A stretch of DNA of 62,714 nt from positions 1 through 62,714 of the forward strand of contig JAKAZV010000004.1 in assembly GCA_021826505.1 (NCBI GenBank), in the 5' to 3' direction. The notes beneath the pieces are model-generated. The model ran no database searches. It was not told the DNA's origin and saw only the letters and a program-made list of their open reading frames with translations. This stretch comes from Acidobacteriota bacterium. GTDB lineage: Bacteria > Acidobacteriota > Terriglobia > Terriglobales > SCQP01. Of the stretch, positions 1-62,714 are shown one piece after another. The translations under genes were made by a program, and so were the position numbers. The first letter of the stretch is position 1. Every line of letters starts with the position of its first letter.

Positions 1-203
1 TCGCTATGCAGCGTTGGAACATACTTTTGACAAAACCTTCGGTTTTGTCAAGGCTCGGCGATCCTCAGGTACATCGGTGTACATTGCGGTCGCCTCGCGG
101 TTTCCGCCTGGCTCTGCTCGCTTCTCTCTGAGCGCTCCGCATCGTTCGTCGGTGGAGGGCCGGGACTTAACAAACAACCCCGGCCTTTCCACTCGATACG
201 GCT
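1..203. repeat. Dispersed intergenic repeat, copy A (long form, left end cut by window)
   Basis: The segment is closely similar to 1790-1982 and 8439-8604. It starts inside the element, so the left terminal CGCTCAGGGA is outside the window. Compared with the short copies it carries an extra hairpin at about 25-51 (TTGACAAAACC, loop TTC, GGTTTTGTCAA). The degenerate right end reads TCTCTGAGCGCTCC where other copies have TCCCTGAGCGCTCA. Small ORFs across it are by-products of the repeat. It lies just past the hldC stop codon. Confidence 0.8.
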
Positions 204-249
204 TTCAATAATCCTGAGTGGTGGACTCGTGCGCCCCCGCTGGTTGAGG

Positions 250-735
250 TCAATGGCCACGGCGGCGGATTTCGGCCAGCAGCTCGCGCGTGGCATGATG
301 CTTGGGATCGCCGGCAATCGCCCCTTGAATGCCGAGCCGTTCGGCGGCGGCGCGCTCGGGAATGGAGTCCCGCGTGTAATCGGTGCCTTTGGCGTGAATG
401 GCGGGCCGCAGGGCTTCGAGCAGCGGGGTCACGGTGGGAGTGGAAAAAATCACGACCGCATCCACGGCGCGCAGGGCGGCGAGCAGGCGGGCCCGCTCGG
501 CGGCGGACAGAATGGGCCGGCCGGGACCTTTCAGGGCGCGCACCGACTCATCATCGTTGACGGCCACGATGAGGCGGCTGCCCAGAGCGCGGGCGGCCTG
601 CAGATAGCGGAGATGGCCGACATGAAGAATGTCAAAACAGCCATTGGCCAGCACGATGGATTCCCCCAAGCCGCGCCATTCGCCGGACAGATCGCGGGCC
701 TCCGCGAGCGAGAGAATTTTATTTTCCGTGTTCAT
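250..735 (-). CDS. hldC: D-glycero-beta-D-manno-heptose 1-phosphate adenylyltransferase
   Basis: This 161-residue cytoplasmic nucleotidyltransferase would convert heptose 1-phosphate and ATP to ADP-heptose for the lipopolysaccharide core. It corresponds to the C-terminal half of the bifunctional E. coli HldE. The family signature GCFDILHVGHLRYL lies near residues 33-46, giving the HxGH nucleotide-binding motif, and KGTDYTRDSI is visible in the second half. The ATG overlaps the TGA of the upstream kinase gene (ATGA), so the two are translationally coupled. Length and motifs fit the stand-alone RfaE2 type, and the kinase next door makes this assignment firm. Confidence 0.93.
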   Translation of the reverse strand: MNTENKILSLAEARDLSGEWRGLGESIVLANGCFDILHVGHLRYLQAARALGSRLIVAVNDDESVRALKGPGRPILSAAERARLLAALRAVDAVVIFSTPTVTPLLEALRPAIHAKGTDYTRDSIPERAAAERLGIQGAIAGDPKHHATRELLAEIRRRGH

Positions 736-1778
736 GCGGACGGGCTCATTCTTTGGGCCGCAGCCAGCAACTCCGGCATTTGAACGACGGCGGTGCCCGG
801 CTTCATGACGACGATGCCGGCGGCGGCGTTGGCGAGACGGGCGGCCAGCTCCATGCCGGCGCCGGAGGCGAGCGCGGCGGTGAAAACGGCGATGACGGTA
901 TCGCCGGCGCCGGTGACATCCACTGCCTGATCGTTGCCGGAAATGGGAATGTGCAGAGTGCGGCGGCGAGGCTGAAACAGCGCCATGCCGTCGCGGCCGC
1001 GGGTGATGAGCAGGCCCGCGGCGCGCAATTGCCGCAACAGCCGGCGGCCGAAATTTTCCAGCCGGCGGCGGTTATCGCCGATGGGAGCGTGAAAGATTTC
1101 TTCCACCTCTTCCTCGTTGGGCGTGGCGGCGGTGAGTCCGCGATAACCGGCCAGAGTGAAGCGGGCGTCCACGGTGAAGGGCGCGCCGGCGGGCAGCCAG
1201 GCGGGCGCGGGCTGAACCGCAGAGGGAGAAACCGAACCATAGCCATAGTCGCAGACGATCAGGCCATCGGCCGCCCGGCAGGCGCGGGCGGCGCGGGCGC
1301 GCAAGCGCCGGACCATGGCTTCGGGCAGGGCGCGGCCCGGTTCGCGGTCGAGGCGGACGATCTGCTGGCGGGTGGTGTGCGAGTGTCCGGCCAGAATGCG
1401 GGTTTTGCTGGGCGTGGGCCAGCCCGGGACGGTGAGCAGACCGCGGAGATCCATGCCGGCCTGGGAAAAAAAGCGGCGCAGGGCGCGGCCGGCCGCGTCG
1501 TCGCCGATGACACCGATCAGTTTGACTTGCACCCCGAGCGCGGCCAGGTTGGCGGCGGTATTGGCTCCGCCGCCGGGCACCAGGGACTGCTCGCGATGGC
1601 GAAGAATCAACACCGGAGCTTCGCGCGATACCCGGGAGATTTCACCGTAGATGAATTCATCGGCGATGAAATCGCCCCAGACGACCAGGCGCAGGCGGCG
1701 GAAGCGGGCCAGCGCGGCGGCGGGCGTTGTGGACGCGGCCGGCGAGGGCAAGTGCGATGATGGAGGCCGGGAGGGCAT
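732..1778 (-). CDS. hldA: D-glycero-beta-D-manno-heptose-7-phosphate kinase (PfkB family)
   Basis: This 348-residue PfkB/ribokinase-fold kinase would phosphorylate heptose 7-phosphate at C1, the step before the adenylyltransferase encoded just downstream. An N-terminal Gly-rich motif VPGGGANTAANLAALG (about 67-82) and the C-terminal DVTGAGDTVIAVF, with the catalytic Asp, are intact. The N-terminal 20 or so residues are Ser/Pro/Ala-rich and low in complexity. No Shine-Dalgarno sequence is visible before the ATG at 1778 and no better internal start was found. Copy B of the dispersed repeat begins 12 bp upstream, so the promoter must lie in or beyond that repeat. With hldC this forms a two-gene operon in which the fused HldE is split. 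Confidence 0.92.
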   Translation of the reverse strand: MPSRPPSSHLPSPAASTTPAAALARFRRLRLVVWGDFIADEFIYGEISRVSREAPVLILRHREQSLVPGGGANTAANLAALGVQVKLIGVIGDDAAGRALRRFFSQAGMDLRGLLTVPGWPTPSKTRILAGHSHTTRQQIVRLDREPGRALPEAMVRRLRARAARACRAADGLIVCDYGYGSVSPSAVQPAPAWLPAGAPFTVDARFTLAGYRGLTAATPNEEEVEEIFHAPIGDNRRRLENFGRRLLRQLRAAGLLITRGRDGMALFQPRRRTLHIPISGNDQAVDVTGAGDTVIAVFTAALASGAGMELAARLANAAAGIVVMKPGTAVVQMPELLAAAQRMSPSA

Positions 1779-1789
1779 GGAGAATGAAC

Positions 1790-1982
1790 ACGCTCAGGGA
1801 TAAGCATCGCATAGCGGCGTTGGAACCCGCTCGGCAATCCTCATGTACATCTATGTACACTGCGGTTGCCTCGCGGCTTCCGCCTGGCTCTGCTCGCTTC
1901 TCCCTGAGCGCTCAGCATCGTTTCAACGGCGGAGGGCCGAGACCTAAACAAGCAACCCTGGCCTTTTCCCCTCGATGCGGCG
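1790..1982. repeat. Dispersed intergenic repeat, copy B (short form, complete)
   Basis: The core runs 1791-1910 (120 bp). It is bounded by perfect 10-bp terminal inverted repeats, CGCTCAGGGA at 1791-1800 and TCCCTGAGCG at 1901-1910. Inside is a near palindrome TGTACAT-CT-ATGTACA. A conserved tail with AGCATCG, CAACGG and CTCGATGCGGC continues to 1982 and matches copy A. No transposase is encoded, so it resembles a MITE or large REP-like element. It sits 12 bp upstream of the hldA start codon. Confidence 0.85.
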
Positions 1983-2086
1983 TTTATTTACTTTTGGCAG
2001 ACTCACAGGCCGCCGCTAAATGAACTATTGTAGAAGAAGTGAAGAAGCAGGGCCGTGAAAACCTTTTCGTGAGCCACACGAAGCAA

Positions 2087-2116
2087 TTGACAAGCGCGGC
2101 GAACTAATTCTACAGT
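2087..2116 (+). promoter_or_regulatory. Candidate sigma-70 promoter for rplM-rpsI
   Basis: A perfect TTGACA at 2087-2092 is followed after 18 bp by TACAGT at 2111-2116. The next gene on this strand is rplM, giving a leader of roughly 240 nt. The -35 is a full consensus match and the -10 is a partial one. Housekeeping ribosomal genes are expected to have such a promoter. Confidence 0.5.
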
Positions 2117-2365
2117 TAATACTTGCCCTGTAGTCTGCCCTTGCAATGGCAAGCCGGAATCCGGGGATATGGACCCGCATAGCGGGAAGCGCTCAGCCCC
2201 CCGGGCGGCTGATCAAATTCGGCAAACGAACCAGGACTGAAACAACACCGTGGCCCGCGGCACGGCGCGAAACGGCGTGCGCGAGCCGCCGGGAGACGCC
2301 GGAAAGCGCGCCCCGGGAGCCGGAGCAGGCGCTCCGGAAAAAATAACCGGACTGAGACAGAGACG

Positions 2366-2812
2366 ATGCGAACCTACATACCCAAAGCCGCCGACCGCGC
2401 CCCGCAGTGGCACCTGGTGGACGCGCGGGATCAAGTGCTGGGACGGCTGGCGAGCCGCGTGGCCCGCATACTGATGGGCAAGGAAAACCCCCGCTATACT
2501 CCCTACCTTTCGACCGGCGAGCACGTCATCATCATCAATGCCGCCAAGCTGAAAATCACGGGACAGAAGGTGGAAGCCAAGCAATATCATCATTTCACCG
2601 GCTACCCCGGCGGATTGAAAACCCGCGCGCTGAAGACGCGGATCCAGGCCAAGCCGGAAGATGTGCTGCGGGACGCGATTCGGGGCATGCTGCCGAAGAG
2701 CCGGCTGGGCAAGGCGCTGGGCAGCAATTTGCGGGTGTATGCCGGCGACAAGCATCCCCATTTTGGGCAGCAGCCGCGGGCACTGAACCCGAACGGCCCG
2801 GGACGGGCGTAA
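2366..2812 (+). CDS. rplM: 50S ribosomal protein L13
   Basis: The 148-residue product matches L13 in length and sequence. It opens with RTYIPKAADRAPQWHLVDA, keeps the HLVDA and LGRLAS motifs, and carries the conserved YHHFTGYPGG and HPHFGQQP segments. L13 is an early-assembling 23S rRNA-binding protein of the large subunit. The gene is followed after 15 bp by rpsI, the usual L13-S9 pair. The start is preceded by a purine-rich GAGACAGAGAC stretch. Nothing in it is unusual. Confidence 0.98.
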   Translation: MRTYIPKAADRAPQWHLVDARDQVLGRLASRVARILMGKENPRYTPYLSTGEHVIIINAAKLKITGQKVEAKQYHHFTGYPGGLKTRALKTRIQAKPEDVLRDAIRGMLPKSRLGKALGSNLRVYAGDKHPHFGQQPRALNPNGPGRA

Positions 2813-2827
2813 GAACGCGAAAAATTT

Positions 2828-3223
2828 ATGGCACAACCGGTTCAATATCTGGGCACAGGCCGCAGGAAAAGTTCGGTGGCGCGGGTGATTCTGCGCCCCG
2901 GCAGCGGAGCTATCCGCGTGAACGGCCGGGATTTTGAGAAATATTTTCCCACCCCCGCGCTGCGGGTGGTGGCGCGCCAGCCGCTGGATACGCTGGAAGC
3001 CGGCACGCAATTTGACGTGCTGGCCAGCGTGCAGGGCGGCGGCATTGCCGGACAGAGCGGCGCGCTGCGCCTGGGCATTGCGCGGGCATTGCTGGGCTAT
3101 AACGCCGAGCTGCGCGCGCGCCTGCGGGCGGCCGGGCTGCTGACCCGCGATGCCCGCGGCAAGGAACGCAAAAAGTACGGACAAAAGGGAGCGCGCAAAC
3201 GCTTCCAGTTCTCCAAACGGTAA
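2828..3223 (+). CDS. rpsI: 30S ribosomal protein S9
   Basis: The 131-residue product has the S9 hallmarks: [14 protein letters not shown] near the N terminus, the [21 protein letters not shown] segment in the middle, and the strongly basic tail ending [11 protein letters not shown] that reaches into the ribosomal P site. It follows rplM in the same operon. No strong Shine-Dalgarno sequence precedes the ATG, so translation may be coupled to rplM. Confidence 0.98.
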
Positions 3224-3382
3224 GGGCGATTTTACGGACGCCGGCGGGACGCGGAGCCCGCTCGCGGACGAGCAGCATGCCGGGTCCGAATTTTTCCGCA
3301 AGGAAAGTAAACCCCGCAAGCCAGGCGGTTCCACGGGAGCCGAGGCCCAAGCGGCGGTTGCCAGCTTTTCGAGGAGGCTTGG

Positions 3383-4309
3383 TTGGCTAGCATTACGATG
3401 AAGGAATTGCTCGAAGCGGGCGTCCACTTCGGGCACCAAACCCGGCGCTGGAACCCGAAGATGAAGCCTTATATCTTCGGCGAGCGCAACGGCATTTACA
3501 TTATTGACCTGCAAAAGACCTTGAAGATGTTCAAGGACGCCGCCAAGTTTGTGCAGGAACAGGCGGCGCAAGGCAAAAGCGTGCTGTTCGTGGGCACCAA
3601 GCGGCAGGCCCAGGAAGCCATCGCCGAGGAAGCCACCCGCTGCCAGATGTATTACATTAATCACCGCTGGCTGGGCGGGCTGCTGACTAACTGGGTGACG
3701 ATTCAGAAGTCCATCAAGCGTTTTGTGGATATCGAGCAGATGTCCACCGACGGGCGCTATGAACTGCTGCCGAAAAAAGAAGTGATCCGGCTGGAGCGCG
3801 AGCGCAAGCATCTGCAGCAGAATCTGGCCGGCATTAAAGAAATGCCGGGATTGCCGGATGTGCTTTTCGTGATTGACTCCAATCACGAGCAGATCGCGGT
3901 GCGGGAAGCCCGCAAGCTGGGCATCCCCGTGGTGGGGGTGGTAGACACCAACTGTGATCCCACCGAAGTGGATTACGTCATTCCCGGCAACGACGACGCG
4001 CTGCGCGCGATCCGGCTGTTCACCACCCGCATCGCCGACGCCTGCCTGGAAGGCAAACAACTGCTGCCGGGCGAAGCCGGCGCGGCCAGCGAAGCCGATG
4101 CGGCGGAAGGCGAGAGCGGGGAGGAAGTGGTGGACCCCGAGTATCTGGCGCGGTACGAAGCTGAACGCCGCTTCGGGGCGCTGACGGAAACGGAAGAGGA
4201 ACCGGGCGCGAGCGAGGAGGCCGAGGTAAAAACGGCCAGCCCCGGCCGCAAAGGACCGGATACCGAGAGTGAAAACCGGGATCGAGCCGATGCCGGCCCG
4301 GCCCTGTAA
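3383..4309 (+). CDS. rpsB: 30S ribosomal protein S2 with long acidic C-terminal extension
   Basis: The 308-residue product starts [20 protein letters not shown] and has [22 protein letters not shown] and the VVDTNCDP segment, all typical of S2. I take the TTG at 3383 as the start because GAGGAGG (3371-3377) precedes it at 5 nt and the peptide then aligns with the family N terminus. The next ATG at 3398 would remove conserved residues. The product is about 60 residues longer than E. coli S2. The extra part, from about residue 235, is Glu/Ala-rich and probably disordered. It heads an rpsB-tsf-pyrH-frr run. Confidence 0.97.
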
Positions 4310-4363
4310 CCCTCCAGCATGAATTCTTCGCCCCAGGCAGGCGGCGGAGACAGACCCAAGGCT

Positions 4364-4966
4364 ATGGAAATTACCGCGGCAATGGTGAAGCAACTGCGGG
4401 AGCGCACCGGCGCTCCTATGATGAACTGCAAGGCCGCCCTGACCGAGGCCAAAGGCGATATGGCGGCGGCCGAGGTGCTGTTGCGCAAACAGGGCATGGC
4501 CAGCGCGGCCAAAAAGTCCAGCCGGGCCACCAGCGAAGGCTCGGTGGGCGCCTATATCCATGCCGGCGGCAAGCTGGGCGTGCTGGTGGAAGTGGACTGC
4601 GAAAGCGATTTTGTGGCCCGCACCGATGAGTTTCAGGCCATGCTGCACGATCTGGCCATGCACATCGCGGCCGCCGACCCGCGCTATCTGGACCGCGGGC
4701 TGATTCCGGCCGACGTGCTGGAACGGGAAAAAGACATTTACCGGGCACAACTGCCCGCCAACAAACCGGCGGCGGTGCTGGACAAGATCCTGGAAGGCAA
4801 GCTGGAGAAGTTCTACGAGGAAGCCTGCCTGCTCGACCAGCGCTACGTGAAAGACGATAAAATCACGGTGCGCGAGCTGGTCGCCGAAAAAATCAGCAAG
4901 TTCGGCGAAAATATCGCCATCCGGCGTTTTGTCCGCTTCAAGGTGGGCGATGCGCCGGGCGCCTGA
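4364..4966 (+). CDS. tsf: Elongation factor Ts (short form)
   Basis: EF-Ts exchanges GDP for GTP on EF-Tu. The product has the N-terminal UBA-like segment EITAAMVKQLRERTGAPMMN, the CKAAL motif and the CESDFVART core. At about 200 residues it is the short type with a single core subdomain, unlike the 283-residue E. coli protein. The frame is open upstream to an ATG at 4319, but those 15 residues do not resemble the family. The ATG at 4364 gives the standard N terminus, with GGCGGAGA lying rather far upstream (about 14 nt). It lies between rpsB and pyrH as in many bacteria. Confidence 0.95.
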   Translation: MEITAAMVKQLRERTGAPMMNCKAALTEAKGDMAAAEVLLRKQGMASAAKKSSRATSEGSVGAYIHAGGKLGVLVEVDCESDFVARTDEFQAMLHDLAMHIAAADPRYLDRGLIPADVLEREKDIYRAQLPANKPAAVLDKILEGKLEKFYEEACLLDQRYVKDDKITVRELVAEKISKFGENIAIRRFVRFKVGDAPGA

Positions 4967-4999
4967 TCCCAATTGACTCCGGGCGCCTGAACCGCCCGC

Positions 5000-5770
5000 A
5001 TGGCCATGGCCGAACCTGTATCCGCTTCCGCCCTCCGTCCCCCAGCCACCCCGGCATATCACCGGATTCTTCTGAAATTATCGGGCGAGGCCCTGGCCGG
5101 CGGCCAGAGCCTCGGCATTGATGCCGGCAAGCTGGGCGCCATCGCCGACGAAATTGCCGCCGTACACCAGCTGGGAGTGGAAGTCGCGCTGGTGCTGGGC
5201 GGAGGCAATTTTTTCCGCGGCGTTTCGCAGCAGGCCCGGCACATGGACCGGGTTTCGGCCGATCAGATGGGCATGCTGGCGACGGTGATTAACGGACTGG
5301 CGATGCAGGACGCGCTGGAGACCCGCGGCATTAAAACCCGGGTGATGAGCGCGATCGAGATGCAAAAGGTCTGCGAGCCGTTCATACGCCGCCGGGCCAT
5401 CCGGCATCTGGAAAAAGGCCGGGCGGTGATTTTTGTGGGGGGCACCGGAAACCCGTATTTTTCCACCGACACCGCCGCCGCGCTGCGCGCCATGGAGATC
5501 AAGGCGGATGTGATCCTGAAGGGCACGCAGGTGGATGGCGTCTATGACGCCGACCCGGCCCAGGTCAAAACCGCCAGCCGCTTCGCCCAGCTCGATTATC
5601 AGGAATTTATCAAGCGCAACCTGCGGGTGATGGATATTTCGGCGATCGCGCTCTGCCGCGACAATCAAATGCCGGTGATTGTCTTTAACCTGCATCAGGC
5701 GGGGAATGTGCGCCGGGTGGTGCAGGGCGAGCCGATTGGCTCGCTGATCGGCGCCGTCCCGGAAGCCTGA
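5000..5770 (+). CDS. pyrH: Uridylate kinase (UMP kinase)
   Basis: The 256-residue product belongs to the amino-acid-kinase fold UMP kinases, which make UDP from UMP and ATP. The motifs are [12 protein letters not shown] (about 24-35), [23 protein letters not shown] and the [13 protein letters not shown] loop. The N-terminal 20 residues are Ala/Pro-rich and outside the conserved domain. ATGs at 5000 and 5006 are both possible starts. The gene follows tsf and precedes frr at 21 bp, in the classic rpsB-tsf-pyrH-frr order. Confidence 0.97.
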
Positions 5771-5791
5771 GGGCGGGGTGGGGAAAAAATC

Positions 5792-6376
5792 ATGAACATA
5801 TCATCTGATGCCGTCGCCGTGCTGCGCGAGCCGCTGCGCCAACTGCGCCAGCGCATGGAAAAAGCCGTGTCCGATTTTCAAACCGCCCTGGCCAGCCTGC
5901 GCACCGGCCGGGCCAGCGTGCATCTGCTGGATGGCGTGCGGGTGGATTACTACGGCACGGAAATGCCGGTGAATCAGGTCGCCACGCTGCACACGCCCGA
6001 TCCACAAATGATCACGGTGCAACCCTACGACGCCTCGCTATTGGGAGCGATCGAGAAGGCCATCCACAGCGCCGATCTGGGATTGAACCCGGCCAGCGAC
6101 GGCAAGCTGCTGCGCATTACCATTCCTCCCCTGACCGAGGAGCGGCGGCGCGATCTGGCCAAGCATATGCATAAAATTCTGGAAGACCACCGCACCGAGC
6201 TGCGCAACATCCGCCGGGACGGCAACGATGCGGCGAAAAAACTGAAAGCCGACAAAAAGCTCAGCGAAGACGAGGAGCGGCGGGCGCACGAAGACATTCA
6301 GAAGCTCACCGACGCGGAAATTAAAAAGCTGGAAGAGCTGGCGGCGGCCAAGGAAAAAGAGCTGATGAAGGTGTAG
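5792..6376 (+). CDS. frr: Ribosome recycling factor
   Basis: The 194-residue product aligns with RRF over its length. It has LRTGRASVHLLDGVRVDYYG, the TPDPQMITVQPYD hinge region and the Lys/Glu-rich C-terminal helix with NIRRDGND. RRF acts with EF-G to split post-termination ribosomes. It is about ten residues longer than the common 185. It is the last gene of the ribosomal operon and converges on ligA with a 23-bp gap. I saw no clear terminator hairpin there. Confidence 0.97.
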   Translation: MNISSDAVAVLREPLRQLRQRMEKAVSDFQTALASLRTGRASVHLLDGVRVDYYGTEMPVNQVATLHTPDPQMITVQPYDASLLGAIEKAIHSADLGLNPASDGKLLRITIPPLTEERRRDLAKHMHKILEDHRTELRNIRRDGNDAAKKLKADKKLSEDEERRAHEDIQKLTDAEIKKLEELAAAKEKELMKV

Positions 6377-6399
6377 GGAACGACACTTTCAATCAAATT

Positions 6400-8438
<2,039 letters not shown>

Positions 8439-8453
<15 letters not shown>

Positions 8454-8604
8454 CATCGCAGAGCGGCGTTGGAAACCGCTCGGCGATCCTCAGGTACATC
8501 TGTGTACATTGCGGTCGCCTCGCGGTTTCCGCCTTGCTCTGCTCGCCTCTCCCTGAGCGCTCAACATTGTTCAATAGCGGTGTACCGGGATCTGGCAGGC
8601 AACC
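8439..8604. repeat. Dispersed intergenic repeat, copy C (short form, complete)
   Basis: The core at 8440-8559 is exactly 120 bp, as in copy B, with CGCTCAGGGA at 8440-8449 and TCCCTGAGCG at 8550-8559. It keeps the TGAGCGCTCA palindrome at the right end and a variant of the central palindrome (GTACATCTGTGTAC). The tail is shorter and more diverged than in copy B. Confidence 0.85.
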
Positions 8605-8612
8605 TAAGGATC

Positions 8613-8705
8613 ATGCTCAGGGATAAGCATTGCATAGAGGCGTTGGAATATGCTTTTGACAAAACCTGCGGCTTTGGCAATGGCTCGGCAATCCTCATGT
8701 ACATT
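8613..8705. repeat. Dispersed intergenic repeat, copy D (long form, right half missing)
   Basis: It begins ATGCTCAGGGATAAGCAT, continues through GCGTTGGAAT and then has the extra imperfect hairpin (TTGACAAAACC and GCTTTGGCAA) seen only in copy A. It stops after ATCCTCATGTACAT. The central palindrome's second arm and the right terminus are absent. It follows copy C directly and ends 25 bp before the next start codon. Confidence 0.75.
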
Positions 8706-8730
8706 CGAGAATTGAAGAAGAGAAACGCGC

Positions 8731-9774
8731 GTGGATAATCTGACACATTCGCTGGTTGGCATCGCGCTCTCGCGGGCCTTTTTCAAGGACAAGGCGCCGC
8801 TGGCGACGACGATGCTTATCGTGGCCGCGAATGCGCCGGATGTGGATGTGTTGTGGTCAATGCGCGGCATTCGCTATATCGAATATCACCGCGGGTTTAC
8901 GCATTCACTGCTGTTTCTGCCGCTGGGCATGCTGCTGATCTCCTGGCTCTGGCGCGGGCTGGCCGGCCGGCTGCAGCGCCGGAAAGGAAGTTGGGACCCG
9001 GCGAAGGGACGCTGGCGCCCGCGGGGAGAAACTGAGGAAGGCCAGAGGAAAAATCCGGTGAGCTGGCGGCTGGGGCTGGCGGCGGGATTGCTGGGCATTG
9101 GCTCGCATCTGCTGATGGATTGGACCAACAGCTACGGCATACGGTTATTGGATCCGCTCAGCCAGCACTGGTTCGCGCTCGACTGGATGCCGATCGTGGA
9201 CCCGTGGCTATGGCTGATTCTGCTGGCATGCCTGACCTTGCCCATGCTGCTGGCCATGGTGCAGCACGAGCAGGGCGGACCGCGCGGCCATTACCGTAAA
9301 AGCGCGGCGGTGGCGCTGCTGGCGATGGGCGCATGGTGGGGCGTGCGGGCCGCGGCGCATCAGCGGGCTCTCGAAAAGCTGCGGCAGGCGCTGGATGAGC
9401 CGGCGGCGAACCGCGCGCTGGCCGCCTACCCAACGTTTACCTCGCCGCTGACCTGGCGGGGAGTGGCGAGCCTGCCGGACCGCTATCAGATCGGAGATAT
9501 CACCGCAGGAAATGGAAAACCGCCGCGGCTGCATGATCTTTATAAACCCGCCGCGACCCCGGCCATTCTGGCGGCGGAGCACACCCGCGCGGCCCGGATT
9601 TTTTTACAATTTGCCCGCGATCCGTGGGTGGAAACGCGGCCCGGCGCGGGAAATACCACGGTGGTGATGATCAGCGATCTACGTTTTGGCACGCCGAAAA
9701 GTTTTCATGGCATGGGCGTGCGAGTGCGCCTGCAGCATGATCTGCGGCCCATGTCAGAACAATTTCGTTTTTAA
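8731..9774 (+). CDS. YdjM-like inner-membrane metal-dependent hydrolase (DUF457)
   Basis: The 347-residue product opens with DNLTHSLVGIALSRAF and contains NAPDVDVLW and the HRGFTHSLLFLPLG motif. These His/Asp residues define the YdjM/DUF457 membrane hydrolase family. Several hydrophobic segments follow (roughly residues 65-82, 112-130, 150-172 and 190-205), then a soluble C-terminal region. The substrate is unknown: a hydrolase role is inferred from the conserved metal-ligand pattern only. The start is GTG, preceded by a purine-rich GAAGAAGAGAAA. It stands alone between ligA and the convergent rpsT. Confidence 0.85.
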   Translation: MDNLTHSLVGIALSRAFFKDKAPLATTMLIVAANAPDVDVLWSMRGIRYIEYHRGFTHSLLFLPLGMLLISWLWRGLAGRLQRRKGSWDPAKGRWRPRGETEEGQRKNPVSWRLGLAAGLLGIGSHLLMDWTNSYGIRLLDPLSQHWFALDWMPIVDPWLWLILLACLTLPMLLAMVQHEQGGPRGHYRKSAAVALLAMGAWWGVRAAAHQRALEKLRQALDEPAANRALAAYPTFTSPLTWRGVASLPDRYQIGDITAGNGKPPRLHDLYKPAATPAILAAEHTRAARIFLQFARDPWVETRPGAGNTTVVMISDLRFGTPKSFHGMGVRVRLQHDLRPMSEQFRF

Positions 9775-9796
9775 GAGGCGCGAAGCGAGGGCAGAA

Positions 9797-10066
9797 TTAT
9801 TTGGCCGCAAGCTGGTTGAACGCCAGCGTCAGGCGGGATTTATGGCGATCGGCGGCGTTATGATGCAATACGCCCTTCTGGATGCCCTTGTCGATGGCGC
9901 TCAGCGTGTCATTGAGCAGGGCGTGCGCGGCGGCCCGGTCGCCGGAGGCGATGGCCTGTTGCAATTTCTTAACCGAGGTGCGCAGGCGGCTGGCATTCGC
10001 GCGGTTGCGCTCGGTGCGGCGTCCGGTCTGGCGGGCGCGTTTTAAAGCGGAGACGTGGTTGGCCAT
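9797..10066 (-). CDS. rpsT: 30S ribosomal protein S20
   Basis: The 89-residue product is basic, helical and of S20 length. It starts ANHVSALKRARQTGRRTERN, has the LNDTLSAIDKGIQKGVLHHN segment near the C terminus, and ends in NQLAAK. S20 binds the 5' domain of 16S rRNA. It is a single-gene unit, convergent with the YdjM-like gene (22-bp gap). Confidence 0.97.
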   Translation of the reverse strand: MANHVSALKRARQTGRRTERNRANASRLRTSVKKLQQAIASGDRAAAHALLNDTLSAIDKGIQKGVLHHNAADRHKSRLTLAFNQLAAK

Positions 10067-10309
10067 AACAAAGAATGAACAGCGCTGAATTGAATTCGCA
10101 AAGGATCACGCCGGCGCGAAAACTCGCAACAGGCGCAAATGCCTATTATAGCGGCAGGCGGCAGAAGCTGTCAAAAGGCGGGCGGGCAGGGAACGCGGTA
10201 TAATTCCGTAGATGATGCCGCCGGTAACGATGCACATCCCCCGCGAGCGGTTTCCGGTTTCAGCCTGCCGCAGGCATTTCCGCCGGATCATGCCCGACGC
10301 CCTTCCGGA

Positions 10310-11344
10310 ATGAAACGCACCCTCGAATATAGCCGCGATATCGAATCGCTGTTTGGTCCGCTGGACGAAAATTTACGCCTGCTCGAGCGCCAGCTCGAGG
10401 TCAGCGTGCACCTGTTGCCGGATCAGATCGAAATTGAGGGCGAAGCCGCGGGGCTGGACCGCATGGAAGCCATCATCGCCGACTGGCGGCAACTGCGCCA
10501 GGAAGGACAGGCGCCAGAAAACGGCGATTTAAAGGACCTGCTGCGGGTGATTTCGGAAGATCCCGGCGCCAGCCTGCGCGGGCTGGCCCAGAGCGGACGG
10601 CAGCGGAATTTCGGGAAAAAGGCGGTCCAGCCGAAGACCCTGAACCAGCGCCGGTATCTGGAGGCCATATCACGCTCCGACCTGGTGTTCGGAGTGGGGC
10701 CGGCGGGCACGGGGAAAACTTATCTGGCGGTGGCGATGGCGGTATCGGCGCTGCTCAACAAGGAAGTCAACCGCATCGTGCTGGCCCGGCCGGCGGTGGA
10801 AGCCGGCGAACGGCTGGGTTTTTTACCCGGCACGCTGCAGGAGAAAGTGGATCCGTACCTGCGGCCGCTCTATGACGCGTTATATGACCTGCTGGAAGCG
10901 GAAAAAGTAGAGCGCCTGCTGGAGCGCAACACCATCGAGATCGCGCCCATCGCCTTTATGCGCGGCCGCACGCTGAATGAAGCCTTTATTATTCTCGACG
11001 AGGCGCAAAACACGACCCAGGAACAGATGAAGATGTTTCTGACCCGCATGGGCTTCCGCTCGAAGACGGTCGTGACCGGCGACATTACGCAAATTGACCT
11101 GCCGGCGGGCAAAGGCAGCGGACTGCTGCAGGCGCTGAGCATTCTAAGCGCGGTGCCCAGCATTGCCACGGTCTATCTGGACGAACGCGATGTGGTGCGG
11201 CACAGCCTGGTGCAGAAGATCATTCATGCGTATGAGGAACAGTCGAAGCTGAAAACTCCGCGGCAACTGCCGCTGCTGCCGGGCATGCTGGGCGAAGGCG
11301 ATGAAACGGACGTACCAGCCGAAGGCGCCGCGCCCATGGCCTGA
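10310..11344 (+). CDS. phoH: PhoH family ATPase
   Basis: This is a cytoplasmic P-loop ATPase of the PhoH/YbeZ type, which commonly sits next to ybeY and is linked to RNA metabolism. Walker A reads GVGPAGTGKTYLAVA and Walker B FIILDEAQNTT, with the family segment RPAVEAGERLGFLPG between them. The frame is open upstream to 10139, but those 57 residues do not resemble the family. The ATG at 10310 gives a typical N terminus (KRTLEYSRDIESLFGP) and 344 residues. The Shine-Dalgarno sequence is weak. ybeY follows 14 bp downstream, supporting a phoH-ybeY operon. Confidence 0.93.
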   Translation: MKRTLEYSRDIESLFGPLDENLRLLERQLEVSVHLLPDQIEIEGEAAGLDRMEAIIADWRQLRQEGQAPENGDLKDLLRVISEDPGASLRGLAQSGRQRNFGKKAVQPKTLNQRRYLEAISRSDLVFGVGPAGTGKTYLAVAMAVSALLNKEVNRIVLARPAVEAGERLGFLPGTLQEKVDPYLRPLYDALYDLLEAEKVERLLERNTIEIAPIAFMRGRTLNEAFIILDEAQNTTQEQMKMFLTRMGFRSKTVVTGDITQIDLPAGKGSGLLQALSILSAVPSIATVYLDERDVVRHSLVQKIIHAYEEQSKLKTPRQLPLLPGMLGEGDETDVPAEGAAPMA

Positions 11345-11358
11345 TCCGCGGAGATGCC

Positions 11359-11907
11359 GTGATGCCGGGAAGAAATCAGGCCAATGCCAGCATTCTGCAA
11401 AGCGAACGGCGCTGGCCCGGGCTGGCCCTCACGCGGCTGGAAAAGTTTTTACAACGCTTGCCTGAAGCCGCCGATCTGCCGGGACGTTTTGCCGTGGCGC
11501 TGGTTTCCGATGCGGAAATCCGGGAGATGAACCGCAGATTCCGGAAGAAGGATCAGGCCACGGACGTGCTCTCATTTCCGGCAGTGGATGGGAGCCCGCC
11601 GCCGCCGGCCCCTGCCGCGCCGCGGCGCGGGGCGGCCAATTTCCGCGGCGATATTGCCATTTCCGTAGAAACCTCGGCGCGCCAGGCGCGCCGGCGGGGA
11701 CATAGCCTAGAGGGGGAAATCCGGCTGCTGGCTTTGCATGGGTATTTGCATTTATGCGGCTATGATCACGAGCGGGATGGCGGCGCCATGCGGCTCATGG
11801 AAAGCCGATTGCGGCGCAAATTGCGCCTGCCCGAGGGGCTGGTGGAACGAACCGGCCGGCGCGGGGCGGAGCCATTACATCGTCGAGCCAGCGGGCGAAA
11901 GAGGTAG
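11359..11907 (+). CDS. ybeY: Endoribonuclease YbeY (rRNA maturation factor)
   Basis: The 182-residue product has the three-His zinc motif in LHGYLHLCGYDHERD (about residues 128-142) and the ATDVLSFP segment typical of YbeY, a single-strand RNase of 16S rRNA maturation and ribosome quality control. A Pro-rich insertion (about 78-92) and a basic tail rich in Arg are additions to the core. The start is a GTG directly followed by ATG, and either could serve. It pairs with phoH. Confidence 0.94.
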   Translation: MMPGRNQANASILQSERRWPGLALTRLEKFLQRLPEAADLPGRFAVALVSDAEIREMNRRFRKKDQATDVLSFPAVDGSPPPPAPAAPRRGAANFRGDIAISVETSARQARRRGHSLEGEIRLLALHGYLHLCGYDHERDGGAMRLMESRLRRKLRLPEGLVERTGRRGAEPLHRRASGRKR

Positions 11908-11955
11908 TAATGGGGCTCCGGGCAGGATGAACCGCCAAGGTGATAGGCTAGAGCC

Positions 11956-12249
11956 ATGGCGCGCCGGATTACCATTCAATGTCCCGAATGCGGAGCGGCG
12001 ATCGAGGTGGATGTCGAGCAGGGAACGGCTGCTCACGCCGGCCAGCGAGCGGCGGCCAAAGATATTGACCTGAGCCAGGCCAGCGATTGGCTGCGAGGCG
12101 AAGCCAATCGCCGGGACCAGAACTTTGAACGGGCGCGGCAAGCGGAGCGCGACAAGGCCGCCCGGCTGGGCCGAAAGTTTGAGGAGGGCCTGCGCCAGGC
12201 CAAGGAGCAGCCCCCGACGAGGCCGCTGCGCGATCTGGATCTGGATTGA
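11956..12249 (+). CDS. Small CxxC protein with charged helical tail, function unknown
   Basis: The 97-residue product begins RRITIQCPECGAAIEVDVEQ, giving one CPxC pair that looks like half of a zinc ribbon. It continues as a highly charged, probably helical region rich in Arg, Glu, Gln and Ala (about 50-85). No second cysteine pair exists in the protein, so a zinc site would need dimerisation. It lies 48 bp after ybeY in the same direction and before the rho promoter. I do not recognise a named family. Coding is supported by an ATG start and continued codon bias only. Confidence 0.55.
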   Translation: MARRITIQCPECGAAIEVDVEQGTAAHAGQRAAAKDIDLSQASDWLRGEANRRDQNFERARQAERDKAARLGRKFEEGLRQAKEQPPTRPLRDLDLD

Positions 12250-12257
12250 GAAGATGT

Positions 12258-12287
12258 TTGACAAATTGCCGCCGTCATTGGTAACCT
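12258..12287 (+). promoter_or_regulatory. Candidate promoter for rho
   Basis: TTGACA at 12258-12263 is followed by an 18-bp spacer and TAACCT at 12282-12287. The predicted transcript would have a leader of about 200 nt before the rho ATG at 12498. Long leaders are common for rho, which often controls its own transcription by premature termination. The match is good for the -35 and moderate for the -10. Confidence 0.45.
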
Positions 12288-12497
12288 GAAGTTCCCAACG
12301 CAGTCGAGCCGCTGCTATTTCAGGCTTGCCGCAGGCCGCCAGTCGCCGGGAACCATTGCCCAATCCAACCGGTTTTGTAAGTAGAAGATTTTTTTAAGCA
12401 GCATCATGGTACTTGTTTGTCATTTCGCCGCCGGAGGCCGCTCCGGTTCAATTATCATTCCCACCTTCAACCTGAATCTCCCACCCAAACCACTAGA

Positions 12498-13748
12498 ATG
12501 ACCATCGCCGAACTGAAAGAAAAAAACATCACCGAACTCAACCGCATCGCCCGCACGCTGGAGCTGCCCGGGGCCAGCGGCATGCGCAAGCAGGATCTGA
12601 TCTTCAAAATCCTGCAGGCGCAGAGCGAAAAAGAGGGCCATATCTTCGCCGAAGGGGTGCTGGAAATCCTGCCCGACGGCTATGGCTTTCTGCGCTCGCC
12701 CGACTATAACTATCTGCCCGGGCCGGACGACATCTATGTCTCACCCTCGCAGATCCGGCGCTTCGACCTGCGCACCGGGGACACCATTTCGGGCCAGGTG
12801 CGGCCGCCGCACGAGGGGGAAAAGTATTTTGCCCTGGTCAAGATAGAAGCCATCAATTTCGAGGCGCCGGAAGAGGCGCGCAATAAAATCCTGTTTGACA
12901 ACCTGACGCCGCTCTATCCCAGCGAGCGGGTGCGCCTGGAGACCACGCGGGAAAACATCTCCGGACGCATCATGGATCTGCTGACGCCAATCGGCAAGGG
13001 GCAGCGCGGACTGATCGTGGCGCCGCCGCGCACCGGCAAGACCATGCTGCTGCAGTCCATCGCCAATTCGATTACCGCCAACCATCCCGAGGTGGTGCTG
13101 ATCGTGCTGCTGATTGACGAGCGGCCGGAAGAAGTCACCGACATGCAGCGCACGGTGAAGGGCGAGGTCATCAGCTCCACTTTTGACGAACCCGCCACCC
13201 GGCACGTGCAGGTGGCCGAAATGGTGATCGAGAAAGCCAAGCGCCTGGTCGAGCACAAGCGCGACGTGGTGATTCTGTTGGATTCGATCACGCGGCTGGC
13301 GCGGGCCTATAACACCGTGGTGCCACCCTCGGGGAAAATTCTCTCCGGCGGCGTGGATTCCAACGCCCTGCAGCGGCCCAAGCGCTTTTTCGGCGCCGCC
13401 CGCAACATCGAAGAAGGCGGCTCGCTGACCATTATCGCCACCGCGCTGATCGAGACCGGCAGCCGCATGGACGACGTGATCTTTGAAGAGTTCAAAGGCA
13501 CCGGCAACATGGAAATCATTCTCGACCGCAAACTGGTGGACAAGCGCGTGTTTCCGGCGATTGACATTCAGCGCTCGGGCACCCGCAAGGAAGAGCTGCT
13601 GATTCCCAAAGACGATCTCAACCGCATCTGGGTCTTGCGCAAGGTGCTGAACCCGCTCTCGGTGACGGAATCCATGGAGCTGCTGCGGGATAAGCTGCTG
13701 AAGGCCAAGACGAACGGCGATTTTCTGGGTGCGATGAACACGATCTAA
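12498..13748 (+). CDS. rho: Transcription termination factor Rho
   Basis: The 416-residue product is a complete Rho: N-terminal helical region starting [20 protein letters not shown], cold-shock-like RNA-binding domain with [13 protein letters not shown], then the RecA-type ATPase with Walker [25 protein letters not shown], the Q-loop and the R-loop segment [10 protein letters not shown]. Rho unwinds RNA-DNA hybrids and releases RNA polymerase. The frame is open to a TTG at 12417, but family alignment places the start at ATG 12498. It is followed after 44 bp by an acyl-CoA carboxyltransferase gene. Confidence 0.97.
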
Positions 13749-13792
13749 GCGGAAGCGCCTGAAACGGCGCAGCGTACAGCCAGCGGAATCCT

Positions 13793-15499
13793 ATGGCCGA
13801 TGCCAGCCCTCCCGGCCCCGCCAAGAACGTCTCCCCTTCCGGAGCGAGACCGCCCGCTTCCGCCACGTCCGGGCGCCTCGACCGCACAGCCCAAAATCTG
13901 GCCAGCAACCAGGCACGCATCGCGCTCTGGCGCGAACGCGAAGCCGAGGCGCGGCTAGGCGGCGGAGCCGCCGCGGTGAAACGCCAGCACGAGCGCGGGC
14001 GGATGACGGCGCGCGAGCGCATTGCCGGGCTGGTGGATCCGGACAGCGAATTTTTCGAGCTGGCCGCGCTGGCGGCCTGGGGCATGTACGCGGAGTGGGG
14101 CGGCGCGCCGGCGGCGGGAGTCATCACCGGACTGGGGCGGGTGAGCGGCCATCTCTGTGTCCTGATTGCCAATGACGCCACAGTCAAGGCGGGCGCGTTT
14201 TTTCCCTCCACCGCGAAAAAAGTCATCCGCGCCCAGACCATTGCGCTCGACAATCATCTGCCGGTGATTTATCTGGTGGATTCAGCCGGCGTCTTTTTAC
14301 CGCTGCAGGAAGACGTATTTCCCGACACCGACGACTTCGGCCGCGTGTTCCGCAATAACGCCGTGCTCTCGGCGCGCGGGATTCCGCAACTGGCTGCCAT
14401 CATGGGCAGTTGCGTGGCGGGCGGGGCGTATCTGCCGGTGATGTGCGACGCGGTGGTGATGAGCGAAGGCAGCGGGCTTTACCTGGCCGGCCCGGCGCTG
14501 GTGCAATCGGCGATTGGGCAGAAAGTTTCGAGCGAAGAGCTGGGCGGCGCCGCCATGCATGCCCAGATCAGCGGCACGGTGGATTTTCGCGAACCCGACG
14601 ACGCCGCCTGCCTGCGCCGGCTGCGCGAGCTGGCCGCAGTCTGGGGCCCGGCGCCGACGGCGCCGTTTGCCCGCGCGGAAATCACCGCGCCGCGGCGGCC
14701 GGCGGAGGATTTGCTGACGATATTTTCCACCGATCCGCGCGCCCAGTATGATGTGCGCGATCTGCTGGCCTGCCTGCTCGACGACGGTCCCTGGGATGAA
14801 TACCGGGCCGAGCATGGCCGCACCCTGGTCTGCGGCTGGGGACGCTGGCAGGGCTGGGCCGTGGGGATTGTGGCCAACCAGCGCCAGGCGGCGCGCCGGC
14901 CCGACGGCAAGCTGGAATTTGGCGGGGTGATCTATCCCGACAGCGCCGATAAGGCGGCACGTTTTATCCTGGCCTGCAATCAGGCGCGCGCGCCGCTGAT
15001 TTTTCTGCATGATGTGAGCGGATTCATGGTGGGGCGCGAGGCGGAATCCGAGGGCATTATCCGCGCCGGCGCCAAGATGGTGAATGCCGTGGCCAACGCC
15101 AGCGTGCCCAAGATCAGCCTGATTCTGGGCGGCAGTTTCGGGGCCGGGCATTATGCCATGTGCGGCCGGGCCTATGATCCGCGTTTTCTGCTGGCCTGGC
15201 CGATGGCGCGATATGCGGTGATGGGCGCCGAACAGGCCGCGCAGACGCTGCTGGAAGTGCGGCTGCGGGTGCTGGAAAAGGAAGGGAAAAAGCCCAATCC
15301 CGAAGAACAGGCCGCGCTGCGGAAGCAAATTCAAGCCAGCTATGAGGAACAGGCGGAGGCCGAATATGGGGCGGCCCGGCTCTGGCTAGACGCCATTATT
15401 GATCCGCTGCAAACCCGGAGCGCGATCGGGCTGGCGCTGGATGCGGCGGCGCACAATCCTGAAATCCCCGCTCTGCGCACGGGAGTATTGCAGACCTAG
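13793..15499 (+). CDS. Acyl-CoA carboxylase, carboxyltransferase (beta) subunit
   Basis: The 568-residue product belongs to the biotin-dependent carboxyltransferase family, closest by eye to methylcrotonyl-CoA and geranyl-CoA carboxylase beta subunits. Both halves of the crotonase-like fold are present: ERIAGLVDPDSEFFELAAL and IMGSCVAGGAYLPVMCD in the N half; FLHDVSGFMVGREAE and ILGGSFGAGHYAMCGRAYDP in the C half. It would move a carboxyl group from carboxybiotin to an acyl-CoA. No dedicated alpha subunit is adjacent, but accB and accC lie 7 kb downstream on the same strand and could serve. The true substrate cannot be told from sequence alone. The first 30 residues are low-complexity. Confidence 0.88.
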   Translation: MADASPPGPAKNVSPSGARPPASATSGRLDRTAQNLASNQARIALWREREAEARLGGGAAAVKRQHERGRMTARERIAGLVDPDSEFFELAALAAWGMYAEWGGAPAAGVITGLGRVSGHLCVLIANDATVKAGAFFPSTAKKVIRAQTIALDNHLPVIYLVDSAGVFLPLQEDVFPDTDDFGRVFRNNAVLSARGIPQLAAIMGSCVAGGAYLPVMCDAVVMSEGSGLYLAGPALVQSAIGQKVSSEELGGAAMHAQISGTVDFREPDDAACLRRLRELAAVWGPAPTAPFARAEITAPRRPAEDLLTIFSTDPRAQYDVRDLLACLLDDGPWDEYRAEHGRTLVCGWGRWQGWAVGIVANQRQAARRPDGKLEFGGVIYPDSADKAARFILACNQARAPLIFLHDVSGFMVGREAESEGIIRAGAKMVNAVANASVPKISLILGGSFGAGHYAMCGRAYDPRFLLAWPMARYAVMGAEQAAQTLLEVRLRVLEKEGKKPNPEEQAALRKQIQASYEEQAEAEYGAARLWLDAIIDPLQTRSAIGLALDAAAHNPEIPALRTGVLQT

Positions 15500-15544
15500 T
15501 GGCCGCGCGAGTCCGCCCCGCCGCTGTGTTATTTTTAGAATTCC

Positions 15545-16330
15545 ATGTCCCCGACCACCGCAGCTCCGGCGCTGGAGGAAAGCGAAGCCGCGCTCGAAGC
15601 GCGACTGGATCAGGCGCGGCTGCCGCGCCATCTGGCCGTGATCATGGACGGCAACGGGCGCTGGGCGCGCCAGCGCCATTTACCCCGCGTGGCTGGACAC
15701 AAGGCCGGGGTCGCGGCGGTGCGGCGCACGGCGGAAACCTGCGCGCGGCTGGGCATACCGGTGCTGACGCTGTACGCGTTTTCCGTGGAAAACTGGAAGC
15801 GGCCGCGCACCGAAGTGGATTTTTTGATGCGGCTGCTGCGGGAATTTCTCCGCCGCGAACTGCCCACGCTGCGCAAAAACCGCATTCGCCTGGGAGTCAT
15901 CGGCCGGGTGCAGGAACTGCCGGCCAGCGTGCAACGCTCGCTCCATGAGGTGTGCGAGGCCACGGCCGGCTATGACCGCATGCTGCTCAACCTGGCGCTC
16001 AACTACGGCAGCCGCGCCGAGCTGGCCGACGCCATGCAGGCGCTGGCGGAAGAAAACGGGCGTCCAGGGAAGCCGGCGCGCATTACCGAGCAGGACATCG
16101 AGCGGCATCTCTATACCGCCGGGCTGCCGGACCCGGATCTGGTCATCCGCACCAGCGGGGAGATGCGGCTGAGCAACTTTCTGCTCTGGCAGGCGGCCTA
16201 TGCCGAACTGTGGGTGACGCCGGTGCTGTGGCCCGATTTTCAAACGCGCGAACTGCTGCGCGCGCTTTGCGATTACCAAAGCCGGCATCGCCGGTTCGGA
16301 GGACTGGCGGCGCCAGATTCCGCAATATGA
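15545..16330 (+). CDS. uppS: Isoprenyl transferase (undecaprenyl diphosphate synthase)
   Basis: This cis-prenyltransferase of 261 residues has AVIMDGNGRWARQR (catalytic Asp), HKAGVAAVRRT, YAFSVENWKRP, LNYGSRAEL and IRTSGEMRLSNFLLWQ in the family order. It condenses isopentenyl diphosphate with farnesyl diphosphate to give the undecaprenyl carrier for peptidoglycan and O-antigen. The stop overlaps the cdsA start (ATGA at 16327-16330). A run uppS-cdsA-dxr-rseP-ispG follows. Confidence 0.96.
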   Translation: MSPTTAAPALEESEAALEARLDQARLPRHLAVIMDGNGRWARQRHLPRVAGHKAGVAAVRRTAETCARLGIPVLTLYAFSVENWKRPRTEVDFLMRLLREFLRRELPTLRKNRIRLGVIGRVQELPASVQRSLHEVCEATAGYDRMLLNLALNYGSRAELADAMQALAEENGRPGKPARITEQDIERHLYTAGLPDPDLVIRTSGEMRLSNFLLWQAAYAELWVTPVLWPDFQTRELLRALCDYQSRHRRFGGLAAPDSAI

Positions 16331-17214
16331 AACGGATTTTGACGGGAGGCATTTTCGGGATTGTCATGCTGCTGCTGGCGCTGCGCGCGCCGGCGCCGCT
16401 GTTTGCCGCGGCGCTGCTGATTCTGGGCGCGCTGGGGCAGAAGGAATTTTACGATCTTGCCGGGCACAGCGGACAAGCGCAGCCCTGGTGCAGGGTGGGC
16501 CAATTACTCGGGCTGGCGCTGATTATGGTGTTTGCCCTGCCCTGGTCGAATTTCGGCCCACTGGCCAGGATGGGCAATTTAAGCCTATTATTCGATCCAT
16601 TTGTGGTTCTGGTGAGCTGTTTTCTGATTATTCTGCTCACCGGCCTGGGCGCGGGGGAACGGCTGGCGCAATGGCCGCTGGACGCAGGCTGCACGCTGCT
16701 GGGATTGATTTATCCGGCATTATTATTGGCACTTTTAGGCCGGGTGCGGCTGTGGCCGCTGGGCATGTGGTGGGTTTTCTTTTTATTGCTGGTGGTGTGG
16801 GCGGGCGATATCGCGGCCTTCTATGGCGGCCGCCTCTGGGGGCGGCATAAGCTCGCGCCTCGGCTAAGTCCGGGCAAAAGCTGGGAGGGTAGCGCATTCT
16901 CGCTGCTCGCCGCAGCCGTAGTGGGCGCCGCGGTGGCGCATTTTTCGCCCGCGATCACGCAGACGCTGCTGCGGCTGCACCTGATGGTTTTCGCCTTTGT
17001 GACGCCCGAGCCGCTGGGGCCGGCGGTGGGGCTGGCGATCGCCATTAATCTGGCCGCGCAGGCCGGCGATCTGATCGAATCGGCGTTCAAACGGGCGGCG
17101 GGAGTCAAAGATTCGGGCGCGCTGTTGCCCGGCCATGGGGGCATTCTCGACCGGATTGACGCCATGCTCTTTGCCATTCCGGCGTTGTGGTATTTTTTGA
17201 TGCTGCGGATGTAG
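16327..17214 (+). CDS. cdsA: Phosphatidate cytidylyltransferase (CDP-diglyceride synthase)
   Basis: This integral membrane enzyme of 295 residues makes CDP-diacylglycerol from CTP and phosphatidate. It has about eight hydrophobic segments and the C-terminal signature ESAFKRAAGVKDSGALLPGH followed by GGILDRIDA. The frame is open from 16210, but the ATG at 16327 overlaps the uppS stop by 4 bp and starts directly with a membrane segment (KRILTGGIFGIVMLLLAL), so I use it. Its product feeds all phospholipid head-group synthesis. Confidence 0.95.
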   Translation: MKRILTGGIFGIVMLLLALRAPAPLFAAALLILGALGQKEFYDLAGHSGQAQPWCRVGQLLGLALIMVFALPWSNFGPLARMGNLSLLFDPFVVLVSCFLIILLTGLGAGERLAQWPLDAGCTLLGLIYPALLLALLGRVRLWPLGMWWVFFLLLVVWAGDIAAFYGGRLWGRHKLAPRLSPGKSWEGSAFSLLAAAVVGAAVAHFSPAITQTLLRLHLMVFAFVTPEPLGPAVGLAIAINLAAQAGDLIESAFKRAAGVKDSGALLPGHGGILDRIDAMLFAIPALWYFLMLRM

Positions 17215-17227
17215 TCAGGAATCCATC

Positions 17228-18484
17228 TTGCCCAGTACCCATTCTCAATTGCCCGCCGAATTTCCGGTGCAACTCGATTTTCCCCGCCGGATCGCGATTC
17301 TTGGCTCGACCGGCTCGATCGGGCAAAGCACGCTGCGGGTCATCGAGGCGCTGCCCGGCCGGTTTGAAGTGGTGGCGCTGGCGGCGGGGCGCAATCTGGA
17401 TCTGCTGGAGGCGCAGGCGCGCCAGTTTCTTCCCCGGCTGGTCTCCGTGGCCGACGCGGAGCTGGCCACGGAGTTAAAACAGCGCCTGAACAATTTGCCC
17501 CGGCGGCCGGAAGTGCTGCATGGCCCGGGCGGGCTGCGGGCGGCGGCGGCGGAGTCGCCAGCCAACCTGATTGTGGCGGCGGTGGTGGGGGTTGCCTGTC
17601 TCGAAGCGGCGCTGGCCGCGATTCAGGCCGGCAAACTGCTGGCCGTGGCCAATAAAGAGTTGCTGGTCGCGGGCGGGCCGCTGCTGGCGGCGGCGGCAGC
17701 CAAACGAAAGATGCCGCTGCTGCCGATTGACAGCGAACACAGCGCCATTCATCAGTGCCTGCGGGCGGGCCGGCGCAGCGAGATGCGGCGGCTGATTCTG
17801 ACCGCATCCGGCGGACCTTTCCGGGATTGGCCACTGGAAAAGCTGGTGCAGGTCAAGCCCGAACAAGCGCTGCGCCATCCCACCTGGCAAATGGGCCAAC
17901 GCGTGACTCTGGATTCGGCTACGCTAATGAATAAGGGCTTTGAAGTTCTGGAAGCCTGCCATCTGTTCGGTCTGGAAGAGGACCGGGTCGAGGTGCTGAT
18001 CCATCCGCAATCGCTGGCGCATTCGATGGTGGAATTTCACGATGGTTCCGTTCTGGCGCAGCTGAGCCCGGCCGACATGGCCATGCCCATTCAATACGCG
18101 CTTACCTACCCGGAACGGATGCCCCATGCTCCGGCGCAACTGGATCTGGCGGCCCAGGGCAAGCTGGAGTTTTTTGCCGCCGATGAAGGCCGCTATCCCT
18201 GCCTGCGCCTGGCGCGCCAGGCCGGCCGGGCCGGCGGCACGGCCGGCGCCATTCTGAACGCCGCTGATGAGATCGCGGTGGGCGAGTTCATGAAAGGACG
18301 GCTGGGCTTTACCGCGATTGCGGACTGCATTGAGGCCGTGCTGAGCCAGGTTCCGGCCCAGCCGCTGCGGCAGCTCGAAGACGTGCTGGGCGCCGACGCC
18401 GAAGCGAGGCAAGCCGCCCGGGATTGGATCGTTCAGAATAAGGGCAAGGGGAAAAACGCCGCGGAGCGGAAGGAAAATCATTAA
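17228..18484 (+). CDS. dxr: 1-deoxy-D-xylulose 5-phosphate reductoisomerase
   Basis: The 418-residue product catalyses the first committed step of the MEP isoprenoid pathway with NADPH. Visible motifs are IAILGSTGSIGQSTL (NADPH site), ANKELLVAGG, PIDSEHSAIHQCL (metal and substrate), ASGGPFRDW, HPTWQMGQRVTLDSATLMNK and the MNKGFEVLEA helix. The start is a TTG at 17228. No ATG near the N terminus keeps the nucleotide-binding strand. It lies 13 bp after cdsA and 12 bp before rseP. Confidence 0.96.
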   Translation: MPSTHSQLPAEFPVQLDFPRRIAILGSTGSIGQSTLRVIEALPGRFEVVALAAGRNLDLLEAQARQFLPRLVSVADAELATELKQRLNNLPRRPEVLHGPGGLRAAAAESPANLIVAAVVGVACLEAALAAIQAGKLLAVANKELLVAGGPLLAAAAAKRKMPLLPIDSEHSAIHQCLRAGRRSEMRRLILTASGGPFRDWPLEKLVQVKPEQALRHPTWQMGQRVTLDSATLMNKGFEVLEACHLFGLEEDRVEVLIHPQSLAHSMVEFHDGSVLAQLSPADMAMPIQYALTYPERMPHAPAQLDLAAQGKLEFFAADEGRYPCLRLARQAGRAGGTAGAILNAADEIAVGEFMKGRLGFTAIADCIEAVLSQVPAQPLRQLEDVLGADAEARQAARDWIVQNKGKGKNAAERKENH

Positions 18485-18496
18485 GAGAACAGTTGC

Positions 18497-19834
18497 ATGA
18501 TGACAATTCTCACCGATATCGTGGCCGTTGCCCTGGTCCTCGGCGTGATCGTGCTGGTGCACGAGTCCGGGCATTTTTTCGCGGCCAAGCTGTTTGGCGT
18601 GCGGGTGGAAACCTTTTCACTGGGTTTTGGGCGGCGGTTGGCGGGCTGGAAACGGGGCGAGACCGATTACCGCATCAGCCTGCTGCCGCTGGGCGGCTAC
18701 GTCAAGATGTCGGGCGAAAATCCCATGGACGGCCCCACCGGCGATCCGCGCGAGTTCATGTCGAAGCCGCGGTGGCAGCGCTTTATCATCGTATTGGCGG
18801 GGCCGGTCATGAATGGCGTGCTGGCGGTGGGACTGCTGATTCCCATGTACATGCATGCCTTTCCGCGGCATACCTTTCTCGACCACGCGGCGGTTGTGGC
18901 CGCGGTGCGAGCGCATACGCCGGCGGCCCAGGCGGGTCTGGAACCTGGCGATCGCATTCTGGCGGCGGGACGCGAATCAGATCCCACCTGGGACCGGTTT
19001 TTAAATGAGGCCGCCATTTCGGTCAATCGCCCGCTGCCGCTTACGGTTCTGCGACAGGGCAAAATTCTTCATCTGCAGATGATTCCACGCGCGGTGGGAG
19101 CGGCGAATGAACTGCGGCTGGGATTGACGCCGCGGCAGCCCATCCTGATCGCGCAGGTCACGCCGGGATCGCCTGCCGCCGCCGCCGGGCTGCGCCCCGG
19201 CGATTCGATTGTTGCCCTCAATGGCCATAGCCTCTATATGCGCCAGAGCATGATCCAGCAAGTGCAAGGCTCGCACGGGCGTCCGGTGAGCCTGACGATT
19301 GTGCGTGACGGCGCGCGGAAGCAAATGGAGATTACGCCGCGGCGCATGAGCCTGGACGGCCAGCCGCCCCACTGGATGATCGGCGTGGCGCTGAGCGATG
19401 GAGTCACTTTTGAACGCCTGCCATTCCTCCAGGCGCTGAGCGCATCGCTGGCAGACAACCGCCGCAATGCCACGCTGATTCTGGTCTTATTGAAAAAGCT
19501 GGTTTCAGGCCAGGCTTCGCCGACCGTGCTGTCGAGTCCGATCGGCATCGCCGCGGTCGCCGGCCAGGCGGCGCGGCAGCCCACCTGGTATCCCTTACTC
19601 GAGCTGACTGCCATGATCAGCCTCAATCTCGGTTTGCTGAACCTGCTGCCCATTCCGGTGCTGGACGGAGGCCTGATTTTATTTTTAATCATTGAGAGCG
19701 TGATGCGCCATGACCTGAGCCTGAAGCTCAAGGAACGGGTTTATCAGGCCGGCTTCGCGTTTTTAATTTTGCTGATGACCTTCGTGGTCTATAACGATAT
19801 TGCCCGGACCGTAGCCAGTCATCATTTCCATTAG
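18497..19834 (+). CDS. rseP: RIP metalloprotease (site-2 protease, RseP-like)
   Basis: The 445-residue membrane protein has the zinc motif VLVHESGHFFAAKLFGV in the first transmembrane helix and, near the C terminus, NLGLLNLLPIPVLDGG with the third metal ligand Asp. Two PDZ domains lie between, around residues 130-210 (PAAQAGLEPGDRILA) and 215-290 (SPAAAAGLRPGDSIVALNG). It cleaves anti-sigma factors or leftover signal peptides within the membrane. The location after dxr and before ispG is common in bacteria. Confidence 0.95.
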   Translation: MMTILTDIVAVALVLGVIVLVHESGHFFAAKLFGVRVETFSLGFGRRLAGWKRGETDYRISLLPLGGYVKMSGENPMDGPTGDPREFMSKPRWQRFIIVLAGPVMNGVLAVGLLIPMYMHAFPRHTFLDHAAVVAAVRAHTPAAQAGLEPGDRILAAGRESDPTWDRFLNEAAISVNRPLPLTVLRQGKILHLQMIPRAVGAANELRLGLTPRQPILIAQVTPGSPAAAAGLRPGDSIVALNGHSLYMRQSMIQQVQGSHGRPVSLTIVRDGARKQMEITPRRMSLDGQPPHWMIGVALSDGVTFERLPFLQALSASLADNRRNATLILVLLKKLVSGQASPTVLSSPIGIAAVAGQAARQPTWYPLLELTAMISLNLGLLNLLPIPVLDGGLILFLIIESVMRHDLSLKLKERVYQAGFAFLILLMTFVVYNDIARTVASHHFH

Positions 19835-19892
19835 ACAGGATCACGCCAACAGGCGGCAAAGCCCGCCGGTAAACGATAAACTAAATGAAGCG

Positions 19893-19918
19893 GCCGGTCC
19901 ATAAAACTCAGGACCGGC
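19893..19918 (+). promoter_or_regulatory. Hairpin directly upstream of ispG
   Basis: Perfect 8-bp arms GCCGGTCC (19893-19900) and GGACCGGC (19911-19918) enclose a 10-nt loop and end 12 nt before the ispG ATG, over the ribosome-binding region. It could modulate translation. No T-tract follows, so it is not an obvious terminator. Confidence 0.3.
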
Positions 19919-19930
19919 GGCCACGGAACC

Positions 19931-21190
19931 ATGCCCATCGAACGCAGAAAATCGGTCAGGGTGCAAATTGGCGCAATAGGGGTGGGCGGAAACGCGCCCA
20001 TTGCCGTGCAGTCCATGACCAATACCGATACCGCCGATGCCCGCGCCACGGCGGCTCAGGTGATTGAGCTGCATCAGGCCGGCTCGGAACTTGTGCGCAT
20101 CACCGTCAATACCGATGCCGCCGCCCGCGCCCTGCCGGAAATCGCGGCAGAACTGGAGCGGCGCAAGGCGCGCGTGCCGCTGATCGGAGATTTTCATTAC
20201 AACGGCCATATTCTGCTCACCCGTTACCGGGAATGCGCGCAGATCCTGGCCAAATACCGCATCAATCCCGGCAATGTGGGCATAGGCAACCAGGATGACG
20301 CCAATTTCCGGGCCATGATCGAAGTGGCCTGCCGGCTGGGCAAGCCGGTGCGCATCGGCGTGAACTGGGGCTCGCTCGATCAGGCGCTGCTGGCGGCGAT
20401 GATGGACGACAACGCACGCCTGCCCGAGCCGCGCCCGGCCGGTGAAGTGCTGCGCGAGGCGCTGGTGCAATCGGCCCTGCGCTCGGCCGCCGCGGCCGAA
20501 CGGTATGGGCTGCCGCATGACCAAATCGTGCTCAGCGCCAAAGTGTCGGGCGTACCCGATTTGCTGACGGTGTACCGGCAACTGGCGGCGGCGTGCGATT
20601 ATCCCCTGCATTTGGGATTGACCGAAGCCGGGCTGGGATTGAAGGGCGTGGCGGCGACGGCGGCGGCGCTCAGCATTTTGCTGGCCGAGGGGATCGGAGA
20701 CACCATCCGCGCATCGCTGACGCCGCGTCCGGGCGGCGATCGCTGCGAAGAAGTGCGGCTCTGCCAGCAGGTACTGCAGTCGCTTGAACTGCGCAGCTTT
20801 GCTCCCCAGGTCACCGCCTGTCCGGGCTGCGGCCGCACCACCAGCACTTTTTTTCAGTCCATGGCCGAGCAGATTCAAACCTATCTGCGCGAGCAGATGC
20901 CGGTGTGGAAAAGCCGGTATGCGGGAGTGGAAAATTTGCGCGTCGCGGTGATGGGCTGCGTCGTCAACGGTCCCGGCGAATCGCGCCATGCCGATATCGG
21001 CATCTCGCTGCCGGGGTCGTTTGAAGAGCCCAAGGCGCCGGTTTATGTGGATGGCAAGCTGCTGCGCACCCTGCGCGGCGAAGGCCTGGTGGATGAGTTC
21101 ATCACCATTCTGGAAGATTACGTGCGCGTGCGTTACGCGCCCCGGGATCAGGCAGCATCCGTCGAGGCGGCCGCGCATGGAATCCACTAA
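19931..21190 (+). CDS. ispG: 4-hydroxy-3-methylbut-2-en-1-yl diphosphate synthase (IspG/GcpE)
   Basis: The 419-residue product is an iron-sulfur enzyme of the MEP pathway that reduces methylerythritol cyclodiphosphate to HMBPP. The N-terminal TIM-barrel begins with [20 protein letters not shown]. The C-terminal domain carries the cluster cysteines in [14 protein letters not shown] and [20 protein letters not shown]. Length matches the two-domain bacterial form. Its last 14 bp overlap the next gene. With dxr this gives two MEP-pathway genes within 4 kb. Confidence 0.96.
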
Positions 21191-22262
21191 ACGCCTGGCG
21201 GCATTGCGCGAACGCATGCGGAGGGAAAAGCTCGGCGCTTTCGCGTCGCTGCATTTGCCCAACCTGCGCTACCTGACCGGCTTTACCGGTTCGGCGGGCC
21301 TGCTGCTGGTGCAGGCGGAAGAAGCCCATTTTTATACCGACGGCCGCTACCGCGAACAGGCACGTCTCGAAGTGCGGGGGGCGCAGGTTCATATTACCGG
21401 CAACGCCGGACTCTATGCCGCAGCGGCGCACCGGCTGGGGCGTGTGCGGCGCATCGGAGTGGAGGCGCCCAACCTGACCCTGGCCGCGGCATCGGCGCTG
21501 GGTGGCAAAGAATGGAAGAACCGGCTATTGCCCACCACGGGCTGGATAGAACAGCAGCGAGCCCGCAAAACTCCGGATGAAATTGCCCGCCTGCGCCGGG
21601 CGGCGCAGCTCGCCTCGGGCATCTGGCCCCGGCTGCTGAAAGAAATCCAGCCGGGCAAGAGCGAACGCGCCGTGGCGGCCCGCATTGAATTTGAGCTGCG
21701 GCGGGCGGGCGGCGACGGCTGTTCGTTTGAACCCATTGTGGCCGCGGGCGCGCGCGGCGCGCTGCCCCACGCCCGCGCTTCCGCACAAGCGCTGCGGCGC
21801 GGCGATCTGGTGGTGCTCGACTACGGGGTCTGGCGCGAAGGCTATGCCAGCGATATGACCCGCACGGTGGCTGTGGGCAGAGCCTCGGCCCGGGCACGCG
21901 AGGTTTACCGCGCGGTGCTGGAGGCGCAACTGGCGGCCATCGCCGCCGTGCGTCCCGGCGTGCCGGCGCCCGCCGTGGACGCGGCGGCGCGGCGGGTCTT
22001 GCGCAAACATAAACTCCTGCGGTATTTTGTTCATTCCACCGGTCATGGAGTGGGACTGGAGATACACGAAAATCCCCGTCTCGGCCAGTGGACGCGCCGG
22101 GATCAGCCACCCCCGGTGCTGGAAACGGGAAATGTGATTACCATAGAGCCTGGCGTTTACCTGCCCGGCTGGGGCGGGGTGCGCATTGAAGACATGGTGC
22201 ATGTGACCGATGGCGGGGCCGAGATTCTGACCCCCACGCCCAAAGAATTGCTGGAGCTTTGA
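21177..22262 (+). CDS. M24 family aminopeptidase (Xaa-Pro peptidase-like)
   Basis: The 361-residue product has an N-terminal creatinase-like domain ([28 protein letters not shown]) and a C-terminal pita-bread metallopeptidase domain. The five metal ligands fall in [17 protein letters not shown] (two Asp), [13 protein letters not shown] (His), [16 protein letters not shown] (Glu) and the following RIEDMVHV (Glu). It would remove N-terminal residues before proline or process dipeptides. The ATG at 21177 lies inside the end of ispG. The same frame is open further upstream only as a shadow of ispG. Neighbouring PepP/PepQ-like genes beside accB are common. Confidence 0.93.
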
Positions 22263-22264
22263 AC

Positions 22265-22756
22265 TTGCCCAAAAACGACCCCCAATCTTCCTCCCCGATG
22301 GATTTTGATTCGATCCGCCGGCTCATTGACACCCTGATCGAAAAACAGGTCGAGGAGTTTGAACTGGAACAGGGCGATCTGCGCATACGCATCCGGCGCG
22401 GGGCCGGTCCGGCGATTTATGCGGCGGGGAGCGGGCCAGCCGCTTCCGCACCCACCGCCGCCGCGCCCGCTCCGGCCGCGACAGCGGCTCCCGCCGCGGC
22501 GGCCGCACCGGAAGAAGGCTGGGTCTATGTGCGCTCGCCCATCGTGGGCACCTTTTATGCCGCGCCCGCGCCCGACGCGCCGGAATTTGTGCAGGAGGGC
22601 GACCGGGTGCAGCCCGGCCAGGTGCTGTGCATCGTGGAAGCCATGAAACTGATGAATGAAATCGAAGCAGAGGTCGCGGGCATCATTGTCCGGCGACTGG
22701 TCAAGGCCGGGCAGCCGGTTGAGTATGGGCAGCCATTGTTTGCCATCCGGCCCTGA
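22265..22756 (+). CDS. accB: Biotin carboxyl carrier protein of acetyl-CoA carboxylase
   Basis: The product of about 163 residues has an N-terminal helical region ([20 protein letters not shown]), an Ala/Pro-rich linker and the C-terminal lipoyl/biotinyl domain with the biotinylation motif [14 protein letters not shown]. The start is uncertain. TTG at 22259 overlaps the upstream stop. TTG at 22265 has GGAG at 22253-22256 with 8-nt spacing, so I prefer it. An ATG at 22298 gives the shortest version. accC follows at 20 bp. Confidence 0.94.
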
Positions 22757-22776
22757 GCCGGCAACTGATCCGCACG

Positions 22777-24159
22777 ATGTTTAAAAAAATTCTTATTGCC
22801 AACCGCGGCGAAATCGCGCTGCGCGTCATCTGCGCCTGCAAAGAGCTGGGCATCGCCACGGTCGCGGTCTATTCCGAGGCTGACCGCTACAGTCTGCACG
22901 TGCGCTTCGCCGATGAGGCCGTCTGCATCGGGCCGCACCGTTCGGCAGACAGTTACCTGAATATCCCCGCCGTCATCAGCGCCGCGGAAATCACCAACGT
23001 GGACGCCATCCATCCCGGCTACGGCTTTTTATCGGAAAATGCCGGCTTTGCGGAGGTCTGCGAAACCTGCCGGGTGAAGTTCATCGGCCCCCGGCCCGAG
23101 GTGATCCGATTGATGGGCGAGAAGCAGGGGGCGCGGGCGGCGGCCAAGCGGCTGGGACTGCCGATTTTGCCCGGATCGGAGGGCGCGGTTGAGGACGAAA
23201 CCCAGGCCCAGACGGTGGCCGCGGAAATCGGTTATCCGGTGATACTCAAGGCTGCCAACGGCGGAGGCGGACGCGGCATGCGCATCGTCCGCACCGAAAC
23301 GGAACTGGCCGCGGCTTTTGCCGCCGCGCGCACCGAAGCCGCCGCCGCCTTCGGCAACGGCGACCTCTATCTGGAAAAATTTATCGAGCGGCCGCGCCAT
23401 ATTGAATTTCAGGTGCTGGGCGACGAGCATGGCCGGGTCATGCACCTGGGAGAACGAGAATGCACCATTCAGCGCCGGCATCAGAAATTAATCGAAGAAA
23501 CGCCCTCACTCGCCCTCTCCGCCGCGACCCGGAATGAAGTGGGCGCGGCCATTATCCGGGCCTTGCGCGAAGTGGGTTATGCCAATGCCGGCACCATGGA
23601 ATTTCTCATGGACGATGCCGGCCATTTATCGTTCATAGAAATGAACACCCGCCTGCAGGTCGAGCATGGGGTCACGGAATGGGTCAGCGGGGTGGATTTG
23701 GTGAAGGCGCAGATTCGCATCGCGGCGGGCGAAAAGCTGGACGCGGCGATTGGCCCTCTGGCCCAAGTTCGCGACCACGCCACGCTGAATCAAGGCCACG
23801 CCATCGAATGCCGCATCAATGCCGAAAATCCCGACACCTTTGCCCCATCAGCCGGCCGGGTGACGGCTTTTCATCCGCCCGGCGGCATTGGTGTGCGGGT
23901 GGACACGGCCATGTACAGCGAAGCGATGATGCCGCCCTATTACGATTCCCTGACGGCCAAGCTGATGACTTACGGCGTGGACCGCCCCGAGGCCCTGGCG
24001 CGCATGCGGCGCGCGCTGGGCATGTTCGTGGTCACCGGCATTGAAACTTCCATCCCATTGCACCAGCGCATCCTGGCTGATGCAGATTTTCAAGCCGGCC
24101 GCTTCGATACCCGCTTCATGGAGCGCTTTCAGCCCAAGAAGCAGCGACGCGGCGCGTAG
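22777..24159 (+). CDS. accC: Biotin carboxylase subunit of acetyl-CoA carboxylase
   Basis: The 460-residue ATP-grasp enzyme carboxylates the biotin on AccB. It starts [17 protein letters not shown] and has the ATP-grasp glycine loop [29 protein letters not shown], and [14 protein letters not shown] with the catalytic residues. The biotin-carboxylase C domain follows. It is essential for fatty-acid synthesis. No accA or accD is in the window: the carboxyltransferase at 13793 is of the acyl-CoA carboxylase type. Confidence 0.97.
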
Positions 24160-24182
24160 TCATGAATGCATAATGCCCGGCC

Positions 24183-24398
24183 TCAAGCCGCGGGTTTGGC
24201 CTGGTTGATGCCGTAGGCGTAACTGGAGCAACTAATCAGGTAAAACAGAGCGGCAACTTCAAAAAAGTTGCGGGGAAAAAGCCCGGTGGAGGCAGCGATG
24301 TGATCCAGCCGGCCGTTCATGGTCAGCAGCCGGAATATAACGCCCAATACGGCAAAACCCCAGCCCAATTTGTAACTGATGCTGATCAATGTTTTCAT
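24183..24398 (-). CDS. Small membrane protein, function unknown
   Basis: The 71-residue product has two hydrophobic stretches: one near residues 8-25 (ISYKLGWGFAVLGVIFRLL) and one near 44-60 (FFEVAALFYLISCSSYAYG). The ATG at 24398 is preceded at a good distance by AAGGGA, which supports translation. I recognise no family. The upstream 200 bp contain two striking dyads and a -10-like hexamer placed as in an activator-dependent promoter, so this small gene seems to be tightly regulated. The 3' end faces accC across a short gap. Confidence 0.65.
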   Translation of the reverse strand: MKTLISISYKLGWGFAVLGVIFRLLTMNGRLDHIAASTGLFPRNFFEVAALFYLISCSSYAYGINQAKPAA

Positions 24399-24451
24399 CG
24401 TATTTCCCTTTTTGAAGCAGCGAATTCCGGAAGCCAGCGGCTTTTACCCGG

Positions 24452-24475
24452 ATTTACCCAAAGCTATGGGTAAAT
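24452..24475 (-). promoter_or_regulatory. 24-bp perfect dyad (operator-like) in the leader of the small membrane gene
   Basis: Perfect 9-bp arms ATTTACCCA (24452-24460) and TGGGTAAAT (24467-24475) are separated by AAGCTA. A third half-site TTTACCC lies just beside it at 24443-24449. It is downstream of the predicted transcription start and upstream of the Shine-Dalgarno sequence, a position that fits a repressor site or an RNA hairpin. Confidence 0.55.
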
Positions 24476-24517
24476 GGCCTGATTATGCCCGGAATATTCC
24501 AGCATGACAAGCATTAA

Positions 24518-24537
24518 TTTGTGAGTGAGATCACAAA
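24518..24537 (-). promoter_or_regulatory. CRP-like activator site (TTTGTGA-N6-TCACAAA)
   Basis: Perfect 7-bp arms TTTGTGA (24518-24524) and TCACAAA (24531-24537) enclose GTGAGA, which is the textbook form of a CRP site. Its centre is 41.5 bp upstream of a start point predicted from an AATATT hexamer at 24493-24498 on the minus strand, the class II activator geometry. The next minus-strand gene is the small membrane protein at 24398. Confidence 0.6.
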
Positions 24538-24601
24538 AAGGCTGGCAGGGATGGGGACATCGGCGAGACGGTATAGAGATCAATCAACAGGAAGGATTTT
24601 A

Positions 24602-24678
<77 letters not shown>

Positions 24679-24746
24679 GCAACCTTAATATTTTAACAGA
24701 TTCATCCCCGGCTGCGGCCTGTGCTTGACTTGAATGCCGCAGTCTC

Positions 24747-26906
24747 TTAGCGCCGCTTCCAGTTTAAACGATAAATTTCATTCAGCCCCCGCGCGCGGGT
24801 GACCAGGGGGCGATTATGCCAGTCCAATCCGCTCCAGCCATCCACCAGCCAGCCATAACGATTCAAGCTGACGATTTCATGTAGTTTTCCCGTCGCCGGG
24901 CTATAGCGAAAAAAGCCCAGATTATTGCCGCGGGTGTCGAAATAAAGTTCATTCCCCCGACGCGACCAGACGGGGTTGTCCACCTGCCGGATCGGCGTCA
25001 TCCGCCAGCGCCGTCGGCGGATTGAATAGATGACCAGCCGCTGCGAACGCTGGCGCAGGGCGGCAATCCAGCGCCCATTGGGCGACCAGCGCGCCGTCCA
25101 TAATCCCTGAGAACCGGGCAGTGTCGTATGCGTGCGCTGCGCGAGAGTGTAAATATGGATGCCGCTGGGACGGGGGAAATCTCCATTGGGGTTGGGCAGA
25201 TCCCCATAAACCAAGCGTTTTCCATGCGGCGACCAACTGGCAATTCCCACATTGATGCCGGTTCGCGGCAATTCCCGTAAATTGCGATCGGCCAGGGTGT
25301 AAATAAATAAATGCCAGGGTTGCGTTGCACCCATGCGCCCGCGAATGACCAGGCGATCACCCCGCGGCGACCAAGCTAATCCTTCGCTGTCAAAGGGAGT
25401 AAAGGTGATTTCCCGGGCTCCGGTATTGCCGTGCCGGGCAATCCATACACTCCGTCCCTCCTGGCCCGTCAAGGCGTAGGCAATCCTTTGATCGTGGGGA
25501 GAAGATGCCACCCAGAGTGCGCGCATGCCCCCCAGATAAGGCTCAAATTTCCCCAGCCTAGCCCGGTAACGCATCAACTGCGGCATGGTGGACTTGCCTA
25601 TAACCAATAATTTAGATTTTCCCGGCACCGGAGTGGGCGATTGAAACCCGATTGGACCGGAGGCAAAGTCACGCCACTGATGGGCGCCCCGCGGCATGAC
25701 CGCGATTCTGTAGGGAAATGACTGCATTTTGTCATAGTATTGAAAAAAATAATCGCTTCCGTGGCCGGTCCAGCTGCCACAACAGGCATTGATACTGCGG
25801 GGCGTCAGCGGCCGCGGGGCAGCATTTTTGAGCCGCAGGGAAAGTTCCCATATACGGCTATTTCCCGCGGACATATTCCCCGTGGTATAGCGCAATTGCC
25901 GCCCATCCGGACGCCAGCGTATCCACCAGGGAGTTTGCCCTGCCTGACACAGCAAGCGAGAGGATAAACCCCGAACGCTGGTCATGCGCAGCTGATGCCG
26001 CCAGCTATAGACAATGCGTTTGCCACCGGGCGACCAGGCCGCCGCACGTGCGTATATTCCGGGAATAATGTGGGGATCATCGCTGGGCAGATTGAGCATC
26101 CATAATTGCCCATGCGAGCCGCGATCCGTGGCCAGAATATGCAAGCCGTCGCGGGAGATATCCTGAAAATACAAGTCCGGCAGCAACGCCACCATGGGTT
26201 CCGGCGTGCCACCTTCGATGCCGGTAAACATCAAGGTGTGACCGGCCCGCCGCTGCTCGGAAAAATAGATCCGGGTGCCATCGGTGAGCAGGGGAACGGA
26301 GCGTATATTTCTGGTTTTGACCCGACCATCCGCGGTGATTTGATCGTAATTTTCCAATTGCGGCCAGTGCGGGCGATGGCTGTAATGCCACAGTGCGGCT
26401 CCGCCCAAGAGCAGCAATAAAATCGCCGCTCCGGCCCATAATGCCCACCACCCTCTTCTTTTTTGCTGCCCGGTCCGCTCAGGGGCCATCCACGCCGGTG
26501 TTTCCTCCTGGCGGGAGGCCGTGGGCCGGGGAAGGTTCGTATCGGCAAGGGGATAGAGGGTTTCAACCGGAGCGATAAACCGGTATCCCAGGCGCGGCAG
26601 GGTTTCTATATACCGCGGGTTTTCCGCCGAGTCGCGCAAGACTTGCCGGATGCGGTTCACCGCCGAATTTACGCTGTTATCAAAATCGACAAACGTATCC
26701 GGCGGCCATAACCGCGTGCGGATTTCCTCACGCGTGACCAAATTGCCCGCTTGCCCCAAAAGCAGAGCAAGTAATTGGCCCGGCTGCTGCGCCAGCCGCA
26801 CCCGGACTCCATTGCGACGCAATTCCTTCGTTTCCAAACTCAGTTCAAAAACGCCAAAGCGGTATCCAATCTGATCTTTATCTGGCGTCGTGGACGCTTC
26901 TGGCAT
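24747..26906 (-). CDS. Membrane-anchored winged-helix regulator with WD40-like sensor domain (CadC/ToxR-type)
   Basis: The roughly 719-residue product has an N-terminal OmpR-type winged helix (about 15-100), with LRRNGVRVRLAQQPGQLLAL and the family ending YIETLPRLGYRFIAPVE. A single transmembrane helix (WWALWAGAAILLLLLGGAAL, about 152-171) follows. A periplasmic beta-propeller made of TolB/PD40-like repeats, with recurring AWSPGGKRIVY and SWSPHGKRLVYG units, completes it. It should bind DNA from the membrane and sense a periplasmic signal. The frame extends to TTG 26969, but that would lie over a good promoter (26941-26969), so I use ATG 26906. It is transcribed divergently from the exported-protein cluster, its likely target. 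Confidence 0.87.
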   Translation of the reverse strand: MPEASTTPDKDQIGYRFGVFELSLETKELRRNGVRVRLAQQPGQLLALLLGQAGNLVTREEIRTRLWPPDTFVDFDNSVNSAVNRIRQVLRDSAENPRYIETLPRLGYRFIAPVETLYPLADTNLPRPTASRQEETPAWMAPERTGQQKRRGWWALWAGAAILLLLLGGAALWHYSHRPHWPQLENYDQITADGRVKTRNIRSVPLLTDGTRIYFSEQRRAGHTLMFTGIEGGTPEPMVALLPDLYFQDISRDGLHILATDRGSHGQLWMLNLPSDDPHIIPGIYARAAAWSPGGKRIVYSWRHQLRMTSVRGLSSRLLCQAGQTPWWIRWRPDGRQLRYTTGNMSAGNSRIWELSLRLKNAAPRPLTPRSINACCGSWTGHGSDYFFQYYDKMQSFPYRIAVMPRGAHQWRDFASGPIGFQSPTPVPGKSKLLVIGKSTMPQLMRYRARLGKFEPYLGGMRALWVASSPHDQRIAYALTGQEGRSVWIARHGNTGAREITFTPFDSEGLAWSPRGDRLVIRGRMGATQPWHLFIYTLADRNLRELPRTGINVGIASWSPHGKRLVYGDLPNPNGDFPRPSGIHIYTLAQRTHTTLPGSQGLWTARWSPNGRWIAALRQRSQRLVIYSIRRRRWRMTPIRQVDNPVWSRRGNELYFDTRGNNLGFFRYSPATGKLHEIVSLNRYGWLVDGWSGLDWHNRPLVTRARGLNEIYRLNWKRR

Positions 26907-26940
26907 AGCAATACCGTTCTTTATGCTGGATTGATTTGAC

Positions 26941-26969
26941 AGTATAGGGCAAGGCTCCGAGTTAAGCAA
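26941..26969 (-). promoter_or_regulatory. Candidate promoter of the winged-helix regulator
   Basis: On the minus strand TTGCTT (26969-26964) and TATACT (26946-26941) are 17 bp apart. They would start transcription near 26934, about 28 nt before the ATG at 26906. The segment between here and 27114 is A/T-rich with small dyads (for example TTATT and AATAA arms around 27027-27041) and probably also holds the divergent promoter. Confidence 0.45.
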
Positions 26970-27113
26970 ATCATGTAAATAAATGAAAAATAAGCACTTG
27001 TCAGGTGAGATGTTTTAAATCATGCATTATTGTCAAAATAATCCTCTGCCCATTGCATGTTCCCTGTCCGGCTTGCATGCTCATCTCCGTCGGGAGTATC
27101 GGGAGGGATTTTC

Positions 27114-30011
27114 ATGCATCTTCGTCTCAAGTCCAAAGCCTGGTTTGGATCGGTAGAGCCTGAGTATGGAAGGAGCATTGCGAAACCGGTTAGGGCAAAA
27201 ATACAAATGGCAGTCCCGCTATTGTTTGCCTGTCTTGCAGGGGTGAGCATACTTGCAATGGCCGGTTGTGGGGGCGTCGGCACCAATTCGACCCCCAATC
27301 CTCCAGCCGACAACCCAGTTCCCAGCATCAGTTCGCTCTCTCCGGCTTCTGTCACGATGGGCGCGGCGGCACAAACCCTTACCATAAATGGCACAGGATT
27401 CATCCCCACATCGAGCATAACTTTTAACGGCAATGCATATACCGTCAGTTATGTGAGCGCCACTCAATTGACCATTCCATTAGGGGCCAGCGATCAGGCA
27501 ACCGCAGGGACGTATGCCGTCGTGGTCAGCAATCCCTCCCCAGGGGGCGGAGTCTCCAATAGTGTCAATTTCATCGTCAACAACCCGGTTCCGGCCATTA
27601 CCGCCATCAGCCCTAATGCCACTTTTCCCTGTAATCCACTGGCCCTGGTCACCATTACCGGTACGCAATTCATGCCCGGCGCCAGCGTGACTTTTAATGG
27701 CAGCCCCATTGCTGCGACCGTAGTGAATGCAACCACGATCACCCTGGCCCTGGACAGCTCCCTGATTGCCACACCCGGCACCCCAGCCATCGTGGTCACC
27801 AATCCATCCCCTGGCGGCGGGCCTTCCAACCCGGCTGTGTTTACCATCAGCACGCCCAGTGGCCCCGGTTTAAGCGGGAAAACCGAACTCACCGCCAATA
27901 TTTATGTTTATGCCCTCAATGCGGATGGCAGCAATGGCCAACTCCTTTGCACCGGGGCCAGTGACGGCAATGGCAATTTCAATATGACGCTCGATGCCCC
28001 CATTAACGGCGGGATTCGCCTCGATTCGAGCGGCGGACAAGTCGTTTACCAGAATAATCCGCCGCTTAATTATCCGCAAACCAGTGATGATACAGCCATT
28101 TTCGATACTGTCTCCAGCAGTATCAGCAGCATTGATCTCGACCCCATCAGCACCCTGGCAGATGCCATGACAGTGGGGGAAATGCAGATGCATCAGACCA
28201 GCGAGACGGGAACACATTCAATGGTGAATGCCCAACTCAGCTATTTTTTTCTATTCCATCCCGGCAATAGCGGCTATCCTCCGCTGGAACTGCAACCTGC
28301 CGATCCCAGCAATCAGAACCAGCGTATCGCCGCGGTGCAAGGCTGGCTGACGGAAGGTTTGTCGCTCAACCCAAATTCACCGGATGATATTTATTCCGCA
28401 CTGGATCAGGACATTCGCGATGGAATATTTGACGGTTGGGACGGCGCCAGCAGAATCAGTCTGGACAGCGGCAATGAGCCGGTCACGGCCGGAACCACGG
28501 ACTATCTGAGCGGAGCAGCGCAGTGGGTGCAAGGCCCAGGCGCTCAAGTGCTGCCTTCCGGCACAGGCTCCGCTACCCTGGCCGCGTTAACCAAAGGAGT
28601 GACGGCTAACGTTACCTTATTCACTCCTTTTGCCGATGGATTAGTTCCCAGCAGCACCGGAGCCATGACCACACTGGCACTCCAGGGTCATCAGTATCTG
28701 CTCATCAACGATCTCAATAATCAGAACGCAACTCCAAATACCGACAGTATTATCGTCATTGATGTTACCGATCCCACACATCCGGGCATACCCATTGAAT
28801 GGCAAACGCCAGAATTAAATAATTGGACAGTCGCCGGCGCAATCAGCGGCGGTATTGCCGTTCTGGCGGGAAATAGCGGCCATCCGCAAGTATTTGTTTA
28901 TGACGAAAGCGGGCGCGCCGCCTTGCTCAATGCTTCAATTCTCGTCAATGGCGTTCCAGGAACGGATCAGCCGGTTGACTATTCCGGCGCCCTGGCCATC
29001 TCCGGCTCAATTCCAGTTTTCAGCGATGCCAGAGTACTTTCAGGTGCCGCCTGGGACGGCTGCTGGCTGGGCTGCCAGATCGAGCTGGCCAGCGCCGATG
29101 GCTATGTAGATTTCACCCTTGCCAGCAATTCTCTCGATGAGACGCATGCCTTCCCGGTGCTGGATCCAACCGAAACCGCAGCCGAAAGCATGGGACCCGA
29201 TATCGCCCATTACAGCGGCTACCCTTTATTGCTGGCCGGCAATGCAGGCGGCATGCAACTGGTGGACTTTACGAATCATTCTTCTTTTTTTCTCAATGAC
29301 AGTCAGTTCCATACTTATTTTCCTCATTTTCCTTATGCCGGCTTCCAAGGAAATGATGATGTAGATGCCAATACCGCCGACCTGAGCTATGAAATCGGCG
29401 TGCTTACGCCCGAACAGGGGCAGGGTACGACCAATCCCTATATTGGACTCTATGATATAGGCAATATTAGCGAAACACCCGCATCCGGCGGCAATCTTCC
29501 GACCTTCAGTTTTTCACCAGGAAACACTCTGGAAATACCTATTTCCAGCAATAATAATCTGGATTTTACCGGTGCCGCTGTGGATTCCGACTCGCATACG
29601 CTTGCATTGAGCGGCTCGTTTTCCCATAGCGATATCGCCCTGGGGCAAATCCAGAACCTGAATAATTTAGCAAATGGCCAAAACTGGATCGGGCTCACCG
29701 ATTGGGTTTTTCTCAATGCCGCCGCATCCAGCGGTTTAAGCCAATTCATGAACCAGGGCGATCCGCCAGGGGTGATTGCCTTCACCAGCCTGGGCGCGAT
29801 AAACGCTAAAACCAAAGGCATCAGTTATGGATACATGCTGGATGCCTCCGGCCGCGGCGTGCTGCAGGTAGATATCAACGGACTGCTGGCCATGCCGCGT
29901 CAAGGCGCGGCCGGTTCGGGCGATCCCGCTCACCAGGTTACAGGCGATCCGGCCACCACCAACGACGCACTAACCGGCGCGCCCATTTTGACTGAAATCA
30001 CCTGGCCCTGA
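27114..30011 (+). CDS. Large exported lipoprotein with two TIG/IPT domains
   Basis: The 965-residue product carries a long basic leader, a hydrophobic segment (VPLLFACLAGVSILAM) and a lipobox-like AMAGC near residue 52, so it is probably a lipoprotein. Two immunoglobulin-like TIG/IPT domains follow (about 65-140 and 142-222), each with PSISSLSP or PAITAISP starts and GTGF or GTQF turns. Next comes a carboxypeptidase-regulatory-like segment (NIYVYALNADGSNG). A long C-terminal region with propeller-like repeats has no clear family. I start at ATG 27114 because GGGAGGG precedes it at 6 nt; the upstream ATG at 27057 lacks this. Codon use is more A/T-rich than in the metabolic genes. The role is unknown, probably at the cell surface. 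Confidence 0.75.
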   Translation: MHLRLKSKAWFGSVEPEYGRSIAKPVRAKIQMAVPLLFACLAGVSILAMAGCGGVGTNSTPNPPADNPVPSISSLSPASVTMGAAAQTLTINGTGFIPTSSITFNGNAYTVSYVSATQLTIPLGASDQATAGTYAVVVSNPSPGGGVSNSVNFIVNNPVPAITAISPNATFPCNPLALVTITGTQFMPGASVTFNGSPIAATVVNATTITLALDSSLIATPGTPAIVVTNPSPGGGPSNPAVFTISTPSGPGLSGKTELTANIYVYALNADGSNGQLLCTGASDGNGNFNMTLDAPINGGIRLDSSGGQVVYQNNPPLNYPQTSDDTAIFDTVSSSISSIDLDPISTLADAMTVGEMQMHQTSETGTHSMVNAQLSYFFLFHPGNSGYPPLELQPADPSNQNQRIAAVQGWLTEGLSLNPNSPDDIYSALDQDIRDGIFDGWDGASRISLDSGNEPVTAGTTDYLSGAAQWVQGPGAQVLPSGTGSATLAALTKGVTANVTLFTPFADGLVPSSTGAMTTLALQGHQYLLINDLNNQNATPNTDSIIVIDVTDPTHPGIPIEWQTPELNNWTVAGAISGGIAVLAGNSGHPQVFVYDESGRAALLNASILVNGVPGTDQPVDYSGALAISGSIPVFSDARVLSGAAWDGCWLGCQIELASADGYVDFTLASNSLDETHAFPVLDPTETAAESMGPDIAHYSGYPLLLAGNAGGMQLVDFTNHSSFFLNDSQFHTYFPHFPYAGFQGNDDVDANTADLSYEIGVLTPEQGQGTTNPYIGLYDIGNISETPASGGNLPTFSFSPGNTLEIPISSNNNLDFTGAAVDSDSHTLALSGSFSHSDIALGQIQNLNNLANGQNWIGLTDWVFLNAAASSGLSQFMNQGDPPGVIAFTSLGAINAKTKGISYGYMLDASGRGVLQVDINGLLAMPRQGAAGSGDPAHQVTGDPATTNDALTGAPILTEITWP

Positions 30012-30054
30012 ACATCCTTTTTTGAGTCATACGAGCCATCGCAAGGAAAAAACG

Positions 30055-33000
30055 ATGAAAAAGCAAACCCTCGTTACCGTATATGCCATGATCTGCTGGT
30101 TGGGAATTACCGGACTGGGGCAGAAAAGCGCCCCACACCGGCTGAACCCGCATGTGATGCCCAAAGTCGAGCGACTGCGCCAGCAAGCCGCCCTATGGAG
30201 CATTCATGAACGCACGATCGATCACATGCCACCAGCCTGGCACCGTTTGCGGGCGGTGCGGGAAGCCCGGCATTTGCCCTACGTGATTCGCCCCGCGCAG
30301 CGAAGGCTGTACAGTTCCGGACCGGCGGAGGCCACGGCCTGGACTTTTCAGGGCCCCCAGCCGATCAGCACATTTCAAGCCGGCGAATCGTTTGGCGATG
30401 ACGGCAATGTCTCCGGCATTGTTTCCGCCATCGCCGTGGATCTTACGAACGACCCAACCGGCAACACCGTCTATGTCGGGACAACGTATGGCGGTGTCTG
30501 GAAAACGATTAATGCGCTGAGTGCCAACCCCAGTTTCACGCCGATCAGCGACGCCACACAAACGCTGGATGTGGGCGCCATCGCCCTGGGCCCGGATAAC
30601 GCCCAGGGCCAGCCCATGCTTTATGTGGGCACCGGCAAATGGATCCAGGATACCTATCAGGGCATGGGAGTACTGGAATCCAGCGACGGCGGGTCCACCT
30701 GGACCCTTATTTCTTCGGCTGATAACGGGGCGGAGCAGTTCGCGGGTCTTTCCGTCACCCGTATTCTGGTGGATCCCAGCAACACGCAGATCGTCCTCAT
30801 GGCCACGGCGTATTCAATCGACTCGCTGCCGGGGCAAGCGCAAGGGCCAAATGCCGGATTGAATAATATTGCCGGCGTCTATCGCTCCACCGATGGCGGC
30901 AAAACCTGGAGCAAGGTTTTATATAACCCCGACTGCACCGATATGGCTTATGACGCCAGCACGCATACATATTATGCAGCCCTGACCGGAAACGGCATCT
31001 ACGCCTCCGCCGACCAGGGGCAAACCTGGACGCTGCTGGCTGATCCGCTTGCAAACGGGACGACAATTTCAAACAGCAATTTTTTTGCCGTCTCCCTGGC
31101 GGCACAGAACGGCAAAATCTACGCTCTCATCGCCAACCCTCAGGATTCGATTGGAAATTTGTCCGCACCCACCCCCTGTTCCAATCCCGGGGCGGCCAAT
31201 TTAAGCGGCTGCGATACCGGTCTGGTGGTATCCGCAAATGGCGGACAAAGCTGGACGCCGCTTCCGGTCCCCACACAGGACAGCGACGGCTATACCGATG
31301 CCAACGCACTTTTCTGCGAGCCCGGCACGAATGGCGCCGATTGCCAGGGCGATTATGACCAGGCAATCGCGTTGACTCCCGATGGCAATACCCTGTTGAT
31401 TGCCGGCATAGACGACTGGGCGCTCAACCTCGGCACACAAACTTATTCGCAAATCACCAATGGCTATGCAAAGTTAAGCGGCGAGGTCCACACCGATCAG
31501 CACGCTATCGCAGTCGTGAGCAACTCCACCTGGTATGTGGGCAATGATGGCGGCGTATGGGTCACCAGCGACGCCGGCGGCGTCAGTAACAGCACTCCCG
31601 GCCAGAGCAGCGACTGGGCCGATCTGAACGCCACCCTGGGCGTGACCACGTTTTACAGCGTGGCCCAAGTGGAGAATATCGCGAATAATCCCATCCCAGC
31701 GGGCGGCGCACAAGACAACGGCACGGATTACGCCGGGGCAAATACCAGCTGGCAGCAGGAAGAAGGCGGCGACGGGGGCTTTACCGTATCCGATCCGAAT
31801 AACCGGCAGGAATTTCTGTTTGAAGAAGATGGCGGCGGAGCCGTCGGCCTCAATGCGACTGCTACCTCGACCCAAATGGATTACTATTCGCCCATCGTAG
31901 ATAAAAAAACGATCACCGACTGGGCGACTGCATCCGGTGCGGGATCGCTGGTTTTTCCATATCAATTTGTGCCCAGCAACAGCACGCAACTGGTGCTGGC
32001 GAGCGGCTGCCGGGTCTGGACCGGGCCGGATGCGCAAAATCCGACGCAGACGCCCGCCCCCGGCTGGATGGTGATCAGCAATGATCTGACCACCAGCAAT
32101 ACGGAAGCCGACTGCAACAATTCCCAAGGCATTCTGCTGGCCCTGGCCGTGGCGCCTTCTTCGCCGGCTACCATCTATGCCGGCGCATTGAACGGAAAAT
32201 TATGGGTCACTTCCAATGCTACCTGTGTCAGCGCCTCACCCGCCTGTTCGCTGCCCACCTGGACAGAAATTAATGCCGGGCTGCCCGCCGGAACGCCCAT
32301 CAGTACCATCGCCGTCAACCCCACGCAGCCGCAAACCGTGCTGGTGAGTTTATGGGGCTATGGCACCGGCCATGTATTTCTTTCCACTAATGGCGGCACT
32401 TCCTGGACCGATATCAGCGGGAGCGTGGGCAATGGAGGTTTGCCCGATGCGCCGGTTAACGGTGTTGTACTCGACCCCAACAATTCCAATGTGATCTACG
32501 CCACCACGGATGTGGGCGTATTTGTCGCCACCGATGGCGGGGCCGGCGGCGCCGGGGAGCAATGGCAGCAACTCGGCCCGAAACTGCCCGATTGTCCCGT
32601 CATGCAGCTGCAATTTTCTCTGGATGGCAAAACCCTGATCGCCGCCAGCTTCGGCCGCGGCGCCTGGACGATCCCCGCGCTCGGCGCCAGCAGCAGCGGT
32701 TCGAACACGCCGGATTTCAGCCTCAGCTTGTCTTTGGCGACGCAGACCATCCCCGCAGGGACTGGAGCCAGCCTGACGGTTACCACCAGCGCAATCAACG
32801 GCGACACCCATAACATCACGCTCAGTTGCACTGCCCCGGCATCAGGATGCACATTCAATCCCGCCAGCGTGGCGCCCGGCGCCTCGAGCACATTAACGAT
32901 CAGCTCCGGATCTCTGATCGCCGGCAGCAACACGGTCAGTGTCAGCGGCACCGACGGCACCAACACGCATAGCGCGAGTGCAACCGTCACCGTCAGCGCC

Positions 33001-34659
33001 GCGGCCGTAAACGATGGCTTTACCGGCAATCTGGTGGCTGTAGCCGGAGGCGGCGTGACCCAGCCCTCGACCGGCCCTGTTGCCGCCAACCAGATCAAAT
33101 TGACCATCCCGACCCAAATTGCAACTGATAGTTCCGGTAACGTTTATATGCTCGACAATAACGGGACCTTGGTTGAAGAATACAACGTCTCAAACGGGAC
33201 CATCAGCGTCATTGCCGGCTGCGGCCAGAGCTGCAGCGGCTCGCCCACGGCCAGCCCTCAACCGGCCACTTCCATCAGCCTATGGAATTCAGTCAGCGGC
33301 AACGGGGCGACAGGCATCCTGGTGGACAGCGCTGACGGCCTTCTCGCCATTGCCGATAATGCCCACAATACCGTGGATGTAGTTGCATTGAGCAACGATC
33401 AAATGGTTGCCTATGCCGGCTGCATCGTAAATACCACCAACTGCAACAATCCCGGCGCCACACCAGCTCCGGCGGATAACGTCAGTTTTCAATCGGTGAA
33501 TGGAATCGCCCTGGATGGCAACGGCAACCTCTATATAGCCGACGCCATTGGCAACGTGGTGGATGTGGTCAATACCAGCCTTACTACCCCGACGATCCAA
33601 ATTGCGGTTGGCGGGGGTCAGGCGTCGCTGAGCAACAGTCCGCAACCGGCCACTTCAGTCGCCCTGGGCAATCCCAGCGACATCACGGTGGACGGCGCGG
33701 GTAATCTGTACATCGCCACCAGTCTGGTGAATAACGTGGAGGTCAGCAAATACAACCCCACCAACCAGCAAGTCCAAATCTGGGCCGGGGATGGCTCTGT
33801 GGTCGGCAATCCTGCTTCCGCCACCCCCCAGCCAGCCACGGCGGTCGGGATGAATCCCGCGGGCCTGGCCACTGACACGCAGGGTGATCTGTACATTTCC
33901 AGCACTAACGATGTGACGCCGACCGCCAACCAGGTTTTCCGCGTGGATTCCAGCGATCAATTAACGCTCCTGGCCGGCGGCGGCCCATCGCCCACGAGTT
34001 ATACCCCGCAGCCGGCGACCAACACGGATATCAAAGCCGTCGGCCTGGCGGAGGATGCCAACGGCAATCTCTATCTCGCCGATATCGCCAACCAGATGCT
34101 GGCGGAGATGCCGAGCTCGAACCCGCCACCGGCCAAGCCCGATTTCAGCCTGACGGCCACCACGAGTTCGGCCAGTATCAATGCCGGCACTACGGCCACT
34201 TACAGCCTGACGGTATCGCCGGTCAATGGGTTCAGCGGCAGCGTGAATTTAGCCTGCAGCGGCGCACCCAGCCTGGCCACGTGCAGCATTTCTCCCGCCA
34301 CCGCGACGCTCAGCGGCAGCAATGTCACAGCCACCGTGAGCGTCGCCACCACAGCCGCTTCATTTACGCCGTTGTGGACTCCGCCGTCCACGGGCCAGCC
34401 GTTCCTGCCGCTGATTTACTACGGTTTTTCGCTTGCGGCAAGCCTGGCATTATTCCTGTTCAGGAGAAAATGGGCTCGCCTGGCGGGAATCGGAGTCTTA
34501 CTCGCCGCCAGCATCGCCTGCGGCGGCGGCTCCAGTCCCGCGCCCAGTCCTTCTCCGTCCAGCAATCCGGGCACACCGGCGGGCACGTATACCCTGACGG
34601 TCACCGGAACTTCGGGGAGCCTGAGTCACTCCACCAGCCTGACGTTAACCGTGAACTGA
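30055..34659 (+). CDS. Giant exported BNR (Asp-box) and NHL beta-propeller protein with C-terminal membrane anchor
   Basis: The 1534-residue product has an N-terminal signal peptide (KKQTLVTVYAMICWLGITGL), then a sialidase/VPS10-like propeller with Asp-box repeats (SSDGGSTWTL, STDGGKTWSKV, SADQGQTWTLL, STNGGTSWTDI) to about residue 870. Two related Ig-like domains beginning PDFSL (about 887-985 and 1360-1440) flank an NHL-type propeller with repeats such as GIALDGNGNLYIADAIGN. The C terminus has a hydrophobic helix, an RRK stop, a second hydrophobic stretch with IACGGG, a Ser/Pro linker and a final LTVTGTSG strand. ATG 30055 has AAGGA at 7 nt. No catalytic residues could be assigned, so an adhesion or binding role is a guess. 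It lies 43 bp after the lipoprotein gene. Confidence 0.8.
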   Translation: MKKQTLVTVYAMICWLGITGLGQKSAPHRLNPHVMPKVERLRQQAALWSIHERTIDHMPPAWHRLRAVREARHLPYVIRPAQRRLYSSGPAEATAWTFQGPQPISTFQAGESFGDDGNVSGIVSAIAVDLTNDPTGNTVYVGTTYGGVWKTINALSANPSFTPISDATQTLDVGAIALGPDNAQGQPMLYVGTGKWIQDTYQGMGVLESSDGGSTWTLISSADNGAEQFAGLSVTRILVDPSNTQIVLMATAYSIDSLPGQAQGPNAGLNNIAGVYRSTDGGKTWSKVLYNPDCTDMAYDASTHTYYAALTGNGIYASADQGQTWTLLADPLANGTTISNSNFFAVSLAAQNGKIYALIANPQDSIGNLSAPTPCSNPGAANLSGCDTGLVVSANGGQSWTPLPVPTQDSDGYTDANALFCEPGTNGADCQGDYDQAIALTPDGNTLLIAGIDDWALNLGTQTYSQITNGYAKLSGEVHTDQHAIAVVSNSTWYVGNDGGVWVTSDAGGVSNSTPGQSSDWADLNATLGVTTFYSVAQVENIANNPIPAGGAQDNGTDYAGANTSWQQEEGGDGGFTVSDPNNRQEFLFEEDGGGAVGLNATATSTQMDYYSPIVDKKTITDWATASGAGSLVFPYQFVPSNSTQLVLASGCRVWTGPDAQNPTQTPAPGWMVISNDLTTSNTEADCNNSQGILLALAVAPSSPATIYAGALNGKLWVTSNATCVSASPACSLPTWTEINAGLPAGTPISTIAVNPTQPQTVLVSLWGYGTGHVFLSTNGGTSWTDISGSVGNGGLPDAPVNGVVLDPNNSNVIYATTDVGVFVATDGGAGGAGEQWQQLGPKLPDCPVMQLQFSLDGKTLIAASFGRGAWTIPALGASSSGSNTPDFSLSLSLATQTIPAGTGASLTVTTSAINGDTHNITLSCTAPASGCTFNPASVAPGASSTLTISSGSLIAGSNTVSVSGTDGTNTHSASATVTVSAAAVNDGFTGNLVAVAGGGVTQPSTGPVAANQIKLTIPTQIATDSSGNVYMLDNNGTLVEEYNVSNGTISVIAGCGQSCSGSPTASPQPATSISLWNSVSGNGATGILVDSADGLLAIADNAHNTVDVVALSNDQMVAYAGCIVNTTNCNNPGATPAPADNVSFQSVNGIALDGNGNLYIADAIGNVVDVVNTSLTTPTIQIAVGGGQASLSNSPQPATSVALGNPSDITVDGAGNLYIATSLVNNVEVSKYNPTNQQVQIWAGDGSVVGNPASATPQPATAVGMNPAGLATDTQGDLYISSTNDVTPTANQVFRVDSSDQLTLLAGGGPSPTSYTPQPATNTDIKAVGLAEDANGNLYLADIANQMLAEMPSSNPPPAKPDFSLTATTSSASINAGTTATYSLTVSPVNGFSGSVNLACSGAPSLATCSISPATATLSGSNVTATVSVATTAASFTPLWTPPSTGQPFLPLIYYGFSLAASLALFLFRRKWARLAGIGVLLAASIACGGGSSPAPSPSPSSNPGTPAGTYTLTVTGTSGSLSHSTSLTLTVN

Positions 34660-34668
34660 GGCGGAAAC

Positions 34669-36219
34669 ATGTTTTGGAGTGCGACAAGCCACGCAATCAC
34701 GCGGAGATGGGCGGTGATAGCCGCTCCATTCATATGGATGGGCGCGGCGTGGGCGCAAAGCTATCTGGGAGTGCGGGTGCGCCCCTTGCCGGTCAATCCA
34801 AATCGCCCCTCCCGCCTGCTTGTCTTACAGATTGAACCGGGCTCACCGGCAGCGCGAGCAGGGCTGCATGCAGACGATGTCATCGTGAGAATCGCCGGGG
34901 GGCCGGCCCGCCTGCGAAGGCTCCAGGCACAGGAGAAAGCCCCGGCCCATATGCTGCTTCTGCAGCTGACTCATGGCCGCGCGATTCAGGCGCAAACGAT
35001 CGCCCTTGCTGACTGGTGGCGCACTTTAAAAAAAAGGGCGGCGCACGGCCAGGCAGCAGCCATGGGTGAATTGGGAATCGAGATGGTGGCCCATCACCAG
35101 AACCGGGCCGGACTGACCTGGCTGCGCCTGGCCGCCCAGCGGCACGATGCCCCGGCGGAAACCTTGCTCAGCCTCTATAAAATGCGCTTCGCGCATCCCC
35201 CGCAAATCGCAGCCGGACTGCGTCTGGCCCGTCAGGCGGCGGCACAAAAGTACGCACCGGGAGAGTTCTGGCTGGGGCTTTTACGACAAACCACGGTGGC
35301 CGGCCCCATCAACTATATCCGGGCTCATGAATGGTTTCTGCGCGCAGCGGCGCACAACAGCGCCGGCGCGAACTACCAATTAGGAGAGCTGAATTACTAC
35401 GGACGCGGCCAGCCGCGAAATTATAAATCAGCCGCCTCCTGGTACCGCAAAGCCGCCGTCCGCGGCTGGCCAGCCGCGGAATACCGCCTGGGGTATATGC
35501 GCTGGCATGGCCTGGGCATGCGGCAAAATTTCACCCGCGCGCTCTATTGGCTCAACAATGCGGCGCAGCAGGGACACGCGCCCGCCGCTTTTTTATTGGG
35601 CCTGCTTTACAGCACCGGGCATGGGACGCGAAAAAATCCCGCCCTGGCGGCACGCTGGTTTCGCCTGGCCGCGCACCATGGCCTCGCGCCCGCCCAATAT
35701 CTGCTCGGCATGGATTATGAAACCGGCTGGGGCATCACGCAAAATCCCGCGCGCGCGGCTTATTGGGATGCCAAAGCCGCGGCCCAGGGCTACGCTCCGG
35801 CGCGAAAGGCTCTGACGCGCGTGCAGGCCTATTTACGGGCAGCTCGCTCGCAAGCTTCTTCCCGGGGGAATACCCAGCCGGCGCACACCGGCGGCATTCT
35901 GCGGGGCAAATATTTTCACATGCTCGGCCCTACTACCACCGAGATTTTCCATTTCCATGCCGATGGCACCTATTCCCGCCTGCGCATCATCGTGAACGCC
36001 GGTTTTAGCTCGCGCCAGCGCATTCTGGGAATTTACCGCATCCAGGGCAACCAGATCACTTTACATTTTCAACAGGCTCAAACCGCTACCCTGACCGGCC
36101 GCAGCGCCACGGCGGGCCAAAATGCCTACGCGGGCCAGCAAACATGTAAATTCAAACTTTTACCCCCCGGCCGAGGGCTGAATATTTGCGGTGTCCACCT
36201 AGATGTCTATCATTTTTAA
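34669..36219 (+). CDS. Exported protein with a PDZ-like domain and Sel1 repeats
   Basis: The 516-residue product has a signal peptide cleaved near AAWA-Q (residue 29-30), then a PDZ-like domain (YLGVRVRPL, IEPGSPAARAGLHADDVIVRI; about 31-105). A solenoid of Sel1-like TPR repeats follows (about 120-390), with units such as NYQLGELNYYGRGQPRNYKS and FLLGLLYSTGHGTRKNPALA. The C-terminal domain of about 110 residues is unassigned (TTTEIFHFHADGTYSRL). It is 9 bp after the propeller protein, so the three genes form one unit. Sel1 repeats usually mediate protein contacts, and a periplasmic assembly or quality-control role is possible. Confidence 0.82.
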   Translation: MFWSATSHAITRRWAVIAAPFIWMGAAWAQSYLGVRVRPLPVNPNRPSRLLVLQIEPGSPAARAGLHADDVIVRIAGGPARLRRLQAQEKAPAHMLLLQLTHGRAIQAQTIALADWWRTLKKRAAHGQAAAMGELGIEMVAHHQNRAGLTWLRLAAQRHDAPAETLLSLYKMRFAHPPQIAAGLRLARQAAAQKYAPGEFWLGLLRQTTVAGPINYIRAHEWFLRAAAHNSAGANYQLGELNYYGRGQPRNYKSAASWYRKAAVRGWPAAEYRLGYMRWHGLGMRQNFTRALYWLNNAAQQGHAPAAFLLGLLYSTGHGTRKNPALAARWFRLAAHHGLAPAQYLLGMDYETGWGITQNPARAAYWDAKAAAQGYAPARKALTRVQAYLRAARSQASSRGNTQPAHTGGILRGKYFHMLGPTTTEIFHFHADGTYSRLRIIVNAGFSSRQRILGIYRIQGNQITLHFQQAQTATLTGRSATAGQNAYAGQQTCKFKLLPPGRGLNICGVHLDVYHF

Positions 36220-36250
36220 TGCCGGCATGCAGCTTCAGCCAGAATGCACA

Positions 36251-36327
36251 TGGTGGGCGATATCCGGCTCGAACGGATGACCTTCTGCTTGTAAGGCAGA
36301 CGCTCTAACCAACTGAGCTAATCGCCC
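36251..36327 (-). tRNA. tRNA-Val (TAC)
   Basis: On the minus strand the acceptor GGGCGAT pairs with ATCGCCC. The D arm is GCTC-AGTTGGTTA-GAGC and the anticodon arm TCTGC-CTTACAA-GCAGA with anticodon TAC. The T arm is ATCCG-TTCGAGC-CGGAT. Discriminator A73 and an encoded CCA end the gene. All stems are perfectly paired. Confidence 0.97.
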
Positions 36328-36339
36328 GGAGATTCTCAT

Positions 36340-36367
36340 ATTGTAACGAAAGGCGAAAAGATGCAAG
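36340..36367 (-). promoter_or_regulatory. Candidate promoter of tRNA-Val
   Basis: TACAAT on the minus strand (36345-36340) lies 12 nt before the tRNA 5' end, right for a start 5-6 nt upstream of it. The -35 region is weak (CTTGCA, 16 bp upstream). The tRNA-Asp gene shows a similar -10 at nearly the same distance. Confidence 0.45.
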
Positions 36368-36421
36368 CCAACATTGGAGCGGAGGCAATCTAGCGTGAAT
36401 TGAGGCGCATACTGAACATAT

Positions 36422-37324
36422 ATGAACGCTGCGGCTGGATTGTGGCGCATGCGCAAAAAATGGCGGCTGGGCTGGATCGGATTGCTGGCGATGTGCCTGT
36501 CGCCGGCATGGGGGCAAAATACGGCGGGCAGCGCCCGCGCCTCCGGGCAAGCGGCGGCAAAGGCTAAAAATTCCAAAGGCAAAAAACACCGGCAGAAGCC
36601 GCGGCGCGCCGACACGCTGGATTTTTGGCAAGGCTGGAAGGGTCTGGGCAGCCTTGGTTATAACCTCAGCACCGGCGATACCCAATCGCTCAACTTAACC
36701 GCCAACCTGGATGCCGAACGCCGCAGCGGACCGCCAAAGCATCCGGACTGGACGACTCATGCGGATGTCATTGCCCTATGGGCGCATTCCTCTAACGCAT
36801 CCGGCGCCGTTATCCGTTCCGACACTTTCACGGGCAGCCTGCGCCAGGACTACCATCTCAACACGCGGCAATTTGTCTATGCCATGGCGCAACTGGAGCA
36901 TATTCAGCCGGAGAGTATCGCGCTGCGCCAGTCCTATGGAGGTGGGGTGGGACAACGTCTGCTCTTTACCCCCCGCGCGCAGTGGAATGCCTTGCTGGGA
37001 GTGGACTGGACCCGCACCCGTTTTACCCCAACGGTGGGACTGCCGGCCGGAACGGCCCTCTTGCGCAACGCGGCGGAAGCTCAGGTGGGAGAAACGCTGA
37101 AAATCAAACTGGCGAATCATCTGCGGCTGGCGCATGAGTTCAGTTATTTCAAAAGCCTGAACCAGGCGGGCGCCCGTTTTGAGACATCCTCGATTCTGGC
37201 GGTTCCGATCAGCCGGCATTTCAATATCAGCTTCAACTTCGATGATTATTATCTAACGCAGCCGTTGCCCGGCCATCATGCCAATAACGCCACATTGTCG
37301 GCCGGCCTGGGCGTTAAATTCTAA
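36422..37324 (+). CDS. DUF481 family outer-membrane beta-barrel protein
   Basis: The 300-residue product begins with a signal peptide (WRLGWIGLLAMCLSPAWG, cleavage near residue 32). It then has a Lys/Ala-rich linker and a barrel domain of alternating strands from about residue 70, such as LGSLGYNLSTGDTQSLNLTA, and ends in a strand with terminal Phe (AGLGVKF), the usual outer-membrane assembly signal. These match DUF481/YdiY-like salt-induced proteins. An alternative ATG at 36449 would shorten the basic leader. It stands alone between tRNA-Val and the convergent tatD. Confidence 0.82.
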   Translation: MNAAAGLWRMRKKWRLGWIGLLAMCLSPAWGQNTAGSARASGQAAAKAKNSKGKKHRQKPRRADTLDFWQGWKGLGSLGYNLSTGDTQSLNLTANLDAERRSGPPKHPDWTTHADVIALWAHSSNASGAVIRSDTFTGSLRQDYHLNTRQFVYAMAQLEHIQPESIALRQSYGGGVGQRLLFTPRAQWNALLGVDWTRTRFTPTVGLPAGTALLRNAAEAQVGETLKIKLANHLRLAHEFSYFKSLNQAGARFETSSILAVPISRHFNISFNFDDYYLTQPLPGHHANNATLSAGLGVKF

Positions 37325-37341
37325 TGCCCGCGCGACGGGAA

Positions 37342-38142
37342 TCAAGGATGGCGCGGCGCGAACAAGGCATTAAAATTCTCCGCCAACTGATCGCCCAGCG
37401 CGGGCAGCGCGGCACCGCGCAATTCCGCCAGCTTCGCCCCGGTGAGCGCCACCCAGGCCGGCTCGTTGCGCTTGCCGCGATGCGGAACCGGCGCCAGAAA
37501 TGGGGCGTCGGTTTCGATCAGAATCCGCTCGGCTGGCGCCAGGCGGGCGGCGGCGCGGATATTTTCGGCTTTGGCAAACGTCAGCATGCCGCTGAACGAT
37601 AAATATAAGCCCAGGTCCAAAGCTTCGCGCGCCTCGGTTTCGCTGCCGGCAAAACAATGCATGACGCCCGCGGCCGGCCTCCCGGCGCGCGCGCGCGGCT
37701 CCAGAACCTGGCGCACCTCCGGCCACGCCGCGCGGCAATGAATCGAGACCGGCAGCCCCAGCTCGTCGGCCAAGTCGAGCTGTTGCTCAAAGATCTCGCG
37801 CTGGCAATCGCGGGGGGAAAGATCATAGTGAAAATCGAGTCCGATCTCACCGATGGCCACAACCTCATCCGCCCGCGCCAGTTGGCGCAGTTCGGTCAAG
37901 CTGGCGGCTTCGGCCCGGGCGGCTTCATGGGGGTGAATTCCGACCGCCGCGCACAGGCGGGGCAGGGAACCAGCCGGCTGCCGCCGCGCCAGCCGACAGC
38001 TTCCGTCCAAGGTGCCCGGTGCGGCACCGCCGCCCATGGCGAGAATCGCGTCCACCCCGGCGGCGGCGGCGCGGAGCAGCACGGCCTCAAGATCGTCATG
38101 AAATTCGGCCGCATCCAGGTGGCAGTGAGAGTCTATCCACAT
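37342..38142 (-). CDS. tatD: TatD family metal-dependent DNase
   Basis: The 266-residue TIM-barrel hydrolase has WIDSHCHLDAAEF (metal His residues), AIGEIGLDFHYDLSP (Glu), the central PVSIHCRAAWPEV and HCFAG (His), and ILIETDAPFLAPVPHRGKRN (Asp). Together these give the complete TatD metal centre. TatD proteins are 3'-5' exonucleases or endonucleases in DNA repair and turnover. A copy of the dispersed repeat starts 9 bp upstream of the ATG. I saw no Shine-Dalgarno sequence. Confidence 0.94.
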   Translation of the reverse strand: MWIDSHCHLDAAEFHDDLEAVLLRAAAAGVDAILAMGGGAAPGTLDGSCRLARRQPAGSLPRLCAAVGIHPHEAARAEAASLTELRQLARADEVVAIGEIGLDFHYDLSPRDCQREIFEQQLDLADELGLPVSIHCRAAWPEVRQVLEPRARAGRPAAGVMHCFAGSETEAREALDLGLYLSFSGMLTFAKAENIRAAARLAPAERILIETDAPFLAPVPHRGKRNEPAWVALTGAKLAELRGAALPALGDQLAENFNALFAPRHP

Positions 38143-38150
38143 ATAAGAGC

Positions 38151-38545
38151 ACGCTCAGGGATAAGCATCGCATAGCGGCGTTCTCAGAACCTGTCTGATA
38201 AAGCCAGGAGCGGCCTGCCCCGCGGGGATTTGCGGCTTTTCTTTCGCTCGGACCCATTTGCCGGCATAGCCGGCAAATGGGCGCCCCTCCGCAAACTACG
38301 CGGAATTGTTTCGCTGGAAAAGCCGCATCATAGCCCCACCAAGCCACATCGCACCATTTATCAGACAGGTTCTAGTCGCTCAGACATCCTCATGTACACA
38401 AAAACCGGCGCTGTTGAATTTTGAAGAAAATAAGCAAGGGCAGTTCCTATCCACCCCATCCTGCTTCGCAGGACGGGGGCTCCGGGCCTAGCTCTGCTCG
38501 CTTCTCCCTGAGCGCTCAGCAGCGTTCAACGGCTATCAGGTCCCG
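38151..38545. repeat. Dispersed intergenic repeat, copy E (split by a 188-bp insertion)
   Basis: The left part (38151-38182) has CGCTCAGGGA at 38152-38161 and the ATAAGCATCGCATAGCGGCG core. The right part (38374-38545) has ATCCTCATGTACA, a diverged middle with a CCCCATCCTGC-TTC-GCAGGACGGGG hairpin (38454-38478), and the right terminus TCCCTGAGCG at 38505-38514. Without the insertion the copy would be longer than the 120-bp core of copies B and C. The remaining 110 bp before yajQ hold nothing I can name except a purine-rich Shine-Dalgarno region. Confidence 0.75.
38186..38373. mobile_element. 188-bp MITE-like fold-back element inserted in repeat copy E
   Basis: Perfect 17-bp terminal inverted repeats (AGAACCTGTCTGATAAA at 38186-38202 and its complement at 38357-38373) enclose 154 bp with no ORF. 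Nested inside are 11-bp arms (TGCGGCTTTTC at 38231-38241 and complement at 38317-38327) and a perfect central hairpin with 13-bp arms (38253-38265 and 38269-38281, loop ATA). The termini resemble insertion-sequence ends, so it is probably a non-autonomous derivative. A target-site duplication is not clear. Confidence 0.75.
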
Positions 38546-38654
38546 GTCCACTGGCTCATGGGCCGCCACTTCGTGAGATTCCGGATGCGGCAGTGCCCCA
38601 TCCCGGGCTTCGTCCATTACAATAAGGTTTACCACCGAGAGGCAAGGTGCGTTC

Positions 38655-39158
38655 ATGGCCCAGGAAAATTCCTTCGATATTGTCAGCGAGGTCAACCTGC
38701 AGGAAGTGCTCAACGCCGTGCAGCAGGCCCAGAAAGAAATCCACACCCGCTATGACCTGAAAGACTCGCACAGCTCGATCGAGCTGCAGGAAAAAGACCG
38801 CAAGCTGGCGTTGGCCAGCGCCGATGAATACAAGCTCAAGGCAATCACGGAAGTCCTGCAGCAGAAGCTGGTCAAGCGCGGAGTGCCGCTCAAATCGCTG
38901 AGCTACGGCAAGATCGAGCCAGCCGCCAACGCCACGGTGCGCCAGGAAATCAGCATTCAGCAGGGCATTCCATCGGAAAAGGCCAAGGAAATCGTGCGCG
39001 TAATCAAAGACTCGAAGAAAAAAGTGCAAGCCGCCATTCAGGGCGAAATGGTGCGGGTGAGCGGGCGGGACCGCGACGCGCTGCAGGAAGTGATCGCGCT
39101 GCTGCGCCCGCGCGACTTCGGCATTGACGTGCAGTTCACCAACTACCGTTCGCATTGA
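38655..39158 (+). CDS. yajQ: YajQ family nucleotide-binding protein
   Basis: The 167-residue product matches YajQ over its length: ENSFDIVSEVNLQEVLNAV at the N terminus, ISIQQGIPSEKAKEIVRVIK in the middle and LRPRDFGIDVQFTNYRS at the end. The family has two ferredoxin-like domains. Some members bind cyclic di-GMP and act with transcription factors; whether this one does is unknown. GAGAGGCAAGG lies upstream of the ATG. A prenyl synthase gene follows at 24 bp. Confidence 0.93.
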   Translation: MAQENSFDIVSEVNLQEVLNAVQQAQKEIHTRYDLKDSHSSIELQEKDRKLALASADEYKLKAITEVLQQKLVKRGVPLKSLSYGKIEPAANATVRQEISIQQGIPSEKAKEIVRVIKDSKKKVQAAIQGEMVRVSGRDRDALQEVIALLRPRDFGIDVQFTNYRSH

Positions 39159-39182
39159 TTTCCCCTTTCGCCCAAACACTCC

Positions 39183-40187
39183 ATGACGCAGCCTCAGCTA
39201 GCCGAACCCGCCGCGCCGCCCGCCAGCGGCTGGGAATTGGTGCGTCCGGGCCTGGGCGCGGTGGAGCGGCAACTGGAGCGGGAAGGCATGGGCCATGCCG
39301 AGGCGTTGGCCGCCATCGCCAACGAATTGCGCCAGGCGGGCGGCAAGCGCCTGCGGCCGGCGCTGCTGCTATTGGCCGCCGGCGCCTGCGGCGCGCCGGA
39401 CAGCGAACAGGCGGTGCGGCTGGGCGCCATCATCGAGATGCTGCATGCCGCCACGCTGGTGCATGACGATATTCTCGATGGCGCCGGCCTGCGCCGCGGC
39501 CAGCCGTCAGCGCCGGCACGCTGGGGCGCGCAAAACGCGGTGCTGGCGGGTGACTGGCTGTACATGCGCGCCTTCGAGCGCGCGCTGGCCGAGCGCGACC
39601 TGGAAATTCTGGAGCTGCTGATTTCGCTGACCCGCGGCATGGTGGAGGGCGAACTGCTGCAGTTGGAACTGGTGGGGCGCCTGGTCGCGCCCGAGCAGCA
39701 TCGCGAGCTGATCGAGCGCAAAACCGCGCGCCTGTTCGCAGTCGCGGCGCAATTAGGCGCCATGGCCGCGCGCGCATCCATCGCCTGGCAACTGGCATTG
39801 GCCAGCTTTGGCCATCATCTCGGCATGGCCTTTCAGATGGTGGACGATCTGCTCGACTTTACCGCGCGTCCGGAAGTGCTGGGCAAGCCCGCGGGGCTCG
39901 ATATCTTCAGCGGAAAAATGACGCTGGCCGCGATCTATGCCCATGCCGAGAGCAATGAAGCCGAGCGTGGATATTGGCGGGACCTGCTGCGCCCGGCATC
40001 GGAAAAGCCGCACAATCTGACGGAGGTGCGCGCCTTGCTAGAGCGCCGGCAAGGGCTGGCGCGAGCCCGCGCGGAAGCCGCGGCGGAAGCGGAAAAAGCC
40101 GCAGAGCAACTGCGACTGCTGCCGGATTCAGCGTATCGCCGGGCGCTTGAGCGGTTACCCGCCTGGGTACTGGCCCGACAAGCTTAA
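39183..40187 (+). CDS. Long-chain polyprenyl diphosphate synthase (trans)
   Basis: The 334-residue product is an all-trans prenyltransferase with the first Asp-rich motif LVHDDILDGAGLRRGQPS and the second FQMVDDLLDF, plus GGKRLRPALLLL near the N terminus. These enzymes extend farnesyl diphosphate with isopentenyl diphosphate. Its length fits those that make the C35-C50 side chains of menaquinone or ubiquinone (HepS/IspB). Chain length cannot be read reliably. It uses the isoprenoid units supplied by the dxr/ispG pathway. Confidence 0.9.
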   Translation: MTQPQLAEPAAPPASGWELVRPGLGAVERQLEREGMGHAEALAAIANELRQAGGKRLRPALLLLAAGACGAPDSEQAVRLGAIIEMLHAATLVHDDILDGAGLRRGQPSAPARWGAQNAVLAGDWLYMRAFERALAERDLEILELLISLTRGMVEGELLQLELVGRLVAPEQHRELIERKTARLFAVAAQLGAMAARASIAWQLALASFGHHLGMAFQMVDDLLDFTARPEVLGKPAGLDIFSGKMTLAAIYAHAESNEAERGYWRDLLRPASEKPHNLTEVRALLERRQGLARARAEAAAEAEKAAEQLRLLPDSAYRRALERLPAWVLARQA

Positions 40188-40195
40188 AAAAGATT

Positions 40196-40226
40196 ACGCT
40201 CAGGGATAAGCGTCGCAGAGCGGCGT
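40196..40226. repeat. Dispersed intergenic repeat, copy F (left end only)
   Basis: The sequence ACGCTCAGGGATAAGC followed by GTCGCAGAGCGGCGT matches the first 31 bp of copies B and E, after an A-rich stretch. Nothing of the centre or right terminus follows. It lies between the prenyl synthase stop and the CYTH gene. Confidence 0.7.
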
Positions 40227-40261
40227 GCCACCGCTAAACGACCCTTTACGTCCGCCTTCCC

Positions 40262-40798
40262 ATGCCGCGCAGCCATCTGGAAAACGAAATCAAGCTGGCC
40301 ATTTTGCAACCTGCCCGGCTGCGGCAGCGGCTGCGCGCGCTGGGTTATGAAATCAAATCGCCGCGACGACGGGAGTTGAACTGGATCTATGATGATGCGG
40401 CGGGACATTGGAGCCGCCAGGGCCGCTTGCTGCGTCTGCGCCATTATGGCGGCCGCTGGCTGCTGACCGCTAAAGGCCCGCTTCTGCCCGGGGCGCATAA
40501 AACCCGGCGCGAAGCGCAGATGGAATTGCCGGAGGGCCGGTCATTTCGGGCATTGGCCGAAACCCTCGGTTTAAAGGCGGTGATCCGCTATGAAAAATAC
40601 CGCGCCCTCTGGCGCCATCCCCGGATCGCGGGTGAAATCGCCTGGGACGAGACCGCGGCCGGAGATTTTCTGGAATTAGAGGGCACGCCGTCATGGGTCA
40701 ACCGAACTGCCCGCGCCCTCGGCTATACGCCGGGCGATTACATTGGAAAAAGTTACCTTGAATTGCTGCATGCCACGGTTAAGACATCGCCAGAATGA
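40262..40798 (+). CDS. CYTH domain protein (CyaB/thiamine-triphosphatase superfamily)
   Basis: The 178-residue product starts with the CYTH signature ExExK (ENEIK, residues 7-11). It continues with basic strand residues typical of the triphosphate tunnel fold: RLRHYGGRWLLTAKGP, REAQMEL, RYEKYRALW and a late acidic pair in FLELEG. Members hydrolyse inorganic or organic triphosphates, and some are class IV adenylate cyclases. The substrate cannot be told here. A short repeat remnant is upstream. Confidence 0.85.
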   Translation: MPRSHLENEIKLAILQPARLRQRLRALGYEIKSPRRRELNWIYDDAAGHWSRQGRLLRLRHYGGRWLLTAKGPLLPGAHKTRREAQMELPEGRSFRALAETLGLKAVIRYEKYRALWRHPRIAGEIAWDETAAGDFLELEGTPSWVNRTARALGYTPGDYIGKSYLELLHATVKTSPE

Positions 40799-40840
40799 AA
40801 GCGCTTCAGGCATAATTGCGGCAGACATGGTGTCCCTATC

Positions 40841-41428
40841 ATGAGTTCGATCAACCGAGCCGCGGGCGAGATTCATTGCAAGCTGGTTTATTACGGTCCC
40901 GGTCTGGGCGGGAAGACCAGCAACCTGCAGTATCTCTACAGCCAACTGCCGCCGGAACGGCGCAGCCAGATGATTTCCCTGGCCACGGAGGGCGATCGCA
41001 CCCTGTTTTTCGATTTTCTGCCCCTGGAACTGGGCCAGGTGCGCGGCTTTCGCACCCGCCTGCATTTGTACACCGTGCCCGGCCAGGTGTTTTATAAATC
41101 CAGCCGGCTGATGATCCTGCGCAATACCGACGGCATCTGCTTTGTCGCCGACAGCCAGCCCGAGCGCCAGGAGGCCAATCTGGAGGCGCTGGCCGATCTC
41201 GAATCCAACCTGAGCGAATTGGGGCAAAAGCTGGCCGATCTGCCCTACGTGCTGCAGTTGAATAAACGCGATCTACCCACGGCCTTGCCTGTGGAAGAGC
41301 TGACGGCGAATTTGCGCCGCGGCCAGGAACCGGTGATCTCCGCCTGCGCCGCTAACGGCGAAGGGGTGGCGGAGACGCTGCAGGAGTTGGCCCGGAGGGT
41401 GCTGGCGCGGCTGGCCGCAACAGGGTAA
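40841..41428 (+). CDS. MglA-like Ras-family GTPase
   Basis: The 195-residue product is closely like MglA, the small GTPase that sets cell polarity and gliding or twitching motility in Myxococcus. It starts SSINRAAGEIHCKLVYYGPG, has the P-loop YYGPGLGGKTSNLQY, the TVPGQVFY switch II segment without the usual Asp, and NKRD for guanine recognition. No mglB (roadblock) gene is adjacent. It lies 70 bp upstream of the acyl cluster on the same strand; whether the two are functionally linked is not known. Confidence 0.9.
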   Translation: MSSINRAAGEIHCKLVYYGPGLGGKTSNLQYLYSQLPPERRSQMISLATEGDRTLFFDFLPLELGQVRGFRTRLHLYTVPGQVFYKSSRLMILRNTDGICFVADSQPERQEANLEALADLESNLSELGQKLADLPYVLQLNKRDLPTALPVEELTANLRRGQEPVISACAANGEGVAETLQELARRVLARLAATG

Positions 41429-41499
41429 TTACTGACAGGGCCTGTCACTCAGCCAGTGCGTCATCCTGAGCATTCTCATACTCGAACCTTCTCGCGATT

Positions 41500-42867
41500 A
41501 TGTTTGAGCAATTTCCGACCCTGATTGAAAACCTGCTGCTGGGCCGCAGCATCGAGCGCCGGCTGCGCTTTGCGCGCCGGGTGCCGCGCTGGCTGATCGA
41601 AAAAATCCAAATTGCCGAGTTCCAGGAAACGCTGGCCCGGGTGAATCGCCATTCCAGCTTTTACCGCGAGCGCTTTCAGGCGGCGGGCCTGAACCCGGCG
41701 CGGCTGCAGAAACCTGCCGACTTAGGCGATTTTTACACCACCGCCGACGACCTGCGCGCCCAGCCGACGGAGGCCTTTGTCTGCGCACCGCCCCAGATGG
41801 GATTTGAAACCACCGGCACCACGGCCCGCAACAAGCGCCTGTATTTTTCCAATGAAGAGGTGCATGACATTGGCTTTGAGGGGGCCACGGGGCTGTGGAA
41901 CCTGGGCCTGAGACCGGACGACCGCGTGGTGGACGCTTTCGATTACGCCTTCTGGAACGCCGGGGTTACGCTGCTGCATTCGCTCAACGCCATCGGCTGT
42001 TTTCACGTTATCGCCAGCAAGCTGCCGCCGGAAGATTTTTACGAACGCATCCGCGATTACCAATTCAACGTGCTCATCGTGGATACCGCCTGGCTGGTGG
42101 CCTTTACCGAAGTGGCCGAACGGCGCGGAGTCTGGCCGGTGAAGTTCATCCTTTCCGGCAGCGAAAATCTCAGCCCGGCGACTCGCGCCTGGGCGCAGCG
42201 CGTCTGGAACGCGCCCGTCTATCAGGCCTACGGGCAGACCGAATCGCTCGGCGCCACCGGCATCGAATGCCCGGCGCAAAAAGGCTACCACCTGAACGAA
42301 TTCAACTTTATTTTCGAGCTGCGCGACCCCAATCCGGAAGGCTACGGCGAGCTGGTTTATACCACGCTGGTGCGCAAGGTGATGCCGCTGGTGCGCTACC
42401 GCAGCAACGACATTACCCGATTTGTGGATGAGCCCTGCGGCTGCCCGCTCTCGTGCATGCGCCGCATCGACAAGATCGCCGGCCGCGCCGATGAGATCGT
42501 CTCGTGCGGCATGGGCATGATCAGCCCCTGGATTTTCGAAACCTGGCTGGGCGAGGTGGCCGGCCTGGCCGATGACTGGCAAATCGCGGTCACCAGCCAG
42601 GGGCCGCGCGACCGCATCGAGCTGCGGCTGGAACTCAGCGAAAATACGCCACGGCCGCCCCGCGAGATTGAAGCCGCATTGACGGAAAAGCTGGAGCGGC
42701 ACTTTCCTTATTACTTTAAAAATTGGAAGATGGGCATGTACGAGATCGGTTTCCGCTTTTTGCCGCGCGGCGAATTGCGGCCCGGAGGGCCCCGGCGCAA
42801 ACTACGCCGCGTGACGGACGAGCGCGTGCCGGAAGCGGCACGTTCGGCTGTGGCCGGCAGGCCGTAA
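41500..42867 (+). CDS. PaaK-like AMP-forming acyl/aryl ligase, paralogue 1
   Basis: The 455-residue product is an adenylate-forming enzyme of the phenylacetate-CoA ligase (PaaK/CapK) type. The Thr/Gly-rich phosphate loop reads GFETTGTTARNKRLYFSN. AYGQTESLGATGIECP gives the A5-like motif, and VRYRSNDITRF with RIDKIAGRADEIVSCG gives the hinge region. It shares many unusual stretches with the paralogue at 51900, such as FDYAFWNAG. It should activate a carboxylic acid as an adenylate and pass it to CoA or a carrier protein. With four ketosynthase-like genes downstream it may load the starter or tailor the product. It precedes the inositol-phosphate synthase gene by 185 bp. Confidence 0.8.
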   Translation: MFEQFPTLIENLLLGRSIERRLRFARRVPRWLIEKIQIAEFQETLARVNRHSSFYRERFQAAGLNPARLQKPADLGDFYTTADDLRAQPTEAFVCAPPQMGFETTGTTARNKRLYFSNEEVHDIGFEGATGLWNLGLRPDDRVVDAFDYAFWNAGVTLLHSLNAIGCFHVIASKLPPEDFYERIRDYQFNVLIVDTAWLVAFTEVAERRGVWPVKFILSGSENLSPATRAWAQRVWNAPVYQAYGQTESLGATGIECPAQKGYHLNEFNFIFELRDPNPEGYGELVYTTLVRKVMPLVRYRSNDITRFVDEPCGCPLSCMRRIDKIAGRADEIVSCGMGMISPWIFETWLGEVAGLADDWQIAVTSQGPRDRIELRLELSENTPRPPREIEAALTEKLERHFPYYFKNWKMGMYEIGFRFLPRGELRPGGPRRKLRRVTDERVPEAARSAVAGRP

Positions 42868-43052
42868 TCCGGCGAGGGGGCTCGCAATATACCGCAAAAG
42901 CCGCGATTTTACCTGCGCCGCGCAAGCATTACCCAGGGATGGAACCGATTTGAGCGCTTGCACTTCCGCTTGCTTCATGAGAACTCTCTAATGGTCTTCT
43001 AACCGGCAGTTAATGCCATTTCAGCAATAATTTTATTTTCAGGAGAGGATCC

Positions 43053-44342
43053 ATGCCAACCACGCAGTCTGCACGGACCGATACGCCCGGGAAACTGGGC
43101 ATTTTAATGGCCGGAATGGGCGCCATTGCCTCCACCCTGGTGGCGGGCGTGGAAGCCGTGCGCATGGGCACCGGGCGGCCGCTGGGCTCGCTGACCCAAC
43201 TGGCCCTGGCGCCGGGCGCCACGACGCGCAATCCGCAAAAGCTCTATGAATATCTGAACCTGAACCGCATTCAGGATCTGGTCTTTGGCGGCTGGGACAT
43301 TACTCCCGGCACCGTGTTTGACTCCGCCACCCGGGCTGAAGTGCTGGATCCGGCGCTGCTGGAGCGCTTGCGCCCCGGCCTGGAAGCGGTCGAGCCGATG
43401 CCCGGCATTCACGATCCCCGCTATCTGCGCCGCGCCGAAGGCAAGCGGCTCAAGCCCGAGAGCAATAAATACGCCCAGGCCGAGGCGCTGCGCGCCGACA
43501 TTCGCGCCTTTAAAAAACAGCACCGGCTGGAGCAAGTGGTGGTGATGTGGTGCGGCTCGACGGAAGTTTTTCTCACTCCCGGCCCCGCCCATCAGGGAAT
43601 CGGCATTTTCGAGACCGCGATGAAGGAAAACGAGGCCAGCATCGCGCCCAGCATGATTTATGCCTATGCGGCGCTGCGGGAAAACTGCGGCTTCGTCAAC
43701 GCCACGCCCACGCTCAGCGTGGATCTGCCGGTGATGCTGGAGCTGGCGGCCGAGCATCATGCCCCGGTGAGCGGCAAAGATCTGAAAACCGGGCAGACCT
43801 GGCTAAAGACGGTGCTGGCGCCGGGCATCAAGCAGCGGATGCTGGGTTTGAACGGCTGGTTTTCGATGAACATTCTGGGCAATCAGGATGGCGCGGTGCT
43901 AGACGATCCGGCCGCGTTCCGCAGCAAGGAAGAATCCAAGCTTTCGGCCCTGAACCATATTCTGCAGCCGGAGCTCTATCCCGAGCTTTACGGCCAGATG
44001 TCGCATCAGGTCAAGATCAATTACTATCCTCCCCGCGGCGACAACAAGGAAAGCTGGGACACCATAGACATACTGGGCTGGCTCGGATATCCGATGCAGA
44101 TCAAATTGAATTTCCTCTGCCGCGACAGCATTCTGGCCGCGCCGCTGCTGCTGGATCTGGCGCTGCTGACCGCCGCGGCGCAACGCGCCGGCTGGTCGGG
44201 CGTGCAGGAATGGCTGGCCTTTTTCTTCAAGAGCCCGCAAGTGCGGCAAGGGCAGCCCGAGCATGATCTTTCCGCGCAATATCAAAAGCTGACAGCGGCC
44301 TGGCGCGCGCTGGCTGAAGCGGCGGTGCCGGTGAGCCGATAA
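43053..44342 (+). CDS. ino1: myo-inositol-1-phosphate synthase
   Basis: The 429-residue product is an NAD-dependent isomerising cyclase that makes 1D-myo-inositol 3-phosphate from glucose 6-phosphate. Family motifs are ILMAGMGAIASTLVAGVEA (NAD site), SGKDLKTGQTWLKTV, GWFSMNILGNQDG, SKEESK and INYYPPRGDNKESWD. The start ATG is preceded by AGGAGAGG. Bacterial copies support inositol lipids, mycothiol or inositol solutes. Here it heads a run of fatty-acid-synthase-like genes, which suggests a lipid head group. No CDP-alcohol phosphotransferase or inositol monophosphatase is seen beside it. Confidence 0.92.
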   Translation: MPTTQSARTDTPGKLGILMAGMGAIASTLVAGVEAVRMGTGRPLGSLTQLALAPGATTRNPQKLYEYLNLNRIQDLVFGGWDITPGTVFDSATRAEVLDPALLERLRPGLEAVEPMPGIHDPRYLRRAEGKRLKPESNKYAQAEALRADIRAFKKQHRLEQVVVMWCGSTEVFLTPGPAHQGIGIFETAMKENEASIAPSMIYAYAALRENCGFVNATPTLSVDLPVMLELAAEHHAPVSGKDLKTGQTWLKTVLAPGIKQRMLGLNGWFSMNILGNQDGAVLDDPAAFRSKEESKLSALNHILQPELYPELYGQMSHQVKINYYPPRGDNKESWDTIDILGWLGYPMQIKLNFLCRDSILAAPLLLDLALLTAAAQRAGWSGVQEWLAFFFKSPQVRQGQPEHDLSAQYQKLTAAWRALAEAAVPVSR

Positions 44343-44412
44343 TATTCCCGGCCAATCCTAACCGGCCCTGAGGCGCCTGGCGCCGCGGGCAAACCTTGCC
44401 TGGACTGAAAAC

Positions 44413-45183
44413 ATGAATACTCCCCCCTTGCAGGACCGCATTGCCATCATTACCGGCGCGGCCCGCGGCATTGGCCGCGGCATCGCGCTGGAACTGGCCC
44501 GGCAAGGCGCCATTCCGGTCATTAATTACGTCACCAGCGGCGAGGCCGCGCGCGAGCTGGCGGCCGAGATTGCCGCCGCCGGCGGCCGGGCCGAACTCTG
44601 CGCCGCCGACGCGGCCGCGCCGGAGGGCATTCAGACGCTGATGAGCTTCGTCAAGGAAAAGTTTGGCGGGCTCGATATATTCATCGCCAACGCGATTGAC
44701 GTCGCCTCCTCGGGACCGGTGCTGCGCGCCCGCGGCGACGCCTGGGAAGCCACGGTGAATAAAAATGTCACCGCCCTGCTGCTGGCGGCGCAAAAAGCCG
44801 CGCCCCTGATGCAGGGCCGGCCGGGCAAAATTCTGGCCATTTCCAGCCTGGGTTCCTCACTCACCATCCCCAATTACGGCGCGGTGGGCGTGACCAAGGC
44901 GGCAACCGAAGCGCTGGTGCGCTATCTGGCGGTGGAGTTAGGGCCCAAGGGCATCAACGTCAACGCGCTATCGGCCGGACCCATTGATACCGACGCGCTC
45001 AAGCTCTATCCCAATTACACCCAGATGAAACAATCGGCGGAAACCACCACCCCGGCGCGGCGCCTGGGCGTACCCGCCGATCTGGCGCCCGTGGCGGCGT
45101 TTCTCTGTTCCGATGCCGCGCAATGGATCCACGGGCAAACCCTGGTTGCCGATGGCGGCCTGTCTTTGTTAACCGTGCGCTGA
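44413..45183 (+). CDS. FabL-like enoyl-ACP reductase (SDR family)
   Basis: The 256-residue short-chain dehydrogenase has TGAARGIGRGIALELA for NAD(P). Its active-site spacing is Y-x6-K (NYGAVGVTKAATEALVRYLA), as in the enoyl-ACP reductases FabI and FabL rather than the Y-x3-K of ketoreductases. The segment NVNALSAGPIDTDALKLYPN and the C-terminal GQTLVADGGLSLL closely resemble Bacillus FabL. It would reduce the enoyl intermediate, so the chain made by this cluster may be saturated. A separate FabG is encoded at 48901. Confidence 0.83.
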   Translation: MNTPPLQDRIAIITGAARGIGRGIALELARQGAIPVINYVTSGEAARELAAEIAAAGGRAELCAADAAAPEGIQTLMSFVKEKFGGLDIFIANAIDVASSGPVLRARGDAWEATVNKNVTALLLAAQKAAPLMQGRPGKILAISSLGSSLTIPNYGAVGVTKAATEALVRYLAVELGPKGINVNALSAGPIDTDALKLYPNYTQMKQSAETTTPARRLGVPADLAPVAAFLCSDAAQWIHGQTLVADGGLSLLTVR

Positions 45184-45247
45184 AGCAAGCCGGCCCTTCA
45201 CCCGGGCGGCCGGAAGCGGATCAATTTTATTTTTGAGGAGACCGTTC

Positions 45248-45730
45248 ATGAGTCAAGCCAACTCGAATATCGAAGAAGTTTCGCATATACGCCAGATCGC
45301 CGATTTGGTGCTGGCGACCCGGCACGATGAAGTGCTGCTGAAGGTGCGTGAGGCCATCGCTGAAGTGCTCGGCTGCGATCTGGACAAGGTCGGGCCCAAT
45401 GCGAGCCTGATGAAAGACCTCAACGCCGAGTCGCTGGATTTTCTGGATCTGCTCTTTCGCCTGGAAGCCGCTTTTGGCGTGAAGATCCCGCGCGGCGGCA
45501 TTCAGCGCGCCACCCAGGGCTCGCTCACCGAGGCCGAGTTCCAGCAGAACGGCATCCTCACCGAAGCCGCGCTGGAGCGGCTGCGCATTCTGATGCCGGA
45601 AGTGGATCCGGCGCGCCTTCAGCCCGGCCTGCCGGCGCGGGAAATACCCGCTCTGTTCACCACCGAAACCTTTGTCCGCCTGGTGGCCTGGCGGCTGGGG
45701 GAAACCGCGGCCGAAGCCGCCAAAAGCTGA
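45248..45730 (+). CDS. Long acyl carrier protein
   Basis: The 160-residue product contains an acyl-carrier domain with the phosphopantetheine Ser in LMKDLNAESLDFLDLLFRLE (Ser62). This domain is flanked by about 25 extra N-terminal residues and a C-terminal extension of about 65 residues with no known domain. ACPs of primary fatty-acid synthesis are near 80 residues, so this one is dedicated to the cluster. GAGGAG at 8 nt before ATG 45248 fixes the start. It sits between the enoyl reductase and the dehydratase. Confidence 0.9.
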   Translation: MSQANSNIEEVSHIRQIADLVLATRHDEVLLKVREAIAEVLGCDLDKVGPNASLMKDLNAESLDFLDLLFRLEAAFGVKIPRGGIQRATQGSLTEAEFQQNGILTEAALERLRILMPEVDPARLQPGLPAREIPALFTTETFVRLVAWRLGETAAEAAKS

Positions 45731-45775
45731 GCCGCAAACCGCGTAACCGCACATCCACAGGGCAGCCTGATCCTT

Positions 45776-46303
45776 ATGCGTTATCTGATGCTCGACCGCA
45801 TCCTGGAGATCGAAGCCGGCCGCTTCGCCGTGGGCCTCAAGTCGCCGGCACTGAGCGAAGACTACTTCGCCGATCACTTTCCCGGCTTTCCCGTGGTGCC
45901 GGGGGTATTGCTGGTCGAGGCCATGGCGCAACTTTCCGGCCGGCTGATCTCCTACACGCTGTGGGTGGAGTCGCGGCGGCAGGCACTGCCAGTGCTGCTG
46001 ACGGTGCAAAATGCGCGGTTCAAGCATTTTGTGCGCCCGGGCGATCGCATTGAGCTGCGCAGCGAATTGCTCGGAATCTCGGATGGCGCCGCCCGCTGCA
46101 AGGCCAGCGCCCGGGTGGGCGAGCGGGTCGCGGCCACGGCCGAAATGATGCTCGGCTTTGACAGCGAAGGCGACAGCAACGTGATTCCCGCCGCCGCGCG
46201 CGCCACGCTCGACCGCTGGGCAGCGGAGGTGAACCGCATTCTGCTCACCGATGCCAAACTTACGCCGGCGCCGCCGCCGGGCGAAACCTATCCCGCCCTA
46301 TGA
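45776..46303 (+). CDS. FabZ-like 3-hydroxyacyl-ACP dehydratase
   Basis: The 175-residue hot-dog-fold protein has catalytic His34 in DHFPGFPVVPGV and Glu48 in LLVEAMAQLSG, the same 14-residue spacing as in FabZ. The start RYLMLDRILEIEAGRF matches family N termini. About 30 residues are added at the C terminus. It would dehydrate the beta-hydroxyacyl chain. The TGA overlaps the next ketosynthase start (ATGA at 46300-46303), so the two are coupled. Confidence 0.9.
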   Translation: MRYLMLDRILEIEAGRFAVGLKSPALSEDYFADHFPGFPVVPGVLLVEAMAQLSGRLISYTLWVESRRQALPVLLTVQNARFKHFVRPGDRIELRSELLGISDGAARCKASARVGERVAATAEMMLGFDSEGDSNVIPAAARATLDRWAAEVNRILLTDAKLTPAPPPGETYPAL

Positions 46304-47607
46304 ACGCCAATGGATATCACGGCCGCCGGGTAGTGGTGACGGGCATGGGCGCCGTCACGCCGATTGGCCACAGCGTGGCCGAGACGTGGCAGGGGCTGCG
46401 CGCCGGCGTGTGCGGTGTTGGCCCCATCACCGTTTTTGACGCACGCAGCTTTGAAACCCGCATTGCCGCCGAAGTCAAGAATTTCGATTTTGCCCGGTTG
46501 CGCGCCAGCCGCGAAATTGCCGAAACCCTGGACCGCAAAAACAGTTTCGGCTATGCCGCCGCGCTCGAAGCCATGCGGGACGCCGGCCTGCTCAAGCCCG
46601 ATGACGAGCCCGCGCTGGAGCCGAGCGAAGCCGGCCGGCTGGGGATATCGCTGGGCACCGAAGGCCGCCGCGACAGCCTGCTGCCGGAATTGGCGCACCG
46701 CAAACTGCTGCCCGCGGACCCGGCCGCACGGCAAGCCGTGCTGGCCCAGGTGCCGCGTTCGGAATATCTGCGCTATTCGCCTTACGGGCTGGAGTTTGCC
46801 CTGGCGCATACCTTCGATGCGCGCGGCCCCATCACGACCATTTCCACCGCCTGCACCTCCAGTTCGCAGGCGCTGGGGTATGCGCTGGAAAAAATCCGCA
46901 CCGGCGAAGCCGATCTCATGCTGGCCGGCGGCGCGGAAAGCCTGATGGAACCCACGCAGGTGGCGGGCTTCATTTTGCTGGGCGCGCTGTCGAAGCGCAA
47001 TGACGATCCCCAGCACGCCTGCCGGCCCTTTGATGCCGAGCGCGACGGCTTCATTCTCGCCGAAGGCGCCGCCATGCTGGTGCTGGAAGACGCCTGGCAT
47101 GCCTATCGCCGGGGCGCCCGGGTTTATGCCGAAATTGCCGGCTTCGGCACCTCGATCAATGCCTACCGCATCACCGATTCGCCGCCCGATGGCCAGGGAC
47201 CGCTGCTGGCCATGCAGGCGGCGCTGGCCGACGCGCGGCTGCGGCCCGAACAGGTTGACTACATCAATGCCCATGGCACGTCCACCATGCAGAATGACGC
47301 CAGCGAGACGCGCGCCATTCAGCGCTGTTTTGGCGAACGCTGGCGCTCGATTCCGGTCAGCTCAACCAAGTCCATGACCGGACACATGGTGAATGCCGCC
47401 GGCGCGATCGAGGCCATTATTTCGGTGCAGGCGATTCGCGAAGGCTATATTCCCCCCACTCTGAATTACGAGCATCCCGACCCGGCCTGCGATCTCGATT
47501 GCGTGCCGAATCAGGGCCGCGAGGCGCGGGTGCGCACGGTGCTTTCCAATTCATTTGGCTTCGGCGGCTCCAATGGAAGCGTGGTGATTCGTGAATATGT
47601 CGCCTGA
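46300..47607 (+). CDS. Beta-ketoacyl-ACP synthase (KAS II type), catalytically intact, KS1
   Basis: The 435-residue thiolase-fold protein has the complete triad: Cys185 in STACTSSSQAL, His325 in INAHGTSTMQND and His362 in STKSMTGHMVNAAGA. It should extend ACP-bound chains with malonyl-ACP. Compared with FabF the N-terminal half carries an insertion around residues 105-150 (RRDSLLPELAHRKLLPADPA) that could shape the chain pocket. It is the first of four ketosynthase-fold genes and overlaps the second by 11-17 bp, so KS1 and KS2 may form a pair. Confidence 0.92.
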   Translation: MNANGYHGRRVVVTGMGAVTPIGHSVAETWQGLRAGVCGVGPITVFDARSFETRIAAEVKNFDFARLRASREIAETLDRKNSFGYAAALEAMRDAGLLKPDDEPALEPSEAGRLGISLGTEGRRDSLLPELAHRKLLPADPAARQAVLAQVPRSEYLRYSPYGLEFALAHTFDARGPITTISTACTSSSQALGYALEKIRTGEADLMLAGGAESLMEPTQVAGFILLGALSKRNDDPQHACRPFDAERDGFILAEGAAMLVLEDAWHAYRRGARVYAEIAGFGTSINAYRITDSPPDGQGPLLAMQAALADARLRPEQVDYINAHGTSTMQNDASETRAIQRCFGERWRSIPVSSTKSMTGHMVNAAGAIEAIISVQAIREGYIPPTLNYEHPDPACDLDCVPNQGREARVRTVLSNSFGFGGSNGSVVIREYVA

Positions 47608-48904
47608 CGGACAACGCCGGGTGGTGATCACCGGCATGGGCGTGCTTTCACCCCTGGGCCACGACCCGCGGGCGCTCTGGCAATCGCTCGCCGCCGGCCA
47701 GAGCGGCATCGGGCCGGTTGAACATCTGAGTCTGGCGCCCTTTCGCAGCCGGGTGGGCGGCGCGGTGCGTAATTTCAACCCGCGCCAGTTCATCGCCGAC
47801 CCCAAGAGCTTCAAGCTCATGACCCGCTCGGTGCGCCTGGGCGTGGCCGCGGCGGAATCGGCGATCGCGGCGAGCGGCTGGAAAGCCGGCGCGGATGACA
47901 ATTTTCGTCTCGCCAGCCTGGTCGGCTCGCCCGGCCATGCCGGCGAACGCGACGAACTGCTGCCCGGGCTGGAGCAAGCCTGGCGCGAGGGCGAACTCAA
48001 TCTGGAGGCCTTTGGAGAGCGGGGCATCTCGGTCACCAATCCACTCTGGTTATTGAAGAGCCTGGCCAATATCGTGCTCTATTTCGTCAGCCTCAAGCTG
48101 GGCGCCCAAGGGTACAACGCCAACTATTGCATGTCGGGCGCCGGCGGCATCATGGCGATCGGCGAAGGCGCGCGCGCGATTGCTTCCAACCGCGCCGATC
48201 TGGCGGTCGCCGGCGGCTATGAGTCGCTGCTGGATGAGGAACGGCTGGAAAGCTTCGAGCGCTCCGGCCTGCTGGTGCTGGAAAGCGGCGAGGATGCCAC
48301 CGCCAGCCGGCCTTTTGACCGCGACCGGCGCGGCTTCGTGCCCGGCGAGGGAGGCGCGTTTGTGGTGCTGGAGGAACTGGGGCATGCCCGGCAGCGCGGC
48401 GCCCATATCTGGGCCGAAGTTCTGGGGTTTGGACTGGCCAATCCGGGGCGCGCCCAGGCGCCATTCGCCGGCCATGAATCCACCGCCGCTTTCTCTTCCG
48501 CCATGCAATCGGCACTGGGCGAAGCCCGGCTGGATGCCTGGGAATTGAATGCCATCTTTGCCCACGGTCTGGGCACGCCGCACGCCGACCGCTGCGAAGC
48601 CGAGGCGATCAAGCAATGCCTGACCGCGCGCGCCGCCTACGTGCCGGTGACCGCGGTGAAATCGCTGAGCGGCAACCTGGCGGCGGGTTCCGGGCCGCTG
48701 GAAGTGATCGCCGCAGTGGGCAGCCTGCAAGCCGACGGTCCGGGCGTGCCCGCGATCGCCAATTGCCGGCATCCCGACCCTGATCTGGGCCTGGATCTGG
48801 TGCGCGGCCGAGCCCGTGCCGGCCAGTGCCAGAAAGTTTTGATTAACTCCGCCAGCCTGTCGGGCGCCACCGCCAGCCTGGTTCTGGGAGGGATAGAAGC
48901 ATGA
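47591..48904 (+). CDS. Ketosynthase-fold protein with Cys-His-Asn site, KS2
   Basis: The 437-residue protein has the KAS fold and keeps Cys180 (NANYCMSGAGGIMAIG) and His325 (FAHGLGTPHAD). The second histidine is replaced by Asn362 in VKSLSGNLAAGSG, counting from GTG 47591; ATG 47597 is an alternative start. A Cys-His-Asn triad is usual in FabH-like, not FabF-like, enzymes. The loop after the Cys is also altered. It could be a starter-condensing enzyme, a decarboxylating partner, or a chain-length subunit paired with KS1. The start overlaps KS1 and the end overlaps fabG (ATGA). Confidence 0.87.
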   Translation: MNMSPDGQRRVVITGMGVLSPLGHDPRALWQSLAAGQSGIGPVEHLSLAPFRSRVGGAVRNFNPRQFIADPKSFKLMTRSVRLGVAAAESAIAASGWKAGADDNFRLASLVGSPGHAGERDELLPGLEQAWREGELNLEAFGERGISVTNPLWLLKSLANIVLYFVSLKLGAQGYNANYCMSGAGGIMAIGEGARAIASNRADLAVAGGYESLLDEERLESFERSGLLVLESGEDATASRPFDRDRRGFVPGEGGAFVVLEELGHARQRGAHIWAEVLGFGLANPGRAQAPFAGHESTAAFSSAMQSALGEARLDAWELNAIFAHGLGTPHADRCEAEAIKQCLTARAAYVPVTAVKSLSGNLAAGSGPLEVIAAVGSLQADGPGVPAIANCRHPDPDLGLDLVRGRARAGQCQKVLINSASLSGATASLVLGGIEA

Positions 48905-49659
48905 CCCCGGCTCCTTCTGCGCAATTGCACGACCGTGCGGCTCTGGTAACCGGCGCCGGCCGCGGGATTGGCCGCGCTATTGCTCTGCGCCTGGCCGCCG
49001 CGGGCGCCCGGGTGGCAATCAACTACCGGGCCAGCCGACAGGAAGCAGAAGCTTTAGCCGGCGAAATCACCGCCGCCGGCGGCCGGGCCGAAATTTTTCC
49101 CGCCGATGTCAGCCAGCCCGCCGAGGCCCAGGCGCTGATCGAAGCGGTCCACAAAACCATGGGCCGGCTCGACATTCTGGTCAATAACGCCGGCGTCATC
49201 CGCGACGGCCTGCTCATCAGCCTTGAGGATGAAGACTGGCGCACGGTGATCGCCACCAATCTCGACAGCGTTTTTTACTGCTGCCGCGCCGCGGCGCGGA
49301 TCATGATCCGGCAGCGTTTCGGCCGCATTATCAACATGTCGTCGGTGGCCGGCACCCGTCCCAACCGCGGACAGGTGAACTACGCCGCATCCAAAGGGGG
49401 CATCAACGCCCTGACTCGCGCATTGGCGGCCGAACTGGCCAGCCGCAATATCACGGTGAATGCCGTGGCGCCGGGCGTGATCGAAACCGAAATGACCCAG
49501 GCGATCCGAGATGCGGCCCACGATCAGATTCTCGCCAGCATCGGGCTCAAGCGGCTGGGCCGGGTTGAGGATATTGCCGGCGTAGTAGCCTTTTTAGCTT
49601 CCGACGACGCGGCTTATATCACCGGCGAAATATTGCACGTGGATGGCGGCCTGCGCTGA
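48901..49659 (+). CDS. fabG: 3-oxoacyl-ACP reductase (FabG type)
   Basis: The 252-residue SDR has the NADP loop VTGAGRGIGRAIALRL, NNAGVIRDG, catalytic Ser-Tyr-Lys in MSSVAGTRPNRGQVNYAASK (Y-x3-K) and the FabG-like end VDGGLR. It reduces the beta-keto group after each condensation. The ATG overlaps the KS2 stop. Together with the FabZ-like and FabL-like enzymes it completes a full reduction cycle within the cluster. It is probably a cluster-dedicated paralogue rather than the primary FabG. Confidence 0.92.
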   Translation: MTPAPSAQLHDRAALVTGAGRGIGRAIALRLAAAGARVAINYRASRQEAEALAGEITAAGGRAEIFPADVSQPAEAQALIEAVHKTMGRLDILVNNAGVIRDGLLISLEDEDWRTVIATNLDSVFYCCRAAARIMIRQRFGRIINMSSVAGTRPNRGQVNYAASKGGINALTRALAAELASRNITVNAVAPGVIETEMTQAIRDAAHDQILASIGLKRLGRVEDIAGVVAFLASDDAAYITGEILHVDGGLR

Positions 49660-49722
49660 CCTTATTCCACCGGGGCGGCCGGAGAGCCGCGCCGCGGCGC
49701 TGATCTCTTCGCCTTAATCGTC

Positions 49723-50634
49723 ATGAAAACTTTCCGCCCAGTTGTCATTACCGGCCAGGGCTGGCTATTGCCGCCCGGGGTGGAACTGCGCCAGTTTCAC
49801 CCGCAGGCAACGGCCCCGGCGGCGGAATTTGCGCCGGCCCGTTTGCGGGACTTTGCCGCCGGTGATTATGTGCGCGACCCGAAAGTGCTGCGCGCGATGA
49901 ATCGCCTGTTTCAGGTCGCGGCCGCGGCCGCCGTGCTGGCCATGCGCGATGCCGGCTTTCAGCTTGCCCGCGATCTGACCGGTGCGGGGCATGATCCCGC
50001 CCGCTGCGGAACCGCCGTGGCCATGAGCGAAATTTCTCCGCTCACCCAGAATCTGCTGGACGCGGTCATCGCATGCAGCCCCGGCGGACGGTTTGACCTG
50101 GCGGCCTTTGGCGAAATTGCCCGGCATCAGCTTCACCCTTTTCGCCGTCTGACGATGCTGCCCAATATGGCGGCTGCGCACATTTCTCTGTTATTCGGCT
50201 TGCAAGGCCCCAGCTATACCCTCGATTCCGGCATCACGGCCGGCATGCAGGCGATCCGCGAAGCCTATTGGGCGATTGCCGGCGACAAAGCGGATCTGAT
50301 GGTTTGTGAAGCCGCCGACAGTCCTGAAAACGCCTTGCGCCGCGCCGCAACCCAGGAAGCGGCCGGGGCGCTGGTGCTGGAGGCGGAAGCGTCCGCCCAG
50401 GCGCGGCAGGCCCGCATTCTGGCGCGGGTGCGGGCGCAGCCGGAATACCCCTGTACGGCTCCGGTTTCGGGTTCCTGCGCGGCGCCGGCCGCGGGCAGCT
50501 TGCTTGCAGTGCTGGCCAGCCTGTGCGAGATCGGTCTGGATCCACCGCAATCGCTGCCCGGCCTGGAATTATTTCCCCCCGCATCAACAGCCGAGACCGT
50601 ATCCAGCCTGACTCCGCGGGAGGGCAGAGCATGA
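49723..50634 (+). CDS. Short, inactive ketosynthase-like protein, KS3
   Basis: The 303-residue product resembles the N-terminal half and part of the C-terminal half of a ketosynthase. The nucleophile segment reads GPSYTLDSGITAGMQAIREA, with the Cys position occupied by a non-Cys residue (Ile by my alignment). The HGTGT and GHxxxAAG motifs are missing. The frame is open and ends in an ATGA overlap with KS4, so it looks like a maintained gene and not decay. It may act as a non-catalytic partner, like chain-length factors of type II polyketide synthases, but is shorter than those (about 400 residues). Confidence 0.75.
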   Translation: MKTFRPVVITGQGWLLPPGVELRQFHPQATAPAAEFAPARLRDFAAGDYVRDPKVLRAMNRLFQVAAAAAVLAMRDAGFQLARDLTGAGHDPARCGTAVAMSEISPLTQNLLDAVIACSPGGRFDLAAFGEIARHQLHPFRRLTMLPNMAAAHISLLFGLQGPSYTLDSGITAGMQAIREAYWAIAGDKADLMVCEAADSPENALRRAATQEAAGALVLEAEASAQARQARILARVRAQPEYPCTAPVSGSCAAPAAGSLLAVLASLCEIGLDPPQSLPGLELFPPASTAETVSSLTPREGRA

Positions 50635-51893
50635 ATCGGGTCGTCATTACCGGCATGGGCGTGATCTCGCCCCTGGGTCTCGATCTCGAAACCACCCGCA
50701 CCGCGCTGTTTGCCGGCGCCAGCGGCATTCGCCATATCCGCCAGTTTGACGCGCGGCAATTTCCCGTGCGCATTGCGGGAGAAGTCAATGACCCCACGCT
50801 TCCCGACGCCTCGGCGCCTGGCCTGCCCCGCATGCGGGCGCTGGCGCAGCGCGCGGTGCAAAGCGCGCTGGCCGATGCCGGACTGCCCGCAGCCGCGTGG
50901 GACGCGGCCGACGGCGTGCGGCCGGACAGGCATCCGCGCCATGCGCTGGCGTGGTCGCTGGGTAAACAGTCGCTCAATGTCGCGCAACTGGCAGACGCCA
51001 TTTCCGGGCTTTCCCACCCTCCCCAGATCCAGGCCGCGGGCTGGCCGGCTGAATTCATTCAGGAATGGGAAGATCGCGAGCCCGCTGCCTGGCTGCGCGA
51101 ACTGGGCCAGGCCACCGGCGCCGCCGGCCCGGCCTATTGCTGTTATACCGCCTGCGCCTCCGGCAACGATGCTTTGGGCATCGGCAAGCGGCTGATCGAG
51201 CGCGGCGAAGCCGATCTGGTTTTAGCCGGCGCCGCCGACAGCCAGGTGCAACCGCTCAGCCTGCTGGAATATGACCTGCTCGACGCGCTGGCGCAGGGCG
51301 AGCCGGAGCAGGCCTGCCGGCCGTTTGACCGCTGGCGCAGCGGCTTTGTGGTGGGGGAAGGCGCGGCGGTTCTGGTTCTGGAGTCGGAAGAGCATGCCCG
51401 CCGCCGCGGCGCGCGTCTGCGCGGCCGCCTCACCGGATACGGCAGCGCGCTTGATTGTTACGGCTTGACCAAATGCCATCCCGAGGGGCGCGGCGCCGCA
51501 CAGGCGATTGAGGCAGCGCTGGCCGACGCCGGCCGCTCTCCGGCGGAGATCGGCTATATCAATGCCCACGGCACCGGCACGGTGCTCAACGACCGGGCTG
51601 AATCCGCCGCCATTCACCGCGTCTGGGGCGCCCGCGCGACCCGCATTCCGGTGAGCTCGACCAAGGCCATGACCGGCCATCTGATCGCCGCCGCCTCGGC
51701 CGTGGAAGCGGTGCTGACGCTGCTGGCGCTACAGGAAAAAGTGCTGCCCCCGACCCTGAACTATTCCGTTCCCGATCCTGAATGCGAACTAGCCATCGTG
51801 CGCACCGTACAGCCGCTGGAATTTCATATCGCCATGTCCAATGGCTTCGGTTTTGGCGGCCAGAATTCCGCTCTGATCCTGGAGGCTGCGTAA
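50631..51893 (+). CDS. Beta-ketoacyl-ACP synthase (KAS II type), catalytically intact, KS4
   Basis: The 420-residue protein has Cys in CCYTACASGNDALGIG, His in INAHGTGTVLND and His in STKAMTGHLIAAASA, so the triad is complete. It starts NRVVITGMGVISPLGLDLET. The ATG at 50631 overlaps the KS3 stop (ATGA), pairing the active KS4 with the inactive KS3 much as KS and chain-length factor genes are paired in type II polyketide clusters. The frame is open upstream to 50523, but that stretch is KS3. It should elongate ACP-bound chains. Confidence 0.92.
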   Translation: MNRVVITGMGVISPLGLDLETTRTALFAGASGIRHIRQFDARQFPVRIAGEVNDPTLPDASAPGLPRMRALAQRAVQSALADAGLPAAAWDAADGVRPDRHPRHALAWSLGKQSLNVAQLADAISGLSHPPQIQAAGWPAEFIQEWEDREPAAWLRELGQATGAAGPAYCCYTACASGNDALGIGKRLIERGEADLVLAGAADSQVQPLSLLEYDLLDALAQGEPEQACRPFDRWRSGFVVGEGAAVLVLESEEHARRRGARLRGRLTGYGSALDCYGLTKCHPEGRGAAQAIEAALADAGRSPAEIGYINAHGTGTVLNDRAESAAIHRVWGARATRIPVSSTKAMTGHLIAAASAVEAVLTLLALQEKVLPPTLNYSVPDPECELAIVRTVQPLEFHIAMSNGFGFGGQNSALILEAA

Positions 51894-51899
51894 TTTCTC

Positions 51900-53249
51900 A
51901 TGGTCCTGTCTCTGGTTGAACCCGCATTTGACTTGCTCGACCGCAGTCTGCTGGGCTCGCCCCGGCGCCGGCTGCGGGTGGCCGGCATGCTGCCGACCAC
52001 CCTGGTGGACCGTTTGCAGCGCGCCAAGCTCCATCGCCTGGTGCGCTATGCCGGCAAACATTCGCCCTTTTATCGCGAGAAGTTCCGCGAGTACGGCATC
52101 AATCCCCGCCACGTATACACGCACGCGGATCTGGGCGATTTTTTTACCACGCCCGAAGATTTGAAATCGCGTCCGGTCGAGGACTTTCTCTGCGCCCGCC
52201 CCGAGGCCGGCTTTGAAACCACCGGCACCAGCCTGGGCGTGAATAAGCGAGTGTATTTTTCCAATCAGGAAATGCTCGACTACGGCCGGGACGGCGCGGC
52301 CGGACTCTACAACCTGGGATTGCGGCGCGAAGACATCGTTCTCGACGGCTTTGATTATTCCTTCTGGAACGCCCCCTTTACCGCCTATTTTTCCCTGCAG
52401 TACATGCGCTGTTTCCACGTCATCGGGGCCTTCATCGAACCCCAGGAGCTTTATGACCGGATGAAGGTGTACCGCCCCAACGTCATTCTCGGCGTGCCCA
52501 CCCATATGGTCCGGGTGACGGAAGTGGCCGAGCGGGAAGGCGTCTGGCCGGTTAAATTTCTTTTGCTGGGCGGAGAAAACCTGAGCGAACGCACGCGCGC
52601 CTACATCGAATCGGTCTGGCGCGGGGCGCGGGTGTTTCTTACCTATGGCCAAACGGAAAATTTTGGCATGACCGGAGTCGAGTGCCCGCAAAAAGGCGGC
52701 TATCATGTCAGCGGCCTGGGCCTGGTTTCGGAAATCATACAACCCGACGAGCAGGGGTACGGCGAATACGTGTACAGCACCCTCGACCGCACGGTCATGC
52801 CCTTCATCCGGTATCGGTCGGCCGACATTACCCGCTGGACCCGCAACGGCGGCTGCACGTGCGGCCTGCGGGTGATGCCGCGGCTCGACAAGATCATCGG
52901 CCGCTGTGATGAGCTGATCAACTGCTCCATGGGCAATATCAGCCCCTACTGGTTTGAGGAAATCCTGCGCGATATTCCCGCCGTGGGCAATGAATGGCAG
53001 GTCAAGGTGCGCCGCGGCGACCGCGACGACATCATTGAATTCCATCTTGAGCTCAATGAATCCGGGGCGGAAGGCGCCGTGCGCGAACAGATCTTCCGCA
53101 ACATCGAAACCCGCTTTCCCGACTGCTGGCGCTATTACACCAAGGGATTTTTCGAGTTTGATTTCCACTTTCATGCCCGGCATACGCTGAGCAATGGCCG
53201 TAAACTGCGGCGGCTGATTGACGCGCGCAAGGACGCCTGGAGCCAATAA
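51900..53249 (+). CDS. PaaK-like AMP-forming acyl/aryl ligase, paralogue 2
   Basis: The 449-residue product is a clear paralogue of the ligase at 41500: GFETTGTSLGVNKRVYFSN, LDGFDYSFWNAPF, TYGQTENFGMTGVECPQKGG and YRSADITRWTRNGGC follow the same order. Near the hinge it has a Cys cluster (CTCGLRVMPRLDKI, RCDELINC) like the one in other PaaK proteins. Two ligases at the two ends of the cluster suggest that two different acids are activated, or that one loads and the other releases. It begins 6 bp after KS4. Confidence 0.8.
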   Translation: MVLSLVEPAFDLLDRSLLGSPRRRLRVAGMLPTTLVDRLQRAKLHRLVRYAGKHSPFYREKFREYGINPRHVYTHADLGDFFTTPEDLKSRPVEDFLCARPEAGFETTGTSLGVNKRVYFSNQEMLDYGRDGAAGLYNLGLRREDIVLDGFDYSFWNAPFTAYFSLQYMRCFHVIGAFIEPQELYDRMKVYRPNVILGVPTHMVRVTEVAEREGVWPVKFLLLGGENLSERTRAYIESVWRGARVFLTYGQTENFGMTGVECPQKGGYHVSGLGLVSEIIQPDEQGYGEYVYSTLDRTVMPFIRYRSADITRWTRNGGCTCGLRVMPRLDKIIGRCDELINCSMGNISPYWFEEILRDIPAVGNEWQVKVRRGDRDDIIEFHLELNESGAEGAVREQIFRNIETRFPDCWRYYTKGFFEFDFHFHARHTLSNGRKLRRLIDARKDAWSQ

Positions 53250-53315
53250 AGCGCAAGCACCCGCGGAGTGCGCGCGGCCGTTCCGCCTGCATTGAAGACA
53301 CGAGGAGATTTCGGT

Positions 53316-54617
53316 ATGGCATCAAAACTGGCGCTGCTCGGCGGCCCGCGGGAAGTTCCGCAGGCCGCGGAAAAAACTCATTGGCCGGTCATTACCGCGG
53401 AAGACAAAGCGGCGGTGCAAGCCGCACTCGACCGCGGCGTGCTGTGGGCCATGACCACCCCCAGCGGCCTGCATTGTCCCGAGCAGGACGCGCTCGAGCG
53501 CGAATTCGCGGAATTTCTCGGCGTACGCCATGTACTGGCCGTCAATGCCGGCACCGCCGCGCTGCATATGGCGCTGGCGGCGGCCGGAGTTGAGGCCGGC
53601 GATGAGGTCATCACCTCGGCTTTTTCCTTTCTGGCCACGCCCGCGGCCATCCTGCACGCCGGCGCCATCCCGGTATTTGCCGATATCGATCCCCGCACCT
53701 TTAATCTCACTCCCGACGCCATCGCGGAAAAAATCACGCCCCGCACCCGGGCCATTCTCGCCGTGGATATCCATGGCCTGTGCGCAGACTGGAACCCCAT
53801 ACTGGCCCTGGCCCGCAAGCACCATTTAATCGTGCTGGAAGATGCCTGCCAGGCTCCCGGCGCCAGCTACCATGGCCGCCCCGCCGGCAGCTTCGGGCTG
53901 GCCTCCGGCTTCAGCGTCAACGGCACCAAGAATTTTGCCGTAGGCGAGGGCGGTTTTCTGGCCACCAACGATGATGGGATTTACGCCCGCGCCGGATGGA
54001 TCAAGCAGGTTGGGGAAAATTTCCCTTCCGGCCATCCCATCATGAGCCAGCAGAAATACCTGGCCTGGAATTACCGCGTGCAGGAAATGCCCTGCGCTTT
54101 TGCGCGTTCGCAGCTGCGCCGCCTGGCGGGCTATAACGCCACGGCCCGCCGCAACGCCGCCATTCTTGAGACCTATCTGCGGGAGATTCCCGGCCTGCGC
54201 GCGCCCTACGTGCCCGAAGGCTTTGTCTCGGTTTATCACAAATACCGCATCACGCTGGCGCCGGAAGAACTGGAGACCCGCCTGCGCGGCAGCGCGCTGC
54301 GCGACGCCTTCATGGCCGCGCTGGCGGCCGAGGGCGTGGATGTGGATCTGTGGGGCACGGCGCCGCTGGCCGCGCATCCGATGATCGCCGGCCATCACGG
54401 CTTCGGCCACGGTTTTCCCTGGTCACTGCACGGCGCGCCGGAGGCTTACGCCTATCGCGCCGAAGATTATCCGGTCACGCTCGCAATGTTTGCCAATAGT
54501 TTTTGCCTGACCAACGACGAATTTCCCATCTATGCCCAGCCCGAAGCGCTGATGCATGCCTATGGCCGCGCCCTGGCCAAAGTTGCGGCTCATGCCGCGG
54601 AATTGAAAGCCCGCTGA
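53316..54617 (+). CDS. DegT/DnrJ/EryC1/StrS family PLP-dependent aminotransferase
   Basis: The 433-residue product is a fold-type I aminotransferase. NAGTAALHMALAAAGVEAGD binds the phosphate, VLEDACQAPGASYHG holds the cofactor Asp, and the Schiff-base Lys is in SVNGTKNFAVGEGG. The family usually transaminates keto-sugars or cyclitol ketones (StrS acts on scyllo-inosose). An inositol-derived ketone is therefore a possible substrate, given ino1 in the same operon, but no inositol dehydrogenase is visible. ATG 53316 has GAGGAG at 8 nt; the upstream open frame is ignored. It is the last gene of the cluster. Confidence 0.88.
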   Translation: MASKLALLGGPREVPQAAEKTHWPVITAEDKAAVQAALDRGVLWAMTTPSGLHCPEQDALEREFAEFLGVRHVLAVNAGTAALHMALAAAGVEAGDEVITSAFSFLATPAAILHAGAIPVFADIDPRTFNLTPDAIAEKITPRTRAILAVDIHGLCADWNPILALARKHHLIVLEDACQAPGASYHGRPAGSFGLASGFSVNGTKNFAVGEGGFLATNDDGIYARAGWIKQVGENFPSGHPIMSQQKYLAWNYRVQEMPCAFARSQLRRLAGYNATARRNAAILETYLREIPGLRAPYVPEGFVSVYHKYRITLAPEELETRLRGSALRDAFMAALAAEGVDVDLWGTAPLAAHPMIAGHHGFGHGFPWSLHGAPEAYAYRAEDYPVTLAMFANSFCLTNDEFPIYAQPEALMHAYGRALAKVAAHAAELKAR

Positions 54618-54922
54618 AGCGTCCCAACCGGTTACGGTCGGTTCCGCCGGCTATTCCGCGGGAATCCACACCTGGCTTGCGGGAATTTCATCCGGCAATA
54701 ACAACGCCACATGCCGATTGCGCCATCCAGGACGCGCGGGGACGGCGTGATCCTAATTTACATACAATAGGCCGCACTGCTCCCTTCCCATTAAAGCCGA
54801 GTTAATGCCGGCATATTATCCCGAATGATGCCGCGCGGGATGGCGCGTTTTTCGGCTGCCGGGCGAGTTTTTACTCTTTATACTACGCCTCGTATTGATG
54901 GCCGTCACATGCGAGGAAACTC
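54618..54922. other. 305-bp intergenic region between the acyl cluster and the cytochrome gene
   Basis: I see no gene. The region contains A/T-rich -10-like hexamers (TACAAT in the stretch near 54763 and TATACT at 54879-54884), neither with a good -35, and a GAGGA Shine-Dalgarno sequence at 54913-54917. One of these hexamers probably belongs to the promoter of the cytochrome-CRTAC1 pair. No strong terminator hairpin was found after the aminotransferase gene. Confidence 0.5.
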
Positions 54923-56866
54923 ATGAGTTCAACTCCCCCTGGAGTGCGGTATTTACGCTGGAGTTCGGCCCTGTTCGCGGTTCTGCTGCTGACCGGGCTG
55001 CTGCCGCTCCTGTTTCCCTATGGCACACAGGCGCAATGGATTCTATTGGTGCACATCGTTATCGGGCTGGCGGTGTTGCTGCCGGTGACGAAGTATTTGT
55101 GGCGGCACCTGCAAGCCGCAAAACAGCATGGGGCGACCCGCTGGTGGGCGCCCGGCTATTGGGGATGGTGGGGCTGGCTGGGCGCGAGCGTGACGGGCGT
55201 GGTGCTGACGGCCTGGGGCTTGTGGGGATCGTTCACTCCCTACACGCTGCACTGGGTGCATATCGGGTTTGGCCTGGGACTGGGATTGCTGGGGCTGTGG
55301 CATGTCATTTACCGGTTAGGCCAAAGCCGTTTTGCCGAGGCGAAATACCGGGCGCTGGCGCAGGCGGGAGTGCTGGTCTGCGTGGTGGTGCTGGGTGGCA
55401 TCGCGGGCATTTGGCTGGCCCGCAGAGGCCACAAACCCGCCAAGACCAGTTTTGAGCCTTCCAACGCGCAAACGGTTACCGGGCGCGCGATTCCGGTGGC
55501 TTTATTGAAGAGCGCGCGCTCCTGCGGACAATGCCACCAGCAGATTTACCGGGAATGGCTGCCCAGCGCGCACCATTATTCCGCCACGGATCCGTTTTAT
55601 GAGGTGGTCAAAGCGAATTTCCTGCGCGCGCGCGGGCCGTCCGCGGCGCAATATTGCGCCGGATGCCATGAGCCAGTGACACTGCTCTCTGGCGAACGCC
55701 TGCACGCGAAAACCACCGGACGGGACGGCGCCGTGGGCAGCAGTTGCGCGTTTTGCCATCTCATTCGCGACATGAAGACGCGCGGCAACGCCAATTACTT
55801 CGTCCATGTGCCGGATCCATACCTATTCGAGTTCTCCCGCAATCCATTCCTGCTGCGGGTTTCGGACCTGCTCATACGGCTGCATCCCCAGCAGCACAAC
55901 TATGACTACAACGTGAAGCCGTCGGAAAGCGCACTGTTTTGCGGGACCTGCCATAAGCAGTACATCAGCAAACGGGTGAATGGCTGGGGGTTCGTGCAGC
56001 TGCAGGACCAGTACGACGACTGGAAAAACGGGCCCTGGCCGTCGCGCGGCCTGAAATGCGAGAGCTGCCATATGCATCGCGTGGCCTCGAATGATCCCGC
56101 CCGCAGCCCGCATGGCTTCATTCGCGACCATCGGATCCTGGCCGCCAACAATTACGCTCCCCTGATGCTGCATCTTCCCGGCGCGCGGCGGCAGGTCCAT
56201 CTGGTGGATCAATGGATGCGGGGCCAGACGGTGATTCCAGCGCTGGCCGGCCGCTGGCCGCGGGGACCGCTGGTGCCTTTGATTCTGCGCGCTGAGGGCA
56301 ACTGGAAACCCGGCGGCATGGCGGCGCTGCGCACCTTGCTGATTAACGCCAAAGTCGGCCATACCTTCCCGGCCGGACCGCTGGATGTGATTGAAGCCTG
56401 GCTGCAAGTATCCGTAACCGACGGGCGTGGACACCAGGTGTTTTCGGTTGGAACCCTGGGGCCGGAAAAGCAAATTGAGGGCAAAACCGTCGAATACCGG
56501 GCGCATCTTCTCGACCGCCATGGCCATTCGGTCTATACGCACAGCCTGTGGAATGTGGTCGGAGCACGGGGCAAGCGGGTGATCATGCCCGGAGGCAGTG
56601 ATACCCACGTGTTCCGGTTTCCCATCCCCGCGCAAAGCCGCGGGCCGCTGGTCTGCCGAGTGCGCTTTCTCTACCGGAAGTTTAATTCGATGACTCAGCG
56701 CCTGCTATTTCCGCCCAATTTTCATCCGCCCATACCGGTGCTGACCATTTCTTCGGCCCGGCTCGTGGTGCCGCTCCAAACGCACGCCATGGCACGGGTT
56801 TTTTCCCCTTCCCATGCCCAGGCCAGCGCCTCGGCCGGTCGCCGGGCCGTAAGCGAGCGGCGATGA
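54923..56866 (+). CDS. Membrane-anchored five-heme cytochrome c with cytochrome-b-like N-terminal domain
   Basis: The 647-residue product has five hydrophobic segments in the first 170 residues, two of them His-bearing (LLVHIVIGLAVLLPV and LHWVHIGFGLGLGLLGLWH), which suggests b-type heme ligation. Then come five CxxCH motifs between about residues 201 and 383 (CGQCH, CAGCH, CAFCH, CGTCH, CESCH). The C-terminal 250 residues contain no heme motif and look beta-rich. It should pass electrons between the quinone pool and a periplasmic partner. The arrangement recalls cytochrome c554-like proteins but I cannot name the reaction. The stop overlaps the CRTAC1 gene (ATGA). GAGGA precedes the ATG at 5 nt. 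Confidence 0.82.
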   Translation: MSSTPPGVRYLRWSSALFAVLLLTGLLPLLFPYGTQAQWILLVHIVIGLAVLLPVTKYLWRHLQAAKQHGATRWWAPGYWGWWGWLGASVTGVVLTAWGLWGSFTPYTLHWVHIGFGLGLGLLGLWHVIYRLGQSRFAEAKYRALAQAGVLVCVVVLGGIAGIWLARRGHKPAKTSFEPSNAQTVTGRAIPVALLKSARSCGQCHQQIYREWLPSAHHYSATDPFYEVVKANFLRARGPSAAQYCAGCHEPVTLLSGERLHAKTTGRDGAVGSSCAFCHLIRDMKTRGNANYFVHVPDPYLFEFSRNPFLLRVSDLLIRLHPQQHNYDYNVKPSESALFCGTCHKQYISKRVNGWGFVQLQDQYDDWKNGPWPSRGLKCESCHMHRVASNDPARSPHGFIRDHRILAANNYAPLMLHLPGARRQVHLVDQWMRGQTVIPALAGRWPRGPLVPLILRAEGNWKPGGMAALRTLLINAKVGHTFPAGPLDVIEAWLQVSVTDGRGHQVFSVGTLGPEKQIEGKTVEYRAHLLDRHGHSVYTHSLWNVVGARGKRVIMPGGSDTHVFRFPIPAQSRGPLVCRVRFLYRKFNSMTQRLLFPPNFHPPIPVLTISSARLVVPLQTHAMARVFSPSHAQASASAGRRAVSERR

Positions 56867-58599
56867 CCCGGCGGGATTGGCTCTGGCGCGCGACCCTGGC
56901 CGCCGCGGCCGTGGGCGCGGGTTGCCACCGTGCGTCATCCGGACCGGGCGCGGCGGGTTCGCCGCGCCCGGGCACGTCCACGAGCGGGCACACGCTTCAG
57001 CCCGCCGGAGGCGGCGCCTTCCAGTTTGTGGATGCGACGCAGGCCGCGGGATTGCATTTCACGCACTCAGCCGGCGAGCGCACCGGCGTACTGCCGGAAG
57101 ATATGGGATCGGGTCTGGCCTGGGGCGATTATGATAACGACGGCTATCCCGATCTTTATGTGGTGAACCAGACCGGCGCTTATGGCTCTTCCCACATTCA
57201 AGGACCGGGGAACCGTTTGTTTCGCAATCAGCGTGACGGAACTTTCCGGGACGTGACGGACGAGGCCGGGCTGACATTGCATCATTTCGGCATGGGCGCG
57301 TTTTGGGCCGATTATGACAACGATGGCTATCTGGATCTGCTGGTCACCGGCGTGGGCGGCTGCTATTTATATCACAATGAAGGCAACGGCCGGTTCCGCG
57401 ATGTGTCGGCCAGCAGCGGCGTTTTTACCCCCGGCTGGACGAGCGGCGCGGTCTGGTTCGATTTTGACCGGGATGGCTGGCTGGATCTCTATCTGCTGCG
57501 CTATGTGGATTACCCCGCCGATCCGGCTTCGCTCAAATTTCTGCAAGCCAGCCAGCAATATGGATTGACGGTGCCGCCGGCGCTCAACCCGCAATCATTC
57601 ACCGCCCAGCCCAACCGTCTGCTGCGCAATAACCGTGACGGCACTTTCAGTGACGTGACCGCATGGACGGGCATGGCCGACCGCCGGGGACGCAGTTTAA
57701 CCGCCACGGTGTGTGATTTTAATGCCGATGGCTGGCCGGACATTTACGTCGGCAATGACTTGAGCGAAAACCGATTTTATCTCAACCGGCGCGGGCGCTT
57801 TATTGACCGCAGCGCGCAAACCTGGACGGCGGAAAACAAAGGCAGCATGGGTCTCGCGGTGGGCGATTATAACGGCGATGGGGCGCTGGATTTTTTTGTC
57901 GCTCACTGGCTATCGCTGGGCGATTCCCTCTATGAGAACCTGTGGCTGCAGACCGGCGCCAAAGAATTGGCCTTCACCGATGCGGCCGCCGACGTGGGAT
58001 TGGCCTATATTTCCCTGCCCATGGTGGGCTGGGGCTGTTCATTTCTCGATTTTGATAACGATGGCATGCTGGACCTTTTCGTGGTCAATGGCAGCACGCT
58101 GGAAAACCCCCGCCAGCCGGAATTGCTGGCGCCGCAAAAGCCGTTTCTCTTCCGCTTCGATGGGCAAGAGTATCACGATGTCACTGCCACAGCGGCACCG
58201 TCGATCGCCCGGCCATTGAACGCGCGCGGGCTGGCGCTGGCCGATTACGATCGCGATGGCGATCTGGATGCGGCAATATCCAGCAATCGCGGACCTTTAA
58301 TTTTGCTGCGGGCCGAGGGGGCGGAAAAGCGAAACTGGCTGCAGATCGAACTCGAGGGCCGCAAAAGCAACCGCCAGGGCATCGGCGCCCTGGTGCGGGT
58401 TGCAGCGGAAAACCGGAAATGGGTGCAGGCGGTGGGATCCCAAGGCTCGTATCTATCGCAGCATGCCACCGCGCTGCATTTCGGCCTGGGCGAGGCGGCC
58501 AAAGCCGAACGCGTGGAGATTTTATGGCCCAGCGGGCGGCGCCAGATACTCACCGGCGTGGCCGCGCGCCAGCGCCTGAAGATCACGGAAGAAGCCTAG
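56863..58599 (+). CDS. CRTAC1 family protein (FG-GAP/VCBS repeats plus ASPIC/UnbV), exported lipoprotein
   Basis: The 578-residue product has a twin-Arg leader (TRRDWLWRATLAAAAVGAGC) ending in a lipobox-like VGAGC, so it may leave by the Tat route and be lipidated. A seven-bladed integrin-like propeller follows, with calcium loops such as DYDNDGYPDLYV, DYDNDGYLDLLV, DFNADGWPDIYV, DFDNDGMLDLFV and DYDRDGDLDAAI. The C-terminal ASPIC/UnbV domain (about 500-575) has VGSQGSYLSQHATALHFGLG. The function is unknown. Its overlap with the multiheme cytochrome gene suggests the two work together at the cell surface. Confidence 0.9.
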   Translation: MTRRDWLWRATLAAAAVGAGCHRASSGPGAAGSPRPGTSTSGHTLQPAGGGAFQFVDATQAAGLHFTHSAGERTGVLPEDMGSGLAWGDYDNDGYPDLYVVNQTGAYGSSHIQGPGNRLFRNQRDGTFRDVTDEAGLTLHHFGMGAFWADYDNDGYLDLLVTGVGGCYLYHNEGNGRFRDVSASSGVFTPGWTSGAVWFDFDRDGWLDLYLLRYVDYPADPASLKFLQASQQYGLTVPPALNPQSFTAQPNRLLRNNRDGTFSDVTAWTGMADRRGRSLTATVCDFNADGWPDIYVGNDLSENRFYLNRRGRFIDRSAQTWTAENKGSMGLAVGDYNGDGALDFFVAHWLSLGDSLYENLWLQTGAKELAFTDAAADVGLAYISLPMVGWGCSFLDFDNDGMLDLFVVNGSTLENPRQPELLAPQKPFLFRFDGQEYHDVTATAAPSIARPLNARGLALADYDRDGDLDAAISSNRGPLILLRAEGAEKRNWLQIELEGRKSNRQGIGALVRVAAENRKWVQAVGSQGSYLSQHATALHFGLGEAAKAERVEILWPSGRRQILTGVAARQRLKITEEA

Positions 58600-58699
58600 A
58601 AGCCGAGACAGGAATCGCCCAGGACCCTGGCAGACAGACGATTCAGACTTTCAGCGGGCATTTCTTGCACGCGTTTCAACAGGAATGAAACAATAAAGC

Positions 58700-59410
58700 A
58701 TGCCCGCTCCGCGGCTTGATTGCGCGCCTTTGCTTTCCGGCTGGCCGCCCTTTGCCCAGCTGCCGCCGGCGGAACAGCTTGAGTTGCGCCGCACGGCCCA
58801 CGCTCGCCTTCTGCGCCGTGGCCAGTTCCTCTGGCAACCGGGCGACCGGGCCGGGCATTTTACGCTTATCCACCATGGCTTGATCAAGATCGTGCGGGCG
58901 CGGGCCGATGGGCAGGACGCGATTGTGGGAATTTTTGGCCCGGGGGAAAGCATTGGCGACAGCGCGGTGGTGCAGCAAGCCCCTTATCCCGCGGCGGCGG
59001 TGGTCAGCAGCCGCGGCGCCGCGGTGCTGCAGATTCCCGCCCCCGCGCTGCTGCGCGCCATGCGGCAATCTCCGCCAGTCTCGCTTGCCGTGCAGCAAGT
59101 GCTGCTGGCCCATACCCGGGCCCTGCGGGAAAAAATTGAGATTTTATCCGCCGGCAGCGTGGCCCAGCGCCTGGCCCGGCTGCTGCTGTATTTAGCCGAG
59201 CGCTTCGGCGAGGCGCCGGCCGCGGCGGCATGGCGCATGCCCCTGGCCATTTCGCGCGCCGAGATGGCGGCGCTGGCCGGCACCACGGTGGAAACCACGA
59301 TCCGCATGCTCAGCCGCTGGCGGCGCCAGGGACTGATTGCCCGCGCCCCGGCCGGCGGCATTCTGTTGCCGCGGCCGGAAAGGCTGCGCCAGATGCAGCC
59401 GGAAAGCTGA
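58700..59410 (+). CDS. Crp/Fnr family transcription regulator
   Basis: The 236-residue product has an N-terminal cyclic-nucleotide-binding-like barrel (about 20-140), a long dimer helix and a C-terminal winged helix. The recognition helix in GTTVETTIRMLSRWRRQGL keeps the Glu and Arg, four apart, that read the TGA half-site in CRP and FNR. It has only one Cys, at residue 8, so it cannot hold an FNR iron-sulfur cluster. A heme- or ligand-sensing type such as DNR/NNR is more likely. The TATGA-N6-TCATA dyads at 61523 and 61560 are plausible targets. It follows the CRTAC1 gene and converges on the NnrS-like gene. Confidence 0.9.
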   Translation: MPAPRLDCAPLLSGWPPFAQLPPAEQLELRRTAHARLLRRGQFLWQPGDRAGHFTLIHHGLIKIVRARADGQDAIVGIFGPGESIGDSAVVQQAPYPAAAVVSSRGAAVLQIPAPALLRAMRQSPPVSLAVQQVLLAHTRALREKIEILSAGSVAQRLARLLLYLAERFGEAPAAAAWRMPLAISRAEMAALAGTTVETTIRMLSRWRRQGLIARAPAGGILLPRPERLRQMQPES

Positions 59411-59419
59411 TGGAGAGGC

Positions 59420-60547
59420 TCAGGCCGGGCGCTTTTTCGGCTGGCCGATCCAGGCCGATGCCGCCGCGTAGAGAATGAAGCTCAGCAGGGCGGCCGCATT
59501 GAGCAGTCCCGCCCATTTCCAGGCGAATGCGTTGGGATGCCGCGCGAGATCAATCCCAATGCGGCAGATCAGCGTAATCTGCAGCAGCCCGATGGGCAGA
59601 TAAAAACCGCGCCTCCAGGGCAGAACCCGGCCGCTGATGGCGGGAAAAATAATCGGCGCATGGGCAAAAACCATGCTGATGACAAAGCCCAGAAACAGGC
59701 TGTGCAGCATGGCATCATAGCCAAAAATCAGCGAGCCCGCGCGGGTCAGCCATAAATAGCCGCTGACCGCCAGCCAGACATAGCCAATGATCAGGTTCAG
59801 GCCGATATAGCGGGTCAGGCCGGGCCGGCGGAGTAAATGCCAGGCATTATCGAAGAGCAGCAGCCAGAGCGCCATGCCCACCATGCCGATGCCGGCCAGT
59901 TGCATGCCCTGACGGGGAGATTGCGTGGCCAGCCCGAGGGCAATCACGTAAATACCCAGCACCAGATAGGCGCCGGCGCGCCGGCCGCCCGTGCGCGGCC
60001 GCATCCGGCTCAACTCCAGGCGTTCGCCAAAGATGGTCAGGATCAAAAAGCCCGCCCACCAATAAACCATAATCGGGATCATCACCCCATAGGCCCAGAA
60101 GAGGTTGCCAAACAGCAGCGCCAGCGCGCCCAGCGTCATGACCAGGGTGAAATCGGTGAAGCTTCGCGCCAGGATTACGCCATAAATGGCAATGAAACCC
60201 AGGCTGCCCGCCAGCAGCATCACGGCCGCCAGCCGGTCAGCGCCCAATCCCAGCACGATCGCCCCGCCGCCCAGCAGCAGGGGCGCCGCAAAGGCCCAGC
60301 GTTGGCGCACGGCCACCGCGCGTTCCAGTGCAATCAGCGTGCCCAGGAATCCGCAGACCATCAGCGGCCCATGTGCCAGCAGCAAATCCGGCTGCAGCGC
60401 GGGCACCTGCCAGCCCAGGCGTTCGAGCGCGGCCCAGATCCCGAGCAGCAGGGCCGCCAGCCCCAGCCCTCCGCCGATGAAAATCACACGCGGCACCGGG
60501 CGCGGCGTGCTGGTGCGGACGGAGGGTTGGGACTTAGTTTCCGGCAT
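59420..60547 (-). CDS. NnrS-like polytopic membrane protein
   Basis: The 375-residue product is almost entirely hydrophobic, with about ten to twelve membrane helices. Conserved His-bearing motifs LLLAHGPLMVCGFLGTLIA and MLHSLFLGFVISMVFAHAPI place it near the NnrS family of heme- and copper-containing membrane proteins linked to nitric-oxide stress. The family assignment is by motif only. The ATG directly abuts the TAA of the DUF2249 gene, showing tight coupling. It is the last gene of a minus-strand operon starting with the ferredoxin. Confidence 0.75.
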   Translation of the reverse strand: MPETKSQPSVRTSTPRPVPRVIFIGGGLGLAALLLGIWAALERLGWQVPALQPDLLLAHGPLMVCGFLGTLIALERAVAVRQRWAFAAPLLLGGGAIVLGLGADRLAAVMLLAGSLGFIAIYGVILARSFTDFTLVMTLGALALLFGNLFWAYGVMIPIMVYWWAGFLILTIFGERLELSRMRPRTGGRRAGAYLVLGIYVIALGLATQSPRQGMQLAGIGMVGMALWLLLFDNAWHLLRRPGLTRYIGLNLIIGYVWLAVSGYLWLTRAGSLIFGYDAMLHSLFLGFVISMVFAHAPIIFPAISGRVLPWRRGFYLPIGLLQITLICRIGIDLARHPNAFAWKWAGLLNAAALLSFILYAAASAWIGQPKKRPA

Positions 60548-60793
60548 TTATTTCTTACCTATTTTGACTCGCCAGACCTCCGGCCCCTGCTCGAGATACT
60601 CCCAGGTAAAGCTTGCCGCGTGTTCAGCCTGAAACTGATAGTGCAACGGCTTGGGGTCGTGATCGTTGACCAGAATAAACGCGCCTCCCGGCGTCAGGGA
60701 AAGAAAACTTTGAAAAATCAGCGGATGCCGCTCGCGCGGCGCCAGATTACGGACATCCAATGTGCTTTGTGAATTCCTGCCGGCTTCTTCCAT
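60548..60793 (-). CDS. DUF2249 domain protein
   Basis: The 81-residue protein matches the DUF2249 core: LDVRNLAPRERHPLIFQSF, PGGAFILVNDHDPKPLHYQF and WEYLEQGPEVWRV. These small proteins often lie beside hemerythrin-like and nitric-oxide-related genes, and some are fused to such domains. The biochemical role is not established. It lies between the DUF59 protein and the NnrS-like gene and is transcribed with them. Confidence 0.88.
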   Translation of the reverse strand: MEEAGRNSQSTLDVRNLAPRERHPLIFQSFLSLTPGGAFILVNDHDPKPLHYQFQAEHAASFTWEYLEQGPEVWRVKIGKK

Positions 60794-60842
60794 TTCGGGT
60801 TCATCCTTTCGGGATTAATCATTCAATACCGGCCAAGGCCGG

Positions 60843-61205
60843 TTACGCTTTCCAACCCAGACTTCTGCGCGCCGCCGGCGACATCATCTCCGGCGTCCAG
60901 CGCGGATTCCAGACCAGCTCAATGCGGATCTCGCCGGCTTGCGGCCAGCGCCGCCAGAGCAATTCCTCCGCTTCCCGGGTCATTTCGGCATGCAGCGGAC
61001 AGGCGGCGCTGGTCATGGTCATATGAATGGTGATTTCATTGCCCACCGTCCAGACCTCATAGACCAGCCCAAGGTCCACGATGTTGATACCCAGTTCCGG
61101 ATCTTCCACCTGCAGCAGACATTCCCGCACCTGATCGGGAGTTATCGCGGCCAATGGCGAATGAGCGGAAAGATCGGCTGCAAGCTTGCCGTTTGCCTCA
61201 GTCAT
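60843..61205 (-). CDS. Metal-sulfur cluster assembly factor (DUF59/MIP18 type)
   Basis: The 120-residue product has the DUF59 segment VEDPELGINIVDLGLVYEV and the TSAACPLHAEMTREAEELLW motif with the single conserved Cys. It resembles PaaD, SufT and MIP18 proteins that help insert iron-sulfur clusters. The C-terminal VWNPRWTPEMMSPAARRSLG is typical of this group. Its ATG overlaps the ferredoxin stop (ATGA at 61202-61205). In this operon it may repair clusters damaged by nitric oxide together with the RIC protein encoded opposite. Confidence 0.9.
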   Translation of the reverse strand: MTEANGKLAADLSAHSPLAAITPDQVRECLLQVEDPELGINIVDLGLVYEVWTVGNEITIHMTMTSAACPLHAEMTREAEELLWRRWPQAGEIRIELVWNPRWTPEMMSPAARRSLGWKA

Positions 61206-61480
61206 TTGGGTTTGCTGGTGAGCACCTCATAGTGGGCGGCGTTGATTCCGGCATAATGCGCCCATTTGCCGGGCAGATCGTCGAGGGCAAAAATGGCCGC
61301 CACCGGACAGACCGGAACACAGGCGGCGCAGTCAATGCATTCCTGCGGGTTGATATAGAGCTGGGTTGCGCCCGCGAAATCACTTTCTTTTTTCCCCGGA
61401 TGAATGCAGTCCACCGGGCAGGCATCCACACAGGCCGTATCCTTGACACCAATACAAGGTTCAGCGATCACGTAGGCCAT
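61202..61480 (-). CDS. fdxA: Seven-iron-type ferredoxin
   Basis: The 92-residue product has two cluster motifs: C-x7-C-x3-C-x3-CP at the N terminus (CIGVKDTACVDACPVDCIHP), the FdxA pattern for a [3Fe-4S] plus [4Fe-4S] protein, and CIDCAACVPVCPVAAIF in the second half. It supplies low-potential electrons in the cytoplasm. AGGAG precedes the ATG at about 6 nt. It is the first gene of the operon fdxA-DUF59-DUF2249-NnrS-like and is divergent from the RIC gene across a short region with two operator-like dyads. Confidence 0.93.
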   Translation of the reverse strand: MAYVIAEPCIGVKDTACVDACPVDCIHPGKKESDFAGATQLYINPQECIDCAACVPVCPVAAIFALDDLPGKWAHYAGINAAHYEVLTSKPK

Positions 61481-61522
61481 GGGTTTCTCCTGTTTCAGCT
61501 TGCGGCTTAGGCGCCGCGATGC

Positions 61523-61540
61523 TTATGACCAGGATCATAA
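61523..61540. promoter_or_regulatory. Crp/Fnr-type dyad 1 (TTATGA-N6-TCATAA)
   Basis: Perfect 6-bp arms TTATGA and TCATAA flank CCAGGA in the fdxA-RIC divergent region, 43 bp upstream of the fdxA start. The TGA-N6-TCA core is that of Crp/Fnr-family sites. No matching -10 for fdxA is obvious. Confidence 0.55.
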
Positions 61541-61559
61541 ACGCCGGACATTTTTTGAA

Positions 61560-61577
61560 CTATGACGGAGATCATAG
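61560..61577 (+). promoter_or_regulatory. Crp/Fnr-type dyad 2 (CTATGA-N6-TCATAG) at -41.5 of a predicted RIC promoter
   Basis: Perfect arms CTATGA and TCATAG flank CGGAGA. A TATGCT hexamer at 61598-61603 would start transcription near 61610, putting the dyad centre (61568.5) at -41.5, the class II activator position. The start codon of the RIC gene follows at 61640. Confidence 0.6.
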
Positions 61578-61639
61578 GTTCGAGCCGCAAAGCTTTTTAT
61601 GCTGGAGCCGGGGCAGTTCAACAAAACGGAGGATTGGCA

Positions 61640-62362
61640 ATGCAAGAGGAATTTGATGGCAAGCAAAGCGTTGGCGAATTCGCGGCCCACCGGCCGGGCG
61701 CGGTGGCCGTTCTACGGGACGTCGGCATTGATGCCTGCTGCGGCGGCTCGGAGCAACTGGAACAGGCGTGCCGGCACGCTGGCATCAGCCTGGAAGAACT
61801 GGCCCAGCGGCTGGCTGTGCAACCGGCTCAGCCCGCGGCGCGTGACTGGACTCATGCTTCGGCCGGCGAGCTAATTACCCATATCGTGGGGGCGCATCAC
61901 GCCTATGTGCGCACCCACGCTCCCGGCCTCGTCCGTCTGGCCGCGGCGGTGCGCTGGGCGCATGTGGACCGACATCCGGAACTGGTGGAGATGGAACAAA
62001 GCGTGATTCGCTTGCATGATGAGCTCATGGCGCACATGAACAAGGAAGAAAACGTGCTCTTTCCCTATATTGAACAGCTCGAACCGGCGGCAGCCGGACG
62101 AGGTTACTGGCAGCCGCCGCCGTTTGGCAGCGTGCGCCATCCCATCGCAATGATGCTGCGCGAACATGCCGCGGCCGGAGATGAATTGACGGAACTGCGC
62201 CGGCTCAGCACGGACTATCGCCTGCCCGAGGACGCCTGCGCTTCTTATCGCGGCTTATTCCAGGATCTGGTGGCGTTTGAGCGCGATCTGACCGAACACA
62301 TCCATCTGGAAAATAATATTTTGTTTCCCCGGGCGGAACGGCTCGAAGCCCAATTGAACTGA
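61640..62362 (+). CDS. ric: Iron-sulfur cluster repair di-iron protein (RIC/ScdA/YtfE family)
   Basis: The 240-residue product has an N-terminal DUF542 domain with a Cys pair (VGIDACCGGSEQLEQA, about 25-40). A hemerythrin-like four-helix domain follows, with the His/Glu iron ligands spread over HIVGAHHAYVRTH, HDELMAHMNKEENVLFPYIE, HPIAMMLREH and HIHLENNILFPRAE. Family members repair nitric-oxide- or oxidant-damaged iron-sulfur clusters. The frame is open from 61562, but ATG 61640 has GGAGG at 7 nt and starts the conserved domain. It is divergent from fdxA and has the better-placed Crp/Fnr-type site. Confidence 0.93.
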   Translation: MQEEFDGKQSVGEFAAHRPGAVAVLRDVGIDACCGGSEQLEQACRHAGISLEELAQRLAVQPAQPAARDWTHASAGELITHIVGAHHAYVRTHAPGLVRLAAAVRWAHVDRHPELVEMEQSVIRLHDELMAHMNKEENVLFPYIEQLEPAAAGRGYWQPPPFGSVRHPIAMMLREHAAAGDELTELRRLSTDYRLPEDACASYRGLFQDLVAFERDLTEHIHLENNILFPRAERLEAQLN

Positions 62363-62403
62363 ACGGATTTCAGCTTACACATTTCCTAGTCCCGGCGATC
62401 ACC

Positions 62404-62714
62404 ATGCCTGTCACCATCCCCAGCATGTCCCCAGAAATTTCGGCCGCTCCCGGGTTGAGCCAGGCTTCCCGGCCGCGCTGGCAAATCTGGCAACTTCCGC
62501 GCGAACATGGCGCTTACGGCCAGCTCGGATTCCCGTTGCTCTCGGCCTGGCTGGCGGGACATGCCGATGGAAAGGCGGCGGCACTGACGATCATTTTTCT
62601 CGCGGGTTTCTGGCTGCATGAGCCATGGCTGCTCTGGCTGGGCAGGCGCGGTTCCCGGGCCCGGCAGCAGGCCGGCGCCCGGACGGGCTGGCTGATCGGA
62701 GCATTGTCGGCGGT
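62404..62714 (+). CDS. YwiC-like membrane protein (partial, runs off the window)
   Basis: The frame is open from ATG 62404 to the window end, about 103 residues. After a Ser/Pro-rich start it reads WQLPREHGAYGQLGFPLLSA, the signature of the YwiC-like family, then two hydrophobic helices (ALTIIFLAGFWLHEPWLLWL and GWLIGALSA). YwiC-type genes often lie near anaerobic respiration or nitrosative-stress genes. The function is unknown. No good Shine-Dalgarno sequence precedes the ATG, and the next Met is at residue 8. Confidence 0.75.
   Translation, partial: MPVTIPSMSPEISAAPGLSQASRPRWQIWQLPREHGAYGQLGFPLLSAWLAGHADGKAAALTIIFLAGFWLHEPWLLWLGRRGSRARQQAGARTGWLIGALSA

Follow-up and report, generated by a model that had tools for sequence, protein, structure and literature searches.

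The gene KS3 (positions 49723 to 50634, forward strand) encodes a half-size, non-catalytic ketosynthase (KS) homologue that resembles chain-length factors (CLFs) and adjoins the gene of an active ketosynthase, KS4. Both genes lie in the window analyzed here, a stretch of 62,714 nucleotides from an Acidobacteriota bacterium (assembly GCA_021826505.1, contig JAKAZV010000004.1, positions 1 to 62,714 of the forward strand). The sequence of KS3, its conservation and the selection on it, its place in the phylogeny, its rate covariation, and the coupling of the two genes together make it quite likely that KS3 is a CLF-like subunit, translated along with KS4 and joined to it in a heterodimer of the KS:CLF type, where it would complete the KS4 substrate tunnel and tune chain length or starter choice. 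This agrees with the original prediction, which had proposed that KS3 may be a minimal CLF. A minimal CLF is already known from aryl polyene pathways, and KS3 is probably a further, separate example.

The KS3 reading frame is intact from the ATG at 49723 to the TGA at 50634 and encodes 303 residues. KS3 had a single match in Pfam, to the N-terminal ketosynthase domain (PF00109; E value, 3.5e-12), and none to the C-terminal domain (PF02801); both domains were matched in KS1, KS2, and KS4. In an alignment of the four KS types of the family, Ile171 (TLDSGITAG; codon at 50233 to 50235) occupied the position of the nucleophile Cys, and the regions of both His motifs and the Lys were missing from KS3. 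The protein is 117 to 134 amino acids (aa) shorter than KS4 (420 aa), KS1 (435 aa), and KS2 (437 aa). The original prediction, which had described an intact frame about 120 residues short and devoid of the Cys and both His motifs, was accurate on these points, including the coordinates. The size loss combines an internal deletion of ∼33 residues inside the N-terminal domain, covering the RPFDxxRDGFVxGEG loop, with a C-terminal truncation that, relative to a full KS, removed the second thiolase half but for a short remnant. This remnant (residues 234 to 284; 50422 to 50574) ends before the first His motif and has a predicted strand (234 to 238), helix (258 to 269), and two further strands (276 to 278 and 281 to 284). 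The tail evolves faster (omega, 0.39). A decarboxylating KSQ identity was also considered and was ruled out from the sequence, which has neither the Gln nor the His.

We compared 14 family genomes, including this one; 11 carried a complete KS3, and the contigs of the other 3 end in or before the gene. All 11 complete copies were short (263 to 341 aa, with start codons picked by alignment), intact, and Cys-less, and all were without the C-terminal domain; the Cys position held I, T, A, or V in every copy. Among them we counted 50 invariant positions and zero stops or frameshifts. Relative to the congeneric genome, the omega of KS3 was 0.176 (95% interval, 0.12 to 0.26), and over four genome pairs dN/dS ranged from 0.18 to 0.21, which is above most neighboring genes yet clearly purifying. 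Given this purifying selection and the retention of the gene in every complete family copy, the KS3 frame is not a product of chance. The short form is ancestral to the acidobacterial family and is maintained, neither decaying nor locally shortened. Thus, the word "relic" in the original prediction does not fit, but its view of a maintained gene holds: the other genomes with a complete copy keep the same short form, and the full-length homologues that would have spoken against it were found in none of them.

KS3 does evolve faster than its neighbors (mean tree distance, 1.83 versus 0.57 to 1.12), and the length of its tail varies, as might be expected of a degenerating pseudogene kept only through its position between essential genes. 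However, the low omega, the undamaged frames, and the invariant positions leave this explanation with almost no plausibility, and a recent truncation is likewise rejected by the uniformly short copies and omega. At an E value of 1e-12, a KS3-like gene was not found elsewhere in the order among the genomes searched, and a phylum-wide profile search brought up nothing but distant CLF- or KS-like proteins of greater length. A scan of genome contigs for relatives recovered only a same-genus contig and two distant KSs. Spread by viruses was considered and rejected, with no relative among viral contigs.

The stop codon of KS3 overlaps the start codon of KS4 (50631 to 51893), as originally described, in an ATGA (50631 to 50634), and translational coupling is expected from this arrangement. 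The 4-nucleotide overlap is present in 7 of the 11 genomes, and in the other 4 the KS4 start lies 1 to 2 nucleotides after the KS3 stop. The tight coupling to an active KS that had been predicted is supported. KS4 retains the Cys, two His, and Lys. We examined rate covariation by a mirror-tree analysis, in which evolutionary distances were correlated after the shared signal had been removed. Of the 21 operon gene pairs, KS3 and KS4 showed the strongest covariation (r = 0.87; Mantel P = 0.0006; about 0.013 after Bonferroni correction), although eight genomes are few for such statistics. The possibility that KS1 is the main partner of KS3, or that KS3 alternates between KS1 and KS4 in different heterodimers, is unlikely when weighed against these results: adjacency and the ATGA link KS3 to KS4, and the covariation of KS3 with KS4 is far stronger than that with KS1. 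What speaks for it is that the covariation with KS1 is weakly positive (0.34; P = 0.12), along with the neighborhood of the nearest KS relatives of KS4 outside the family (loci L067 and L068), which adjoin CLFs that group with KS2 and not with KS3. The ancestral pairing of KS4 may therefore have been reshuffled, and this counts against a KS3:KS4 pair.

Residues 137 to 166 of KS3 (LHPFRRLTMLPNMAAAHISLLFGLQGPSYT; 50131 to 50220) are its most conserved part, with a conservation of 0.88 compared with 0.56 for the rest of the protein; 0.4% of same-size windows were as conserved. The segment aligns with a helix and strand that we take to make the dimer interface in ketosynthases. It is also highly conserved in KS2 and is unremarkable in KS1 and KS4. 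This pattern is expected under obligate heterodimers, where the inactive subunit keeps the surface needed by the active one. A non-enzymatic scaffold or ACP-docking protein of the synthase complex, as opposed to a chain-length-determining KS half, could also do without a catalytic half, and the retained surface could in principle dock other partners. We nevertheless consider this role improbable, since the best-conserved part of KS3 is the interface segment itself and KS4 covaries with KS3.

We built two trees from the N-terminal domain, with no actinobacterial CLF among the sequences. In both, KS3 fell together with KS2 and CLF-like neighbors of active KSs in other Acidobacteria (support, 98/94 and 96/93). 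A sister relation of KS3 and KS4 was rejected (p-AU, 0.009); hence, KS3 did not arise as a tandem duplicate of KS4. KS3 has in common with CLFs its homology to the KS N-terminal domain, the loss of the Cys, the coupling to an adjacent active KS, and its place in the tree. In classical CLFs the Cys is usually replaced by Gln, and we count the lack of this residue in KS3 against the CLF assignment. KS3 also departs from the full two-half thiolase fold of CLFs, with no PF02801 match and a single half in its predicted structure. The AlphaFold model (mean pLDDT, 78; pTM, 0.78) consists of one thiolase half, the strand-helix-strand remnant, and a low-confidence tail. In Foldseek searches with this model, the hits were FabF-type ketosynthases and an anthraquinone synthase CLF, AntE. 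We count the single thiolase half and the recovery of ketosynthases in favor of a half-size CLF acting in a heterodimer, and the moderate TM-scores, only about 0.55, against it. The predicted model of KS4 was poor (pLDDT, 67) and was left out of the analysis.

The original prediction had held that CLFs are full length, and here it was mistaken: ApeC of the aryl polyene pathways is a crystallized CLF with one thiolase domain (PMC8358021, PMC12664062). In the Acinetobacter ApeO:ApeC structure, the CLF consists of this one domain, and just a few strands are left of the second one (PMC8358021); Xenorhabdus ApeC has 211 residues compared with 383 in the actinorhodin CLF (PMC12664062). ApeC (PF13723; ApeO:ApeC, PDB 6QSP) thus resembles KS3 in being half-size and non-catalytic, in retaining the first thiolase half with a few strands of the second, and in having an active KS partner, as proposed for KS3. 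This shared architecture, together with tests on two trees that did not reject a clade uniting KS3 with ApeC (p-AU, 0.07 and 0.20), would suit a true ApeC-family member acquired with an aryl-polyene-type cluster. Against such an origin, which we regard as having little probability, KS3 has no match to PF13723 in Pfam, where E. coli ApeC scores 225 bits; by hhalign, the KS3 profile matched KS2 with an E value of 3.5e-24 and ApeC-like proteins with 0.42; and KS4 fell outside the ApeO group in the tree. By Pfam and hhalign, the two proteins belong to different sequence families, and they sit in different operons. In the E. coli cluster the ApeC gene is separated from that of ApeO, unlike KS3, which is immediately next to its KS gene, and the aryl polyene context of that cluster (two ACPs, LolA, an MMPL exporter, a glycosyltransferase, and acyltransferases) was not matched by the KS3 operon. 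As a CLF-like protein, KS3 probably shrank independently of ApeC.

Other CLFs resemble KS3 to different degrees. The KS-beta subunits or CLFs of type II PKS (actinorhodin CLF, 1TQY chain B) are likewise inactive KS paralogues beside an active KS, and KS3 groups with CLF-like proteins; unlike KS3, the full-length forms have retained the two thiolase halves, and the actinorhodin CLF has 383 residues (PMC12664062). AntE from Photorhabdus (6SMO chain C) is a non-actinobacterial and somewhat shortened CLF (371-aa chain, 347 seen) and was recovered with KS3 both by sequence and by fold, but it is much longer. Two acidobacterial CLF-like proteins, at loci L067 (366 aa) and L071 (326 aa), have undergone a similar loss, either of catalytic residues or of the match to the C-terminal domain, and adjoin an active KS, although they are longer than KS3 and lie in unrelated operons. 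These intermediate lengths suggest that shortening of CLFs is not rare. The L071 cluster, from another acidobacterial genome, encodes two short KS-like proteins, of 297 and 326 aa (382 to 1275 and 8950 to 9930), and the second of these matches both PF00109 and PF13723.

KS3 is part of a twelve-gene operon that is conserved in the same order wherever the contigs of the 14 family genomes allow. All genes are on the forward strand, beginning with the PaaK-like adenylate-forming enzyme AL1 (41500 to 42867), a myo-inositol-1-phosphate synthase-like protein (PF07994 and PF01658; 43053 to 44342), the SDR reductase KRa (44413 to 45183), an acyl carrier protein (ACP) with a C-terminal extension (45233 to 45730), and a FabA/FabZ-like dehydratase (45776 to 46303). 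These are followed by KS1 (46300 to 47607), an active ketosynthase by domain match and alignment; KS2 (47591 to 48904); the SDR ketoreductase KRb (48901 to 49659); KS3 and KS4; the PaaK-like enzyme AL2 (51900 to 53249); and a DegT/DnrJ/EryC1/StrS aminotransferase (53268 to 54617). KS2 falls in the CLF clade and is inactive (Gly183 replaces the Cys and Asn362 the second His) yet full length in all orthologues. The operon thus carries one full-length and one half-size CLF-like protein. Because KS2 is both inactive and full length, the KS proteins of the operon seem to make up two pairs of the KS:CLF type, KS1:KS2 and KS4:KS3, of which KS1:KS2 is probably a conventional full-length pair.

We propose that KS3 and KS4 would be translated together and assemble into a KS:CLF-type heterodimer. 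KS3 has retained the first thiolase half, which would bear the dimer interface, and has lost the second, the source of the catalytic His in a KS. It would complete and cap the KS4 substrate tunnel and so may set chain length or the choice of starter, with KS4 doing the chemistry through its own Cys-His-His. Residues 104 to 111 of KS3 are a candidate gate. Chain extension would take place on the operon ACP, and the two SDRs and the dehydratase, as annotated, would do the remaining processing. A literature search for this operon type returned no matching description. From the ligases, the inositol-phosphate-synthase-like protein, and the aminotransferase, one might speculate that the product involves an activated acid and an amino-cyclitol or amino-sugar-like group.

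We consider it an even call whether KS3 represents a new half-size CLF lineage, the second independent halving and one fixed in an acidobacterial family, in which full-length and half-size KS:CLF pairs work on one ACP and, with the inositol-phosphate-synthase and aminotransferase genes, make an undescribed product. If the halving was independent of ApeC, two lineages would show that a type II ketosynthase can run with a CLF reduced to its first thiolase half, and the minimal requirements of chain-length control would become testable. The full-length KS2 beside the half-size KS3 makes both partner sizes comparable within one pathway. A form such as KS3 would escape genome mining in which a full-length CLF or PF13723 is a requirement.

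Three further features of the operon were noted. Its ACP is 165 aa long, with a conserved extension of ∼75 residues beyond the ACP domain. AL1 and AL2 are paralogous and flank the synthase genes on both sides. In all family genomes with a contig that extends to it, the myo-inositol-1-phosphate synthase-like gene lies inside the ketosynthase operon.
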